Positions 1 through 35,913 of a stretch of 35,913 nt of DNA are shown piece after piece (position 1 is the stretch's first letter; every line of letters starts with the position of its first letter). The stretch lies in the NCBI GenBank assembly GCA_017623115.1, contig JAGAPT010000011.1, forward strand, positions 1-35,913, read 5' to 3'. This DNA comes from Alistipes sp. (GTDB lineage Bacteria > Bacteroidota > Bacteroidia > Bacteroidales > Rikenellaceae). The notes beneath the pieces were generated by a model. The model had not been told where the DNA came from. It ran no database searches and was given only the letters and a program-made list of their open reading frames with translations. Position numbers and translations under genes: made by a program.

Positions 1-23
1 ACGTCCGAATCATTGGTACCGGA

Positions 24-96
24 GATCTCGTAGCTCAGCAGGTAGAGCACAACACTTTTAATGTTGGGGTCCTGGGTTCGAGCCCCAGCGGGATCA
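24..96 (+). tRNA. tRNA-Lys (anticodon TTT)
   Basis: A full cloverleaf can be folded. The acceptor stem pairs 24-30 (GATCTCG) with 89-95 (CGGGATC), with one T-G wobble. The D-arm starts at 33 (GCTC). The anticodon stem pairs 50-54 (CAACA) with 62-66 (TGTTG) around a 7-base loop with anticodon TTT at 57-59. The T-arm pairs 72-76 (CTGGG) with 84-88 (CCCAG) around TTCGAGC. The discriminator base is A96. The next bases are CCT, so the CCA tail is not encoded. Only 23 bases lie upstream, so its promoter and any tRNA partner are outside the view. Confidence 0.97.
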
Positions 97-106
97 CCTT
101 CAAGCG

Positions 107-139
107 ACAACCGAAGCGGATGCTTCGGTTGTTTGTTTT
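107..139 (+). terminator. Terminator of tRNA-Lys
   Basis: A perfect 11-bp stem pairs 107-117 (ACAACCGAAGC) with 122-132 around a GGAT loop, followed by a T-rich tract (TTGTTTT). It starts 10 bases after the tRNA, as expected of an intrinsic terminator. Confidence 0.85.
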
Positions 140-230
140 GTCGTGGTTATATCGTGCGCAAGCACCCATACCCACTACAAAACAAACACCGGCATTGCCG
201 ATTTGTCGCTTTCGCTGGGCATTATAATAA

Positions 231-296
231 GGGTTGCGAGGATAATTATGCTCTATTTCCAGCAGTATCCTCGCGAGTGCTTCGCACTTCGAGCCC
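231..296 (+). repeat. Interrupted T-arm element, copy A
   Basis: Read on the plus strand this folds as a three-way junction. The outer stem is 231-235 (GGGTT) with 292-296 (AGCCC). Inside are a 9-bp stem, 236-244 (GCGAGGATA) with 266-274, and a 5-bp hairpin, 276-280 (AGTGC) with 284-288. The outer bases GGGTT...TCGAGCCC are those of a tRNA T-arm, as in tRNA-Lys at 74-85, with the hairpins where the loop should be. A related element lies on the minus strand at 29691-29777, also about 150 nt downstream of a tRNA. No gene was found around it. Function unknown; it could be a decayed tRNA copy, a small mobile repeat or a structured RNA. Confidence 0.6.
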
Positions 297-705
297 ACGC
301 AGTGAAAGACGAGCGTAGCGAAGTCAATCACATCTCAGGCAATGTTTGCGCTCTATATGCCGAGGACTCCAAGGGAAAGGCGCAACAAAGCGAAGCGACT
401 GCGCAATCCCGCCACACCAATCACTGAAAACTATTTTATTATAAAAGTTCATAGGTTACGCTTCCCGATTTTTTTGTCTTATCGTTGCTCAATAGAATAG
501 ATACAACCATTTGAAGGTTGCCATAAAAAATGGCACAGTGGCGGACAGTTATCGAACTGTCAATGGGCGTACTCGTGTCAAGCGAAATTTGCAAGATATT
601 TACTCGAAATAGGTAGTAGTATGACAAATCCTACCGTGTAGAGATGTATTATCAGATATAAAAATAGTTGCATAAAAACTTTCGATATAAATTCCGTTTA
701 TAAAA
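297..705. other. Gene-free stretch with nested inverted repeats, then AT-rich DNA
   Basis: No credible gene is seen. The left part holds AGCGAAG motifs at 317 and 389 and a nested structure in which 373-376 (GGGA) pairs with 407-410 (TCCC) around 380-384 (GCGCA) with 400-404 (TGCGC). From about 425 the DNA becomes AT-rich and looks like plain upstream sequence of the rhodanese gene. A short open frame antisense to tRNA-Lys contains GLEPRTP, typical of spurious frames called across T-arms. Confidence 0.5.
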
Positions 706-737
706 TTTGGCAACACGATAATGCAATGTTATCTTTG
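706..737 (+). promoter_or_regulatory. Bacteroidetes-type promoter of the rhodanese gene
   Basis: TTTG at 706-709, a 20-bp spacer and TATCTTTG at 730-737 match the Bacteroidetes TTTG/TAnnTTTG consensus exactly. Transcription should start near 742, giving a leader of about 26 nt. Confidence 0.8.
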
Positions 738-767
738 TACTGAGTAAAACCAATAAAAGATAAAACC

Positions 768-1145
768 ATGCAGACTATTTTGTATATTCTATTTGCAGCA
801 ATAATGATGGCTGGATGCAATAATTCAAAGGCAACGAAGTCTTTTGATTCGGTAGACGCAACACGCTTTGCCGAGGTGATTGAGAACGAGCAGGTACAAA
901 TAATTGACACGCGAACACCTGCAGAGTTCAGCGAGGGACACATTCCGGGTGCAGTAAACATCGACATTGATGGCGAGGAGTTTGCAGCAAAGATTGCCGA
1001 ATTGGATAAGTCACGCCCCGTAGCGGTATATTGTCGTGGTGGTCGCAGAAGCAAGGAGGCTGCCAAGCATATGGTGAGTTGCGGTTTGGAGGTTACGGAA
1101 CTAACGGACGGCATTCTGTCGTGGAAAGGCGCGGTAGAGAAGTAG
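768..1145 (+). CDS. Rhodanese-domain lipoprotein
   Basis: A 125-residue protein. The N-terminus is a short hydrophobic signal ending in a lipobox (MMAGC), so Cys17 should be lipidated and the protein anchored in the envelope. Residues 28-125 form one rhodanese domain: DTRTPAEFSEGHIPGA near residues 47-62 is the typical first motif, and the active-site loop is CRGGRRS with catalytic Cys89. Single-domain rhodaneses move sulfane sulfur from thiosulfate or persulfides to acceptors such as thiols or cyanide; the physiological acceptor here is unknown. It is a single gene with its own promoter at 706-737 and a hairpin at 1304-1335 downstream. The start is the first ATG after the promoter. Family assignment is firm and lipoprotein status likely. 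Confidence 0.92.
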   Translation: MQTILYILFAAIMMAGCNNSKATKSFDSVDATRFAEVIENEQVQIIDTRTPAEFSEGHIPGAVNIDIDGEEFAAKIAELDKSRPVAVYCRGGRRSKEAAKHMVSCGLEVTELTDGILSWKGAVEK

Positions 1146-1303
1146 TTAGCGTGTATGGTCATACATACTGCGCGTCAGGCGTATTGTGGAGGGAGTGTTG
1201 GGTTGAGCGTGTCGTGTGAGTGCACATTGCTAAATTGGCATAACGCATTGAATGTTTGAAGCAAACAGCTCCATCCATCTTTACCGCCGGGATCACGAAA
1301 ACC

Positions 1304-1336
1304 AAACAGAGGAAGTTTGACATCCTCTGTTTTGTT
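1304..1336. terminator. Terminator hairpin after the rhodanese gene
   Basis: A 9-bp stem, 1305-1313 (AACAGAGGA) with 1323-1331, is followed by TTTGTTTTA. It lies 160 bp after the rhodanese stop and could also serve the yggS gene coming from the other side. The bases just before it, 1288-1296 (CGGGATCAC), equal the 3' end of tRNA-Lys. Confidence 0.65.
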
Positions 1337-1408
1337 TTATGTCTTGCCCCCATACAGGGAGGATGTAGCTAACCTCTCAAATTCGAAAAAAGGGCTTGCA
1401 GCATCAGA

Positions 1409-2086
1409 TTATTTACTATAATCACGCAGACCGAAGATGCGGGAACCGATGCGCACCGAGGTCGAACCACATGCAATGGCCAGCGGATAGTCGTCAGACA
1501 TACCCATCGAAAGCGTATCGAAGGTGTCGTCAAAGGCTGGTTTCAAGGCCTCATACGCACCTCGAAGTAACTCAAAGTCATTGCGTATAACATCCTCATC
1601 CTCTGTATTTGTCGCGATACCCATTACACCTCGCACACGAAGGTGGGGTAGCGCACGAAAGCCACCCTCGGCAACATATTTCGACAACGCGCCGTAGTCC
1701 CAGCCCGTCTTGCTCTCCTCTTGGGCAACATGAATCTCCAACAGCACATCTACTGTGCGATTATGTTTGGCCGCCTCTCGCTCGATAGCCTCGGCCAGGC
1801 GTGCGCTATCGACCGATTCGATCAGCGACACGAAGGGGATGATATACTTAATCTTATTGGTTTGCAGATGGCCGATCATGTGCCACTCGATATCCTTCGG
1901 CAGAGCCTCATATTTGCGCTTGAGTTCCAGCGGACGGCTCTCGCCAAAATGACGTTGTCCACACGCATAGGCCTCCTCAATCGCCTCTTCGGGGTGGGTT
2001 TTTGAGACGGCGACCAAGCGAACATGCTCGGGCAGTTCAGCACGTATGGCGGCAATTGCAGCGGCAATGGGGGTTTCGGAAATCAT
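1409..2086 (-). CDS. yggS: YggS-family PLP-binding protein (PLPBP)
   Basis: A 225-residue protein of the YggS/PROSC family. These fold like the alanine racemase barrel, bind pyridoxal 5'-phosphate and act in PLP homeostasis rather than as known enzymes. The PLP lysine is Lys29 in AVSKTHP. Other family motifs are HFGESR, WHMIGHLQTNK, SMGMSDDY and GSTSVRIGSRIFG near the C-terminus. An in-frame ATG at 2110 is also possible, but the minus-strand promoter element TACATTTG at 2115-2108 places transcription near 2103, so the ATG at 2086 is chosen. It is transcribed divergently from the C69 peptidase gene. Length fits the family. Confidence 0.93.
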   Translation of the reverse strand: MISETPIAAAIAAIRAELPEHVRLVAVSKTHPEEAIEEAYACGQRHFGESRPLELKRKYEALPKDIEWHMIGHLQTNKIKYIIPFVSLIESVDSARLAEAIEREAAKHNRTVDVLLEIHVAQEESKTGWDYGALSKYVAEGGFRALPHLRVRGVMGIATNTEDEDVIRNDFELLRGAYEALKPAFDDTFDTLSMGMSDDYPLAIACGSTSVRIGSRIFGLRDYSK

Positions 2087-2107
2087 AAAAGCATTCGTTT
2101 GAACCCT

Positions 2108-2115
2108 CAAATGTA
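2108..2115 (-). promoter_or_regulatory. -7 element of yggS
   Basis: Minus-strand TACATTTG matches TAnnTTTG. No clear TTTG box is seen at the usual distance. It decides the start codon of yggS (2086 rather than 2110). Confidence 0.5.
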
Positions 2116-2133
2116 GTAAAAATATTGCTTCGA

Positions 2134-2165
2134 GTTGCCGTTTTGCATTTCATTTCGTATTTTTG
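2134..2165 (+). promoter_or_regulatory. Promoter of the C69 peptidase-lpdA operon
   Basis: GTTG at 2134-2137, 20 bp, then TATTTTTG at 2158-2165. The predicted start near 2170 leaves a leader of about 19 nt before ATG 2189. Confidence 0.65.
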
Positions 2166-2188
2166 GCTCAAATTAATTTTTTCGATCT

Positions 2189-3880
2189 ATGAAGAGACTT
2201 TTGATTTTATCGGTGCTGGTGCTGACGGCCTATGCGACCGCCTCGGCCTGCACAAACTTTATCGTTACGCGCGGAGCCTCGACCGACGGCTCGATTTTGG
2301 TGAGCTACGCCGCCGACTCGCACGCCCTCTATGGTGCGTTGTATCACACGCAGGGTGGCAAGCACAAGGCAGGGGAGATGCTGCCCGTCATCAACTGGGA
2401 TGAGGGTAACTACCTGACCGATATTCCGCAGGTCCCCGTTACCTATACCACCAATGGTAATATGAACGAGCACTCGCTCATCATCGCCGAAACGACCTAT
2501 GGCGGCCGTTCGGAGTTGGAGGATAAGACGGGTAAAATCGACTATGGCTCGCTCATCTATATCACCTTGCAGCGTGCCAAGACGGCGCGTGAGGCGATTC
2601 TGATGATTGCCGAGCTGGCCAATACGCACGGCTATGCATCGTCGGGTGAGAGCTTCTCGATTGCCGACACCGAGGAGGCTTGGATCATGGAACTCATCGG
2701 CAAGGGCTTCAAGGACGACGGCAAGGGAGGCAATCTGAATAAGGGTATTGTCTGGGTAGCCCGCCGCATTCCTGATGGTTATGTTTCGGCACACGCCAAC
2801 CAGGCCCGCATTACCACTTTCCCGATGAATGATCCCGAAAACTGCCTCTATGCACCCGATGTTATCTCGTTTGCACGTGAGCAGGGTTACTTCTCGGGCA
2901 AGGACGAGGAGTTCAGCTTCTCGGATGCCTACGCACCGGCCGATTTCGGTGCGCTGCGTGGTTGTGAGGCGCGTGTATGGGCCTTCTTCCGTACGGTAGC
3001 CGATGGCATGGATCGCTACGAGGATTATGCCATGGGCCACAACCCGAAGAACAAGATGCCGTTGTGGGTGAAGCCATCGAAGAAGGTGTCACCCAAGACC
3101 GTTTTCGACTGCATGCGCGACCACTATGAGGGCACGAAGATGGATATGACGAAGGATTTGGGTGCCGGAGGTCATGCCTGCCCCTATCGTTGGCGTCCGA
3201 TGTACTGGGAGGTTGACGGCGTTGAGTATTGCAACGAGCGTGCTACGGCTACGCAGCAGACCGGCTTCTGGTTTGTGGCACAGGCTCGCCCCTGGGCTCC
3301 GAAGGATATGGGTATTCTGTGGTTCGGCGTAGATGATGCCGCCACCTCGTGCCTGACACCGATTTACTGCTCCTCGACCGAGGTTCCCGAGTGCTTCCGC
3401 GAGGGCAACGGCTCGATGCTCGAGTATTCGCCCACGTCAGCCTTCTGGCTCTTCAACCGCACGACCAACTTTGCCTATATGCGCTACGACATGATTGCGG
3501 CCGACATTCGCAAGGTTACCGACGAGTGGGAGAACCGTATGCTCCGCGAGGCAGATGTGATCGATCAGAAGGTAGCTCCGCTCAAGGAGAAGACGCGCCG
3601 CAAGGCATTGACAGCTTACTCGGTAAGCACCGCCGAGTTGCTCTTCGGCCGCTGGCAATCGCTGAACAGCTATCTGCTGGTGAAGTATGTGGATGGTAAC
3701 CTGAAGAGCGAGCAGGCCGATGTTCTTTCCTATCTGGACAAAGATGCCTCGCACAAGCACTGGGTAGAGAATGGCAATGGCCGTCAAATCCCCGGCAAGA
3801 TTCAGTTCCCGGGTTACAACGAGGCGTGGAAACGTGCCGTAGCAAAGGACAACGGAGAAATATTGAAGGTAATCAAATAA
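2189..3880 (+). CDS. C69-family dipeptidase, secreted
   Basis: A 563-residue protein of peptidase family C69 (PepD-like N-terminal nucleophile hydrolases). A signal peptide covers residues 1-20 and would be cut just before Cys21 in ACTNFIV, which is also the expected catalytic N-terminal cysteine. The following GASTDGSILVSYAADSH is the usual family start, and NEHSLIIAETTYGG and YASSGESFSIADTEEAWIMEL are further family signatures. Members cleave dipeptides; here the likely site is the periplasm, fitting a peptide-scavenging gut bacterium. It has its own promoter (2134-2165) and is followed after one base by lpdA, so the two are co-transcribed, although no functional link is obvious. Confidence 0.93.
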   Translation: MKRLLILSVLVLTAYATASACTNFIVTRGASTDGSILVSYAADSHALYGALYHTQGGKHKAGEMLPVINWDEGNYLTDIPQVPVTYTTNGNMNEHSLIIAETTYGGRSELEDKTGKIDYGSLIYITLQRAKTAREAILMIAELANTHGYASSGESFSIADTEEAWIMELIGKGFKDDGKGGNLNKGIVWVARRIPDGYVSAHANQARITTFPMNDPENCLYAPDVISFAREQGYFSGKDEEFSFSDAYAPADFGALRGCEARVWAFFRTVADGMDRYEDYAMGHNPKNKMPLWVKPSKKVSPKTVFDCMRDHYEGTKMDMTKDLGAGGHACPYRWRPMYWEVDGVEYCNERATATQQTGFWFVAQARPWAPKDMGILWFGVDDAATSCLTPIYCSSTEVPECFREGNGSMLEYSPTSAFWLFNRTTNFAYMRYDMIAADIRKVTDEWENRMLREADVIDQKVAPLKEKTRRKALTAYSVSTAELLFGRWQSLNSYLLVKYVDGNLKSEQADVLSYLDKDASHKHWVENGNGRQIPGKIQFPGYNEAWKRAVAKDNGEILKVIK

Positions 3881-3881
3881 C

Positions 3882-5255
3882 ATGAGATACGACGTAATCG
3901 TGGTCGGTGCAGGCCCCGGTGGTTATGTGGCAGCTATTCGTGCTGCCCAGCTGGGACGTAAAGTGGCGCTCGTCGAGCGTGCCGAGGTAGGTGGTGTATG
4001 CCTCAATTGGGGCTGTATCCCCACCAAGGCACTGCTGAAGAGTGCTATGGTCTACCAACATTGCAAGAACGCAGTGCAGTATGGTGTGGGTATCGAAGGT
4101 GTAGTAACGCCCGACCTCAAAGCCATGGTGGCTCGTTCGCGCACCGTGGCTGAAACCATGTCGAAGGGGATTCGCTTCCTGCTCAAGAAAAACAACATCG
4201 ACTTAATCGAGGGCTTTGGTCGCCTCGTAGCACCCCATCTGCTCGATGTCGAAGGCACGACCTATGAGGCCAACCACATCATCCTGGCAACCGGAGCACA
4301 ACCCCGTCGCCTGGAGTCGATTCCGGTCGATGGCGAGCGTATCATCACCTCGAAGGAGGCGTTGCTGCTGGAGAAACTACCCGCCACGATGATTGTTGTC
4401 GGCACGGGTGCTATCGGCAGCGAGTTGGCATGGTTCTATGCAGCGTTGGGTGTGAAGGTAACCCTCGTGGAGTATCTGCCTCGCATGATGCCCCTCGAAG
4501 ACGAGGAGGTCTCGAAGGCGATGGAGCGTGCTTTCCGTAAACTGCGTGCCACGGTACTGACCGGCACGACGGTTAAGGCCGCACGGGTTGTGGAGGAGCA
4601 CTGCGAGGTCGAAATCGACGGCAAGAAGGGCGCAGAGGTCTTGCAGGCCGATGTGGTCTTATCGGCAGTTGGTATTGAGCCCAACACGCAGCATATCGGC
4701 TTGGAGGAGTTGGGTGTTGCAATGGAGCGAGGCAGGGTAGTGGTCGACGCCTACTACCGCACCAACATCGAGGGTCTTTACGCCATTGGCGACATCGTCA
4801 AAGGGCCCGCTTTGGCGCATGTGGCTTCGGCCGAAGCCATCTGTTGTGTCGAGGCTTTGTGTGGTCTAAACCCGCAGCCGATTGATTACACCACCATTCC
4901 TTCCTGCATCTTCACCTCGCCCGAGGTAGCCTCGGTAGGCTTGACCGAACAACAAGCCATCGAACAGGGTATCGCCATTAAAGTAGGACGATTCCCCTTC
5001 ACGGCATCAGGTAAGGCGACTGCAGCAGGAGAGCGTGATGGCTTCGTGAAGCTCATCTTTGATGAGAAGGAGCGACTCCTTGGTGCGCACATGGTCGGGG
5101 GCTCGGTAACCGAGATGTTGGCCGAACCGACTTTAGCCAAGGCGATGGGTGCTACGGCACATCAGCTTGCCCGCACGATCCATGCACACCCCTCGATGAA
5201 CGAGGCAATGATGGAGGCTGCCGAGGAGGCTCTCGGATGCGCCATCCACCTGTAA
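3882..5255 (+). CDS. lpdA: Dihydrolipoyl dehydrogenase (E3)
   Basis: A 457-residue FAD/NAD pyridine nucleotide-disulfide oxidoreductase. It reoxidises dihydrolipoyl groups of 2-oxoacid dehydrogenase complexes or the glycine cleavage system, passing electrons to NAD. Visible are the FAD-binding GAGPGG (residues 9-14), the redox disulfide Cys40/Cys45 in GGVCLNWGCIPTKALL, an NAD-binding GTGAIGSE in the middle, the second FAD motif YAIGD and the C-terminal HAHPSMNE with the catalytic His-Glu. No E1 or E2 or lipoylation genes lie nearby, so its partner complex is encoded elsewhere. It starts one base after the peptidase stop and ends at a strong hairpin. Confidence 0.96.
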   Translation: MRYDVIVVGAGPGGYVAAIRAAQLGRKVALVERAEVGGVCLNWGCIPTKALLKSAMVYQHCKNAVQYGVGIEGVVTPDLKAMVARSRTVAETMSKGIRFLLKKNNIDLIEGFGRLVAPHLLDVEGTTYEANHIILATGAQPRRLESIPVDGERIITSKEALLLEKLPATMIVVGTGAIGSELAWFYAALGVKVTLVEYLPRMMPLEDEEVSKAMERAFRKLRATVLTGTTVKAARVVEEHCEVEIDGKKGAEVLQADVVLSAVGIEPNTQHIGLEELGVAMERGRVVVDAYYRTNIEGLYAIGDIVKGPALAHVASAEAICCVEALCGLNPQPIDYTTIPSCIFTSPEVASVGLTEQQAIEQGIAIKVGRFPFTASGKATAAGERDGFVKLIFDEKERLLGAHMVGGSVTEMLAEPTLAKAMGATAHQLARTIHAHPSMNEAMMEAAEEALGCAIHL

Positions 5256-5273
5256 GGATATGCCACAAAGATG

Positions 5274-5305
5274 AAAAGGAGGCTCAAATGTTTGAGCCTC
5301 CTTTT
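5274..5305. terminator. Bidirectional terminator between lpdA and the small membrane protein gene
   Basis: A perfect 15-bp stem, 5274-5288 (AAAAGGAGGCTCAAA) with 5291-5305, has A-runs and T-runs at its two ends, so it can stop transcription from both convergent genes. Confidence 0.88.
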
Positions 5306-5326
5306 CTGTGTTTACAGGGCAATCGG

Positions 5327-5515
5327 TTATTTCTTAAACCAACCGGCTACCTTGTCCTTCGCATAGAAGTAGTAGAATGCAGCACCCAACATGTAGGGAA
5401 CCAACACGATGACCAAAATCATCACCAATTTACCAACCATGTCCAGGTCGGTACGACGCCATACGTCCAGTGCAAGGACCACTTGGATAACCAAGCATAC
5501 AATCCAAAGAATCAT
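5327..5515 (-). CDS. Small PLDc_N-like membrane protein
   Basis: A 62-residue protein with two hydrophobic segments, about residues 2-16 and 28-50, separated by the polar stretch DVWRRTDLDMVGK and ending in KDKVAGWFKK. The pattern of aspartate, a lysine before the second segment, a proline and a glycine within it, then aromatic residues and basic tail resembles the PLDc_N domain, a membrane anchor that precedes phospholipase D-type synthases or stands alone as here. No enzyme domain is present. It lies 20 bp after truA on the same strand; a possible own -7 element (TATTTTTG) is at 5569-5562 inside the end of truA. Function unknown. Confidence 0.72.
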   Translation of the reverse strand: MILWIVCLVIQVVLALDVWRRTDLDMVGKLVMILVIVLVPYMLGAAFYYFYAKDKVAGWFKK

Positions 5516-5534
5516 AAGATAAAATGTTTATAGG

Positions 5535-6305
5535 TTAAAAGAATAAAAAGGGTTTTCGTTCAAAAATAGTGGCCGGATAACGCACGTCGTGCAAGAAGAG
5601 TCCTTCAGCCGGAGCCCCTCCGCTCGCACGGGAGAGGTCGCGGCTGCGCACAATCGCCACGAACTCGTCAACACTGTAACGCCCTCTGCCTACATCGACT
5701 AACGTACCGACGATTGCCCGCACCATATTGCGCAGGAAACGGTCGGCACGAATCGTAAAGCAAAGCCGTCCATCCGCCAGCACCTCCCATCGGGCGACCA
5801 TCACCCGACAAATATTGGTTTTGTTGTTCGAATTGAGTTTGGCGAAGGTCGTGAAATCGCTTTCGGAGAGCAACACCTCGGCGGCGCGATTCATCGCTTC
5901 GATATCGAGCGGCACGGCATATTGCCAGGCAGCATGGCGTGTGAAGGGGTTTTTCTGCGGAGCGATATAGTATCGATACTCCCGCTCGCAGGCATCAAAT
6001 CGCGCATGAGCCGTCTCGGCCACAGGCGTCAGCGAACGAATGGCAATATCGGCAGGCAGCATGCGATTCAATTTATAGACCACTTGTTGCGGCTCATCCA
6101 CCATTCGCTCCGTCTCGAAGTGAGCCACATAGTAGGCGGCATGTACCCCCGTATCGGTGCGACCGGCGCCGGTAATCTCGGTATAAGCCCCAAGCAACAG
6201 CGATAGTTTCTCCTCTATGGTCTGTTGCACCGAGGGCTGGCCGTTTTGTCGTTGCCAGCCGCAGTAGGCCCCTCCGTCGTATTGTAGTTCGAGAAAATAG
6301 CGCAT
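5535..6305 (-). CDS. truA: tRNA pseudouridine synthase A
   Basis: A 256-residue TruA, which converts uridines 38-40 of the tRNA anticodon arm to pseudouridine. The family start YDGGAYCGWQRQ and the catalytic motif GAGRTDTGVHA with Asp51 are present, as are FDACEREYRYYI and the C-terminal RADRFLRNMVRAIVGTLVDVG. Length is normal for the family (about 245-270). It follows the FISUMP gene after 36 bp on the same strand and precedes the small membrane protein gene, so all three may share a transcript. No clear promoter of its own is visible. Confidence 0.96.
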   Translation of the reverse strand: MRYFLELQYDGGAYCGWQRQNGQPSVQQTIEEKLSLLLGAYTEITGAGRTDTGVHAAYYVAHFETERMVDEPQQVVYKLNRMLPADIAIRSLTPVAETAHARFDACEREYRYYIAPQKNPFTRHAAWQYAVPLDIEAMNRAAEVLLSESDFTTFAKLNSNNKTNICRVMVARWEVLADGRLCFTIRADRFLRNMVRAIVGTLVDVGRGRYSVDEFVAIVRSRDLSRASGGAPAEGLFLHDVRYPATIFERKPFLFF

Positions 6306-6341
6306 TGCTCTCCGCTTTATGATGATGTCTAACCGTTTGTC

Positions 6342-7397
6342 CTAACGTCTGCGTTGCCCCTCGATCTCTTTCACACAGCGCACCGCAAAACCTTCATGGG
6401 GATATGCTACTGGATTAACCTCCACACGATTATAATCCGTGCTAAAAAACAAGTGCCAAACCAAGCCTTCACCACCGCCATGGCGTCCCGACCAATAGCG
6501 CACAAAACTATCGCGCGCTCCACACTCGCCCGCGAGGCTGCGTACTCCGGTCAACGGAAGGAATATACGTGGTACATTGCAGCCGTATTCCTCCGGCCCC
6601 GAAAACCATCGTCCCTTAGGCCCCCCTGCGGGATACTCGGATACCTCGGAATAGTGTTTCACTAATACATAAAAATCTTGCAAATCGGGCAATCGCCAAC
6701 CTTTAGGGCAAGGGTCATCCTCACTCTTGGAGATAATACCATCGTCGGTATACGTATTCCATAGTTTGGTATTGTTGACAGTCCAATTGAAAAGTGCAGC
6801 ACCATCACCTCTGGCATAGAAATTATTCGGGTGTTGTCTGGCCTCTGCAGGTGTTACCCATCGACCCGCACGAACCACATTTGCCGTCGTCTTATCGGGA
6901 TTCACATTTCCGGGTTCCTTGTTCATATAGGGTTCACCATATCCCTGCCCATGTCGACGTCCCCACTGATAAAGTTTTCCATAGGGATAGTCGGTTGCGT
7001 GGTAACCGCAATTGACCGGAGCCCACAAGATACCCCCGACGAGAATACCACCGCCATGGTTGATGCCGTATTCATCAATATAGTCCAAACCTGGTTCGCG
7101 GGGGATATTTTCTCCGGAATCCGACAAAACAGCCGTTCTGATTCCCGAAACACGCTGCGTTGGAGCGGTGGATACCTGCGGTTGTTCCGTTGGGGTATTT
7201 TGTTGCTGCGATGAAAACGAAGAGGCGTTTCCGTTCTGGTTGTCAAATAGCTCTCCAACCTCTTTTTCAACCGTTTTCTCAATGGTTCTCCCCACGGTCT
7301 TTTCAATAGATTTGCCCAATTTCTTCAAAAAACTTTGAGCTGCGACCTGCGACGTAGCGAGGGAAAAGGCCAGAATCACACACACTTTCAATTTCAT
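6342..7397 (-). CDS. Secreted FISUMP-domain protein
   Basis: A 351-residue protein when started at the ATG at 7397. Residues 1-21 form a signal peptide ending VAAQ. Residues 22-50 are a charged, probably helical stretch (KSIEKTVGRTIEKTVEKEVG), followed by a Ser/Gln/Thr-rich linker to about residue 85. The rest is a Fibrobacter succinogenes major paralogous domain: GGILWAPVNCGY, YPYGKLYQWGR, DPCPKGWRLPDLQDF, the YWSG segment and the closing FAVRCVKE. These domains occur in secreted or surface proteins of Bacteroidetes and their role is unknown. An upstream ATG at 7448 would precede the likely transcription start given by TATATTTG at 7434-7427, so it is rejected. No lipobox is seen. Confidence 0.85.
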   Translation of the reverse strand: MKLKVCVILAFSLATSQVAAQSFLKKLGKSIEKTVGRTIEKTVEKEVGELFDNQNGNASSFSSQQQNTPTEQPQVSTAPTQRVSGIRTAVLSDSGENIPREPGLDYIDEYGINHGGGILVGGILWAPVNCGYHATDYPYGKLYQWGRRHGQGYGEPYMNKEPGNVNPDKTTANVVRAGRWVTPAEARQHPNNFYARGDGAALFNWTVNNTKLWNTYTDDGIISKSEDDPCPKGWRLPDLQDFYVLVKHYSEVSEYPAGGPKGRWFSGPEEYGCNVPRIFLPLTGVRSLAGECGARDSFVRYWSGRHGGGEGLVWHLFFSTDYNRVEVNPVAYPHEGFAVRCVKEIEGQRRR

Positions 7398-7426
7398 TGC
7401 AGCAAGATTGACATCAAACACAATAG

Positions 7427-7434
7427 CAAATATA
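7427..7434 (-). promoter_or_regulatory. -7 element of the FISUMP gene
   Basis: Minus-strand TATATTTG fits TAnnTTTG and lies about 30 bp before ATG 7397. No good -33 box was seen. Confidence 0.45.
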
Positions 7435-7504
7435 CAAAATTTTTTCAAGGAAGTATACGGTTATAATATCTATTTTTTCGAATCGCCACGAGCCTCATTG
7501 AAAA

Positions 7505-7536
7505 TTTGGCAAAACGCACGAGTTGTATTATCTTTG
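7505..7536 (+). promoter_or_regulatory. Promoter of the dapB-lepB-uvrA operon
   Basis: TTTG at 7505-7508, exactly 20 bp, then TATCTTTG at 7529-7536. This is a consensus Bacteroidetes promoter, nearly identical to the one at 706-737. The predicted leader before ATG 7555 is only about 14 nt. Confidence 0.85.
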
Positions 7537-7554
7537 TACGATTAATTTTGACCT

Positions 7555-8313
7555 ATGAAAACAGCTATTATCGGATATGGAAAGATGGGGCGCGAAATCG
7601 AACAGATTTTGCGCGAGCGGGGTCACGAGGTGGCACTCATCATCGACCAGCACAACACTGCAGAACTCGATGCAGCCCATTTGGCAGGCATCGACGTTGC
7701 GCTTGAATTTACCACCCCGGCTACGGCCTATGACAACCTGCGCACCTGCATCGCACACGGCGTTCCCGTGGTGAGTGGCACGACCGGATGGCTCGATCGT
7801 TTTGAGGAACTCAAAACCTTCTGTCAAGAGCAGCAGGGTGGTTTGTTCTATGCCTCGAATTACTCGCTGGGAGTCAACCTGCTGTTTCGCCTGAATCGTC
7901 GCCTCGCCGAGCTCGTCGAGCATTCGGGCGCTGCCTATCAAGTGGAAATCGAAGAGGTGCACCACACCCAAAAGAAGGATGCTCCGAGCGGTACTGCCAT
8001 CACGCTGGCTGAAGGTATTTTGGAACATCTCTCCTCGAAGAAGCAGTGGGTGAACTTTGCGCCGATTTTTGATGTGGCAGCGTACCAAGAGAAGCCTCGC
8101 CACGCATTGACCGAGGAGGATTTGGTCATTCGCTCGGTGCGTGAGGGGATGGTGCCGGGTATTCACGAGGTGCGCTACGAAAACGAGGATGAAAGCCTTG
8201 TGCTCAAGCACACCATCAAGCATCGTCGCACGCTGGCCATGGGAGCCGTAATCGCAGCCGAATTCATGTGTGGCAAGCAGGGCATCTATTCGATGGATGA
8301 CCTGTTGCAGTAA
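7555..8313 (+). CDS. dapB: 4-hydroxy-tetrahydrodipicolinate reductase
   Basis: A 252-residue DapB, the NAD(P)H-dependent enzyme of the diaminopimelate/lysine pathway that supplies peptidoglycan and lysine. The dinucleotide-binding start is GYGKMG (residues 7-12). GVPVVSGTTGW and ASNYSLGVNL are family motifs. The catalytic segment EVHHTQKKDAPSGTA carries His136/His137 and Lys140. It is slightly shorter than the E. coli enzyme, normal for Bacteroidetes. It is the first gene of a six-gene run, with lepB following after 12 bp. Confidence 0.97.
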   Translation: MKTAIIGYGKMGREIEQILRERGHEVALIIDQHNTAELDAAHLAGIDVALEFTTPATAYDNLRTCIAHGVPVVSGTTGWLDRFEELKTFCQEQQGGLFYASNYSLGVNLLFRLNRRLAELVEHSGAAYQVEIEEVHHTQKKDAPSGTAITLAEGILEHLSSKKQWVNFAPIFDVAAYQEKPRHALTEEDLVIRSVREGMVPGIHEVRYENEDESLVLKHTIKHRRTLAMGAVIAAEFMCGKQGIYSMDDLLQ

Positions 8314-8325
8314 ACCAACAACAGT

Positions 8326-9678
8326 ATGGAGAAAATCAAAGCTTTTTTTCGCAATAAGTGGGTGGGATTCACCTTGGCAGCCCTGCTCTACACGCTCTGG
8401 TTTGTCGTCTGGACGGGCAACTTATGGCTGCTGCTGGGTCTGCCGCTCATCTACGATGCCTATATCTCGAAGTGGTTCTATCGCAAGGTGTGGCGACACA
8501 ACAAAACCCTGTGTGAGCGCAGTGCTGCCTATCGCACCATCTACGAGTGGGTCAATGCCATCGTCTTTGCCACGGTGGTTGCCTCGCTGGTTCACATTTT
8601 CATCTTCCAGATGTATGTGATTCCCACCTCCTCGATGGAGAAGTCGCTCCTGATTGGCGACTACCTCTACGTGAGCAAGGTAACCTATGGTCCCAAAATG
8701 CCCAACACACCTATTTCGTTCCCCTTCGTGCATCACACGATGCCCTTCTCGGAGCGCACCAAATCCTTCTCGGAGTGCATCAAATGGCCCTACCATCGCT
8801 TGAAGGGGTTGAAGCAGATTGAGCGCAATGATGTGGTTGTGTTTAATTTTCCGGCTGGCGACACCGTGCTGCTCGAGAATCAGGCCGTAACCTACTACGA
8901 TGTGGTCCGAAGCTATGTTGACACCTTTGGCGAGGCCGAGGGGCGAAAGAAGCTGAATGCGGAATATACGGTCATCAGCCGTCCGGTCGATAAGCGCGAG
9001 AACTACATTAAACGCTGTGTGGCGATTGCCGGCGACACACTGCAAATCATCGATGGCAAGGTACATATCAACGGCGCCCCGCAGGCGGAGATTGCCGGCC
9101 TGCAATACACCTATGTAGCACAAACCACCTCACCGCTTGCCGAGCGCACACTCAAACGTATCGGGGTGACGGAGTACTCGGGAAACGGCTCGGTCTATTA
9201 CCTATTCATGACCGAGCAGGCAGCAGCAGCCTTGCAGGAGTTGAGTAACGTCATCTCTCTGCGTCGCTACATCTATGCTCCCAACACGGAGGTATTCCCC
9301 AATTGGGCCGATGGCCGTTGGAGCCAGGATAATTATGGCCCGATTTGGATTCCGCAGCGAGGAGCCACCGTGAGCCTCACGACCGAGAATCTGCCACTTT
9401 ATCGCCGCATCATCGAGGTCTATGAGGGACATCAACTGCAAGTCGAGGGCGAAACGATTCTCATCGACGGGAAACCCGCCTCGGAGTATACCTTTGCGAT
9501 GGATTACTACTGGATGATGGGAGACAACCGCCACAACTCGGCAGACTCGCGTTTCTGGGGTTTTGTGCCCGAGGACCACGTGGTCGGCAAAGCCTCTTTC
9601 GTATGGCTCTCGCTCGACAAGGAGGAGTCGTTCCCGTCGAATATCCGTTGGAGTCGCATGTTCAAAAAGGTAAAGTAG
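8326..9678 (+). CDS. lepB: Signal peptidase I
   Basis: A 450-residue S26A signal peptidase, longer than the E. coli protein (324). It has hydrophobic stretches at about 12-42 and 75-95, which anchor it in the inner membrane. The catalytic serine is Ser103 in [10 protein letters not shown]; the general-base lysine is Lys229 in [14 protein letters not shown]. The C-terminal box [19 protein letters not shown] closes the active site. Between the serine and lysine boxes, and again before the last box, there are long insertions, as is usual in Bacteroidetes. It removes signal peptides of exported proteins at the periplasmic face. It is co-transcribed with dapB and followed after one base by yigZ. 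Confidence 0.96.
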
Positions 9679-9679
9679 G

Positions 9680-10276
9680 GTGGCCGAGGATAGCTATTTG
9701 ACCATTGAGGCCGCCACCGAGTGCGCCAGCAGGGAGCGAAGCAGTAAGTTTCTCTCCTACATTTACCCTGTGCAGAACGAGGAGCAAATACGCGAGGCCT
9801 TGGAGGCGTTGCGCAAGCGTTATTTCGATGCTACGCACCATTGCTATGCCTGGCGACTGGGGCCTCGTGGCGAACAATTCCGTGCCAATGATGACGGTGA
9901 GCCTTCGGGCACTGCCGGCAAGCCCATTTTGGGGCAATTGTTATCGCATGAACTCACCGATTGCCTGATAGTTGTAGTGCGTTATTTCGGTGGCACGAAA
10001 TTGGGTGTTCCGGGGTTGATAGCAGCCTACAAGGAGTCCGCCAAACAGGTGATTGAAGAGGCTACCATCATCGAAAAAACGGTTGACAGACTCTTTACGG
10101 CGCATTTTCCCTATTTGGCGATGAACGACGTGATGCGCATCGTCAAGGAGGAGCAACCCCGCATTCGGGGTCAGGAGTTCGACAACCTTTGCACGATGCA
10201 CCTGACCGTGCGAGCGGGTAGAGCCGACGTGGTAATTGAAAAATTGAAAAAGGTCGGAGCCAGTATCTCCGAATAA
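9680..10276 (+). CDS. yigZ: YigZ/IMPACT-family protein
   Basis: A 198-residue protein beginning at a GTG (9680), one base after the lepB stop; no ATG occurs near the N-terminus. The IMPACT domain covers about residues 15-125 with YAWRLG, the signature [14 protein letters not shown] and [18 protein letters not shown]-terminal DUF1949-like ferredoxin-fold domain follows. Eukaryotic IMPACT proteins regulate the Gcn2 kinase; the bacterial role is unsettled, though binding to nucleic acid or ribosomes has been considered. Length is typical. Confidence 0.92.
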
Positions 10277-10281
10277 GCAAT

Positions 10282-13074
10282 ATGGCGCACGAGAAAGCGA
10301 TATATATCAAAGGGGCACGCGTCCACAACCTCCGCAACATCGAGGTCGAGATTCCGCACGACAAGCTGGTGGTCATCACCGGTCTTTCGGGCTCGGGAAA
10401 ATCGACCCTGGCCTTCGATACGATTTTTGCCGAGGGACAACGTCGCTATGTCGAGAGTTTATCAGCCTATGCGCGTCAATTCCTAGGAAAAATTTCGAAA
10501 CCGGACGTAGATATCATCTCGGGTATTGCTCCGGCCATTGCCATCGAGCAGAAGGTCAACACCCGCAATCCGCGCTCGACGGTGGGCACCTCGACCGAGA
10601 TTTACGATTACCTGCAACTCCTCTTTGCACGAGCCGGACACACCTTTTCGCCTATCTCGGGATGTGAGGTGCGCTGCGATAGCGTAGATGAGGTAGCTGC
10701 ATGGATATTGACCCATGAGGAGCAACGCATCGTCATCGCTGCACCCATTCAGCTCAATGCGGGGCAAGGGTTGATTGAGAAACTAACGCTGCTGCTGGCC
10801 GATGGCTTGATGCGTGTATGGACCCCGCAGGGTGTGATGCTCATTGAGGAGTTTCTGCCCACCATAACCGAGGAGACCCGCACCGAAGAGGTTGCAGTGG
10901 TCACCGACCGCTTGCGCGTGGTAGCGGATGATGAGACAGCCACCCGCCTGCGTGATTCGATAGACCGAGCCTACTCTTATGGCAACGGCTCCTGCATGGT
11001 GGTCATTGGCGAGGAGGCGCATCGCTTCTCGTCACGCTTCGAGGCAGATGGTATCACCTTCGAGCAACCTACCGAACACCTCTTCAGTTTCAACAATCCA
11101 ATTGGTGCCTGTCCCCGTTGTGAGGGATATGGCAAAGTGGTCGGTATCGACGAGAATCTGGTTATTCCGGATAAAAATCGCACCATCTACGACGATGCCG
11201 TAGCCTGCTGGCGAGGCGAAACGATGCGTCGCTGGCGCGATGCCTTGGTACGCCATGCCCATCTGTTCGATTTCCCGATTCATACGCCATACCACGCCCT
11301 GACAGCCGAGCAGAAGTTGCTGTTATGGCGCGGCAACGAATATTTTCACGGATTAGACGACTTCTTCCGCTACATCGACAAAGAGCGATATAAAATTCAA
11401 TTCCGTGTAATGAAGGCTCGTTATACAGGCAAAACGCTCTGTCCGGAGTGTGGGGGAGGGCGGTTGCGCAAGGAGGCACTCTATGTCCGTGTAGGGGGTA
11501 AAAACATCGCCGAGCTGGTCGCCTTGCCGGTCGATGAACTGATTCCCTTCTTCCGTGATTTGACACTCGACGAGCACGACCACAAGGTCGCAGACCGCAT
11601 TTTAACCGAGATACGCAATCGCTTGCAATACCTGTCGGATGTCGGCTTGGGTTATTTGACCCTCGACCGACTTTCATCGACGTTGTCGGGTGGCGAGAGC
11701 CAACGCATCAACCTCTCAACCTCACTCGGAAGCAATCTGACGGGATCGCTCTACATCCTCGACGAGCCCTCCATCGGACTCCATCCTCGCGACACGAATC
11801 GACTGATTCAGGTGCTGAAACAGCTGCGCGATTTGGGAAACACAGTGCTTGTCGTAGAGCATGAAGAGGAGGTGATTCGGGCAGCCGACTACCTGATTGA
11901 CATGGGCCCCGAAGCGGGCGTACATGGTGGCGAGGTGGTTTTTAGTGGTACGCCTGATTGTTTGGCGGAGGCCACTCGGAGCCTCACAGCCGACTACCTG
12001 CTGGGGAGGAAGTCGATTGCCGTACCGAAGCAGGTGCGAGGGTGGAGCCGTTCGCTCCTCTTCTCGGGGTGCCGTGAGCACAATCTGCAACAGATTGATG
12101 TGCGGATTCCGCTCGGGGTGATGACCTGCATTACGGGTGTCAGCGGTTCAGGAAAATCCTCCTTGGCCAAGGGCATCATCTATCCCGCTCTGCGCCGTCT
12201 ATTGTGTGAATCGGGCGATAAGCCGGGGGATTTCGATGGGTTATCGGGCGACACGTCGTTGTTGCGTTCGGTAGAGATGGTCGACCAAAATCCCATTGGA
12301 AAATCGACTCGCTCGAACCCTGTAACCTACTTAAAGGCCTATGACGAGATTCGCCATCTGTTTGCCGAGCAACCTCAAGCCAAGCATACGGGGCTGACGG
12401 CCTCTTCGTTCTCGTTCAATGTCGCCGGAGGACGCTGCGAAGAGTGTCAGGGCGAGGGTATCATCAAAGTTTCGATGCAGTTTATGGCCGATGTGGAGTT
12501 AGTCTGCGAGGCCTGCGGCGGCAAGCGATTCCGCGATGAGATTCTCGACATCAAATACCGGGGAAAATCGATTCACGATGTGCTGGAGATGAATGTCGAT
12601 GAGGCAATAGCCTTCTTTAGCGAAGACACGAAATGCGCCACCTGCAAACGCATCGTCAGCCGCCTGAAACCCTTACAGGATGTTGGTTTGGGCTACGTCA
12701 AACTCGGCCAAAGTTCTTCGACCCTCTCGGGAGGCGAAAGCCAGCGTGTCAAGTTGGCCTCGTTCCTCACCAAGGAGGATGAGCGAGGCTCGATTCTCTT
12801 CATCTTCGATGAACCGACCACCGGACTCCATTTCCACGACATCAAACGCTTGCTGGCGGCCTTCGATGCCCTGATTGCACAGGGGCATACGGTGCTGATT
12901 GTCGAGCACAACATGGAGATTATCAAATGTGCCGATTGGGTGATTGATTTAGGCCCCGAAGCGGGTAGTGGCGGAGGTCGCATCGTCTTCGAGGGCACTC
13001 CGAGCGAGTTGGCACAATGCAAAGCGAGCCATACAGGCTACTATCTCAACGAACGAAACCATCTTATGCCGTGA
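10282..13074 (+). CDS. uvrA: Excinuclease ABC subunit A
   Basis: A 930-residue UvrA, the damage-recognition ATPase of nucleotide excision repair. It has two ABC modules: Walker A GLSGSGKS at residues 34-41 and GVSGSGKS at 619-626, each with an LSGGESQR signature ([12 protein letters not shown] and [12 protein letters not shown]) and a DEP Walker B. A zinc-binding module CEECQGEG...CEACGGKRF sits in the second half, and CPECGGGRL in the first. In the insertion module before [10 protein letters not shown] the first Cys pair seen in E. coli is missing. It starts 5 bp after yigZ, and its stop overlaps the GTG start of the next gene. Confidence 0.95.
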
Positions 13075-14288
13075 TTGAATTTACAACCTATACACTTCCC
13101 AACGGCATTCGTTGCATCCACCGCCAGACACCGGGGCCGGTGGCTCATTGTGCACTGGTGATTAATGCCGGCACACGCGATGAGCTCCCCACGGAATATG
13201 GCTTGGCACACTTCACCGAGCACGCCTTCTTCAAAGGGACCAAACGGCGCAAAGCATGGCAAGTCAACTGCCGGCTGGAGAATCTGGGGGGCGAGCTGAA
13301 TGCCTTTACCACGAAAGAGGACACGACGATTCATGCGACCGTGCTGCGCGGTGATTTTGCCAAGGCCGTCGAACTCTTGTCCGATGTTGCCTTCTCGTCG
13401 ACCTTTCCCGACCATGAATTGGAGCGCGAGAAGGAGGTGATTTACGATGAGATTAACACCTATAAGGATGCACCGGCCGAATTGATTTACGACACCTTCG
13501 AAGACCTGCTGTTCGAAGGGTCGGAACTGGGCCACAATATTTTGGGTCGTAAAGTAGCCCTGCAACGCTACAATGGAGATACGATTCGGCGTTTCACGGA
13601 GCGCACGCATACCTCCGACCAAATTGTCTTCTCATCGATTGGTAGTTTCTCGGCTCGCACGGCGGAGATGATTGCTCGACGCTACATCGGCGAGATACCC
13701 CCTCGTACACGTGGCTACGAGCGCACCCAAACAGGGCTCTATCGCCCCTTCGACCGCACCATCACCAAACATACCCATCAGGCTCATTGCATCGTCGGTG
13801 CACGAGCCTTCGACCTTTCGGAGGATAAGCGACTGACGCTCTCCCTGCTGGTCAATCTGCTGGGTGGCCCTTGCGCCAACTCCCTGCTCAATGTGGAGAT
13901 TCGCGAACGTCGGGGCCTAACCTACAACATCGAGGCAAACTATACGCCGTATAGCGATACGGGCGTTGTTGCTATCTACTTCAGCACCGACCATCAGCAG
14001 GTGGAGCGATGTCTGGAGCTGGTCGAAAAGCAGATACACACCTTGTGCGAGCATCCGCTTTCTACGCGTCGTCTGTCGATGGCCAAACGCCAATTTATCG
14101 CCCAGATGGCCATTGCGGGGGAGAACAAGGAGAGTTACATGCTCAGTGCAGGCAAAAGCCTGTTGGTGCACGACGGCATCGACACGATGGAGGAGGTCTA
14201 TGCCAAGATTCGCTCCATCACGGCTCAAGAGCTACAAGAGGTTGCCCACGAGACCTTTACTAACCTATCCCGATTGACATTTCGATAA
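13071..14288 (+). CDS. M16-family zinc metallopeptidase
   Basis: A 405-residue member of the pitrilysin/insulinase family, close to the bacterial processing-peptidase type. The inverted zinc motif is HFTEH (His47, Glu50, His51) and the third ligand is Glu127, exactly 76 residues after the second His. The second half contains ERRGLTYNIEANYTPYSDTG, the usual substrate-binding R/Y region. The start is a GTG at 13071 whose last two bases are part of the uvrA TGA, a 4-bp overlap that implies translational coupling; an upstream ATG at 13017 lies inside uvrA and adds no conserved sequence. No signal peptide is seen, so it is probably cytoplasmic. Confidence 0.92.
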   Translation: MIEFTTYTLPNGIRCIHRQTPGPVAHCALVINAGTRDELPTEYGLAHFTEHAFFKGTKRRKAWQVNCRLENLGGELNAFTTKEDTTIHATVLRGDFAKAVELLSDVAFSSTFPDHELEREKEVIYDEINTYKDAPAELIYDTFEDLLFEGSELGHNILGRKVALQRYNGDTIRRFTERTHTSDQIVFSSIGSFSARTAEMIARRYIGEIPPRTRGYERTQTGLYRPFDRTITKHTHQAHCIVGARAFDLSEDKRLTLSLLVNLLGGPCANSLLNVEIRERRGLTYNIEANYTPYSDTGVVAIYFSTDHQQVERCLELVEKQIHTLCEHPLSTRRLSMAKRQFIAQMAIAGENKESYMLSAGKSLLVHDGIDTMEEVYAKIRSITAQELQEVAHETFTNLSRLTFR

Positions 14289-14290
14289 CC

Positions 14291-14938
14291 ATGGAGGCAC
14301 TCGATCGATACATTCTCGAACACACGCAGGCCGAGGAGGCTTTATTGCATGAATTGGATTGTGTAACCCATCAACGCATGGTAGCACCCCGCATGCTTTC
14401 AGGCCATCTGCAGGGGAAGTTACTCACCATGCTGACACGCATGATTCGCCCAAAAAGCGTGCTCGAAATAGGCACATTCACAGGGTATTCCGCGCTGTCA
14501 ATTGCCGCAGGGCTTGAAGAGGATGCACAGTTGGATACCATCGAGGTCGACGACGAGTTAGAGCCGTTGGCCTGCTCCTTCTTCGAGCGGTCGCAACACG
14601 GACACAAGATTCGGATGCACATCGGCTCGGCCTTGGAGGTGGCTCCGCGTCTCCACACGCAATACGATTTAGTCTTCATCGATGGCGACAAACGCGAATA
14701 TCCGGCCTATTATCGTATGTTGATGGGGGATGATGGCGGTACGCCACTCGTGCAGTCGGGAGCCTTCCTCGTGGCCGACAACATCCTCTGGTCGGGCAAG
14801 GTAGTACAGCCCGTTGCTCATAACGACCGCCATACTCAGGCACTCATCGAATTCAACCGCATGGTGGTAGCAGACAGCCGCGTCGAAAATGTGATTGTTC
14901 CGCTCCGTGACGGCCTGAATCTGATTCGCATCAAATAG
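14291..14938 (+). CDS. Class I SAM-dependent O-methyltransferase
   Basis: A 215-residue protein of the catechol/caffeoyl-CoA O-methyltransferase type. The SAM-binding motif is VLEIGTFTGYSALSIA starting at Val57; LDTIEVDDE is motif II; VFIDGDKREY with Asp131 is the metal-binding acidic motif; and FLVADNILWSGKV is the late family motif. Bacterial members methylate hydroxyl groups of small molecules or modified tRNA bases (TrmR type); the substrate here cannot be told. It starts two bases after the M16 gene and is the last gene of the dapB operon. Confidence 0.9.
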   Translation: MEALDRYILEHTQAEEALLHELDCVTHQRMVAPRMLSGHLQGKLLTMLTRMIRPKSVLEIGTFTGYSALSIAAGLEEDAQLDTIEVDDELEPLACSFFERSQHGHKIRMHIGSALEVAPRLHTQYDLVFIDGDKREYPAYYRMLMGDDGGTPLVQSGAFLVADNILWSGKVVQPVAHNDRHTQALIEFNRMVVADSRVENVIVPLRDGLNLIRIK

Positions 14939-14967
14939 GGGCGTCCGTTTTGAGCGCATGCAACCCC

Positions 14968-15002
14968 AAAGACCTTTCATCACCTGACGAAAGGTCTTTT
15001 TT
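14968..15002 (+). terminator. Terminator of the dapB-uvrA operon
   Basis: An 11-bp stem, 14968-14978 (AAAGACCTTTC) with 14989-14999, loop of 10, followed by a T-run ending at 15002. Confidence 0.88.
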
Positions 15003-15033
15003 GCATGCTGTACCTACAATGCCCTCACGGAGT

Positions 15034-15065
15034 GTTGTTCGTTTCGGAAAAGTTTTCTAATTTTG
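15034..15065 (+). promoter_or_regulatory. Promoter of the small peptide-fimbrillin operon
   Basis: GTTG at 15034-15037, 20 bp, then TAATTTTG at 15058-15065. The predicted transcription start near 15070 lies about 300 nt before the first convincing start codon. Confidence 0.55.
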
Positions 15066-15069
15066 TAGT

Positions 15070-15369
15070 GTCGTGCAGGTTACTCTGCGTGGCAGACATA
15101 TTACGAAAGTGTTTTTCGCAGTCCTTGTTGAGAATGTGGAAGTTTTCTAGACCAAAGGATGAACGAACAGCACTCATTTCTTGTATAGTTATGTGGCCAT
15201 ACCATGCTGGGTATATCTCCCCATACTATTCAAGTGTGGGGCATTGTAGCGTTTATTTTGGTCAGGTCTTTCCACAACCTTCAACAGATAAATGAAAATC
15301 AACTCCACACTTTCTGTTTATATACATCACCGTTCGGGGAGTTGGTACGGGAACCAAACTATTTTCAAA
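15070..15369 (+). promoter_or_regulatory. Putative long leader RNA of the fimbrillin operon
   Basis: About 300 nt between the predicted transcription start and the peptide gene hold no recognisable gene. A perfect 8-bp hairpin, 15219-15226 (CCCCATAC) with 15234-15241 and a 7-nt loop, has no T-run after it. AAGTTTTCTA occurs at 15050 (in the promoter) and 15140. No known riboswitch is recognised. It may be a regulatory leader or simply spacer. Confidence 0.35.
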
Positions 15370-15480
15370 ATGCAAAAAGTCACCTATGTTGTACCCGAAG
15401 TCGAGGAGCTGAAGGTTGTGGTCGAACAGGGCTTTGCCCAAAGTCAGTTGGAGAATCCCGAAGAGGGGGAGGAAGATTAA
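15370..15480 (+). CDS. Small acidic peptide, 36 residues
   Basis: The peptide begins MQKVTYVVPEVEELKVVVEQ and then contains GFAQSQ and an acidic tail rich in Glu (PEEGEED). Short frames of this plan (a Tyr/Pro start, alternating Glu and Val, then a GFA-S motif and a variable acidic tail) are often seen in Bacteroidales just before secreted lipoprotein or fimbrillin genes; their role is unknown to me. It has no signal peptide. The stop is 13 bp before the lipoprotein gene, so both would be on one mRNA. An in-frame ATG at 15292 would give 62 residues, but the added part has a different composition. Translation is likely, not proven. Confidence 0.6.
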   Translation: MQKVTYVVPEVEELKVVVEQGFAQSQLENPEEGEED

Positions 15481-15493
15481 TTGCACTACGAGG

Positions 15494-16987
15494 ATGAAAC
15501 GCATCATATGGATGGTTGCAGCCCTGCTGATGGCGGGGTGCGAACAAACTCCCATTGAGGAGCAGTCAACAATTGATCCCACAACCCCCATTGATTTTTG
15601 GGCTACTTTTGAGGGGGCAGACGCGAGCGAAGCACGCACCTACCTTGACGAGCAAGCTCGCATGCGCTGGACAGCCGATGACCGCCTGACGATTTTTAAG
15701 AAGACAACCTACAACCGCGAGTTTGCCTTCACGGGCAAGACGGGAGCCAATGCAGGCGGTTTTCGTCAGGTGTCGGTTGATGACGACTTTTGGTTTGGCT
15801 ACGATGTAGCCTATAACTATGCCATTTATCCCCATTCGGCAGACAATGCGTTTGACGAAACGGATGGTTTCTTTACAGCAACGATGCCTGCCGAACAAAA
15901 CTATGTCGAGAACTCGTTTGGTCAGGGTGCCAATACGATGGTGGCTGTATCGGAGAGCGGTCAATTGGTCTTTAAGAATGTCGGCAGCTATTTGCGCGTG
16001 ATGCTGTGGGGTGAGAACCAAACGGTAAAAAAGATTACGCTGAGCTCGATAGCCGGCGAGGCTTTGGCCGGCGAGGCGAAGATTTACCCTTCGCTTACGG
16101 ATGTTCCGACCTGCACCATGGTTGGCACGAGCTCTTCGATTGAGCTGAACTGCGCAGATGCAGTCGAGGTAAATACGACCGAGGATGCCCCCGTAGCCTT
16201 TTGGATTGTCTTGCCTCCCGTTGTTTTGGCGGAGGGTTACAAGGTCGTTGTCGAGAATGCCAATGGCGACACGCAAGCGTTTGAGGTCAACAAAGAAAAA
16301 ACCTTCAAGCGCAATGTCTACAACACGCTGAAAAGGGAGCTGACGATAGAAGCTGCAGACTATTGGTCGGAGGTGACCTTTGTGACGGTGGAGGGCACCT
16401 CGGGAGCTATTACCTATCGTACTGACGATGGCAAGATGCTGACGCAGCAGGATGCGAAGGTGCAGATGCCTACGAGCCTTCAGTGGGGCGACCGCATGTT
16501 GATTCTGTATAGCCCCGTTGAGGTTTCGCAGAGCTATGGTGGTACCTATATTACGCTCTACGGCTATGTGCGTTTTGACTATGCCGATACGGCTGTGGTG
16601 CAGGGCACAACGACCGAGTATAGCAATGCGGCATTGGATATCTACGATTACAACTATTGGCCCAATAGTATCGTGCATTTGACGCGCGATGTGTTGGATA
16701 TTTCGTTGATTTACTATTGTACGGAGAAGTCGACGCACGCCTTTACGCTGGTACTCGACGAACAGAAACCGACGACAGATCGCAATTACCTGCGCCTCGA
16801 AATCTGCCACAAGAGCTCGGCAACCGAGGAGACCGGCAAGGAGGCTTGTGTGGGTTATTACACCTTCGACTTTAGCGAGTTCGCCGATTATATCGACAGC
16901 ACGGAGGGCGTTGAGTTCTTCATGAAGGGAGCTACGGAGGATGAAACCCTGACCCGTGTTTATCAGTGGAGTCAATTTAACTTGTAA
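15494..16987 (+). CDS. Fimbrillin-like surface lipoprotein
   Basis: A 497-residue protein. A signal peptide ends in the lipobox LMAGC, placing the lipidated Cys at residue 16. The mature part begins with an acidic and Thr-rich stretch and then has features of the fimbrillin/Mfa-like superfamily of Bacteroidales: RTYLDEQARMRWTADDRLTIF near residues 40-60, GGFRQ, a YAIYP segment, VFKNVGSYLRVML and KRNVYNTLKRELTIE closing the first beta-sandwich. Residues from about 300 on form a second domain I do not recognise. Fimbrillins are exported as lipoproteins and may assemble into type V pili, but no anchor, tip or minor pilin genes lie nearby, so a stand-alone surface protein is as likely. Confidence 0.78.
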   Translation: MKRIIWMVAALLMAGCEQTPIEEQSTIDPTTPIDFWATFEGADASEARTYLDEQARMRWTADDRLTIFKKTTYNREFAFTGKTGANAGGFRQVSVDDDFWFGYDVAYNYAIYPHSADNAFDETDGFFTATMPAEQNYVENSFGQGANTMVAVSESGQLVFKNVGSYLRVMLWGENQTVKKITLSSIAGEALAGEAKIYPSLTDVPTCTMVGTSSSIELNCADAVEVNTTEDAPVAFWIVLPPVVLAEGYKVVVENANGDTQAFEVNKEKTFKRNVYNTLKRELTIEAADYWSEVTFVTVEGTSGAITYRTDDGKMLTQQDAKVQMPTSLQWGDRMLILYSPVEVSQSYGGTYITLYGYVRFDYADTAVVQGTTTEYSNAALDIYDYNYWPNSIVHLTRDVLDISLIYYCTEKSTHAFTLVLDEQKPTTDRNYLRLEICHKSSATEETGKEACVGYYTFDFSEFADYIDSTEGVEFFMKGATEDETLTRVYQWSQFNL

Positions 16988-17004
16988 TCCATTGGATGAG
17001 TCAA

Positions 17005-17040
17005 TAAAAACACCTTCTGCGATTTGCAGAGGGTGTTTTT
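17005..17040. terminator. Terminator after the fimbrillin-like gene
   Basis: A hairpin with CACC..GGTG and TCTGC..GCAGA arms (17011-17034) is flanked by A5 on the left and T5 on the right. It ends the plus-strand gene and can also serve the beta-barrel gene from the other side. Confidence 0.85.
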
Positions 17041-17145
17041 ATTGCCTGCTCTTGATAGTTACGGAGAGGGGTTAAAAAAAGCACAGAGGAAAAGTCCTTT
17101 TCAAATCGTTCAGTAATAAGCCCACCAAAAAGTCAAACAAGCCGT

Positions 17146-19953
17146 TTACTCCATCAACTTTTCAACCTTCACGCGACGATAGTGACGCAGGTGGTAGGTG
17201 AATTGTACCTGATAGAAGCGGCCGATGGCCGTATTCGTAACGCTGCGCAGGGTGGTACCGCTGGCTGTACGTGAGAAGGTCGAACTATTCTCGTCGAGCA
17301 AGTCATTGACGCCAAAGCTCAACTCACCCAACTCCTGACGGAAGAGTTTCACGCCAATCATCGCATTCACAATCAGGCGTTGCTCGTGGAAGGAGTCCGT
17401 AATACCTCGATACGAATTGTAGATGGCATTCGAACGCAGCACCAAGCGTCGCCACAGCACGGCCGTGAAATCACCCTTGATACGTTGGCGGAAGAAGGCA
17501 TTATCGAGGGTCTGGCCGCGCGAGGTGGTCGTATTATTCTGATAACGTCCCATGTAGCTGAGTGTGAAATCGACCTGCTCCGAGATATTGCTACCCAACG
17601 TAATCGTACCTCCATAGGCATCATTTCGCAGATTGGCTCGCAGGTCATTAATCATCGTTGGGCGTTGTCCGTAATTGATATCTGCACGCAGATTGAGATT
17701 CGAGGAGAGGAACCGCACCGGCAGACCATAGGTAACAATCAAACGCATATTGCGGAAGCCCGAAAGATTAATCGGCTTGGCATATTGATTGCCATCGCCA
17801 AGTCGATTGCCCTCGTCGTCAATCACAAAGTCGGGATTATCCACCACCAGCGAATCGACAATCGAATTGGGACTCGTCACATATTCGGCCGAAAGGGTAA
17901 AGGTACGCCCCTTGGTAGCTGATGTACGGACATACTCGCCCAAAACACGATGCGTATAGACAGGTTCCAAATCGGGATTTCCGGCAAACACGTATTGCGA
18001 GTTGGTGGTATTGACAATCGACTGCAGATCACCCGCCGGCGGATTATTCGTGCGGGAGTTGGCATCAATGCGGATGCGATTTCGACGATTGATCGGAATA
18101 TTCGCCACCACGTTATAGGTCAAATCATTAAACGATGCACGTGTCTGGCTCTCGTAGGGGAATCGATAGTCGCTCCGATAGTTCACATGCTGATAGTAGA
18201 GCGTAGCCGCCACACGTGTCTTCTTGCGCGTATATTGATAGGTCGCACCCAAACGATCCGTGATGTAGTCATAGTCGTACTCGGTGGACTGTTTCTGGTT
18301 CCGCTCCTCCTCAAACCGATCCTCTTTGTTGTTGAATAGCCATACCGAATAGTCATACAACGCATGCGACAAGGCATGTTGATAACTAAAACTCATGCGT
18401 GCCCGCTTCGAGAAAGCATGCGTATAGGTCAGTGTGGTCGTAAGGGTGTGGGACGGCCGATCTCGGTCGATATGGCGAATACTGCGACTGCTGTACTGCG
18501 TGGTATCTAACGGGTCGAGCGACTCCTCCTTGAAGGTGTATTGATAGGGGTCCGACAGGTAATAATTCTTACGCAAAGAGCCACCCACGGACAAGGTAAT
18601 CGAGCGCAACAACTTTCCGGGCAGACGATAGGTATAAGCAAGCGAACCATCCACCTGAAAATAGTCCGAGCGATTGGTCGTAAAATTATGTCTATTGCTG
18701 ACAAAAGCGTTGTTGCCATCGTCGTAATGGTGGTCTGTTTGTCGCAGCATTTCGGTAAACGTATGATTATCGGTCGCAGAGGCATTCAGGCGCATCATAA
18801 ACCGATGACGCGAATGTGGTATATAGTCCAGGCGGGAGCGGAAACGGTGAAAAATATCTTGTCGCCGCACATCATTGTGATCATCATACCACGTTGTGCG
18901 ATCCGAGGAGGAGAAATTCTGCGTCTCCACATCCGAGTGGTTTTCATTTCCCGTGCGGTTGAAGAAGTAGCTGGCCGTGATCTTGGCTTTCTTGCCCCAA
19001 TCATCTCCATAATTGAGGCCCAGGGCCTGCACATCCGATAAGCCGGCCATCTCATTTACCTTAAAATCACGTCCTGCTGAGCCTGCTGCCGCATCGGTCG
19101 TACCCAGAATATTATCAAACGAGAAGTTGCGACGGCTGATATTGTTAGCCATACCGACCACCGTAATACGTTGGTCATCGTGGAAGATATTGGCATTGCC
19201 ACCCCCGATATATTTATCGGTAAATCCATATCCGCCATAGAGGCGGCCAAACACACCGTGTCGCTTATCGGGACGTGTCACGATATTCAACGCCATGCGC
19301 CCATCGCCCAAATCTATACCGGCCATCTCCGACTCATCGCTTTGGGCATTGTAGACCTCGATACTCTGAATCATATCCGAAGGGATATTGCGCACAGCGG
19401 CCATTACATCGTTGCCAAAGAACTCACGCCCATCGACATAAACTCGGTAAATAGTACGTCCCTGTGCCTCCAATCCATTATCGAGCACCTCGATACCCGG
19501 CATCTTCTGTAGCAGAGTAGAGGCATCCGAACCGAAAGCAGTTTTATAGGCCGAAGCGTTATATATCAATGTGTCGCCGCGCTGCGCAGTACGCACAGCC
19601 GTGGCTTCGACCACAACATCATCAATCTGCTCGGCTCGGGGGTGCATCCGCAATGTATCCAGATGCAGCAACGGCCGATTCAGCCGAAATTGCATCCGCA
19701 GCGAGTCGTAACCGAGCGAGGTAAGGGTTAAGCGATAGTTTCCATAGGGGAGGGAGTGCGAGAGTTCACCCTCGACATTCGATGTATTATAGGAGGGTTC
19801 ACCCTCGGCAGGCTCGAAAGCGGCTACCGCACCAATAATCGGCTCCTGCGTCAAACTATCCACTACGCACATCGATACCTTTCCCCGCAATTGCGCCCAT
19901 ACAGGCTCAACAGCAAGGAGACCAACAAGCAGTATCCATGCTCGAAACATCAT
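17146..19953 (-). CDS. TonB-receptor-like outer-membrane beta-barrel protein
   Basis: A 935-residue protein. The signal peptide covers about residues 1-20 (ending VWAQ). A carboxypeptidase-regulatory-like Ig domain follows (VVDSLTQEPIIGAVAAFEP to about residue 100), then a plug-like domain with LQKMPGIEVLDNG, YVDGREFFGNDV and IPSDMIQSIEVYNAQSDE, and a long beta-barrel of the OMP_b-brl_3 type with many aromatic and Asn/Thr-rich strands up to the C-terminus. It is not a typical SusC: no SusD gene is adjacent. The substrate is unknown. Start chosen at 19953 because the TATTTTTG element at 19980-19973 lies just upstream; an ATG at 19995 would be before the transcript, and ATG 19950 is also possible. 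Confidence 0.88.
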   Translation of the reverse strand: MMFRAWILLVGLLAVEPVWAQLRGKVSMCVVDSLTQEPIIGAVAAFEPAEGEPSYNTSNVEGELSHSLPYGNYRLTLTSLGYDSLRMQFRLNRPLLHLDTLRMHPRAEQIDDVVVEATAVRTAQRGDTLIYNASAYKTAFGSDASTLLQKMPGIEVLDNGLEAQGRTIYRVYVDGREFFGNDVMAAVRNIPSDMIQSIEVYNAQSDESEMAGIDLGDGRMALNIVTRPDKRHGVFGRLYGGYGFTDKYIGGGNANIFHDDQRITVVGMANNISRRNFSFDNILGTTDAAAGSAGRDFKVNEMAGLSDVQALGLNYGDDWGKKAKITASYFFNRTGNENHSDVETQNFSSSDRTTWYDDHNDVRRQDIFHRFRSRLDYIPHSRHRFMMRLNASATDNHTFTEMLRQTDHHYDDGNNAFVSNRHNFTTNRSDYFQVDGSLAYTYRLPGKLLRSITLSVGGSLRKNYYLSDPYQYTFKEESLDPLDTTQYSSRSIRHIDRDRPSHTLTTTLTYTHAFSKRARMSFSYQHALSHALYDYSVWLFNNKEDRFEEERNQKQSTEYDYDYITDRLGATYQYTRKKTRVAATLYYQHVNYRSDYRFPYESQTRASFNDLTYNVVANIPINRRNRIRIDANSRTNNPPAGDLQSIVNTTNSQYVFAGNPDLEPVYTHRVLGEYVRTSATKGRTFTLSAEYVTSPNSIVDSLVVDNPDFVIDDEGNRLGDGNQYAKPINLSGFRNMRLIVTYGLPVRFLSSNLNLRADINYGQRPTMINDLRANLRNDAYGGTITLGSNISEQVDFTLSYMGRYQNNTTTSRGQTLDNAFFRQRIKGDFTAVLWRRLVLRSNAIYNSYRGITDSFHEQRLIVNAMIGVKLFRQELGELSFGVNDLLDENSSTFSRTASGTTLRSVTNTAIGRFYQVQFTYHLRHYRRVKVEKLME

Positions 19954-19972
19954 GACATAATGAAAATTTTTA

Positions 19973-19980
19973 CAAAAATA
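19973..19980 (-). promoter_or_regulatory. -7 element of the beta-barrel gene
   Basis: Minus-strand TATTTTTG, about 20 bp before ATG 19953. No TTTG box lies at the standard distance, which would fit a promoter needing an activator. Confidence 0.45.
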
Positions 19981-20020
19981 CAACAAATCGAGCAAAAAGC
20001 ACTATCAAAAATCGACATTA

Positions 20021-20061
20021 TCCCTTCAAAAACGGAATCATCCCTTCAAAAAACGGAGTCA
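20021..20061. repeat. Tandem 20-21 bp repeat upstream of the beta-barrel gene
   Basis: Two adjacent units begin TCCCTTCAAAAA at 20021 and 20041 and end CGGAATCA and CGGAGTCA; they differ by one inserted A and one A-to-G change. They lie 41-81 bp upstream of the -7 element, where an activator would bind. Confidence 0.6.
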
Positions 20062-20094
20062 AACAGGTTCCTATCAAATAAGCAGTCATAAAAA

Positions 20095-20136
20095 CACTGC
20101 ATCTGCCATGATTTTGACAGATGCAGTGACCTTTTT
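20095..20136. terminator. Terminator of glpD-glpT
   Basis: An 11-bp stem, 20095-20105 (CACTGCATCTG) with 20118-20128, has a T5 run on the minus-strand side for glpT and a T8 run on the plus side. Confidence 0.82.
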
Positions 20137-20163
20137 TTTAACCTAACCTAATTTATGCCATCA

Positions 20164-21594
20164 TCACACAGAGAGCACTCGTTTTTCTTGTCGCCATGTT
20201 GTGGCGCAGAAGAGGGCTGCGACAATGCTGGCTCCAACAAACATCCGGAATGTAGCATCCCAGCCCAAAGTCGGATTATTGGCAATGGCACCCATCACAA
20301 TCTTTGCTAAAACTGCATCGCCAAACAGATAGCCGAACAATCCGACAAATCCGGCAGCTGTGCCTGCAGCATTCTTCGGAACAAGATTGACTGCCTGGAT
20401 GCCAATCAAGGCCACCGGGCCATAGATGCAAAATCCAATGCCACACAACGCCGTGTAGATCACCATTCGCCCCATAGCAGCCGCATCACCTCCGGTCATC
20501 AAAGCCAGCCATTCGCCCAGCGGTACCGCCTGCCAATAAATCAAGGTACACAGCAAAACCAATGCCATATAAATGACATTCGCCGGAGCACAACGACCCT
20601 TGAAAAATTTCGCTGAAATCCATCCGCAGATAATCGTTCCGGGGATTCCGGCATAGTTATGTAGCGAGAAGGCCAGATTACTCTGTGCCGAATCCATGAT
20701 ATTCATCTCCTGCAGATAGATCGGAGCCCAGTCGCCAATACCATAGCGCACCATATAGACAAAGGAGTTGGCAAAGGCGATCAGCCACAATATCTTATTT
20801 TTGAAGACGTAATCCACAAAGAGCGTCCGAAAGGGGATCTTCTGCTCATCGCCCGTCGTAGCCTTTACGGCCGTGTAATCGTTGCGATACTCATCAATGG
20901 GAGGCAAGCCACATGCCTGCGGACGGTCGCGCAATGCCCACCAGCAGAAGATGGCAATCAAAGCGGCCACACAACTCGGAAAGATGAAGGCAGCACGCCA
21001 CGTATCACTCCATCCCAACCAGGCAAATAGTGCGAAACCGGCCGTCGCCAATAAGCCCAAAGAACCACTACCCACGGTGTGCGAGGTGTTCCATATCGAC
21101 ATCTTGAAACTACGTTCGTTTTGCGAGAACCAATGAGCCATTACGCGACCACACGGAGGCCAGCCCATACCGGATAACCAACCCACCAGCAACATCATCG
21201 TGAAGATGATACCGACATTCAGTGCCTGATTGGTCGTACTGTATGGAATCAGCCCCGTCATCGCCATCACAAAAGCAGAGCAAATTAATCCGACCACTAA
21301 AAATTTACGAGCATCGGAACGATCCGATAGCGAACCCATGATAAATTTGCTGAAGGCATAGGCAATCGATATCGCCGAACCGGCCAGACCGACACTCGCC
21401 TTATCGAGCAAGCCATCCTCAATCATTCCGGGAGCTGCCAACGATAAGTTCTTGCGCACCAGGTAGTATGCAGCGTAGCCACACACCGCCCCAAGGAAAA
21501 CCTTTAGGCGCATAGATCGATAGGTCGAATCAATCTTATCAGCCGCTAAACGCGGTTTCTCGGCCGGAGGATTAAAAAAATTGAGCCATTTCAT
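20164..21594 (-). CDS. glpT: Glycerol-3-phosphate:phosphate antiporter
   Basis: A 476-residue major facilitator of the organophosphate:phosphate antiporter family with about 12 membrane segments. YYLVRKNLSLA (Arg47) and FVYMVRYGIGDWAPIYL (Arg283) match the two phosphate-binding arginines of E. coli GlpT (Arg45 and Arg269), and MGWPPCGRVMAHWF is a family motif. It exchanges external sn-glycerol-3-phosphate for internal phosphate across the inner membrane. It follows glpD after 16 bp on the same transcript, which fits import followed by oxidation. Confidence 0.94.
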   Translation of the reverse strand: MKWLNFFNPPAEKPRLAADKIDSTYRSMRLKVFLGAVCGYAAYYLVRKNLSLAAPGMIEDGLLDKASVGLAGSAISIAYAFSKFIMGSLSDRSDARKFLVVGLICSAFVMAMTGLIPYSTTNQALNVGIIFTMMLLVGWLSGMGWPPCGRVMAHWFSQNERSFKMSIWNTSHTVGSGSLGLLATAGFALFAWLGWSDTWRAAFIFPSCVAALIAIFCWWALRDRPQACGLPPIDEYRNDYTAVKATTGDEQKIPFRTLFVDYVFKNKILWLIAFANSFVYMVRYGIGDWAPIYLQEMNIMDSAQSNLAFSLHNYAGIPGTIICGWISAKFFKGRCAPANVIYMALVLLCTLIYWQAVPLGEWLALMTGGDAAAMGRMVIYTALCGIGFCIYGPVALIGIQAVNLVPKNAAGTAAGFVGLFGYLFGDAVLAKIVMGAIANNPTLGWDATFRMFVGASIVAALFCATTWRQEKRVLSV

Positions 21595-21610
21595 AGCACG
21601 TAGAGGTTAA

Positions 21611-23179
21611 TTATCCTTCAAAGATATAATTGTCTGCCAGATTTTCAAAATTTCGCACCTGGTCTGTAATCCAGGATTGGTCTTTACCCAACTCTTCAGC
21701 CATCAATTCGGCGACACGCGGGGCCACCGCTTTCGCTTCGCGGGCATCGACAAAAAGCATTCGCACACGACGCGCCAAGACATCCTCGACCGTCTGCGCC
21801 ATCTCTTCACGGACAGCCCATACCACCTCGGCCGCCGTATAGTCGAATTTCGGAGATAGCCGCTCTCCCAAAGCCGGATTTGCAACACTCAAGGCCACAA
21901 TAGCCGGTTCGTCACTACCATACACATACATATGATTCGTTAAATCGGGATTGGGGCGATAGCCATGGATCGGCATCTTCTTGGTAGGGCATTTGCGACG
22001 CTCGAGCCCGGCCACCTCAATAGCCCGATTCACCGTATGCTCTGCCATCAGGCGATAGGAGGTCCATTTACCGCCCGTGATGGTTATCAAGCCATTTTTC
22101 GAAACGATGATTTTGTGCCCACGTGAGAGCTCTTTGGTACTCTTGCCCTCCTTCTTGGGAGCCGCCAACGGCCGCTGTCCGGCAAACACGGAGAGGATAT
22201 CCTGATAGGTTGGAGCCGGATTCATGTAAAGTTTAGCTGTGCCGAGGATAAAGTCAATCTCCTCTTTCAGTGGCAAGGGCTCCTCCTCGGCCGCGGGACG
22301 TACAATATCAGTGGTGCCTACGACGACCTTGTCGTGCCATGGCACTGCAAACAGCACACGTCCATCAGAGGTTTTCGGCACCATGATGGCATAGTCACTT
22401 TGCAGGAACTTCATATCAAGCACGATATGCACACCCTGACTCGGGGTCACCATCTTGCTATGTGAAGGCGTATCCATCTGCATAATTTCATCCACGAAGC
22501 ATCCGGCCGCATTGACCACACAACGGGCTTTCAGCGTGTAGTTTTCACCGCTCAGATTGTCCTGCACCGTCACTCCCGACACCTTCCCTTGCTCGTCGTG
22601 CAGGATACTCTTGACCGTAGCATGGTTTACCACCGTGCCGCCTTTCTCGACGCAAGTCTGTGCCAGATTGATGGCAAAGCGTGCATCATCAAATTGTCCG
22701 TCATGGTAGATGATGCCACCTTTCAAGCCCTTCTCAATCGACGTGGGTAGGCACGCACGCACCTTCTTGGCAGATATAAAGCGCGAACGTCCATATCCGA
22801 AGCCAAACGAAAGCAGGTCGTAGAAGGTCAAACCACAAAAATAGAGGAAATTGTCCCAATGTCTGTAATTTGAGATGACAAATGCTTGGTCTTTCACCAG
22901 ATGGGGCGCATTGGCCTTCATTCGCCCTCGCTCACGCAGCGCCTCAAGCACCAACATCACATCGCCCTTTTGCAAATAGCGCACCCCGCCATGAACCAAC
23001 TTCGTCGAGCGACTCGACGTGCACTTTGCAAAGTCATGTTTCTCGATGCAGGCCACCTGCAATCCACGGGCGGCTGCGTCGACGGCAATGCCCAGACCCG
23101 TAGCACCACCGCCGACAACAACCAAATCCCAAATCTTTTCCTGATTAGCCAATTGCTCAATCTGAATCGGTCTCTTCAT
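21611..23179 (-). CDS. glpD: FAD-dependent glycerol-3-phosphate dehydrogenase
   Basis: A 522-residue GlpD/GlpA-type flavoprotein that oxidises glycerol-3-phosphate to dihydroxyacetone phosphate and feeds electrons to the quinone pool. The FAD motif is VVVGGGATGLG (GGGATG at residues 23-28). KCTSSRSTKLVHGGVRYL is the hallmark segment, followed by HDGQFDDARFAI and a late TITGGKWTSYR. The C-terminal domain (from about 390) is the DAO_C type. The start at 23179 is preferred over an ATG at 23221, because the promoter lies at 23249-23219. First gene of the glpD-glpT operon. Confidence 0.95.
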   Translation of the reverse strand: MKRPIQIEQLANQEKIWDLVVVGGGATGLGIAVDAAARGLQVACIEKHDFAKCTSSRSTKLVHGGVRYLQKGDVMLVLEALRERGRMKANAPHLVKDQAFVISNYRHWDNFLYFCGLTFYDLLSFGFGYGRSRFISAKKVRACLPTSIEKGLKGGIIYHDGQFDDARFAINLAQTCVEKGGTVVNHATVKSILHDEQGKVSGVTVQDNLSGENYTLKARCVVNAAGCFVDEIMQMDTPSHSKMVTPSQGVHIVLDMKFLQSDYAIMVPKTSDGRVLFAVPWHDKVVVGTTDIVRPAAEEEPLPLKEEIDFILGTAKLYMNPAPTYQDILSVFAGQRPLAAPKKEGKSTKELSRGHKIIVSKNGLITITGGKWTSYRLMAEHTVNRAIEVAGLERRKCPTKKMPIHGYRPNPDLTNHMYVYGSDEPAIVALSVANPALGERLSPKFDYTAAEVVWAVREEMAQTVEDVLARRVRMLFVDAREAKAVAPRVAELMAEELGKDQSWITDQVRNFENLADNYIFEG

Positions 23180-23218
23180 GTTATATCGAATCGTTTGTGT
23201 CGTCAGAATCTTTCGATA

Positions 23219-23249
23219 CAAAAGTACACTTCTTTTTATTTATTTCAAA
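23219..23249 (-). promoter_or_regulatory. Promoter of glpD-glpT
   Basis: On the minus strand, TTTG (23249-23246), 19 bp, then TACTTTTG (23226-23219). The leader to ATG 23179 would be about 35 nt. The candidate operator begins 2 bp beyond the TTTG box. Confidence 0.7.
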
Positions 23250-23250
23250 A

Positions 23251-23302
23251 CGAAACCGAATTATTTTCGCAAATATTTCAGCGAAACCATATCGGCTTTC
23301 GC
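23251..23302. promoter_or_regulatory. Candidate operator of the GlpR-like regulator
   Basis: Two inverted repeats of the form CGAAA-N9/10-TTTCG lie in series: CGAAA at 23251 with TTTCG at 23265, and CGAAA at 23282 with TTTCG at 23297. The second is extended to GCGAAA...TTTCGC. The units are 31 bp apart, so they fall on the same face about three helical turns apart. They sit between the glpD promoter and the regulator gene. The TTCG core recalls the E. coli GlpR site, but that link is inference. Confidence 0.55.
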
Positions 23303-23389
23303 AATTATCTCTCAGGAATAGACTCGATTTCCAAATCTTTTTCGTATCTTGCACGCAGAAAACGGCTTAATCGCCCTAAAACAAACGCC

Positions 23390-24187
23390 ATGAGCAAACA
23401 CACCGAAGAATTGTTGACGCTGCCTGAACGCCACAATCGCATTTTGGAACTCTTGCACCAAACAGGCTCCATCTCCGTCACTCAACTATCCGAACTCTTT
23501 AAGGTTTCGGAGGTAACCATCCGCAAGGATCTTTCGGTGTTGGAACAACAGCAAAAGCTCTATCGCTCACACGGGAGTGCTATCCTTATCAGCCCATACA
23601 TCAGCAATAGGCATGTGGACGAAAAAGAAAAAAAGAGCGTAGCAGAGAAACGAGCTATCGGTGCAGCTGCCGCGGCCCTCATAGCGCGTGATGACACGAT
23701 TCTCATCGCATCGGGTACTACAATGGCTTTTCTCGCCCGCGAAATTCAACCCGAAGGCCGCCTGACCGTCATCACCTCTGCGATGCCTGTAACGCAAATC
23801 CTCTCCCAACACGAAACGATGGATGTAATCCAGTTGGGCGGTATCACCCGCCGTACCTCCATGTCTGTCGTAGGGCCTTTTGCCGAGGCGATGCTGTCAG
23901 AGTTCAATTGCAGCAAATTATTCGTTGGCGTGGATGGTATCGATGTCGACTTGGGGCTCACGACGACCAACACATTAGAGGCATCGCTTAACCGCGCCAT
24001 GATTCGTGCCGCCGAGAAGGTGATTGTGTTGGCCGATAGTTCGAAATTTGGCCGTCGCGGTTTCAGCAAGATTTGCAACATGGCAGATGTCGATTTAATC
24101 ATTACCGATAGCGGAATTTCGCCACGCTATCTCGACTACCTACACGAACACGGTATCGAAGTGATGGTGGTAGACGTGCCGAAATAA
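23390..24187 (+). CDS. glpR: DeoR-family regulator, GlpR-like
   Basis: A 265-residue DeoR-type protein. Residues 12-65 form the winged helix-turn-helix (ERHNRILELLHQTG, VTQLSELFKVSEVTIRKDL). Residues 85-245 are the sugar-phosphate sensor domain with SGTTMAFLAREI, LGGITRR, GVDGID and VLADSSKFGR. Family members bind a phosphorylated sugar or polyol and release DNA. The divergent glpD-glpT operon and the inverted repeats between them make glycerol-3-phosphate the likely ligand. The frame is open far upstream, but homology begins at ATG 23390. A weak -7 element (TATCTTGC) is at 23345. Confidence 0.88.
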   Translation: MSKHTEELLTLPERHNRILELLHQTGSISVTQLSELFKVSEVTIRKDLSVLEQQQKLYRSHGSAILISPYISNRHVDEKEKKSVAEKRAIGAAAAALIARDDTILIASGTTMAFLAREIQPEGRLTVITSAMPVTQILSQHETMDVIQLGGITRRTSMSVVGPFAEAMLSEFNCSKLFVGVDGIDVDLGLTTTNTLEASLNRAMIRAAEKVIVLADSSKFGRRGFSKICNMADVDLIITDSGISPRYLDYLHEHGIEVMVVDVPK

Positions 24188-24188
24188 C

Positions 24189-24222
24189 ACAAGAGGAGCG
24201 ACCGTTTGGTCGCTCCTCTTGT
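24189..24222. terminator. Bidirectional terminator between glpR and GDPD genes
   Basis: A perfect 15-bp stem, 24189-24203 (ACAAGAGGAGCGACC) with 24208-24222, with a GTTT loop, starts one base after the glpR stop codon. No long T-run follows on either side. Confidence 0.7.
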
Positions 24223-24240
24223 ATGCTTCATGCTCTTGTC

Positions 24241-25008
24241 TTATTCTGCTGCAATTTTTTGTGCCAACTCGGGATAGTCGGTTGTGATGTAATCCACTCC
24301 CAGGCCAACAAAATAGCGGATATCCTCCTCCGTATTTGCCGTCCACACATTTACTTCCAGCCCTAAGTCGTGAGCCTCTTTCACCCATTCGGGATGCACG
24401 CGCAGCACCTTTGCCGAATAGTCAATACCCGTAAACCCTAACTTCTTAATGCTCTTCGGAGGCAGATCGCCATTCAGATAGTAGATATTGGCTTCGGGGA
24501 GTAATTTCTTGAATGCCAAGCAATAGTTAATCGAAAAACAGATAAAGTCGGTACGCTCCAACAATCCATATTTACGCAACATCTTCACGGCCAATGCGGC
24601 AGCGTCATCCTCGCTCGAAAAATCCGACAAGGATTTGGCCTCATAGATAAGTCGCGTATTGGGTTTCGATTGCACCAATCGCAGATAGGCATCCAACGAA
24701 GGGAGGTTCTCACCATTGGCGAGTTTGAGCGCCGTCAGCTCCTTGGCCGTAGCACGCTCCATATGGAGTCCTTGAAATACGCGGTCGTGATTCACAACCA
24801 ATTTATGATCCTTCGTATACCACACATCTATCTCCGAGCCAAAGCATCCCACCTCATCGGCCTTTGCAAACGATGTCAACGAGTTTTGAGCCGAACCATC
24901 TACTGTCCAATAACCGCGATGAGCAACTATTTTCGTTCGGGAAGTTGTTTGAGCCACCACTCCGGCTGCCATCATCAGCGCAACAGCCACCATCATCAAT
25001 CTTTTCAT
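24241..25008 (-). CDS. Periplasmic glycerophosphodiester phosphodiesterase
   Basis: A 255-residue GDPD-family enzyme with a signal peptide (residues 1-20, ending VVAQ). It cleaves glycerophosphodiesters from lipid head groups to glycerol-3-phosphate and an alcohol. Catalytic and metal-binding residues are visible: His30-Arg31 in AHRG, Asn42, Glu59 and Asp61 in SEIDV, and His74 in VNHD. The C-terminal strand ends VNVWTANTEEDIRYFVGLGVDYITTDYP, as in the family. Being exported, it would supply the substrate of the neighbouring GlpT. It has its own promoter at 25068-25036. Confidence 0.94.
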   Translation of the reverse strand: MKRLMMVAVALMMAAGVVAQTTSRTKIVAHRGYWTVDGSAQNSLTSFAKADEVGCFGSEIDVWYTKDHKLVVNHDRVFQGLHMERATAKELTALKLANGENLPSLDAYLRLVQSKPNTRLIYEAKSLSDFSSEDDAAALAVKMLRKYGLLERTDFICFSINYCLAFKKLLPEANIYYLNGDLPPKSIKKLGFTGIDYSAKVLRVHPEWVKEAHDLGLEVNVWTANTEEDIRYFVGLGVDYITTDYPELAQKIAAE

Positions 25009-25035
25009 AGAGGTATGTTTTTAGTTTTACTTAAG

Positions 25036-25068
25036 CAAAGATAGTGATTTTTTTTCGACACCGGCAAC
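25036..25068 (-). promoter_or_regulatory. Promoter of the GDPD gene
   Basis: On the minus strand, GTTG (25068-25065), 21 bp, then TATCTTTG (25043-25036), with a leader of about 23 nt to ATG 25008. Confidence 0.65.
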
Positions 25069-25212
25069 ATTTGTCCGACAAAATAACAGATCCGGTTTTT
25101 ATATGGCCACAAGCTCCGAATCCGGGGCAGAAGGGTAGACTATCGGTGCCATATATGCGTAACAGATAAAAATTCTTTGGCCCTTCAGGGTACAACGGGG
25201 TGTGAAATTGCG

Positions 25213-25220
25213 TACCTTTG
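25213..25220 (+). promoter_or_regulatory. -7 element of the exonuclease-MFS operon
   Basis: TACCTTTG lies only 5 bp before ATG 25226, so transcription would begin at or next to the start codon. No TTTG box is found 20 bp upstream. Confidence 0.5.
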
Positions 25221-25225
25221 CTGCG

Positions 25226-25720
25226 ATGAAAGATTTTGTAGCAATTGACTTCGAAACAGCCAACGGAACACGCTCCAGCGTTTGCTCGGTAGGAGTGGTA
25301 ATTGTGCGCGATGGGGAGGTGCAAGAGCGTTTTTATAGCCTGATTCACCCCGTACCCAACTACTATGCGTGGTTCTGCCAACAGGTACATGGCCTTTCAG
25401 ACCGTGATACAGCCGACGCGCCACTCTTTCCCGAAGTGTGGGCTGCGATTGCGCCCCGCATCGAGGGATTGCCTCTTGTGGCGCACAACGCCCGATTCGA
25501 CGAGGGGTGTTTGAAGGCCGTGCATGCGCATTTCGGTATGCCTTATCCCGACTACGAATTTCACGATACGCTCACAGCCTCACGTCGCACGTTTGGTCGG
25601 AATCTTGCAAACCATCAATTACACACCGTAGCAGCAGTTTGCGGATACGATTTAGCCAATCACCACCATGCATTGGCCGATGCCGAGGCATGTGCCGCGA
25701 TTGCGATTCGAATATTATAA
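25226..25720 (+). CDS. DEDDh 3'-5' exonuclease (DnaQ/RNase T-like)
   Basis: A 164-residue exonuclease of the DNA polymerase III epsilon/RNase T superfamily. The metal ligands are Asp8 and Glu10 in AIDFETA, Asp92 in AHNARFDEG, and the His/Asp pair in HHALADAEACAAIA. SSVCSVGVVIVRDG and the VHGLSD segment are also typical. A stand-alone domain of this size may trim RNA or DNA; the substrate is unknown. An upstream GTG at 25202 would start before the promoter's -7 element, so ATG 25226 is used. The MFS gene follows after 11 bp. Confidence 0.9.
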   Translation: MKDFVAIDFETANGTRSSVCSVGVVIVRDGEVQERFYSLIHPVPNYYAWFCQQVHGLSDRDTADAPLFPEVWAAIAPRIEGLPLVAHNARFDEGCLKAVHAHFGMPYPDYEFHDTLTASRRTFGRNLANHQLHTVAAVCGYDLANHHHALADAEACAAIAIRIL

Positions 25721-25731
25721 AAAGAGGGGAA

Positions 25732-26925
25732 ATGGAGGTAAAGCAACTGCCAAAAGAGCGACTCTGGAACGCCAACTACCTAAAGGTGTGGAGTGCCAAC
25801 TTCATGATTTTCTTCTCCTTCATGTTGCTCACTCCGCTGTTGCCGCTCTACCTGAGCGACACCTTCCACGCCGACAAAGATACCATTGGCCTGGTGCTCT
25901 CGGGCTACACGTTGACGGCTCTCATCATCCGCCCGTTCAGCGGTTATTTTGTCGATAGTTTTCCCCGACGCACCGTGCTGCTTATCAGCTATTTCCTCTT
26001 TGCGGCTCTATTTGCCGGCTATTTGGTGGCAGGCTCGTTGGCCCTCTTTGCCATCGTGCGTACCTTGCATGGAGCTCCTTTTGGAGCCGCCACAGTCTCC
26101 AACAGCACCGTAGCCATCGATGTGCTACCCTCGACGCGACGTGCCGAAGGAATCGGCTACTACGGCTTGAGTAACAACATTGCCACGGCTATCGGTCCGA
26201 GTATTGCACTGCTCATCTACGGCATTTTTCATAGCTACGATGTGCTGTTCTGGATTGCCTTGCTGATTGCCCTGTTGGGTTTTATCATCAACTCGACGCT
26301 GAAACTCACGCCACGCCCCAAAGTTGCGGACAAGCCCCACATCTCCCTCGACCGATTCCTGCTCCTCAAGGGGTGGAGTTTAGGTCTGTGCATGATAGGG
26401 TTGGCCGTATCATATGGTATCCTGACCACCTACCTGGCCATCTACGGCAAGGAGGAGCTGGGTATCACAGAGGGCTCGGGACTCTTCTTCATGTTGTTGG
26501 CTTTAGGACTGATTCTATCCCGATTAGCCGGCAGTCGCACCTTACGACGGGGCCTTATCCTGCAAAATGCGACCCTCGGTATCATCTTCGCATGCGTGGG
26601 ATACCTCCTGTTTGCCGGTGTACACAATTCATGGGGATTTTATGGCGCGGCCCTTATCATCGGCCTCGGAAACGGGCACCTTTTCCCGGCCTTCCAGACC
26701 ATGTTTCTCAATCTGGCAACAAATGACCAACGAGGAACAGCCAACTCCACCTTCCTCGTATCGTGGGACATCGGTATTGGTATCGGCATCATAGCAGGTG
26801 GTGTCATCACCGAACATGGAGGCTATCACATGGCCTTCTGGGTAGCCGCTGCCGCCAATGCATGCAGCGTCATCAACTACCTCCTGCATACGCAACGCCA
26901 CTTCCTACGCAACAAACTGCGCTAA
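25732..26925 (+). CDS. MFS transporter
   Basis: A 397-residue major facilitator with about 12 membrane segments. The first segment contains MLLTPLLPLYLSD and the loop between segments 2 and 3 carries the family motif A in the form FVDSFPRRTVLL. APFGAATVSNSTVAID and RRAEGIGYYGLSNNIATAIGPSIAL resemble drug or metabolite exporters of the YfcJ/Bcr type. The substrate is unknown. It is co-transcribed with the exonuclease gene and ends at the hairpin at 26930. The start is the ATG 25732; the longer open frame upstream overlaps the exonuclease and is not real. Confidence 0.9.
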   Translation: MEVKQLPKERLWNANYLKVWSANFMIFFSFMLLTPLLPLYLSDTFHADKDTIGLVLSGYTLTALIIRPFSGYFVDSFPRRTVLLISYFLFAALFAGYLVAGSLALFAIVRTLHGAPFGAATVSNSTVAIDVLPSTRRAEGIGYYGLSNNIATAIGPSIALLIYGIFHSYDVLFWIALLIALLGFIINSTLKLTPRPKVADKPHISLDRFLLLKGWSLGLCMIGLAVSYGILTTYLAIYGKEELGITEGSGLFFMLLALGLILSRLAGSRTLRRGLILQNATLGIIFACVGYLLFAGVHNSWGFYGAALIIGLGNGHLFPAFQTMFLNLATNDQRGTANSTFLVSWDIGIGIGIIAGGVITEHGGYHMAFWVAAAANACSVINYLLHTQRHFLRNKLR

Positions 26926-26929
26926 CACA

Positions 26930-26961
26930 CAGGAGGCCAACCTTTAGGGGTTGGCCTCCTG
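26930..26961. terminator. Bidirectional terminator between MFS and malQ
   Basis: A perfect 13-bp stem, 26930-26942 (CAGGAGGCCAACC) with 26949-26961, loop TTTAGG, between the convergent genes. Confidence 0.78.
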
Positions 26962-26980
26962 CCTACTTATCATTAACCTA

Positions 26981-29443
26981 CTAACGTCCGCTCTCGGCAA
27001 TCTTGCGACGAATCATTCCATTCAGGTGCTCGGCTGCAAGCAACTCCTCGAGCGTCATATGCATGCGATAACGCCAATAGTGGCGTGAGTTTGCCGGTAC
27101 GTTGATGCGCTCCTCCTGCGGATTCTCACGGCGCAGCGTACCATCCATGGCCACCCAGTCCTGCCACGGCAAAATCGTCAGCATGGCGGGTGATTCGAGG
27201 TGCTTGGCGACAATCAACTCGCAAATCCACGGCTCGCAGAACCACGGAGCATCCCCCCAGGCTCCCAGTACCTGGTTGTAGAAGCGTTGTGTCACCTCAC
27301 GGTCCTCCTCCCACCAGGCACGCACAGGATTCATATCGTGCGTCGAGGTGGTGCAGACCGAGAGGTAGGGGTAGTGCTCCGTAGCGGCAAACTCCACGGT
27401 CGGGTCTTTGGGCATGCGCTGAATCTCCAACGAGAGAATCTGCTCGCCACCCATCACCGCCGGTACACAGTGCGGAATCATACCCAAATCCTCGCCACAC
27501 ACCAACATACCCGTAGCCTCAATCAGCGGGGGCAGTTTGCGCATCGCCTCCTGATACCAGAAGTCGTTGTGGCGATAGTAGAAGAAGTCGTTATAGAGGC
27601 GATTGTAAGCCTCTTTCTGCTCCTCGGAAAGGTTACGGTAACAATCGGTAAATTGTGCCGAAATGCGCGGATGGTAGTGTCCCTTTTGCACCTTATCCTC
27701 GATGAAGAGCACATTGTCCGTGCACTCGATGGGGGCTGTATGCCACTCGCGGTTAAACCAGAATCCATAGGCCGCAATCTCCTGCTCGGTGTAAGGCAGG
27801 GCAGGATTGAAGCGACCCAGCAAGGCATTCACTGCATCAAGCGGAATCTCCCAGATGCGGAAGAACCCAAGAATATGGTCAATGCGGTAGGCATCGAAAT
27901 ATTCGGCCATCTTCACAAAACGAGCCTTCCACCAGGCGAAGCCATCTTCGGCCATCTTTGCCCAATTATAGGTCGGGAAGCCCCAGTTCTGACCCATCAC
28001 CGAGAAATCATCGGGCGGAGCACCCGCCGAGGCATCCATATTGAAGAGTTCGGGAGTTGCCCACGCATCGACACTCGTGCGGCTGATACCAATCGGAATA
28101 TCGCCTTTGAGCACGACACCACGGCTGTGTGCATAATCACGCACAGCACGCAACTGACGCGAAAGGTGGAACTGCACAAAGTGGTGGAAGGCCACCTCCT
28201 CGGGATGTTCCTGCTCGTATTTAGCCGCTTTGGCCGGTGTATATTTGGCCATCTTGCCCCATTGCTCAAATTCAGGCGTACCATGTACATCACGCAAGGC
28301 ACGGAAGACAGCATAGGGTCGCAACCAATGCTCATTCGACTTCAAGAACTCCTTGAATTCGTCCGACGCAAGCACCTCTGCACCATCCTGCTCGTAGATG
28401 GCTTTCAGATAGTCGTTTTTGGCATTGTTTACACGCTCGTAATCAATCTCCGGCAGGGCATTCAGTTCCGTTCCCAACTTCTTGAAACGGGCTGCCTCCT
28501 TCTTGTTCTTCAGTTTGCCGACCTCCTCCAAGCGCAGGTATTGCGGATGCAGGGCAAAGGTCGAATTGGCATTGTAAGGGTAGGAGTCTTGCCATGTGCC
28601 GGTCATCGTCGTGTCGTTGACAGGCAAAATCTGGATAATCGACTGTCCGGTGGCGGCAGCCCAATCAATCATCAATTTCAGATCGTAGAACTCACCCACA
28701 CCAAAACTCTTCTTCGAACGCAGGGCAAAGACCGGAATCGCCACACCGGCACCACGCCACGCAGGCATATCAAAGCGAGGCCGCAAGGCATTAATCAGCG
28801 TAACGCCCTGCTTATTCAGTTCAGCCTCGAAGTGATTATTCTCGCCTTGCTCCCATGCTACAGGTGCTCCTGTCTCGCGCTCGACAATCACAAATTTGAA
28901 GGCAAAAGCCCCCTTCAAACGCGAAACTTTGATGGTGGCACTCCAGACCGGAGCCTCGGCATCGTTCATCACAATACCTTTCTTCACATCCCATGCACCC
29001 AAGGCCTTCTGGTCACCCACCAAGACCACCTGTTGCGAAGAGCGCACCACGGGAATCTCGGCACGAATCACCACCTCGCCATCCGTAGCGGGCTTACACT
29101 TCTGACGCTTCAGACGGGCAAAGACACCCTCGGTAAACATCGACGAGCGGAATGAACGGTCGGTGGGCATCTCCTGCCAACGGTCATATACATCGAGCTG
29201 CGACATCTTCTCCGTCAGTGCCAAGCGGTGGGGGGCTCCCCACTCCTTGCGCAGCACCTCTTCACCACGACGCACCTCATAGCGATAACACAGGTCGGTC
29301 GACGAGGTCGACACCTCACCATACCATACATCTCCACCCACATAGCGCATCGGGGTAGCCTTTGAACGGCCCTGCGACTCGACCACGACGAAGAGATTCT
29401 CGCCAAAGGTCGTGCGGTAGGAGATTCTGAAACGAATAGTCAT
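26981..29443 (-). CDS. malQ: 4-alpha-glucanotransferase, DPE2-like (two CBM20 + GH77)
   Basis: An 820-residue amylomaltase. Residues 1-105 and about 120-225 look like two CBM20 starch-binding domains (WYGEVSTSSTDLCYRYEV; VVLVGDQKALGAWD, WSATIKV). GH77 follows: the nucleophile is Asp522 in YRIDHILGFFR, the acid/base Glu651 in CGEDLGMIP, and the transition-state stabiliser Asp703 in STHDMNPVR. A Lys/Glu-rich insertion (about 325-415) lies between the first GH77 strands (LPVNDTT) and FRALRDVHG, as in plant DPE2. It transfers glucan chains between maltose, maltodextrins and glycogen. No signal peptide, so cytoplasmic. No other starch gene is adjacent. A -7 element TATATTTG is at 29498-29491. Confidence 0.94.
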   Translation of the reverse strand: MTIRFRISYRTTFGENLFVVVESQGRSKATPMRYVGGDVWYGEVSTSSTDLCYRYEVRRGEEVLRKEWGAPHRLALTEKMSQLDVYDRWQEMPTDRSFRSSMFTEGVFARLKRQKCKPATDGEVVIRAEIPVVRSSQQVVLVGDQKALGAWDVKKGIVMNDAEAPVWSATIKVSRLKGAFAFKFVIVERETGAPVAWEQGENNHFEAELNKQGVTLINALRPRFDMPAWRGAGVAIPVFALRSKKSFGVGEFYDLKLMIDWAAATGQSIIQILPVNDTTMTGTWQDSYPYNANSTFALHPQYLRLEEVGKLKNKKEAARFKKLGTELNALPEIDYERVNNAKNDYLKAIYEQDGAEVLASDEFKEFLKSNEHWLRPYAVFRALRDVHGTPEFEQWGKMAKYTPAKAAKYEQEHPEEVAFHHFVQFHLSRQLRAVRDYAHSRGVVLKGDIPIGISRTSVDAWATPELFNMDASAGAPPDDFSVMGQNWGFPTYNWAKMAEDGFAWWKARFVKMAEYFDAYRIDHILGFFRIWEIPLDAVNALLGRFNPALPYTEQEIAAYGFWFNREWHTAPIECTDNVLFIEDKVQKGHYHPRISAQFTDCYRNLSEEQKEAYNRLYNDFFYYRHNDFWYQEAMRKLPPLIEATGMLVCGEDLGMIPHCVPAVMGGEQILSLEIQRMPKDPTVEFAATEHYPYLSVCTTSTHDMNPVRAWWEEDREVTQRFYNQVLGAWGDAPWFCEPWICELIVAKHLESPAMLTILPWQDWVAMDGTLRRENPQEERINVPANSRHYWRYRMHMTLEELLAAEHLNGMIRRKIAESGR

Positions 29444-29490
29444 ATTTGTATTGTTTTAGGTTATTTTAACTTTCAAAACATTTAGCAGAA

Positions 29491-29498
29491 CAAATATA
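29491..29498 (-). promoter_or_regulatory. -7 element of malQ
   Basis: Minus-strand TATATTTG about 50 bp before ATG 29443; no matching -33 box is seen. Confidence 0.45.
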
Positions 29499-29601
29499 AC
29501 TATTTTCATCGGAAAAGCGATTTAGTGCCACCACTTTCCTGCTGAATGGTTGAAAGAGAGCGACGAACGGCTAACAAGAGTGGACAGAGGGAGTGCGCCG
29601 A

Positions 29602-29701
29602 CTCGTTCAAATTGATTTGACAACGAGTAGACACAAAAAAAGACGACTGATTTTCATCAGTCGTCTGTGCTCCAAAACTGGCGGTGCGTAGGGGACTCGA
29701 A
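29602..29701 (-). repeat. 100-bp duplicate of tRNA-Asp 3' end and terminator
   Basis: This segment equals 29852-29951 at 99 of 100 positions (the difference is A at 29631 against G at 29881). Read on the minus strand it contains the last 23 bases of tRNA-Asp including CCA, a terminator hairpin (29641-29666) and a second palindrome (29602-29627, CTCGTT...AACGAG). The tRNA fragment is fused at its 5' side to the interrupted T-arm element. The 29444-29601 stretch to its left holds only the malQ promoter and nothing else recognised. Confidence 0.9.
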
Positions 29702-29777
29702 GTGCTTCAGCACTCGCGAGCATTCCTCTTTAGCGCAGCCGCAGGCAAGCAATCAACTCCTCTATGCTCGCAACCCC
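29691..29777 (-). repeat. Interrupted T-arm element, copy B
   Basis: On the minus strand, AGGGGTT (to 29772) and TCGAGTCCCCT are the two halves of the tRNA-Asp T-arm, split in the loop by 71 nt. The insert contains an 8-bp stem, GCGAGCAT (29771-29764) with ATGCTCGC (29723-29716), and a hairpin AGTGC-TGAA-GCACT (29714-29701). It then continues into the duplicated tRNA 3' end. The layout and several motifs are shared with 231-296. In the stem, the sixth pair is C-G here and G-C there. Confidence 0.65.
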
Positions 29778-29851
29778 TCCGTCGTGAGTAGGGCCCTATG
29801 CTTCGCTGGAGCACACGATACGCAACGCGTGTCGTTCGTTTTTTGTGTCAG

Positions 29852-29916
29852 CTCGTTCAAATTGATTTGACAACGAGTAGGCACAAAAAAAGACGACTGA
29901 TTTTCATCAGTCGTCT
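29852..29916 (-). terminator. Terminator of tRNA-Asp
   Basis: On the minus strand a 10-bp stem, 29916-29907 with 29900-29891 (AGACGACTGA on the plus strand), is followed by a T-run of seven or more. A second palindrome at 29852-29877 follows. The whole unit is duplicated at 29602-29666. Confidence 0.85.
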
Positions 29917-29928
29917 GTGCTCCAAAAC

Positions 29929-30005
29929 TGGCGGTGCGTAGGGGACTCGAACCCCTGACCCCGTGCGTGACAGGCACGTATTCTAACCAGCTGAACTAAC
30001 GCACC
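29929..30005 (-). tRNA. tRNA-Asp (anticodon GTC), CCA encoded
   Basis: On the minus strand the acceptor stem pairs GGTGCGT with ACGCACC, the discriminator is G (29932) and CCA is encoded at 29931-29929. The anticodon loop CTGTCAC gives GTC and is closed by CGTGC/GCACG. The T-arm is AGGGG-TTCGAGT-CCCCT. All are as expected for tRNA-Asp. Confidence 0.97.
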
Positions 30006-30051
30006 ATTTTTAGAACCTTGCAACCGTGGTGTTGTTCCCTGATTGCGTTTG

Positions 30052-30082
30052 CAAAGGTAGTGCAAAATTTTGAATCTGCAAG
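30052..30082 (-). promoter_or_regulatory. Promoter of tRNA-Asp
   Basis: On the minus strand, CTTG (30082-30079), 19 bp, then TACCTTTG (30059-30052), about 45 bp before the tRNA. Confidence 0.6.
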
Positions 30083-30101
30083 CGTTTTGGCAACTTTTTT
30101 T

Positions 30102-30635
30102 TTATTTTTTGAAAAAAGAAAATTGCACACTTCCGTAACTCCTTAATTGCCAAAAGAGAGGGTGGTCTGAAAAATTTTTCTCCTTGGAGTGTTCAAAGAT
30201 AAAAATTCCTCCTTCACGCAGCAAATCCCCCTCCAGAACAAGCGGAATAATCTCCTCGCTATGCTCCAAATCGTAGGGTGCATCCGAGAAAATCAAGTCA
30301 AATTGCTTGGCGCAGCTCTTCAAATAGAGGAAAGCGTTGGCTTTAACGGCATACAGATTCCTTATCCCGAGCTCCTGTGCCGTGCGACGAATAAAGTTAT
30401 GATGTACCGCATTAATCTCTACCGAGGTTACACTACGTACCCCTCGCGAGGCAAACTCGTAGCTAATGGAACCCGTACCGGCAAATAAATCCAACACATC
30501 GCACTCCTCGAAGTCGACCATATTCTGCAGAACATTGAAGAGGTTCTCCTTGGCAAAATCGGTCGTGGGCCGAGCACGCAGATTTTTCGGCGGATTGATG
30601 GCCCGTCCCTTATATTGGCCACTGATTATACGCAT
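30102..30635 (-). CDS. rsmD: 16S rRNA (guanine966-N2)-methyltransferase
   Basis: A 177-residue RsmD-type methyltransferase, which methylates G966 of 16S rRNA using SAM. MRIISGQYKGR is the family start, RPTTDFAKENLFNVL follows, and the SAM site is VLDLFAGTGSISYEFASRG. The catalytic motif, normally (D/N)PPY, reads DAPY (Asp118-Tyr121). The gene overlaps the preceding DUF3822-like gene by 10 bp, so translation is probably coupled. The stop lies in a T-rich tract; no clear terminator follows. Confidence 0.92.
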   Translation of the reverse strand: MRIISGQYKGRAINPPKNLRARPTTDFAKENLFNVLQNMVDFEECDVLDLFAGTGSISYEFASRGVRSVTSVEINAVHHNFIRRTAQELGIRNLYAVKANAFLYLKSCAKQFDLIFSDAPYDLEHSEEIIPLVLEGDLLREGGIFIFEHSKEKNFSDHPLFWQLRSYGSVQFSFFKK

Positions 30636-31234
30636 AACACCTTCTTGAAATAACTACGATACAACTTCATCCGCTGTTTATCAGCCGTGCGAGCCTCCAG
30701 CTGGACCACAAACCGGCGCAACTCAAACTGTCCCTCCAAGCGTTGCAACAGGTAGCTCAACGTCTCCATATCGGGAACAGCGACCACCTCGGCCAGACAC
30801 AGTTGGTTGTCGTATACCTTTATATATATAAGGGAGCCCGTATCGCAAAGAGCAATCGTCGGCTCCATCACCGTCGGTGTAGCCAGCAGCGGGGTAGTCG
30901 GTCGAAACTCGCCATAGCGTTCCCGCAGTTCGTTGTATAGTTTGCTCGGTACAGCCACCAAAGCCACAACATCGGGCCGCTTGGCTGCCTCACACACCAC
31001 AACCTCCATATCGGCCGCCAAGGGTTGTCCATTGGCCGCAAAAAGGGAGGCCGCTGCGCCATCATAGAGCTCGCGAGGCACAAGTAGGGTATACTCGGTC
31101 AACAGCTCAATCTCCTCGACCTGGCCATCCACCGCTCCCTTCGGCAACGAAAAAGAGTGTCCATCCAACGCAAGCTGAATGGACACTTTCTTCGAGACGT
31201 TTAGTTGATTAGTCCTCCCAGTTACCTGCCTCAT
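30626..31234 (-). CDS. DUF3822-like protein
   Basis: A 202-residue protein with no signal peptide. It begins with a short hydrophilic segment (VSIQLALDGHSFSLPK), has TPTVMEPTIALCDTGSLIYIKVYDNQLCLAEVVAVPDMETLSYLL in the second half (a strand-rich ATPase-like pattern) and a basic C-terminus. The position just before rsmD and the LSIQLxxDGxSF start fit DUF3822, a Bacteroidetes family of unknown function, although the protein is shorter than usual members. It overlaps rsmD by 10 bp and the upstream gene by 26 bp, so the true start may be slightly downstream of 31234. Function unknown. Confidence 0.65.
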   Translation of the reverse strand: MRQVTGRTNQLNVSKKVSIQLALDGHSFSLPKGAVDGQVEEIELLTEYTLLVPRELYDGAAASLFAANGQPLAADMEVVVCEAAKRPDVVALVAVPSKLYNELRERYGEFRPTTPLLATPTVMEPTIALCDTGSLIYIKVYDNQLCLAEVVAVPDMETLSYLLQRLEGQFELRRFVVQLEARTADKQRMKLYRSYFKKVLCV

Positions 31235-31847
31235 TGTTACCGGCCTCCATCGAACCGAACTTGATGCCCGGGTAGCGGTTGAAGTTGTTCACATCATCGT
31301 CAATCTGGTTGATGATCTCCTGACGATAGGTAATCGTGTCGAGGAACATCTTATACGGTGCGCGGCACTCCACAACGGGAATCACCACCTTCGACTCGGT
31401 CGTAATCACACCGGCCTCCATGATGAACTGAGCCTGGTTGTTCGTTCCGGGGATAAAGCGCAGGTTGTAGACATCCTCAGCCGTCAACTTCTTGGGCGAG
31501 AAGATGGTGTCGATAACGGCCACCGTAAACTTCTCGATATTCTTCTTACCCGAGCGCTTCAGCATAGCCATACCCACCGAGTCATCCTCATCGACGAGTT
31601 TGCGCTCCATCTCGAGCGTCTCGTTCAGGATAAAGTTTGCCAACGTATCGAAGTCTGCCGTGAATTTTTGGTACTTCGACTTGTAAGCACGCTGTGCCGT
31701 ACGAATGTCCTTGATGCGGTCGATGACCTGAGCACGTTTTGCCTTCATCTCGTTCTCGAAACGGATAGGCGTCGAAATCTGCTTGTAGATGACGTAGATA
31801 AAAGCTACGATAACTACGGCCAGAAGAATTTGAGCGATTTTTTTCAT
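31209..31847 (-). CDS. Conserved membrane-anchored protein of unknown function
   Basis: A 212-residue protein with one N-terminal membrane segment (about residues 5-23) and a periplasmic or extracytoplasmic remainder. Residues 30-70 (KRAQVIDRIKDIRTAQRAYKSKYQKFTADFDTLANFI) resemble the N-terminal helix and following loop of pseudopilins. The rest is a strand-rich domain ending in an acidic, Asn-rich tail (GNNEAGNWED). I recall similar proteins in many Bacteroidales at the same place before rsmD, but know no function. It is the first gene of the three-gene minus-strand run, and its start is separated by only 45 bp from the divergent helicase gene. Confidence 0.7.
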   Translation of the reverse strand: MKKIAQILLAVVIVAFIYVIYKQISTPIRFENEMKAKRAQVIDRIKDIRTAQRAYKSKYQKFTADFDTLANFILNETLEMERKLVDEDDSVGMAMLKRSGKKNIEKFTVAVIDTIFSPKKLTAEDVYNLRFIPGTNNQAQFIMEAGVITTESKVVIPVVECRAPYKMFLDTITYRQEIINQIDDDVNNFNRYPGIKFGSMEAGNNEAGNWED

Positions 31848-31877
31848 TTTGTATTTAAGTATTTGTTATTAATTTTG
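31848..31877 (+). promoter_or_regulatory. Promoter of the helicase operon
   Basis: TTTG at 31848-31851, 18 bp, then TAATTTTG at 31870-31877. The leader would be 11-17 nt, depending on which ATG (31893 or 31899) is used. Confidence 0.55.
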
Positions 31878-31892
31878 TCCTGCCAATGCACC

Positions 31893-33314
31893 ATGTTTAT
31901 GAATAGCGCCCATATTGCAGCCCAAATTTACACTAAAATTTGTTTCGAAACAACCTTTGGACAAAAAAAAATCATAGAAAAGTTATCAAACTACCTTTCA
32001 AGCGATGATTTTTCTCGAATTTTTGTCCTAAACGGCTATGCGGGAACCGGCAAGACGACCCTTATTGCTGCTGTGGTGGCCGCTCTCAAACAGATGGGAA
32101 TCCGCACCGTCTTGCTTGCTCCTACGGGTCGAGCAGCCAAGGTGCTTGCACGCTACTCGGGTGAAAAAGCATTGACCGTACACAAACGCATCTACCGCGA
32201 GCGCACCAATGCTGACTACGAATCCCGCTTCTCGCTTGATCTGAATCGCGAACAGGGAGCAGTATTTATTGTCGACGAAGCCTCGATGTTGGCCGACAGC
32301 AGCGGTGATGGGCAGATTTTTGGCAGCGGCTCGCTCCTCGAAGATTTGATTCGCTACGTGCGTAGCGGTCGAGGATGCCGCCTTATGCTGGTGGGGGATA
32401 GTGCCCAGTTACCACCCGTAGGAGCCGATTTCAGTCCGGCTCTTGATGAGGCAACGCTATCCCGCTTTGGCGATATTGAATATGCAACACTCGACGAGGT
32501 TGTCCGCCAAGAGGCCGAATCCGGCATCCTGTTCAATGCTACGCTGGTGCGTTGCATGCTGGAACAAGGCATCACCGACATTCCCCGTTTCGAGATGGAT
32601 TTTCCCGATTTTAAGGCTATCAGCGGCGGAGAATTTCTCGAGACGTTACAGGATGCCTACGCCAAATATGGACGCGACGAGGTCATCGTCATCACCCGCT
32701 CGAACAAGCGAGCCAACCGCTACAACGAAGGGATTCGTCGCCATGTATTGTGCGCCGAGGAGGAACTCGAGAGCGGAGATATGCTGATGGTGGTTAAAAA
32801 CAACTATCACTACACGGAACGCATCGAGGATTGCCCGATGCACTTCATTGCCAATGGCGACATCGCACATCTTCGACGCCTGCGTCGTTTTGAGGATTTC
32901 TATGGCTTCCACTTCGCCAACGCCATTCTCGAATTTCCGGATTACGAGGGAACCGAAATCGAATGTAAAATCCTGCTCGACACGCTGACCTCGGAGTCTC
33001 CGTCACTGACACGCGAAGAATCGCAACGACTCTTCTATGAGGTGGAGAAGGATTACCTCGATTTGAAGAGTAAAATCAAACGATTCAAGGAGATTCGTGA
33101 GAATCCGCACTTCAATGCCGTGCAAATCAAATTTGCCTACGCTGTCACCTGCCACAAAGCGCAAGGTGGCCAGTGGCGAGCCGTTTTCATCGACCGATGC
33201 CTCTTTGGCGACGAGCCAATGACTCGCGACATGCTGCGGTGGCTCTATACCGCTCTTACGCGTGCAACCGAACAACTCTATTTGGTCAACTTCGACGAAC
33301 AATTCTATGGCTAA
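31893..33314 (+). CDS. RecD-like ATP-dependent DNA helicase
   Basis: A 473-residue superfamily 1B helicase related to RecD/TraA, of the compact type common in Bacteroidetes. Walker A is GYAGTGKT (residues 48-55); motif II is IVDEASML with Asp128-Glu129; LMLVGDSAQLPPVGADFS is motif III; and VTCHKAQGGQW...YTALTRATEQLYLV is the UvrD_C_2 end. No long N-terminal domain as in RecD2 is present. It probably unwinds DNA 5' to 3' in repair or recombination. Sequence upstream of 31893 in the same frame lies in the promoter and divergent gene and is not coding. Its last 8 bp overlap the next gene. Confidence 0.9.
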   Translation: MFMNSAHIAAQIYTKICFETTFGQKKIIEKLSNYLSSDDFSRIFVLNGYAGTGKTTLIAAVVAALKQMGIRTVLLAPTGRAAKVLARYSGEKALTVHKRIYRERTNADYESRFSLDLNREQGAVFIVDEASMLADSSGDGQIFGSGSLLEDLIRYVRSGRGCRLMLVGDSAQLPPVGADFSPALDEATLSRFGDIEYATLDEVVRQEAESGILFNATLVRCMLEQGITDIPRFEMDFPDFKAISGGEFLETLQDAYAKYGRDEVIVITRSNKRANRYNEGIRRHVLCAEEELESGDMLMVVKNNYHYTERIEDCPMHFIANGDIAHLRRLRRFEDFYGFHFANAILEFPDYEGTEIECKILLDTLTSESPSLTREESQRLFYEVEKDYLDLKSKIKRFKEIRENPHFNAVQIKFAYAVTCHKAQGGQWRAVFIDRCLFGDEPMTRDMLRWLYTALTRATEQLYLVNFDEQFYG

Positions 33315-33888
33315 TCCCATCGAGCAACATCCGCTCAAACCATTCCTCCCCATCAATGCCCGTGTACTGATGTTGGGGAGTTTCCCGCCCAAGCGCAACC
33401 GCTGGTCGATGGAGTTCTTCTACCCGAATTGGATCAACGACATGTGGCGCATCGTGGGTTATCTCTTTTTTGGCAACAAACACCATTTCGAGATTAAAGG
33501 AGAGAAACGCTTTGACAAAGAGCGAATTGTGAATTTCTGCGCATCAAAAGGCATAGCTCTGTTCGATGCCGCCACAGCAGTACGCCGCCTCAAAGACAAT
33601 GCCTCGGATAAGTTCTTGGAGGTAGCGACTCCAACCGACATTCAAGCCCTCCTCAAGGCCCTTCCGGCCTGTCAGGCCATCGTTGTCACGGGCGAAAAAG
33701 CAGCCGAGATCGTAGCGGCTCAATTCGGCTGCTCGATTCCGTCCGTAGGCTCTTTCACCTCCCTTCGGGCAGGTGCTCGCACCCTGCAGTTTTGGCGGAT
33801 GCCTTCTTCATCACGCGCCTATCCGTTAACACTCGAAAAGAAGGCCGAATTTTATCGAAAAGTGTACACCGCCGTTGGGATTTTCTAA
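33307..33888 (+). CDS. Uracil-DNA glycosylase superfamily protein
   Basis: A 193-residue protein. The start HPLKPFLPINARVLMLGSFPPKRNRW, with GSFPP at residues 24-28, is the motif-1 pattern of the uracil/hypoxanthine-DNA glycosylase superfamily. IVVTGEKAAEIVA is the middle strand. The late SSSRAYPLTLEKKAEFY corresponds to the motif-2 region, which in classical enzymes carries a catalytic His; here it is SSSRAY. It may remove deaminated bases, but activity cannot be assumed. It overlaps the helicase gene by 8 bp and lies 49 bp before mutS, a repair context. Confidence 0.78.
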   Translation: MANPIEQHPLKPFLPINARVLMLGSFPPKRNRWSMEFFYPNWINDMWRIVGYLFFGNKHHFEIKGEKRFDKERIVNFCASKGIALFDAATAVRRLKDNASDKFLEVATPTDIQALLKALPACQAIVVTGEKAAEIVAAQFGCSIPSVGSFTSLRAGARTLQFWRMPSSSRAYPLTLEKKAEFYRKVYTAVGIF

Positions 33889-33905
33889 ACAAAATCGTAT
33901 CTTTG
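33874..33905 (+). promoter_or_regulatory. Promoter of mutS
   Basis: GTTG at 33874-33877, 20 bp, then TATCTTTG at 33898-33905, with the -33 box inside the end of the glycosylase-like gene. The leader is about 28 nt. Confidence 0.65.
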
Positions 33906-33937
33906 CAAAGATATAAAAACACCTAAAAACAGCCATT

Positions 33938-35913
33938 GTGACTGCCGACGCAAACGCCAAAACAAAGGAGAAGAAACGGGCTAAAACGCCCCTTATGGAC
34001 CAATACTACCAGGCCAAAGCCTCCTATCCGGATGCCGTCATGCTCTTTCGGGTGGGCGACTTCTACGAGACCTTTGGTGAAGATGCCATCAAGACGAGCC
34101 GCATCCTCGGCATTACGCTGACACGTCGCGCCAATGGCTCGGCCTCACATGTCGAGTTGGCCGGATTCCCTTACCACGCCATCGACACCTATCTGCCCAA
34201 ACTGGTTCGCGCCGGTGAGCGTGTTGCCATCTGCGAGCAACTCGAAGACCCGAAAATGGTCAAAGGCTTGGTCAAACGCGGTGTCATCGAGTTGGTTACC
34301 CCGGGTGTGGTGTTAGAGGAGCAGATTCTATCGAATAAGGAGAACACCTTTCTGGCTGCCGTCTATTTTGGCCGCAAAAATACCGGTGTGGCCTTCCTTG
34401 ACATCTCCACCGGCGAATTTTATGTTGCTGAAGGCACTGATACCTACGTCGACAAACTACTTTCGAGCCTAGCACCGAAGGAGGTGGTTTATCAGCGGGC
34501 GTATGAAGATCGGTTCAAATCCTGCTTTGGCGCATCGCTCTACACCTATCGTCTCGACGAATGGTTGTTTGCCGAGGAGGTCAACCGCGAGAAACTCTGT
34601 CGACAATTCGGTACTCCGACCCTCAAGGGCTTTGGAGTCGACCATCTCACAAGTGGTCTCTCGGCCGCAGGAGCCATCCTGCACTATTTGGAGATGACCG
34701 AGCATCGCCAAATTGCCCACATTCGCAGCATCGCCCGCCTCGATCAGCAGGATTCAGTGTGGATTGATAAGTTTACGATTGCCAACCTCGAACTTTTCGC
34801 ATCAAACGGCGGAAATCGCCGCACAGCCTTCGCCGAGGTCATCGACCGCACGCTCACTCCGATGGGTGGCCGTCTACTGAAACGCTGGGTAGCGATGCCG
34901 CTACGCGATGTCAACCGTATCAACCAACGACTGGATGTCGTAGAGGCGTTGCTCGCCGAACGCGAGTTGGCCGACTCGCTACGGGATGAGATTGCCCGCG
35001 TAGGCGACTTGGAGCGTCTCGGCTCCCGTATCGCTACGGCTCGCATCCTGCCCCGCGAACTCAATCAGTTGAAAGAGTCGTTACAGGCCTTGGAATTGGT
35101 CAAGGCCCTGCTCGAATCGACCGATTCGACAGCTCTGCATCAACTCGCCACAGGGTTGGATACCATGCTGTCGGTACGCGAACGCATCGCCCACGACATC
35201 TATCCTGATCCCGAAACGAACCAGATTCAGAAAGGAGGTATCATTGCCGATGGAGTAGACCCCCAATTGGATGATTTGCGACGTATCGCTCTTCACGGAA
35301 AAGACTACCTGGCTCAAATTCAAGCACGCGAGCGTGAGGCCACCGGCATTTCAACCCTCAAACTCGGCTACAACAACGTCTTCGGCTACTACATCGAGGT
35401 AACCAACACCCACAAGGAGAAGGTGCCCGAAGGGTGGATTCGCAAACAGACGCTGACCAACGCCGAGCGTTACATTACTGACGAACTAAAAGAGTACGAA
35501 GAGAAGATTTTGGGTGCCGAGGAGCGCATGCTCCAAATCGAGCAACGCATCTATGCCGAGTTAACTGCGTTTATCGCTGCACAGCTAACGGTCTTGTTGC
35601 GCAATGCCGCCATGATTGCTCGTATCGACTGCCTGCAATCCTTTGCCTGCATTGCTCGTGAGCGACGCTACGCCCGCCCCGAGCTCGACGAGGAAAATCG
35701 CATCCAAATCAAGGCCGGTCGTCATCCCGTCTTGGAGACCTTGATGCCCGTAGGGGAGGAGTATATCCCCAACGATGTGATGCTTGACGACGAAAAGCAG
35801 CAAATCATGATGATTACGGGACCCAACATGTCGGGTAAATCGGCACTATTGCGCCAAACGGCACTCATCGTACTGATGGCCCAGATGGGCTCCTATGTTC
35901 CGGCCAAGCAGGC
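33938..35913 (+). CDS. mutS: DNA mismatch repair protein MutS (3' end outside window)
   Basis: The first 658 residues of MutS, open to the window edge. Domain I holds PLMDQYYQAK and the mismatch-wedge motif F-x-E at Phe42 and Glu44 (GDFYETFGEDA). The connector and lever domains follow, with FGYYIEVTNTHK in the clamp region. The ATPase begins with IKAGRHPVLE and has Walker A GPNMSGKS at residues 628-635, so the rest of the ATPase and the helix-turn-helix lie beyond the edge. The start is taken as GTG 33938, since no ATG lies between the promoter and the conserved PLM; ATG 33995 inside PLM is the only alternative and would cut conserved sequence. Confidence 0.96.
   Translation, partial: MTADANAKTKEKKRAKTPLMDQYYQAKASYPDAVMLFRVGDFYETFGEDAIKTSRILGITLTRRANGSASHVELAGFPYHAIDTYLPKLVRAGERVAICEQLEDPKMVKGLVKRGVIELVTPGVVLEEQILSNKENTFLAAVYFGRKNTGVAFLDISTGEFYVAEGTDTYVDKLLSSLAPKEVVYQRAYEDRFKSCFGASLYTYRLDEWLFAEEVNREKLCRQFGTPTLKGFGVDHLTSGLSAAGAILHYLEMTEHRQIAHIRSIARLDQQDSVWIDKFTIANLELFASNGGNRRTAFAEVIDRTLTPMGGRLLKRWVAMPLRDVNRINQRLDVVEALLAERELADSLRDEIARVGDLERLGSRIATARILPRELNQLKESLQALELVKALLESTDSTALHQLATGLDTMLSVRERIAHDIYPDPETNQIQKGGIIADGVDPQLDDLRRIALHGKDYLAQIQAREREATGISTLKLGYNNVFGYYIEVTNTHKEKVPEGWIRKQTLTNAERYITDELKEYEEKILGAEERMLQIEQRIYAELTAFIAAQLTVLLRNAAMIARIDCLQSFACIARERRYARPELDEENRIQIKAGRHPVLETLMPVGEEYIPNDVMLDDEKQQIMMITGPNMSGKSALLRQTALIVLMAQMGSYVPAKQ

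Follow-up and report, generated by a model that had tools for sequence, protein, structure and literature searches.

REP/BIME sequences and the repeats derived from IS200/IS605 are short multi-copy hairpins without a recognized gene. Integron cassette arrays that lack an integrase are termed CALIN, and the attC sites of integron cassettes carry boxes with the consensus RYYYAAC (R'') and GTTRRRY (R'). To our knowledge, recombination of folded DNA is known just from integrons and a few filamentous phages. For attC, it is the fold more than the sequence that is conserved (PMC4792948). In IMEX phages such as CTX-phi, folding of a single strand creates a recombination site of about 150 nt, which is served by a host Xer recombinase (PMC5357621). 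The class II integrase of mycobacteriophage Ms6 recombines in the T-loop of a tRNA gene, and its core spans the tRNA 3' end (PMC1762012). Here we describe small units behind tRNA genes that resemble each of these systems in some respects.

The window, which is the whole stretch of 35,913 nt that was analyzed, contains two copies (A and B) of a module that we call E. Each belongs to a unit behind a tRNA gene, with the following features:

24..98, + strand: tRNA-Lys (TTT), the proposed target gene (ARAGORN, Rfam), with T-loop TTCGAG at about 77-82
99..216, + strand: hairpin cluster of the Lys unit, with P1, the terminator hairpin H1 with T-run, the long H2, and H3 (from reading the sequence)
about 102-109 with 204-211, + strand: P1 of the Lys unit (from reading the sequence)
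130-150/168-188, + strand: inverted repeat in the Lys-unit cluster (computed; the matching layout folds in other units)
231..296, + strand: copy A, the split T-arm module E of the Lys unit, with outer stem GGGTT/AGCCC, long stem, and short hairpin
297..420, + strand: two remnants of F-type modules where the Lys tail would be expected (by eye; they resemble tRNA-Arg ones in other genomes)
29929..30005, - strand: tRNA-Asp (GTC), the proposed target gene (ARAGORN, Rfam)
29852..29951, - strand: Asp tail copy 1, from the T-loop through the end of the tRNA and the terminator into the 3' flank (direct repeat D1)
29790..29928, - strand: Asp-unit hairpin cluster, made up of the terminator H1, H2, and H3, together with a linker containing TACTCAC; it overlaps tail copy 1 (from reading the sequence)
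29691..29777, - strand: copy B, the split T-arm module E of the Asp unit (covariance-model family; pair counts)
29602..29701, - strand: Asp tail copy 2, with an exact start at the T-loop TTCGAG (direct repeat D1)

The sequence-only reading had placed A at 231-296 (+) and B at 29777-29691 (-). Coordinates, strands, and sequences were verified, as were the blocks that A and B share and the exchange of G-C for C-G at the sixth pair of the long stem. Both copies lie downstream of real tRNAs on the same strand, and the distance from the tRNA end to the start of E is about 133 nt for A and 153 nt for B. A common fold had also been proposed, and for A it was recovered (-28 kcal/mol, z -3.12). For B, the lowest-energy free fold was a different one (z -0.64), and the proposed fold reached -19.4 kcal/mol against -31.0 kcal/mol for the best, about 11.6 worse with RNA parameters. 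The structure of B thus rests on comparison with other copies. While the A/B observation itself was confirmed, the second Asp tail copy had been overlooked: directly behind copy B, positions 29701-29602 repeat 29951-29852 over 100 nt with 99% identity. Behind copy A, the pieces in 297..420 are 82-92% identical to locus L159 over 44-62 nt and 93% identical to L082 over 28 nt.

An island extending from A to B was considered and rejected: on reading, the ORFs of the window look like ordinary chromosomal genes. Four of them were compared with Pfam and gave one weak match, under the cut-off. Separately, window bases 1-141 are exactly the last 141 bases of the L169 reverse strand (genome G000, contig C22). 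This identity resembles the overlap left where a k=141 assembly graph branches; reads at tRNA-Lys and its terminator may have had more than one continuation.

A first pattern search in 61 genomes yielded six E copies in four genomes, 133-191 nt past a tRNA. Covariance model 1 was built from six copies, and at an E-value of up to 0.01 it matched in 86 of 151 genus genomes, several of which had 4-8 matches. Of the 61 genus genomes with completeness of 90% or more and contamination of 5% or less, 35 had matches. A lack of further copies in related genomes, which the sequence-only reading had named as a sign against it, was thus not observed. Sixty further loci were chosen by score and by tandem matches, giving 65 sources in all, in which model 1 detected 83 copies (78 distinct) from 36 genomes. 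Clustering downstream of tRNA genes was also seen, since 78 of the 83 copies have a same-strand tRNA 59-585 nt upstream. The E-bearing tRNAs comprise 20 anticodon types, and of the copies within 260 nt of the tRNA, 55/63 lie at 130-200 nt. The five copies without a tRNA are either near contig ends (L049, L081, L085) or preceded by tRNA 3' material only (L071, L075).

Within the samples searched, the family appears limited to the genus. Covariance model 2, built from the 83 copies and used with strict filters and an E-value of up to 0.001, gave zero E matches in 343 genomes from elsewhere in the order, including three from the same family. In named records, the exact E pattern occurred in 18 stretches, all from Rikenellaceae or Alistipes sp. 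metagenome-assembled genomes; those of the titles that name a source name ruminants, and the named E carriers are all metagenome-assembled. The E family was absent from Rfam 15 when the window (at gathering scores) and five loci (at E-values of up to 1) were compared with it; the tRNAs matched, and beyond them there were four weak matches far under the thresholds of their families. Among the papers listed by searches of open-access literature, none had a title or abstract start that gives an account of such units. Several E matches begin within about 200 bases of contig starts (for example, G023:C2:13-77, G092:C7:41-106, G092:C12:34-99, G115:C6:89-182), so assemblies may break at E units.

Across the 83 copies, 96.0% of the paired cells pair (slid controls, at most 49.5%), and 205 cells in the stems carry two-sided changes compared with a shuffle mean of 57.5; these counts come from an alignment fitted to the structure, which biases pairing and covariation upward. 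None of 500 shuffles had as many two-sided changes, and none reached the observed covariation score. Twelve of 20 pairs change on both sides, a number reached in 3/500 shuffles, while A and B alone had supplied only one such pair. Further pair types were weak (29 compared with 27.2 in shuffles; 124/500 as high). The sequence-only reading had named decay without kept pairing as a sign against it. This was not the overall picture, although some second copies in series (L003, L047, L048) have decayed. The likeness of A and B is not due to chance, given the matches in 86/151 genomes, the position of 78/83 copies behind tRNAs, and the covariation that 0/500 shuffles reach.

The outer halves had been read as a T-arm cut in its loop, and comparison with the tRNAs bore this out. 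The outer stem of E corresponds to a T-stem. In 56 of 61 genome/tRNA pairs, its 5' triplet is the one found in the T-stem of its own tRNA; shuffles gave 43 on average, and 0/10000 were as high. For the ten tRNAs whose T-stem triplet is not GGG, seven match E and three do not. The outer stem follows the tRNA letters and contains 25% G-T wobble. Wobble is rare in the long stem (10/673 standard cells, 1.5%) and in the inner five pairs of the short hairpin (5/339); the corresponding value for predicted pairs in tRNAs, about 10%, is an unmatched comparison. This low wobble leans toward selection on DNA.

As far as sequence comparison goes, E terminates a unit of about 150-330 bp, whose first part duplicates the tRNA from the T-loop to the 3' end and is followed by a terminator and usually more hairpins. 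Units occur singly or in series behind a tRNA. Between tRNA and E, most units that were read have the P1 outer stem, the terminator hairpin H1, the long H2, whose loop often contains GCAAGC, and H3 (predicted by folding of four units). The Gln-ttg units L064, L080, and L093 have E at 59-63 nt and are without H2 and H3. On one strand, the hairpin cluster has an intrinsic terminator, and the opposite strand reads as a second hairpin with T-run. In 40/63 first units, there was a complete ORF of 40-78 aa on either strand; these are candidate frames only, since long inverted repeats favor them.

Behind E, the tRNA tail mostly recurs. Downstream tail copies outside other tRNA genes were found at 62 of 127 loci, a set enriched by choice, compared with 2 upstream and 4 inverted copies as controls; at least two tail copies were present at 18 loci (other tRNAs included). 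For the window genome, 30 loci out of 39 tRNA matches were inspected, and six had a tail copy; five of the 30 had less than 300 nt to inspect. The tails of one locus can be alike over 19-24 nt of tRNA and then diverge (L039, L040, L042, L044), or they can be alike over at least 100 nt (L038, window copy B).

A second module type, F, also has hairpins surrounded by a T-stem, and this stem fits the tRNA, as read in Pro, Ser, and Arg examples. When three F modules were folded, L146 and L155 gave the T-stem and L151 gave another fold. At tRNA-Gly (L165, L167), a single-hairpin module has its hairpin inside a T-stem fitting the tRNA. In the window genome, L175, which is without a tail copy, has an F-like remnant. 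Of 31 tRNA loci read in a sister-genus genome, one had a tail copy, with an F-like module; thus, F may predate E. At L142 (G005), the tRNA 3' half and an F unit are present and the 5' half is missing, as if an element were located in the anticodon loop.

Several loci contain signs of insertion and exchange. At L144, an F unit lies directly on tRNA-His. At L077, an E unit is located between tRNA-His and a second unit, and the latter is identical to the L144 F unit at 201/248 positions; the match, which compares two species, starts at the T-loop GTTC, where L077 has the E unit. In L042, L044, and L077, E and F units with differing hairpin clusters stand in series, with E closest to the tRNA. Sequence of another tRNA type follows three E copies. 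One of these is the Lys E of the window, behind which stand F modules resembling those at tRNA-Arg elsewhere. The other two lie on one contig of G030, 4.4 kb from each other and in opposite orientation, and carry each other's tails: the Gln tail comes after the Lys E, and the Lys tail after the Gln E. Judging by sequence, an inversion between the two would produce this pattern, which could also stem from homologous recombination between near-identical E copies or from an error of assembly.

Successive units at the 18 multi-copy loci were at least 0.65 identical in 14 cases and at least 0.92 identical in nine, for which ordinary repeat recombination can suffice. As a side observation, L059 (G008) has tRNA-Asp and the whole E unit doubled with a spacing of 521 bp (tRNA, unit, tRNA, unit). 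The letters of the E stems and hairpins agreed most between different tRNAs of a single genome (0.871), less between genomes at one tRNA type (0.705), and least in the remaining comparisons (0.666); 0/2000 label permutations reached the within-genome difference. Without G030 (17 genomes), the values were 0.763 within and 0.645 between genomes (0/3000 permutations). Over the whole E interior without G030, within-genome and within-tRNA-type likeness were the same (0.704 each), and base composition may contribute to the within-genome likeness.

We therefore consider a cassette model. With slightly better than even confidence, we propose that E units are mobile cassettes without a recognized gene, which target the T-arm and use a folded split T-arm as attachment site in a manner like cassette recombination. 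A cassette would start in the T-loop and carry a copy of the tRNA 3' end, its own terminator, usually further hairpins, and E as its last part. Recombination would take place in the T-loop, between the intact T-arm of the tRNA as target and E. The tRNA would remain whole after insertion because the cassette carries the tRNA 3' end. E would be active when folded, as a single strand or an extruded cruciform; with its two hairpins pushed out, the halves of the T-stem would be joined, and E would mimic the T-arm of its own tRNA. The topology would be that of integron cassettes, with the T-arm in place of attI and E in place of attC. The cassettes would move, or would have moved, as units, the folded form of E would be the substrate, and a recombinase would probably act in trans. 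The sequence-only reading had suggested, among other options, a small mobile repeat family aimed at T-loops. That there is a family is well supported, and the T-loop-exact junction, the mixed arrays, and the foreign sequence behind E fit this suggestion; the mobility itself we infer. A more specific version, which we regard as tentative and rather doubtful, is an integron-like but integron-free system, in which any tRNA T-arm could serve as target for a folded split T-arm site, a housekeeping (XerC-/XerD-like) or new recombinase would act in trans, and segments between tRNA genes would be joined or inverted.

With integron cassettes, E units share the topology, in which the site is divided between cassette start and end, and the arrays of distinct cassettes at a fixed target (E plus F in L042, L044, and L077). 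Like attC, E is kept as a fold over sequence, with 96% of paired cells pairing and 12/20 pairs changed on both sides, and sites within one genome are alike, as in integrons. E units differ from integron cassettes in that they have no recognized gene and that their target is the T-arm of many tRNA genes, and E differs from attC in its three-way fold with two hairpins. The RYYYAAC/GTTRRRY layout was found in 0/83 E copies, and each box, anywhere and on either strand, occurred in 4 copies. No integron integrase was identified with the general PF00589 model, which gave two matches each in G128 and G147. Thus, E units were not classified as integron elements. REP/BIME and IS200/IS605-derived repeats are likewise short multi-copy hairpins without a recognized gene; unlike them, E units lie at tRNAs with tail copies, in a genus in which Y1 transposase was found in 0/37 genomes. 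The likeness to CTX-phi would be the folded single-strand site; Xer may be a possibility for E units. The IMEX target is dif, whereas that of E units is the tRNA T-loop, and no phage genes were seen. With Ms6, E units would share the T-loop crossover and the core over the tRNA 3' end; Ms6 bears genes and its own integrase, and a folded split T-arm is not described in the part of the source used (PMC1762012).

We searched for the machinery. No recombinase traveling with the cassettes was recognized by eye, without HMMs, in the 25 largest ORF clusters of 64 loci; these clusters were mostly genes common to the loci of one tRNA, plus frames over the tRNA or the unit. An HUH (Y1) transposase was rejected as the mover, as PF01797 was found in 19/24 genomes from elsewhere in the order and in 0/37 genus genomes. 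Also rejected was L106, the third small tyrosine recombinase that the window genome encodes; it was absent from the E-bearing genomes G030, G024, G027, G033, and G034, and it had matches at an E-value of 1e-30 or better in 25/61 genomes. In 14 E-bearing genomes, PF00589 matches numbered 3-17 in 12 genomes and two each in G128 (97% complete) and G147 (95%). By its score pattern, the pair in G128 and G147 is probably XerC-like and XerD-like. Among the PF00589 places listed, one (G083:C1:46843-47379) is within 10 kb of a listed E copy; the frame is 6.6 kb downstream of the tRNA-Ser (TGA) E copy G083:C1:53940-54007. Viral, phage, and plasmid sequences, searched by exact patterns or with one query, contained no autonomous relative of E, and no circle or excised form of a unit was seen.

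Four other explanations were weighed against the cassette model. Units might instead be a host-owned, vertically inherited tRNA terminator or insulator, with E as a structural part and the duplications caused by repeat recombination rather than transposition. The intrinsic terminator of the cluster and the hairpin with T-run on the other strand agree with this, as do the several flanking genes common to the loci of one tRNA, which suggest that many units were inherited in place. Identity of the hairpin cluster is also higher within a tRNA type across genomes than within a genome across tRNAs (0.585 compared with 0.53, and 0.595 compared with 0.522 without G030). Moreover, at L164 and L181, two tRNA loci of the window genome that lack a tail copy, A-run material stands behind a terminator, though they are predicted to fold without a P1-closed cluster. 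On the other hand, many tRNAs of the window genome without a tail copy have, by reading, a simple terminator or none within 230 nt, and a terminator or insulator gives no role to the tail copies, the T-loop-exact junction, the foreign sequence, or the imitation of the T-stem. We consider this explanation unlikely, yet it is the best of the four. Less probable still, units might be leftover attR ends of gene-deleted elements that integrate into tRNAs, or small elements mobilized in trans by them. The proposed crossover lies within the tRNA and the tRNA 3' end is duplicated, as in tRNA-integrated elements; integrase frames of about 400 aa are present in genus genomes, one PF00589 frame being the one 6.6 kb from E in G083. 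Leftover ends would hardly share a single layout and a uniform size of about 150-330 bp across 20 anticodon types, reading of the units brought no remnants of genes to light, and G128 and G147 hold just two PF00589 matches each. Moreover, we know of no ordinary attP sites that covary as folded T-arms. Use of the T-loop with a core over the tRNA 3' end by some phage integrases, as described for Ms6 (PMC1762012), speaks for leftover ends.

The remaining two explanations had both been raised by the sequence-only reading. A structured RNA made with the tRNA or from its trailer would account for the strong covariation and for the position of 78/83 copies downstream of a tRNA on the same strand. We give it little credence: G-U pairs are few (1.5% in the long stem compared with about 10% in tRNAs), E lies past the terminator of its own unit, and the units are repeated and joined at the level of DNA. 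Processing together with the tRNA is thus disfavored. Decayed tRNA copies or a chance likeness would explain why the tail parts are genuine tRNA fragments. This last explanation is contradicted by the covariation (96% of paired cells kept, 205 two-sided changes), the tRNA-matched outer stem, and the presence in 86/151 genomes, and we consider it hardly credible at all.

If the cassette model is true, E units would be a further form of folded-DNA recombination, gene-less and aimed at highly conserved genes. They would also be very small mobile elements that preserve tRNA genes by bringing the 3' end, and they would provide sites for inversions between tRNA genes. Owing to the covariation and the tRNA-matched outer stem, the idea of a folded site is testable with simple plasmids.

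Some further sequence features were noted. In genus genomes, a TCAC(TTAA)-like motif is located about 12 nt upstream of various E modules, and TTATTTTCA is present in the long-stem loop of many E modules. At L057, tRNA-Thr (CGT) is associated with a 162-bp repeat that contains a tail copy, with GGGGGATTTATCCCCC directly before an intact T-arm copy; this repeat perhaps represents a further module class.
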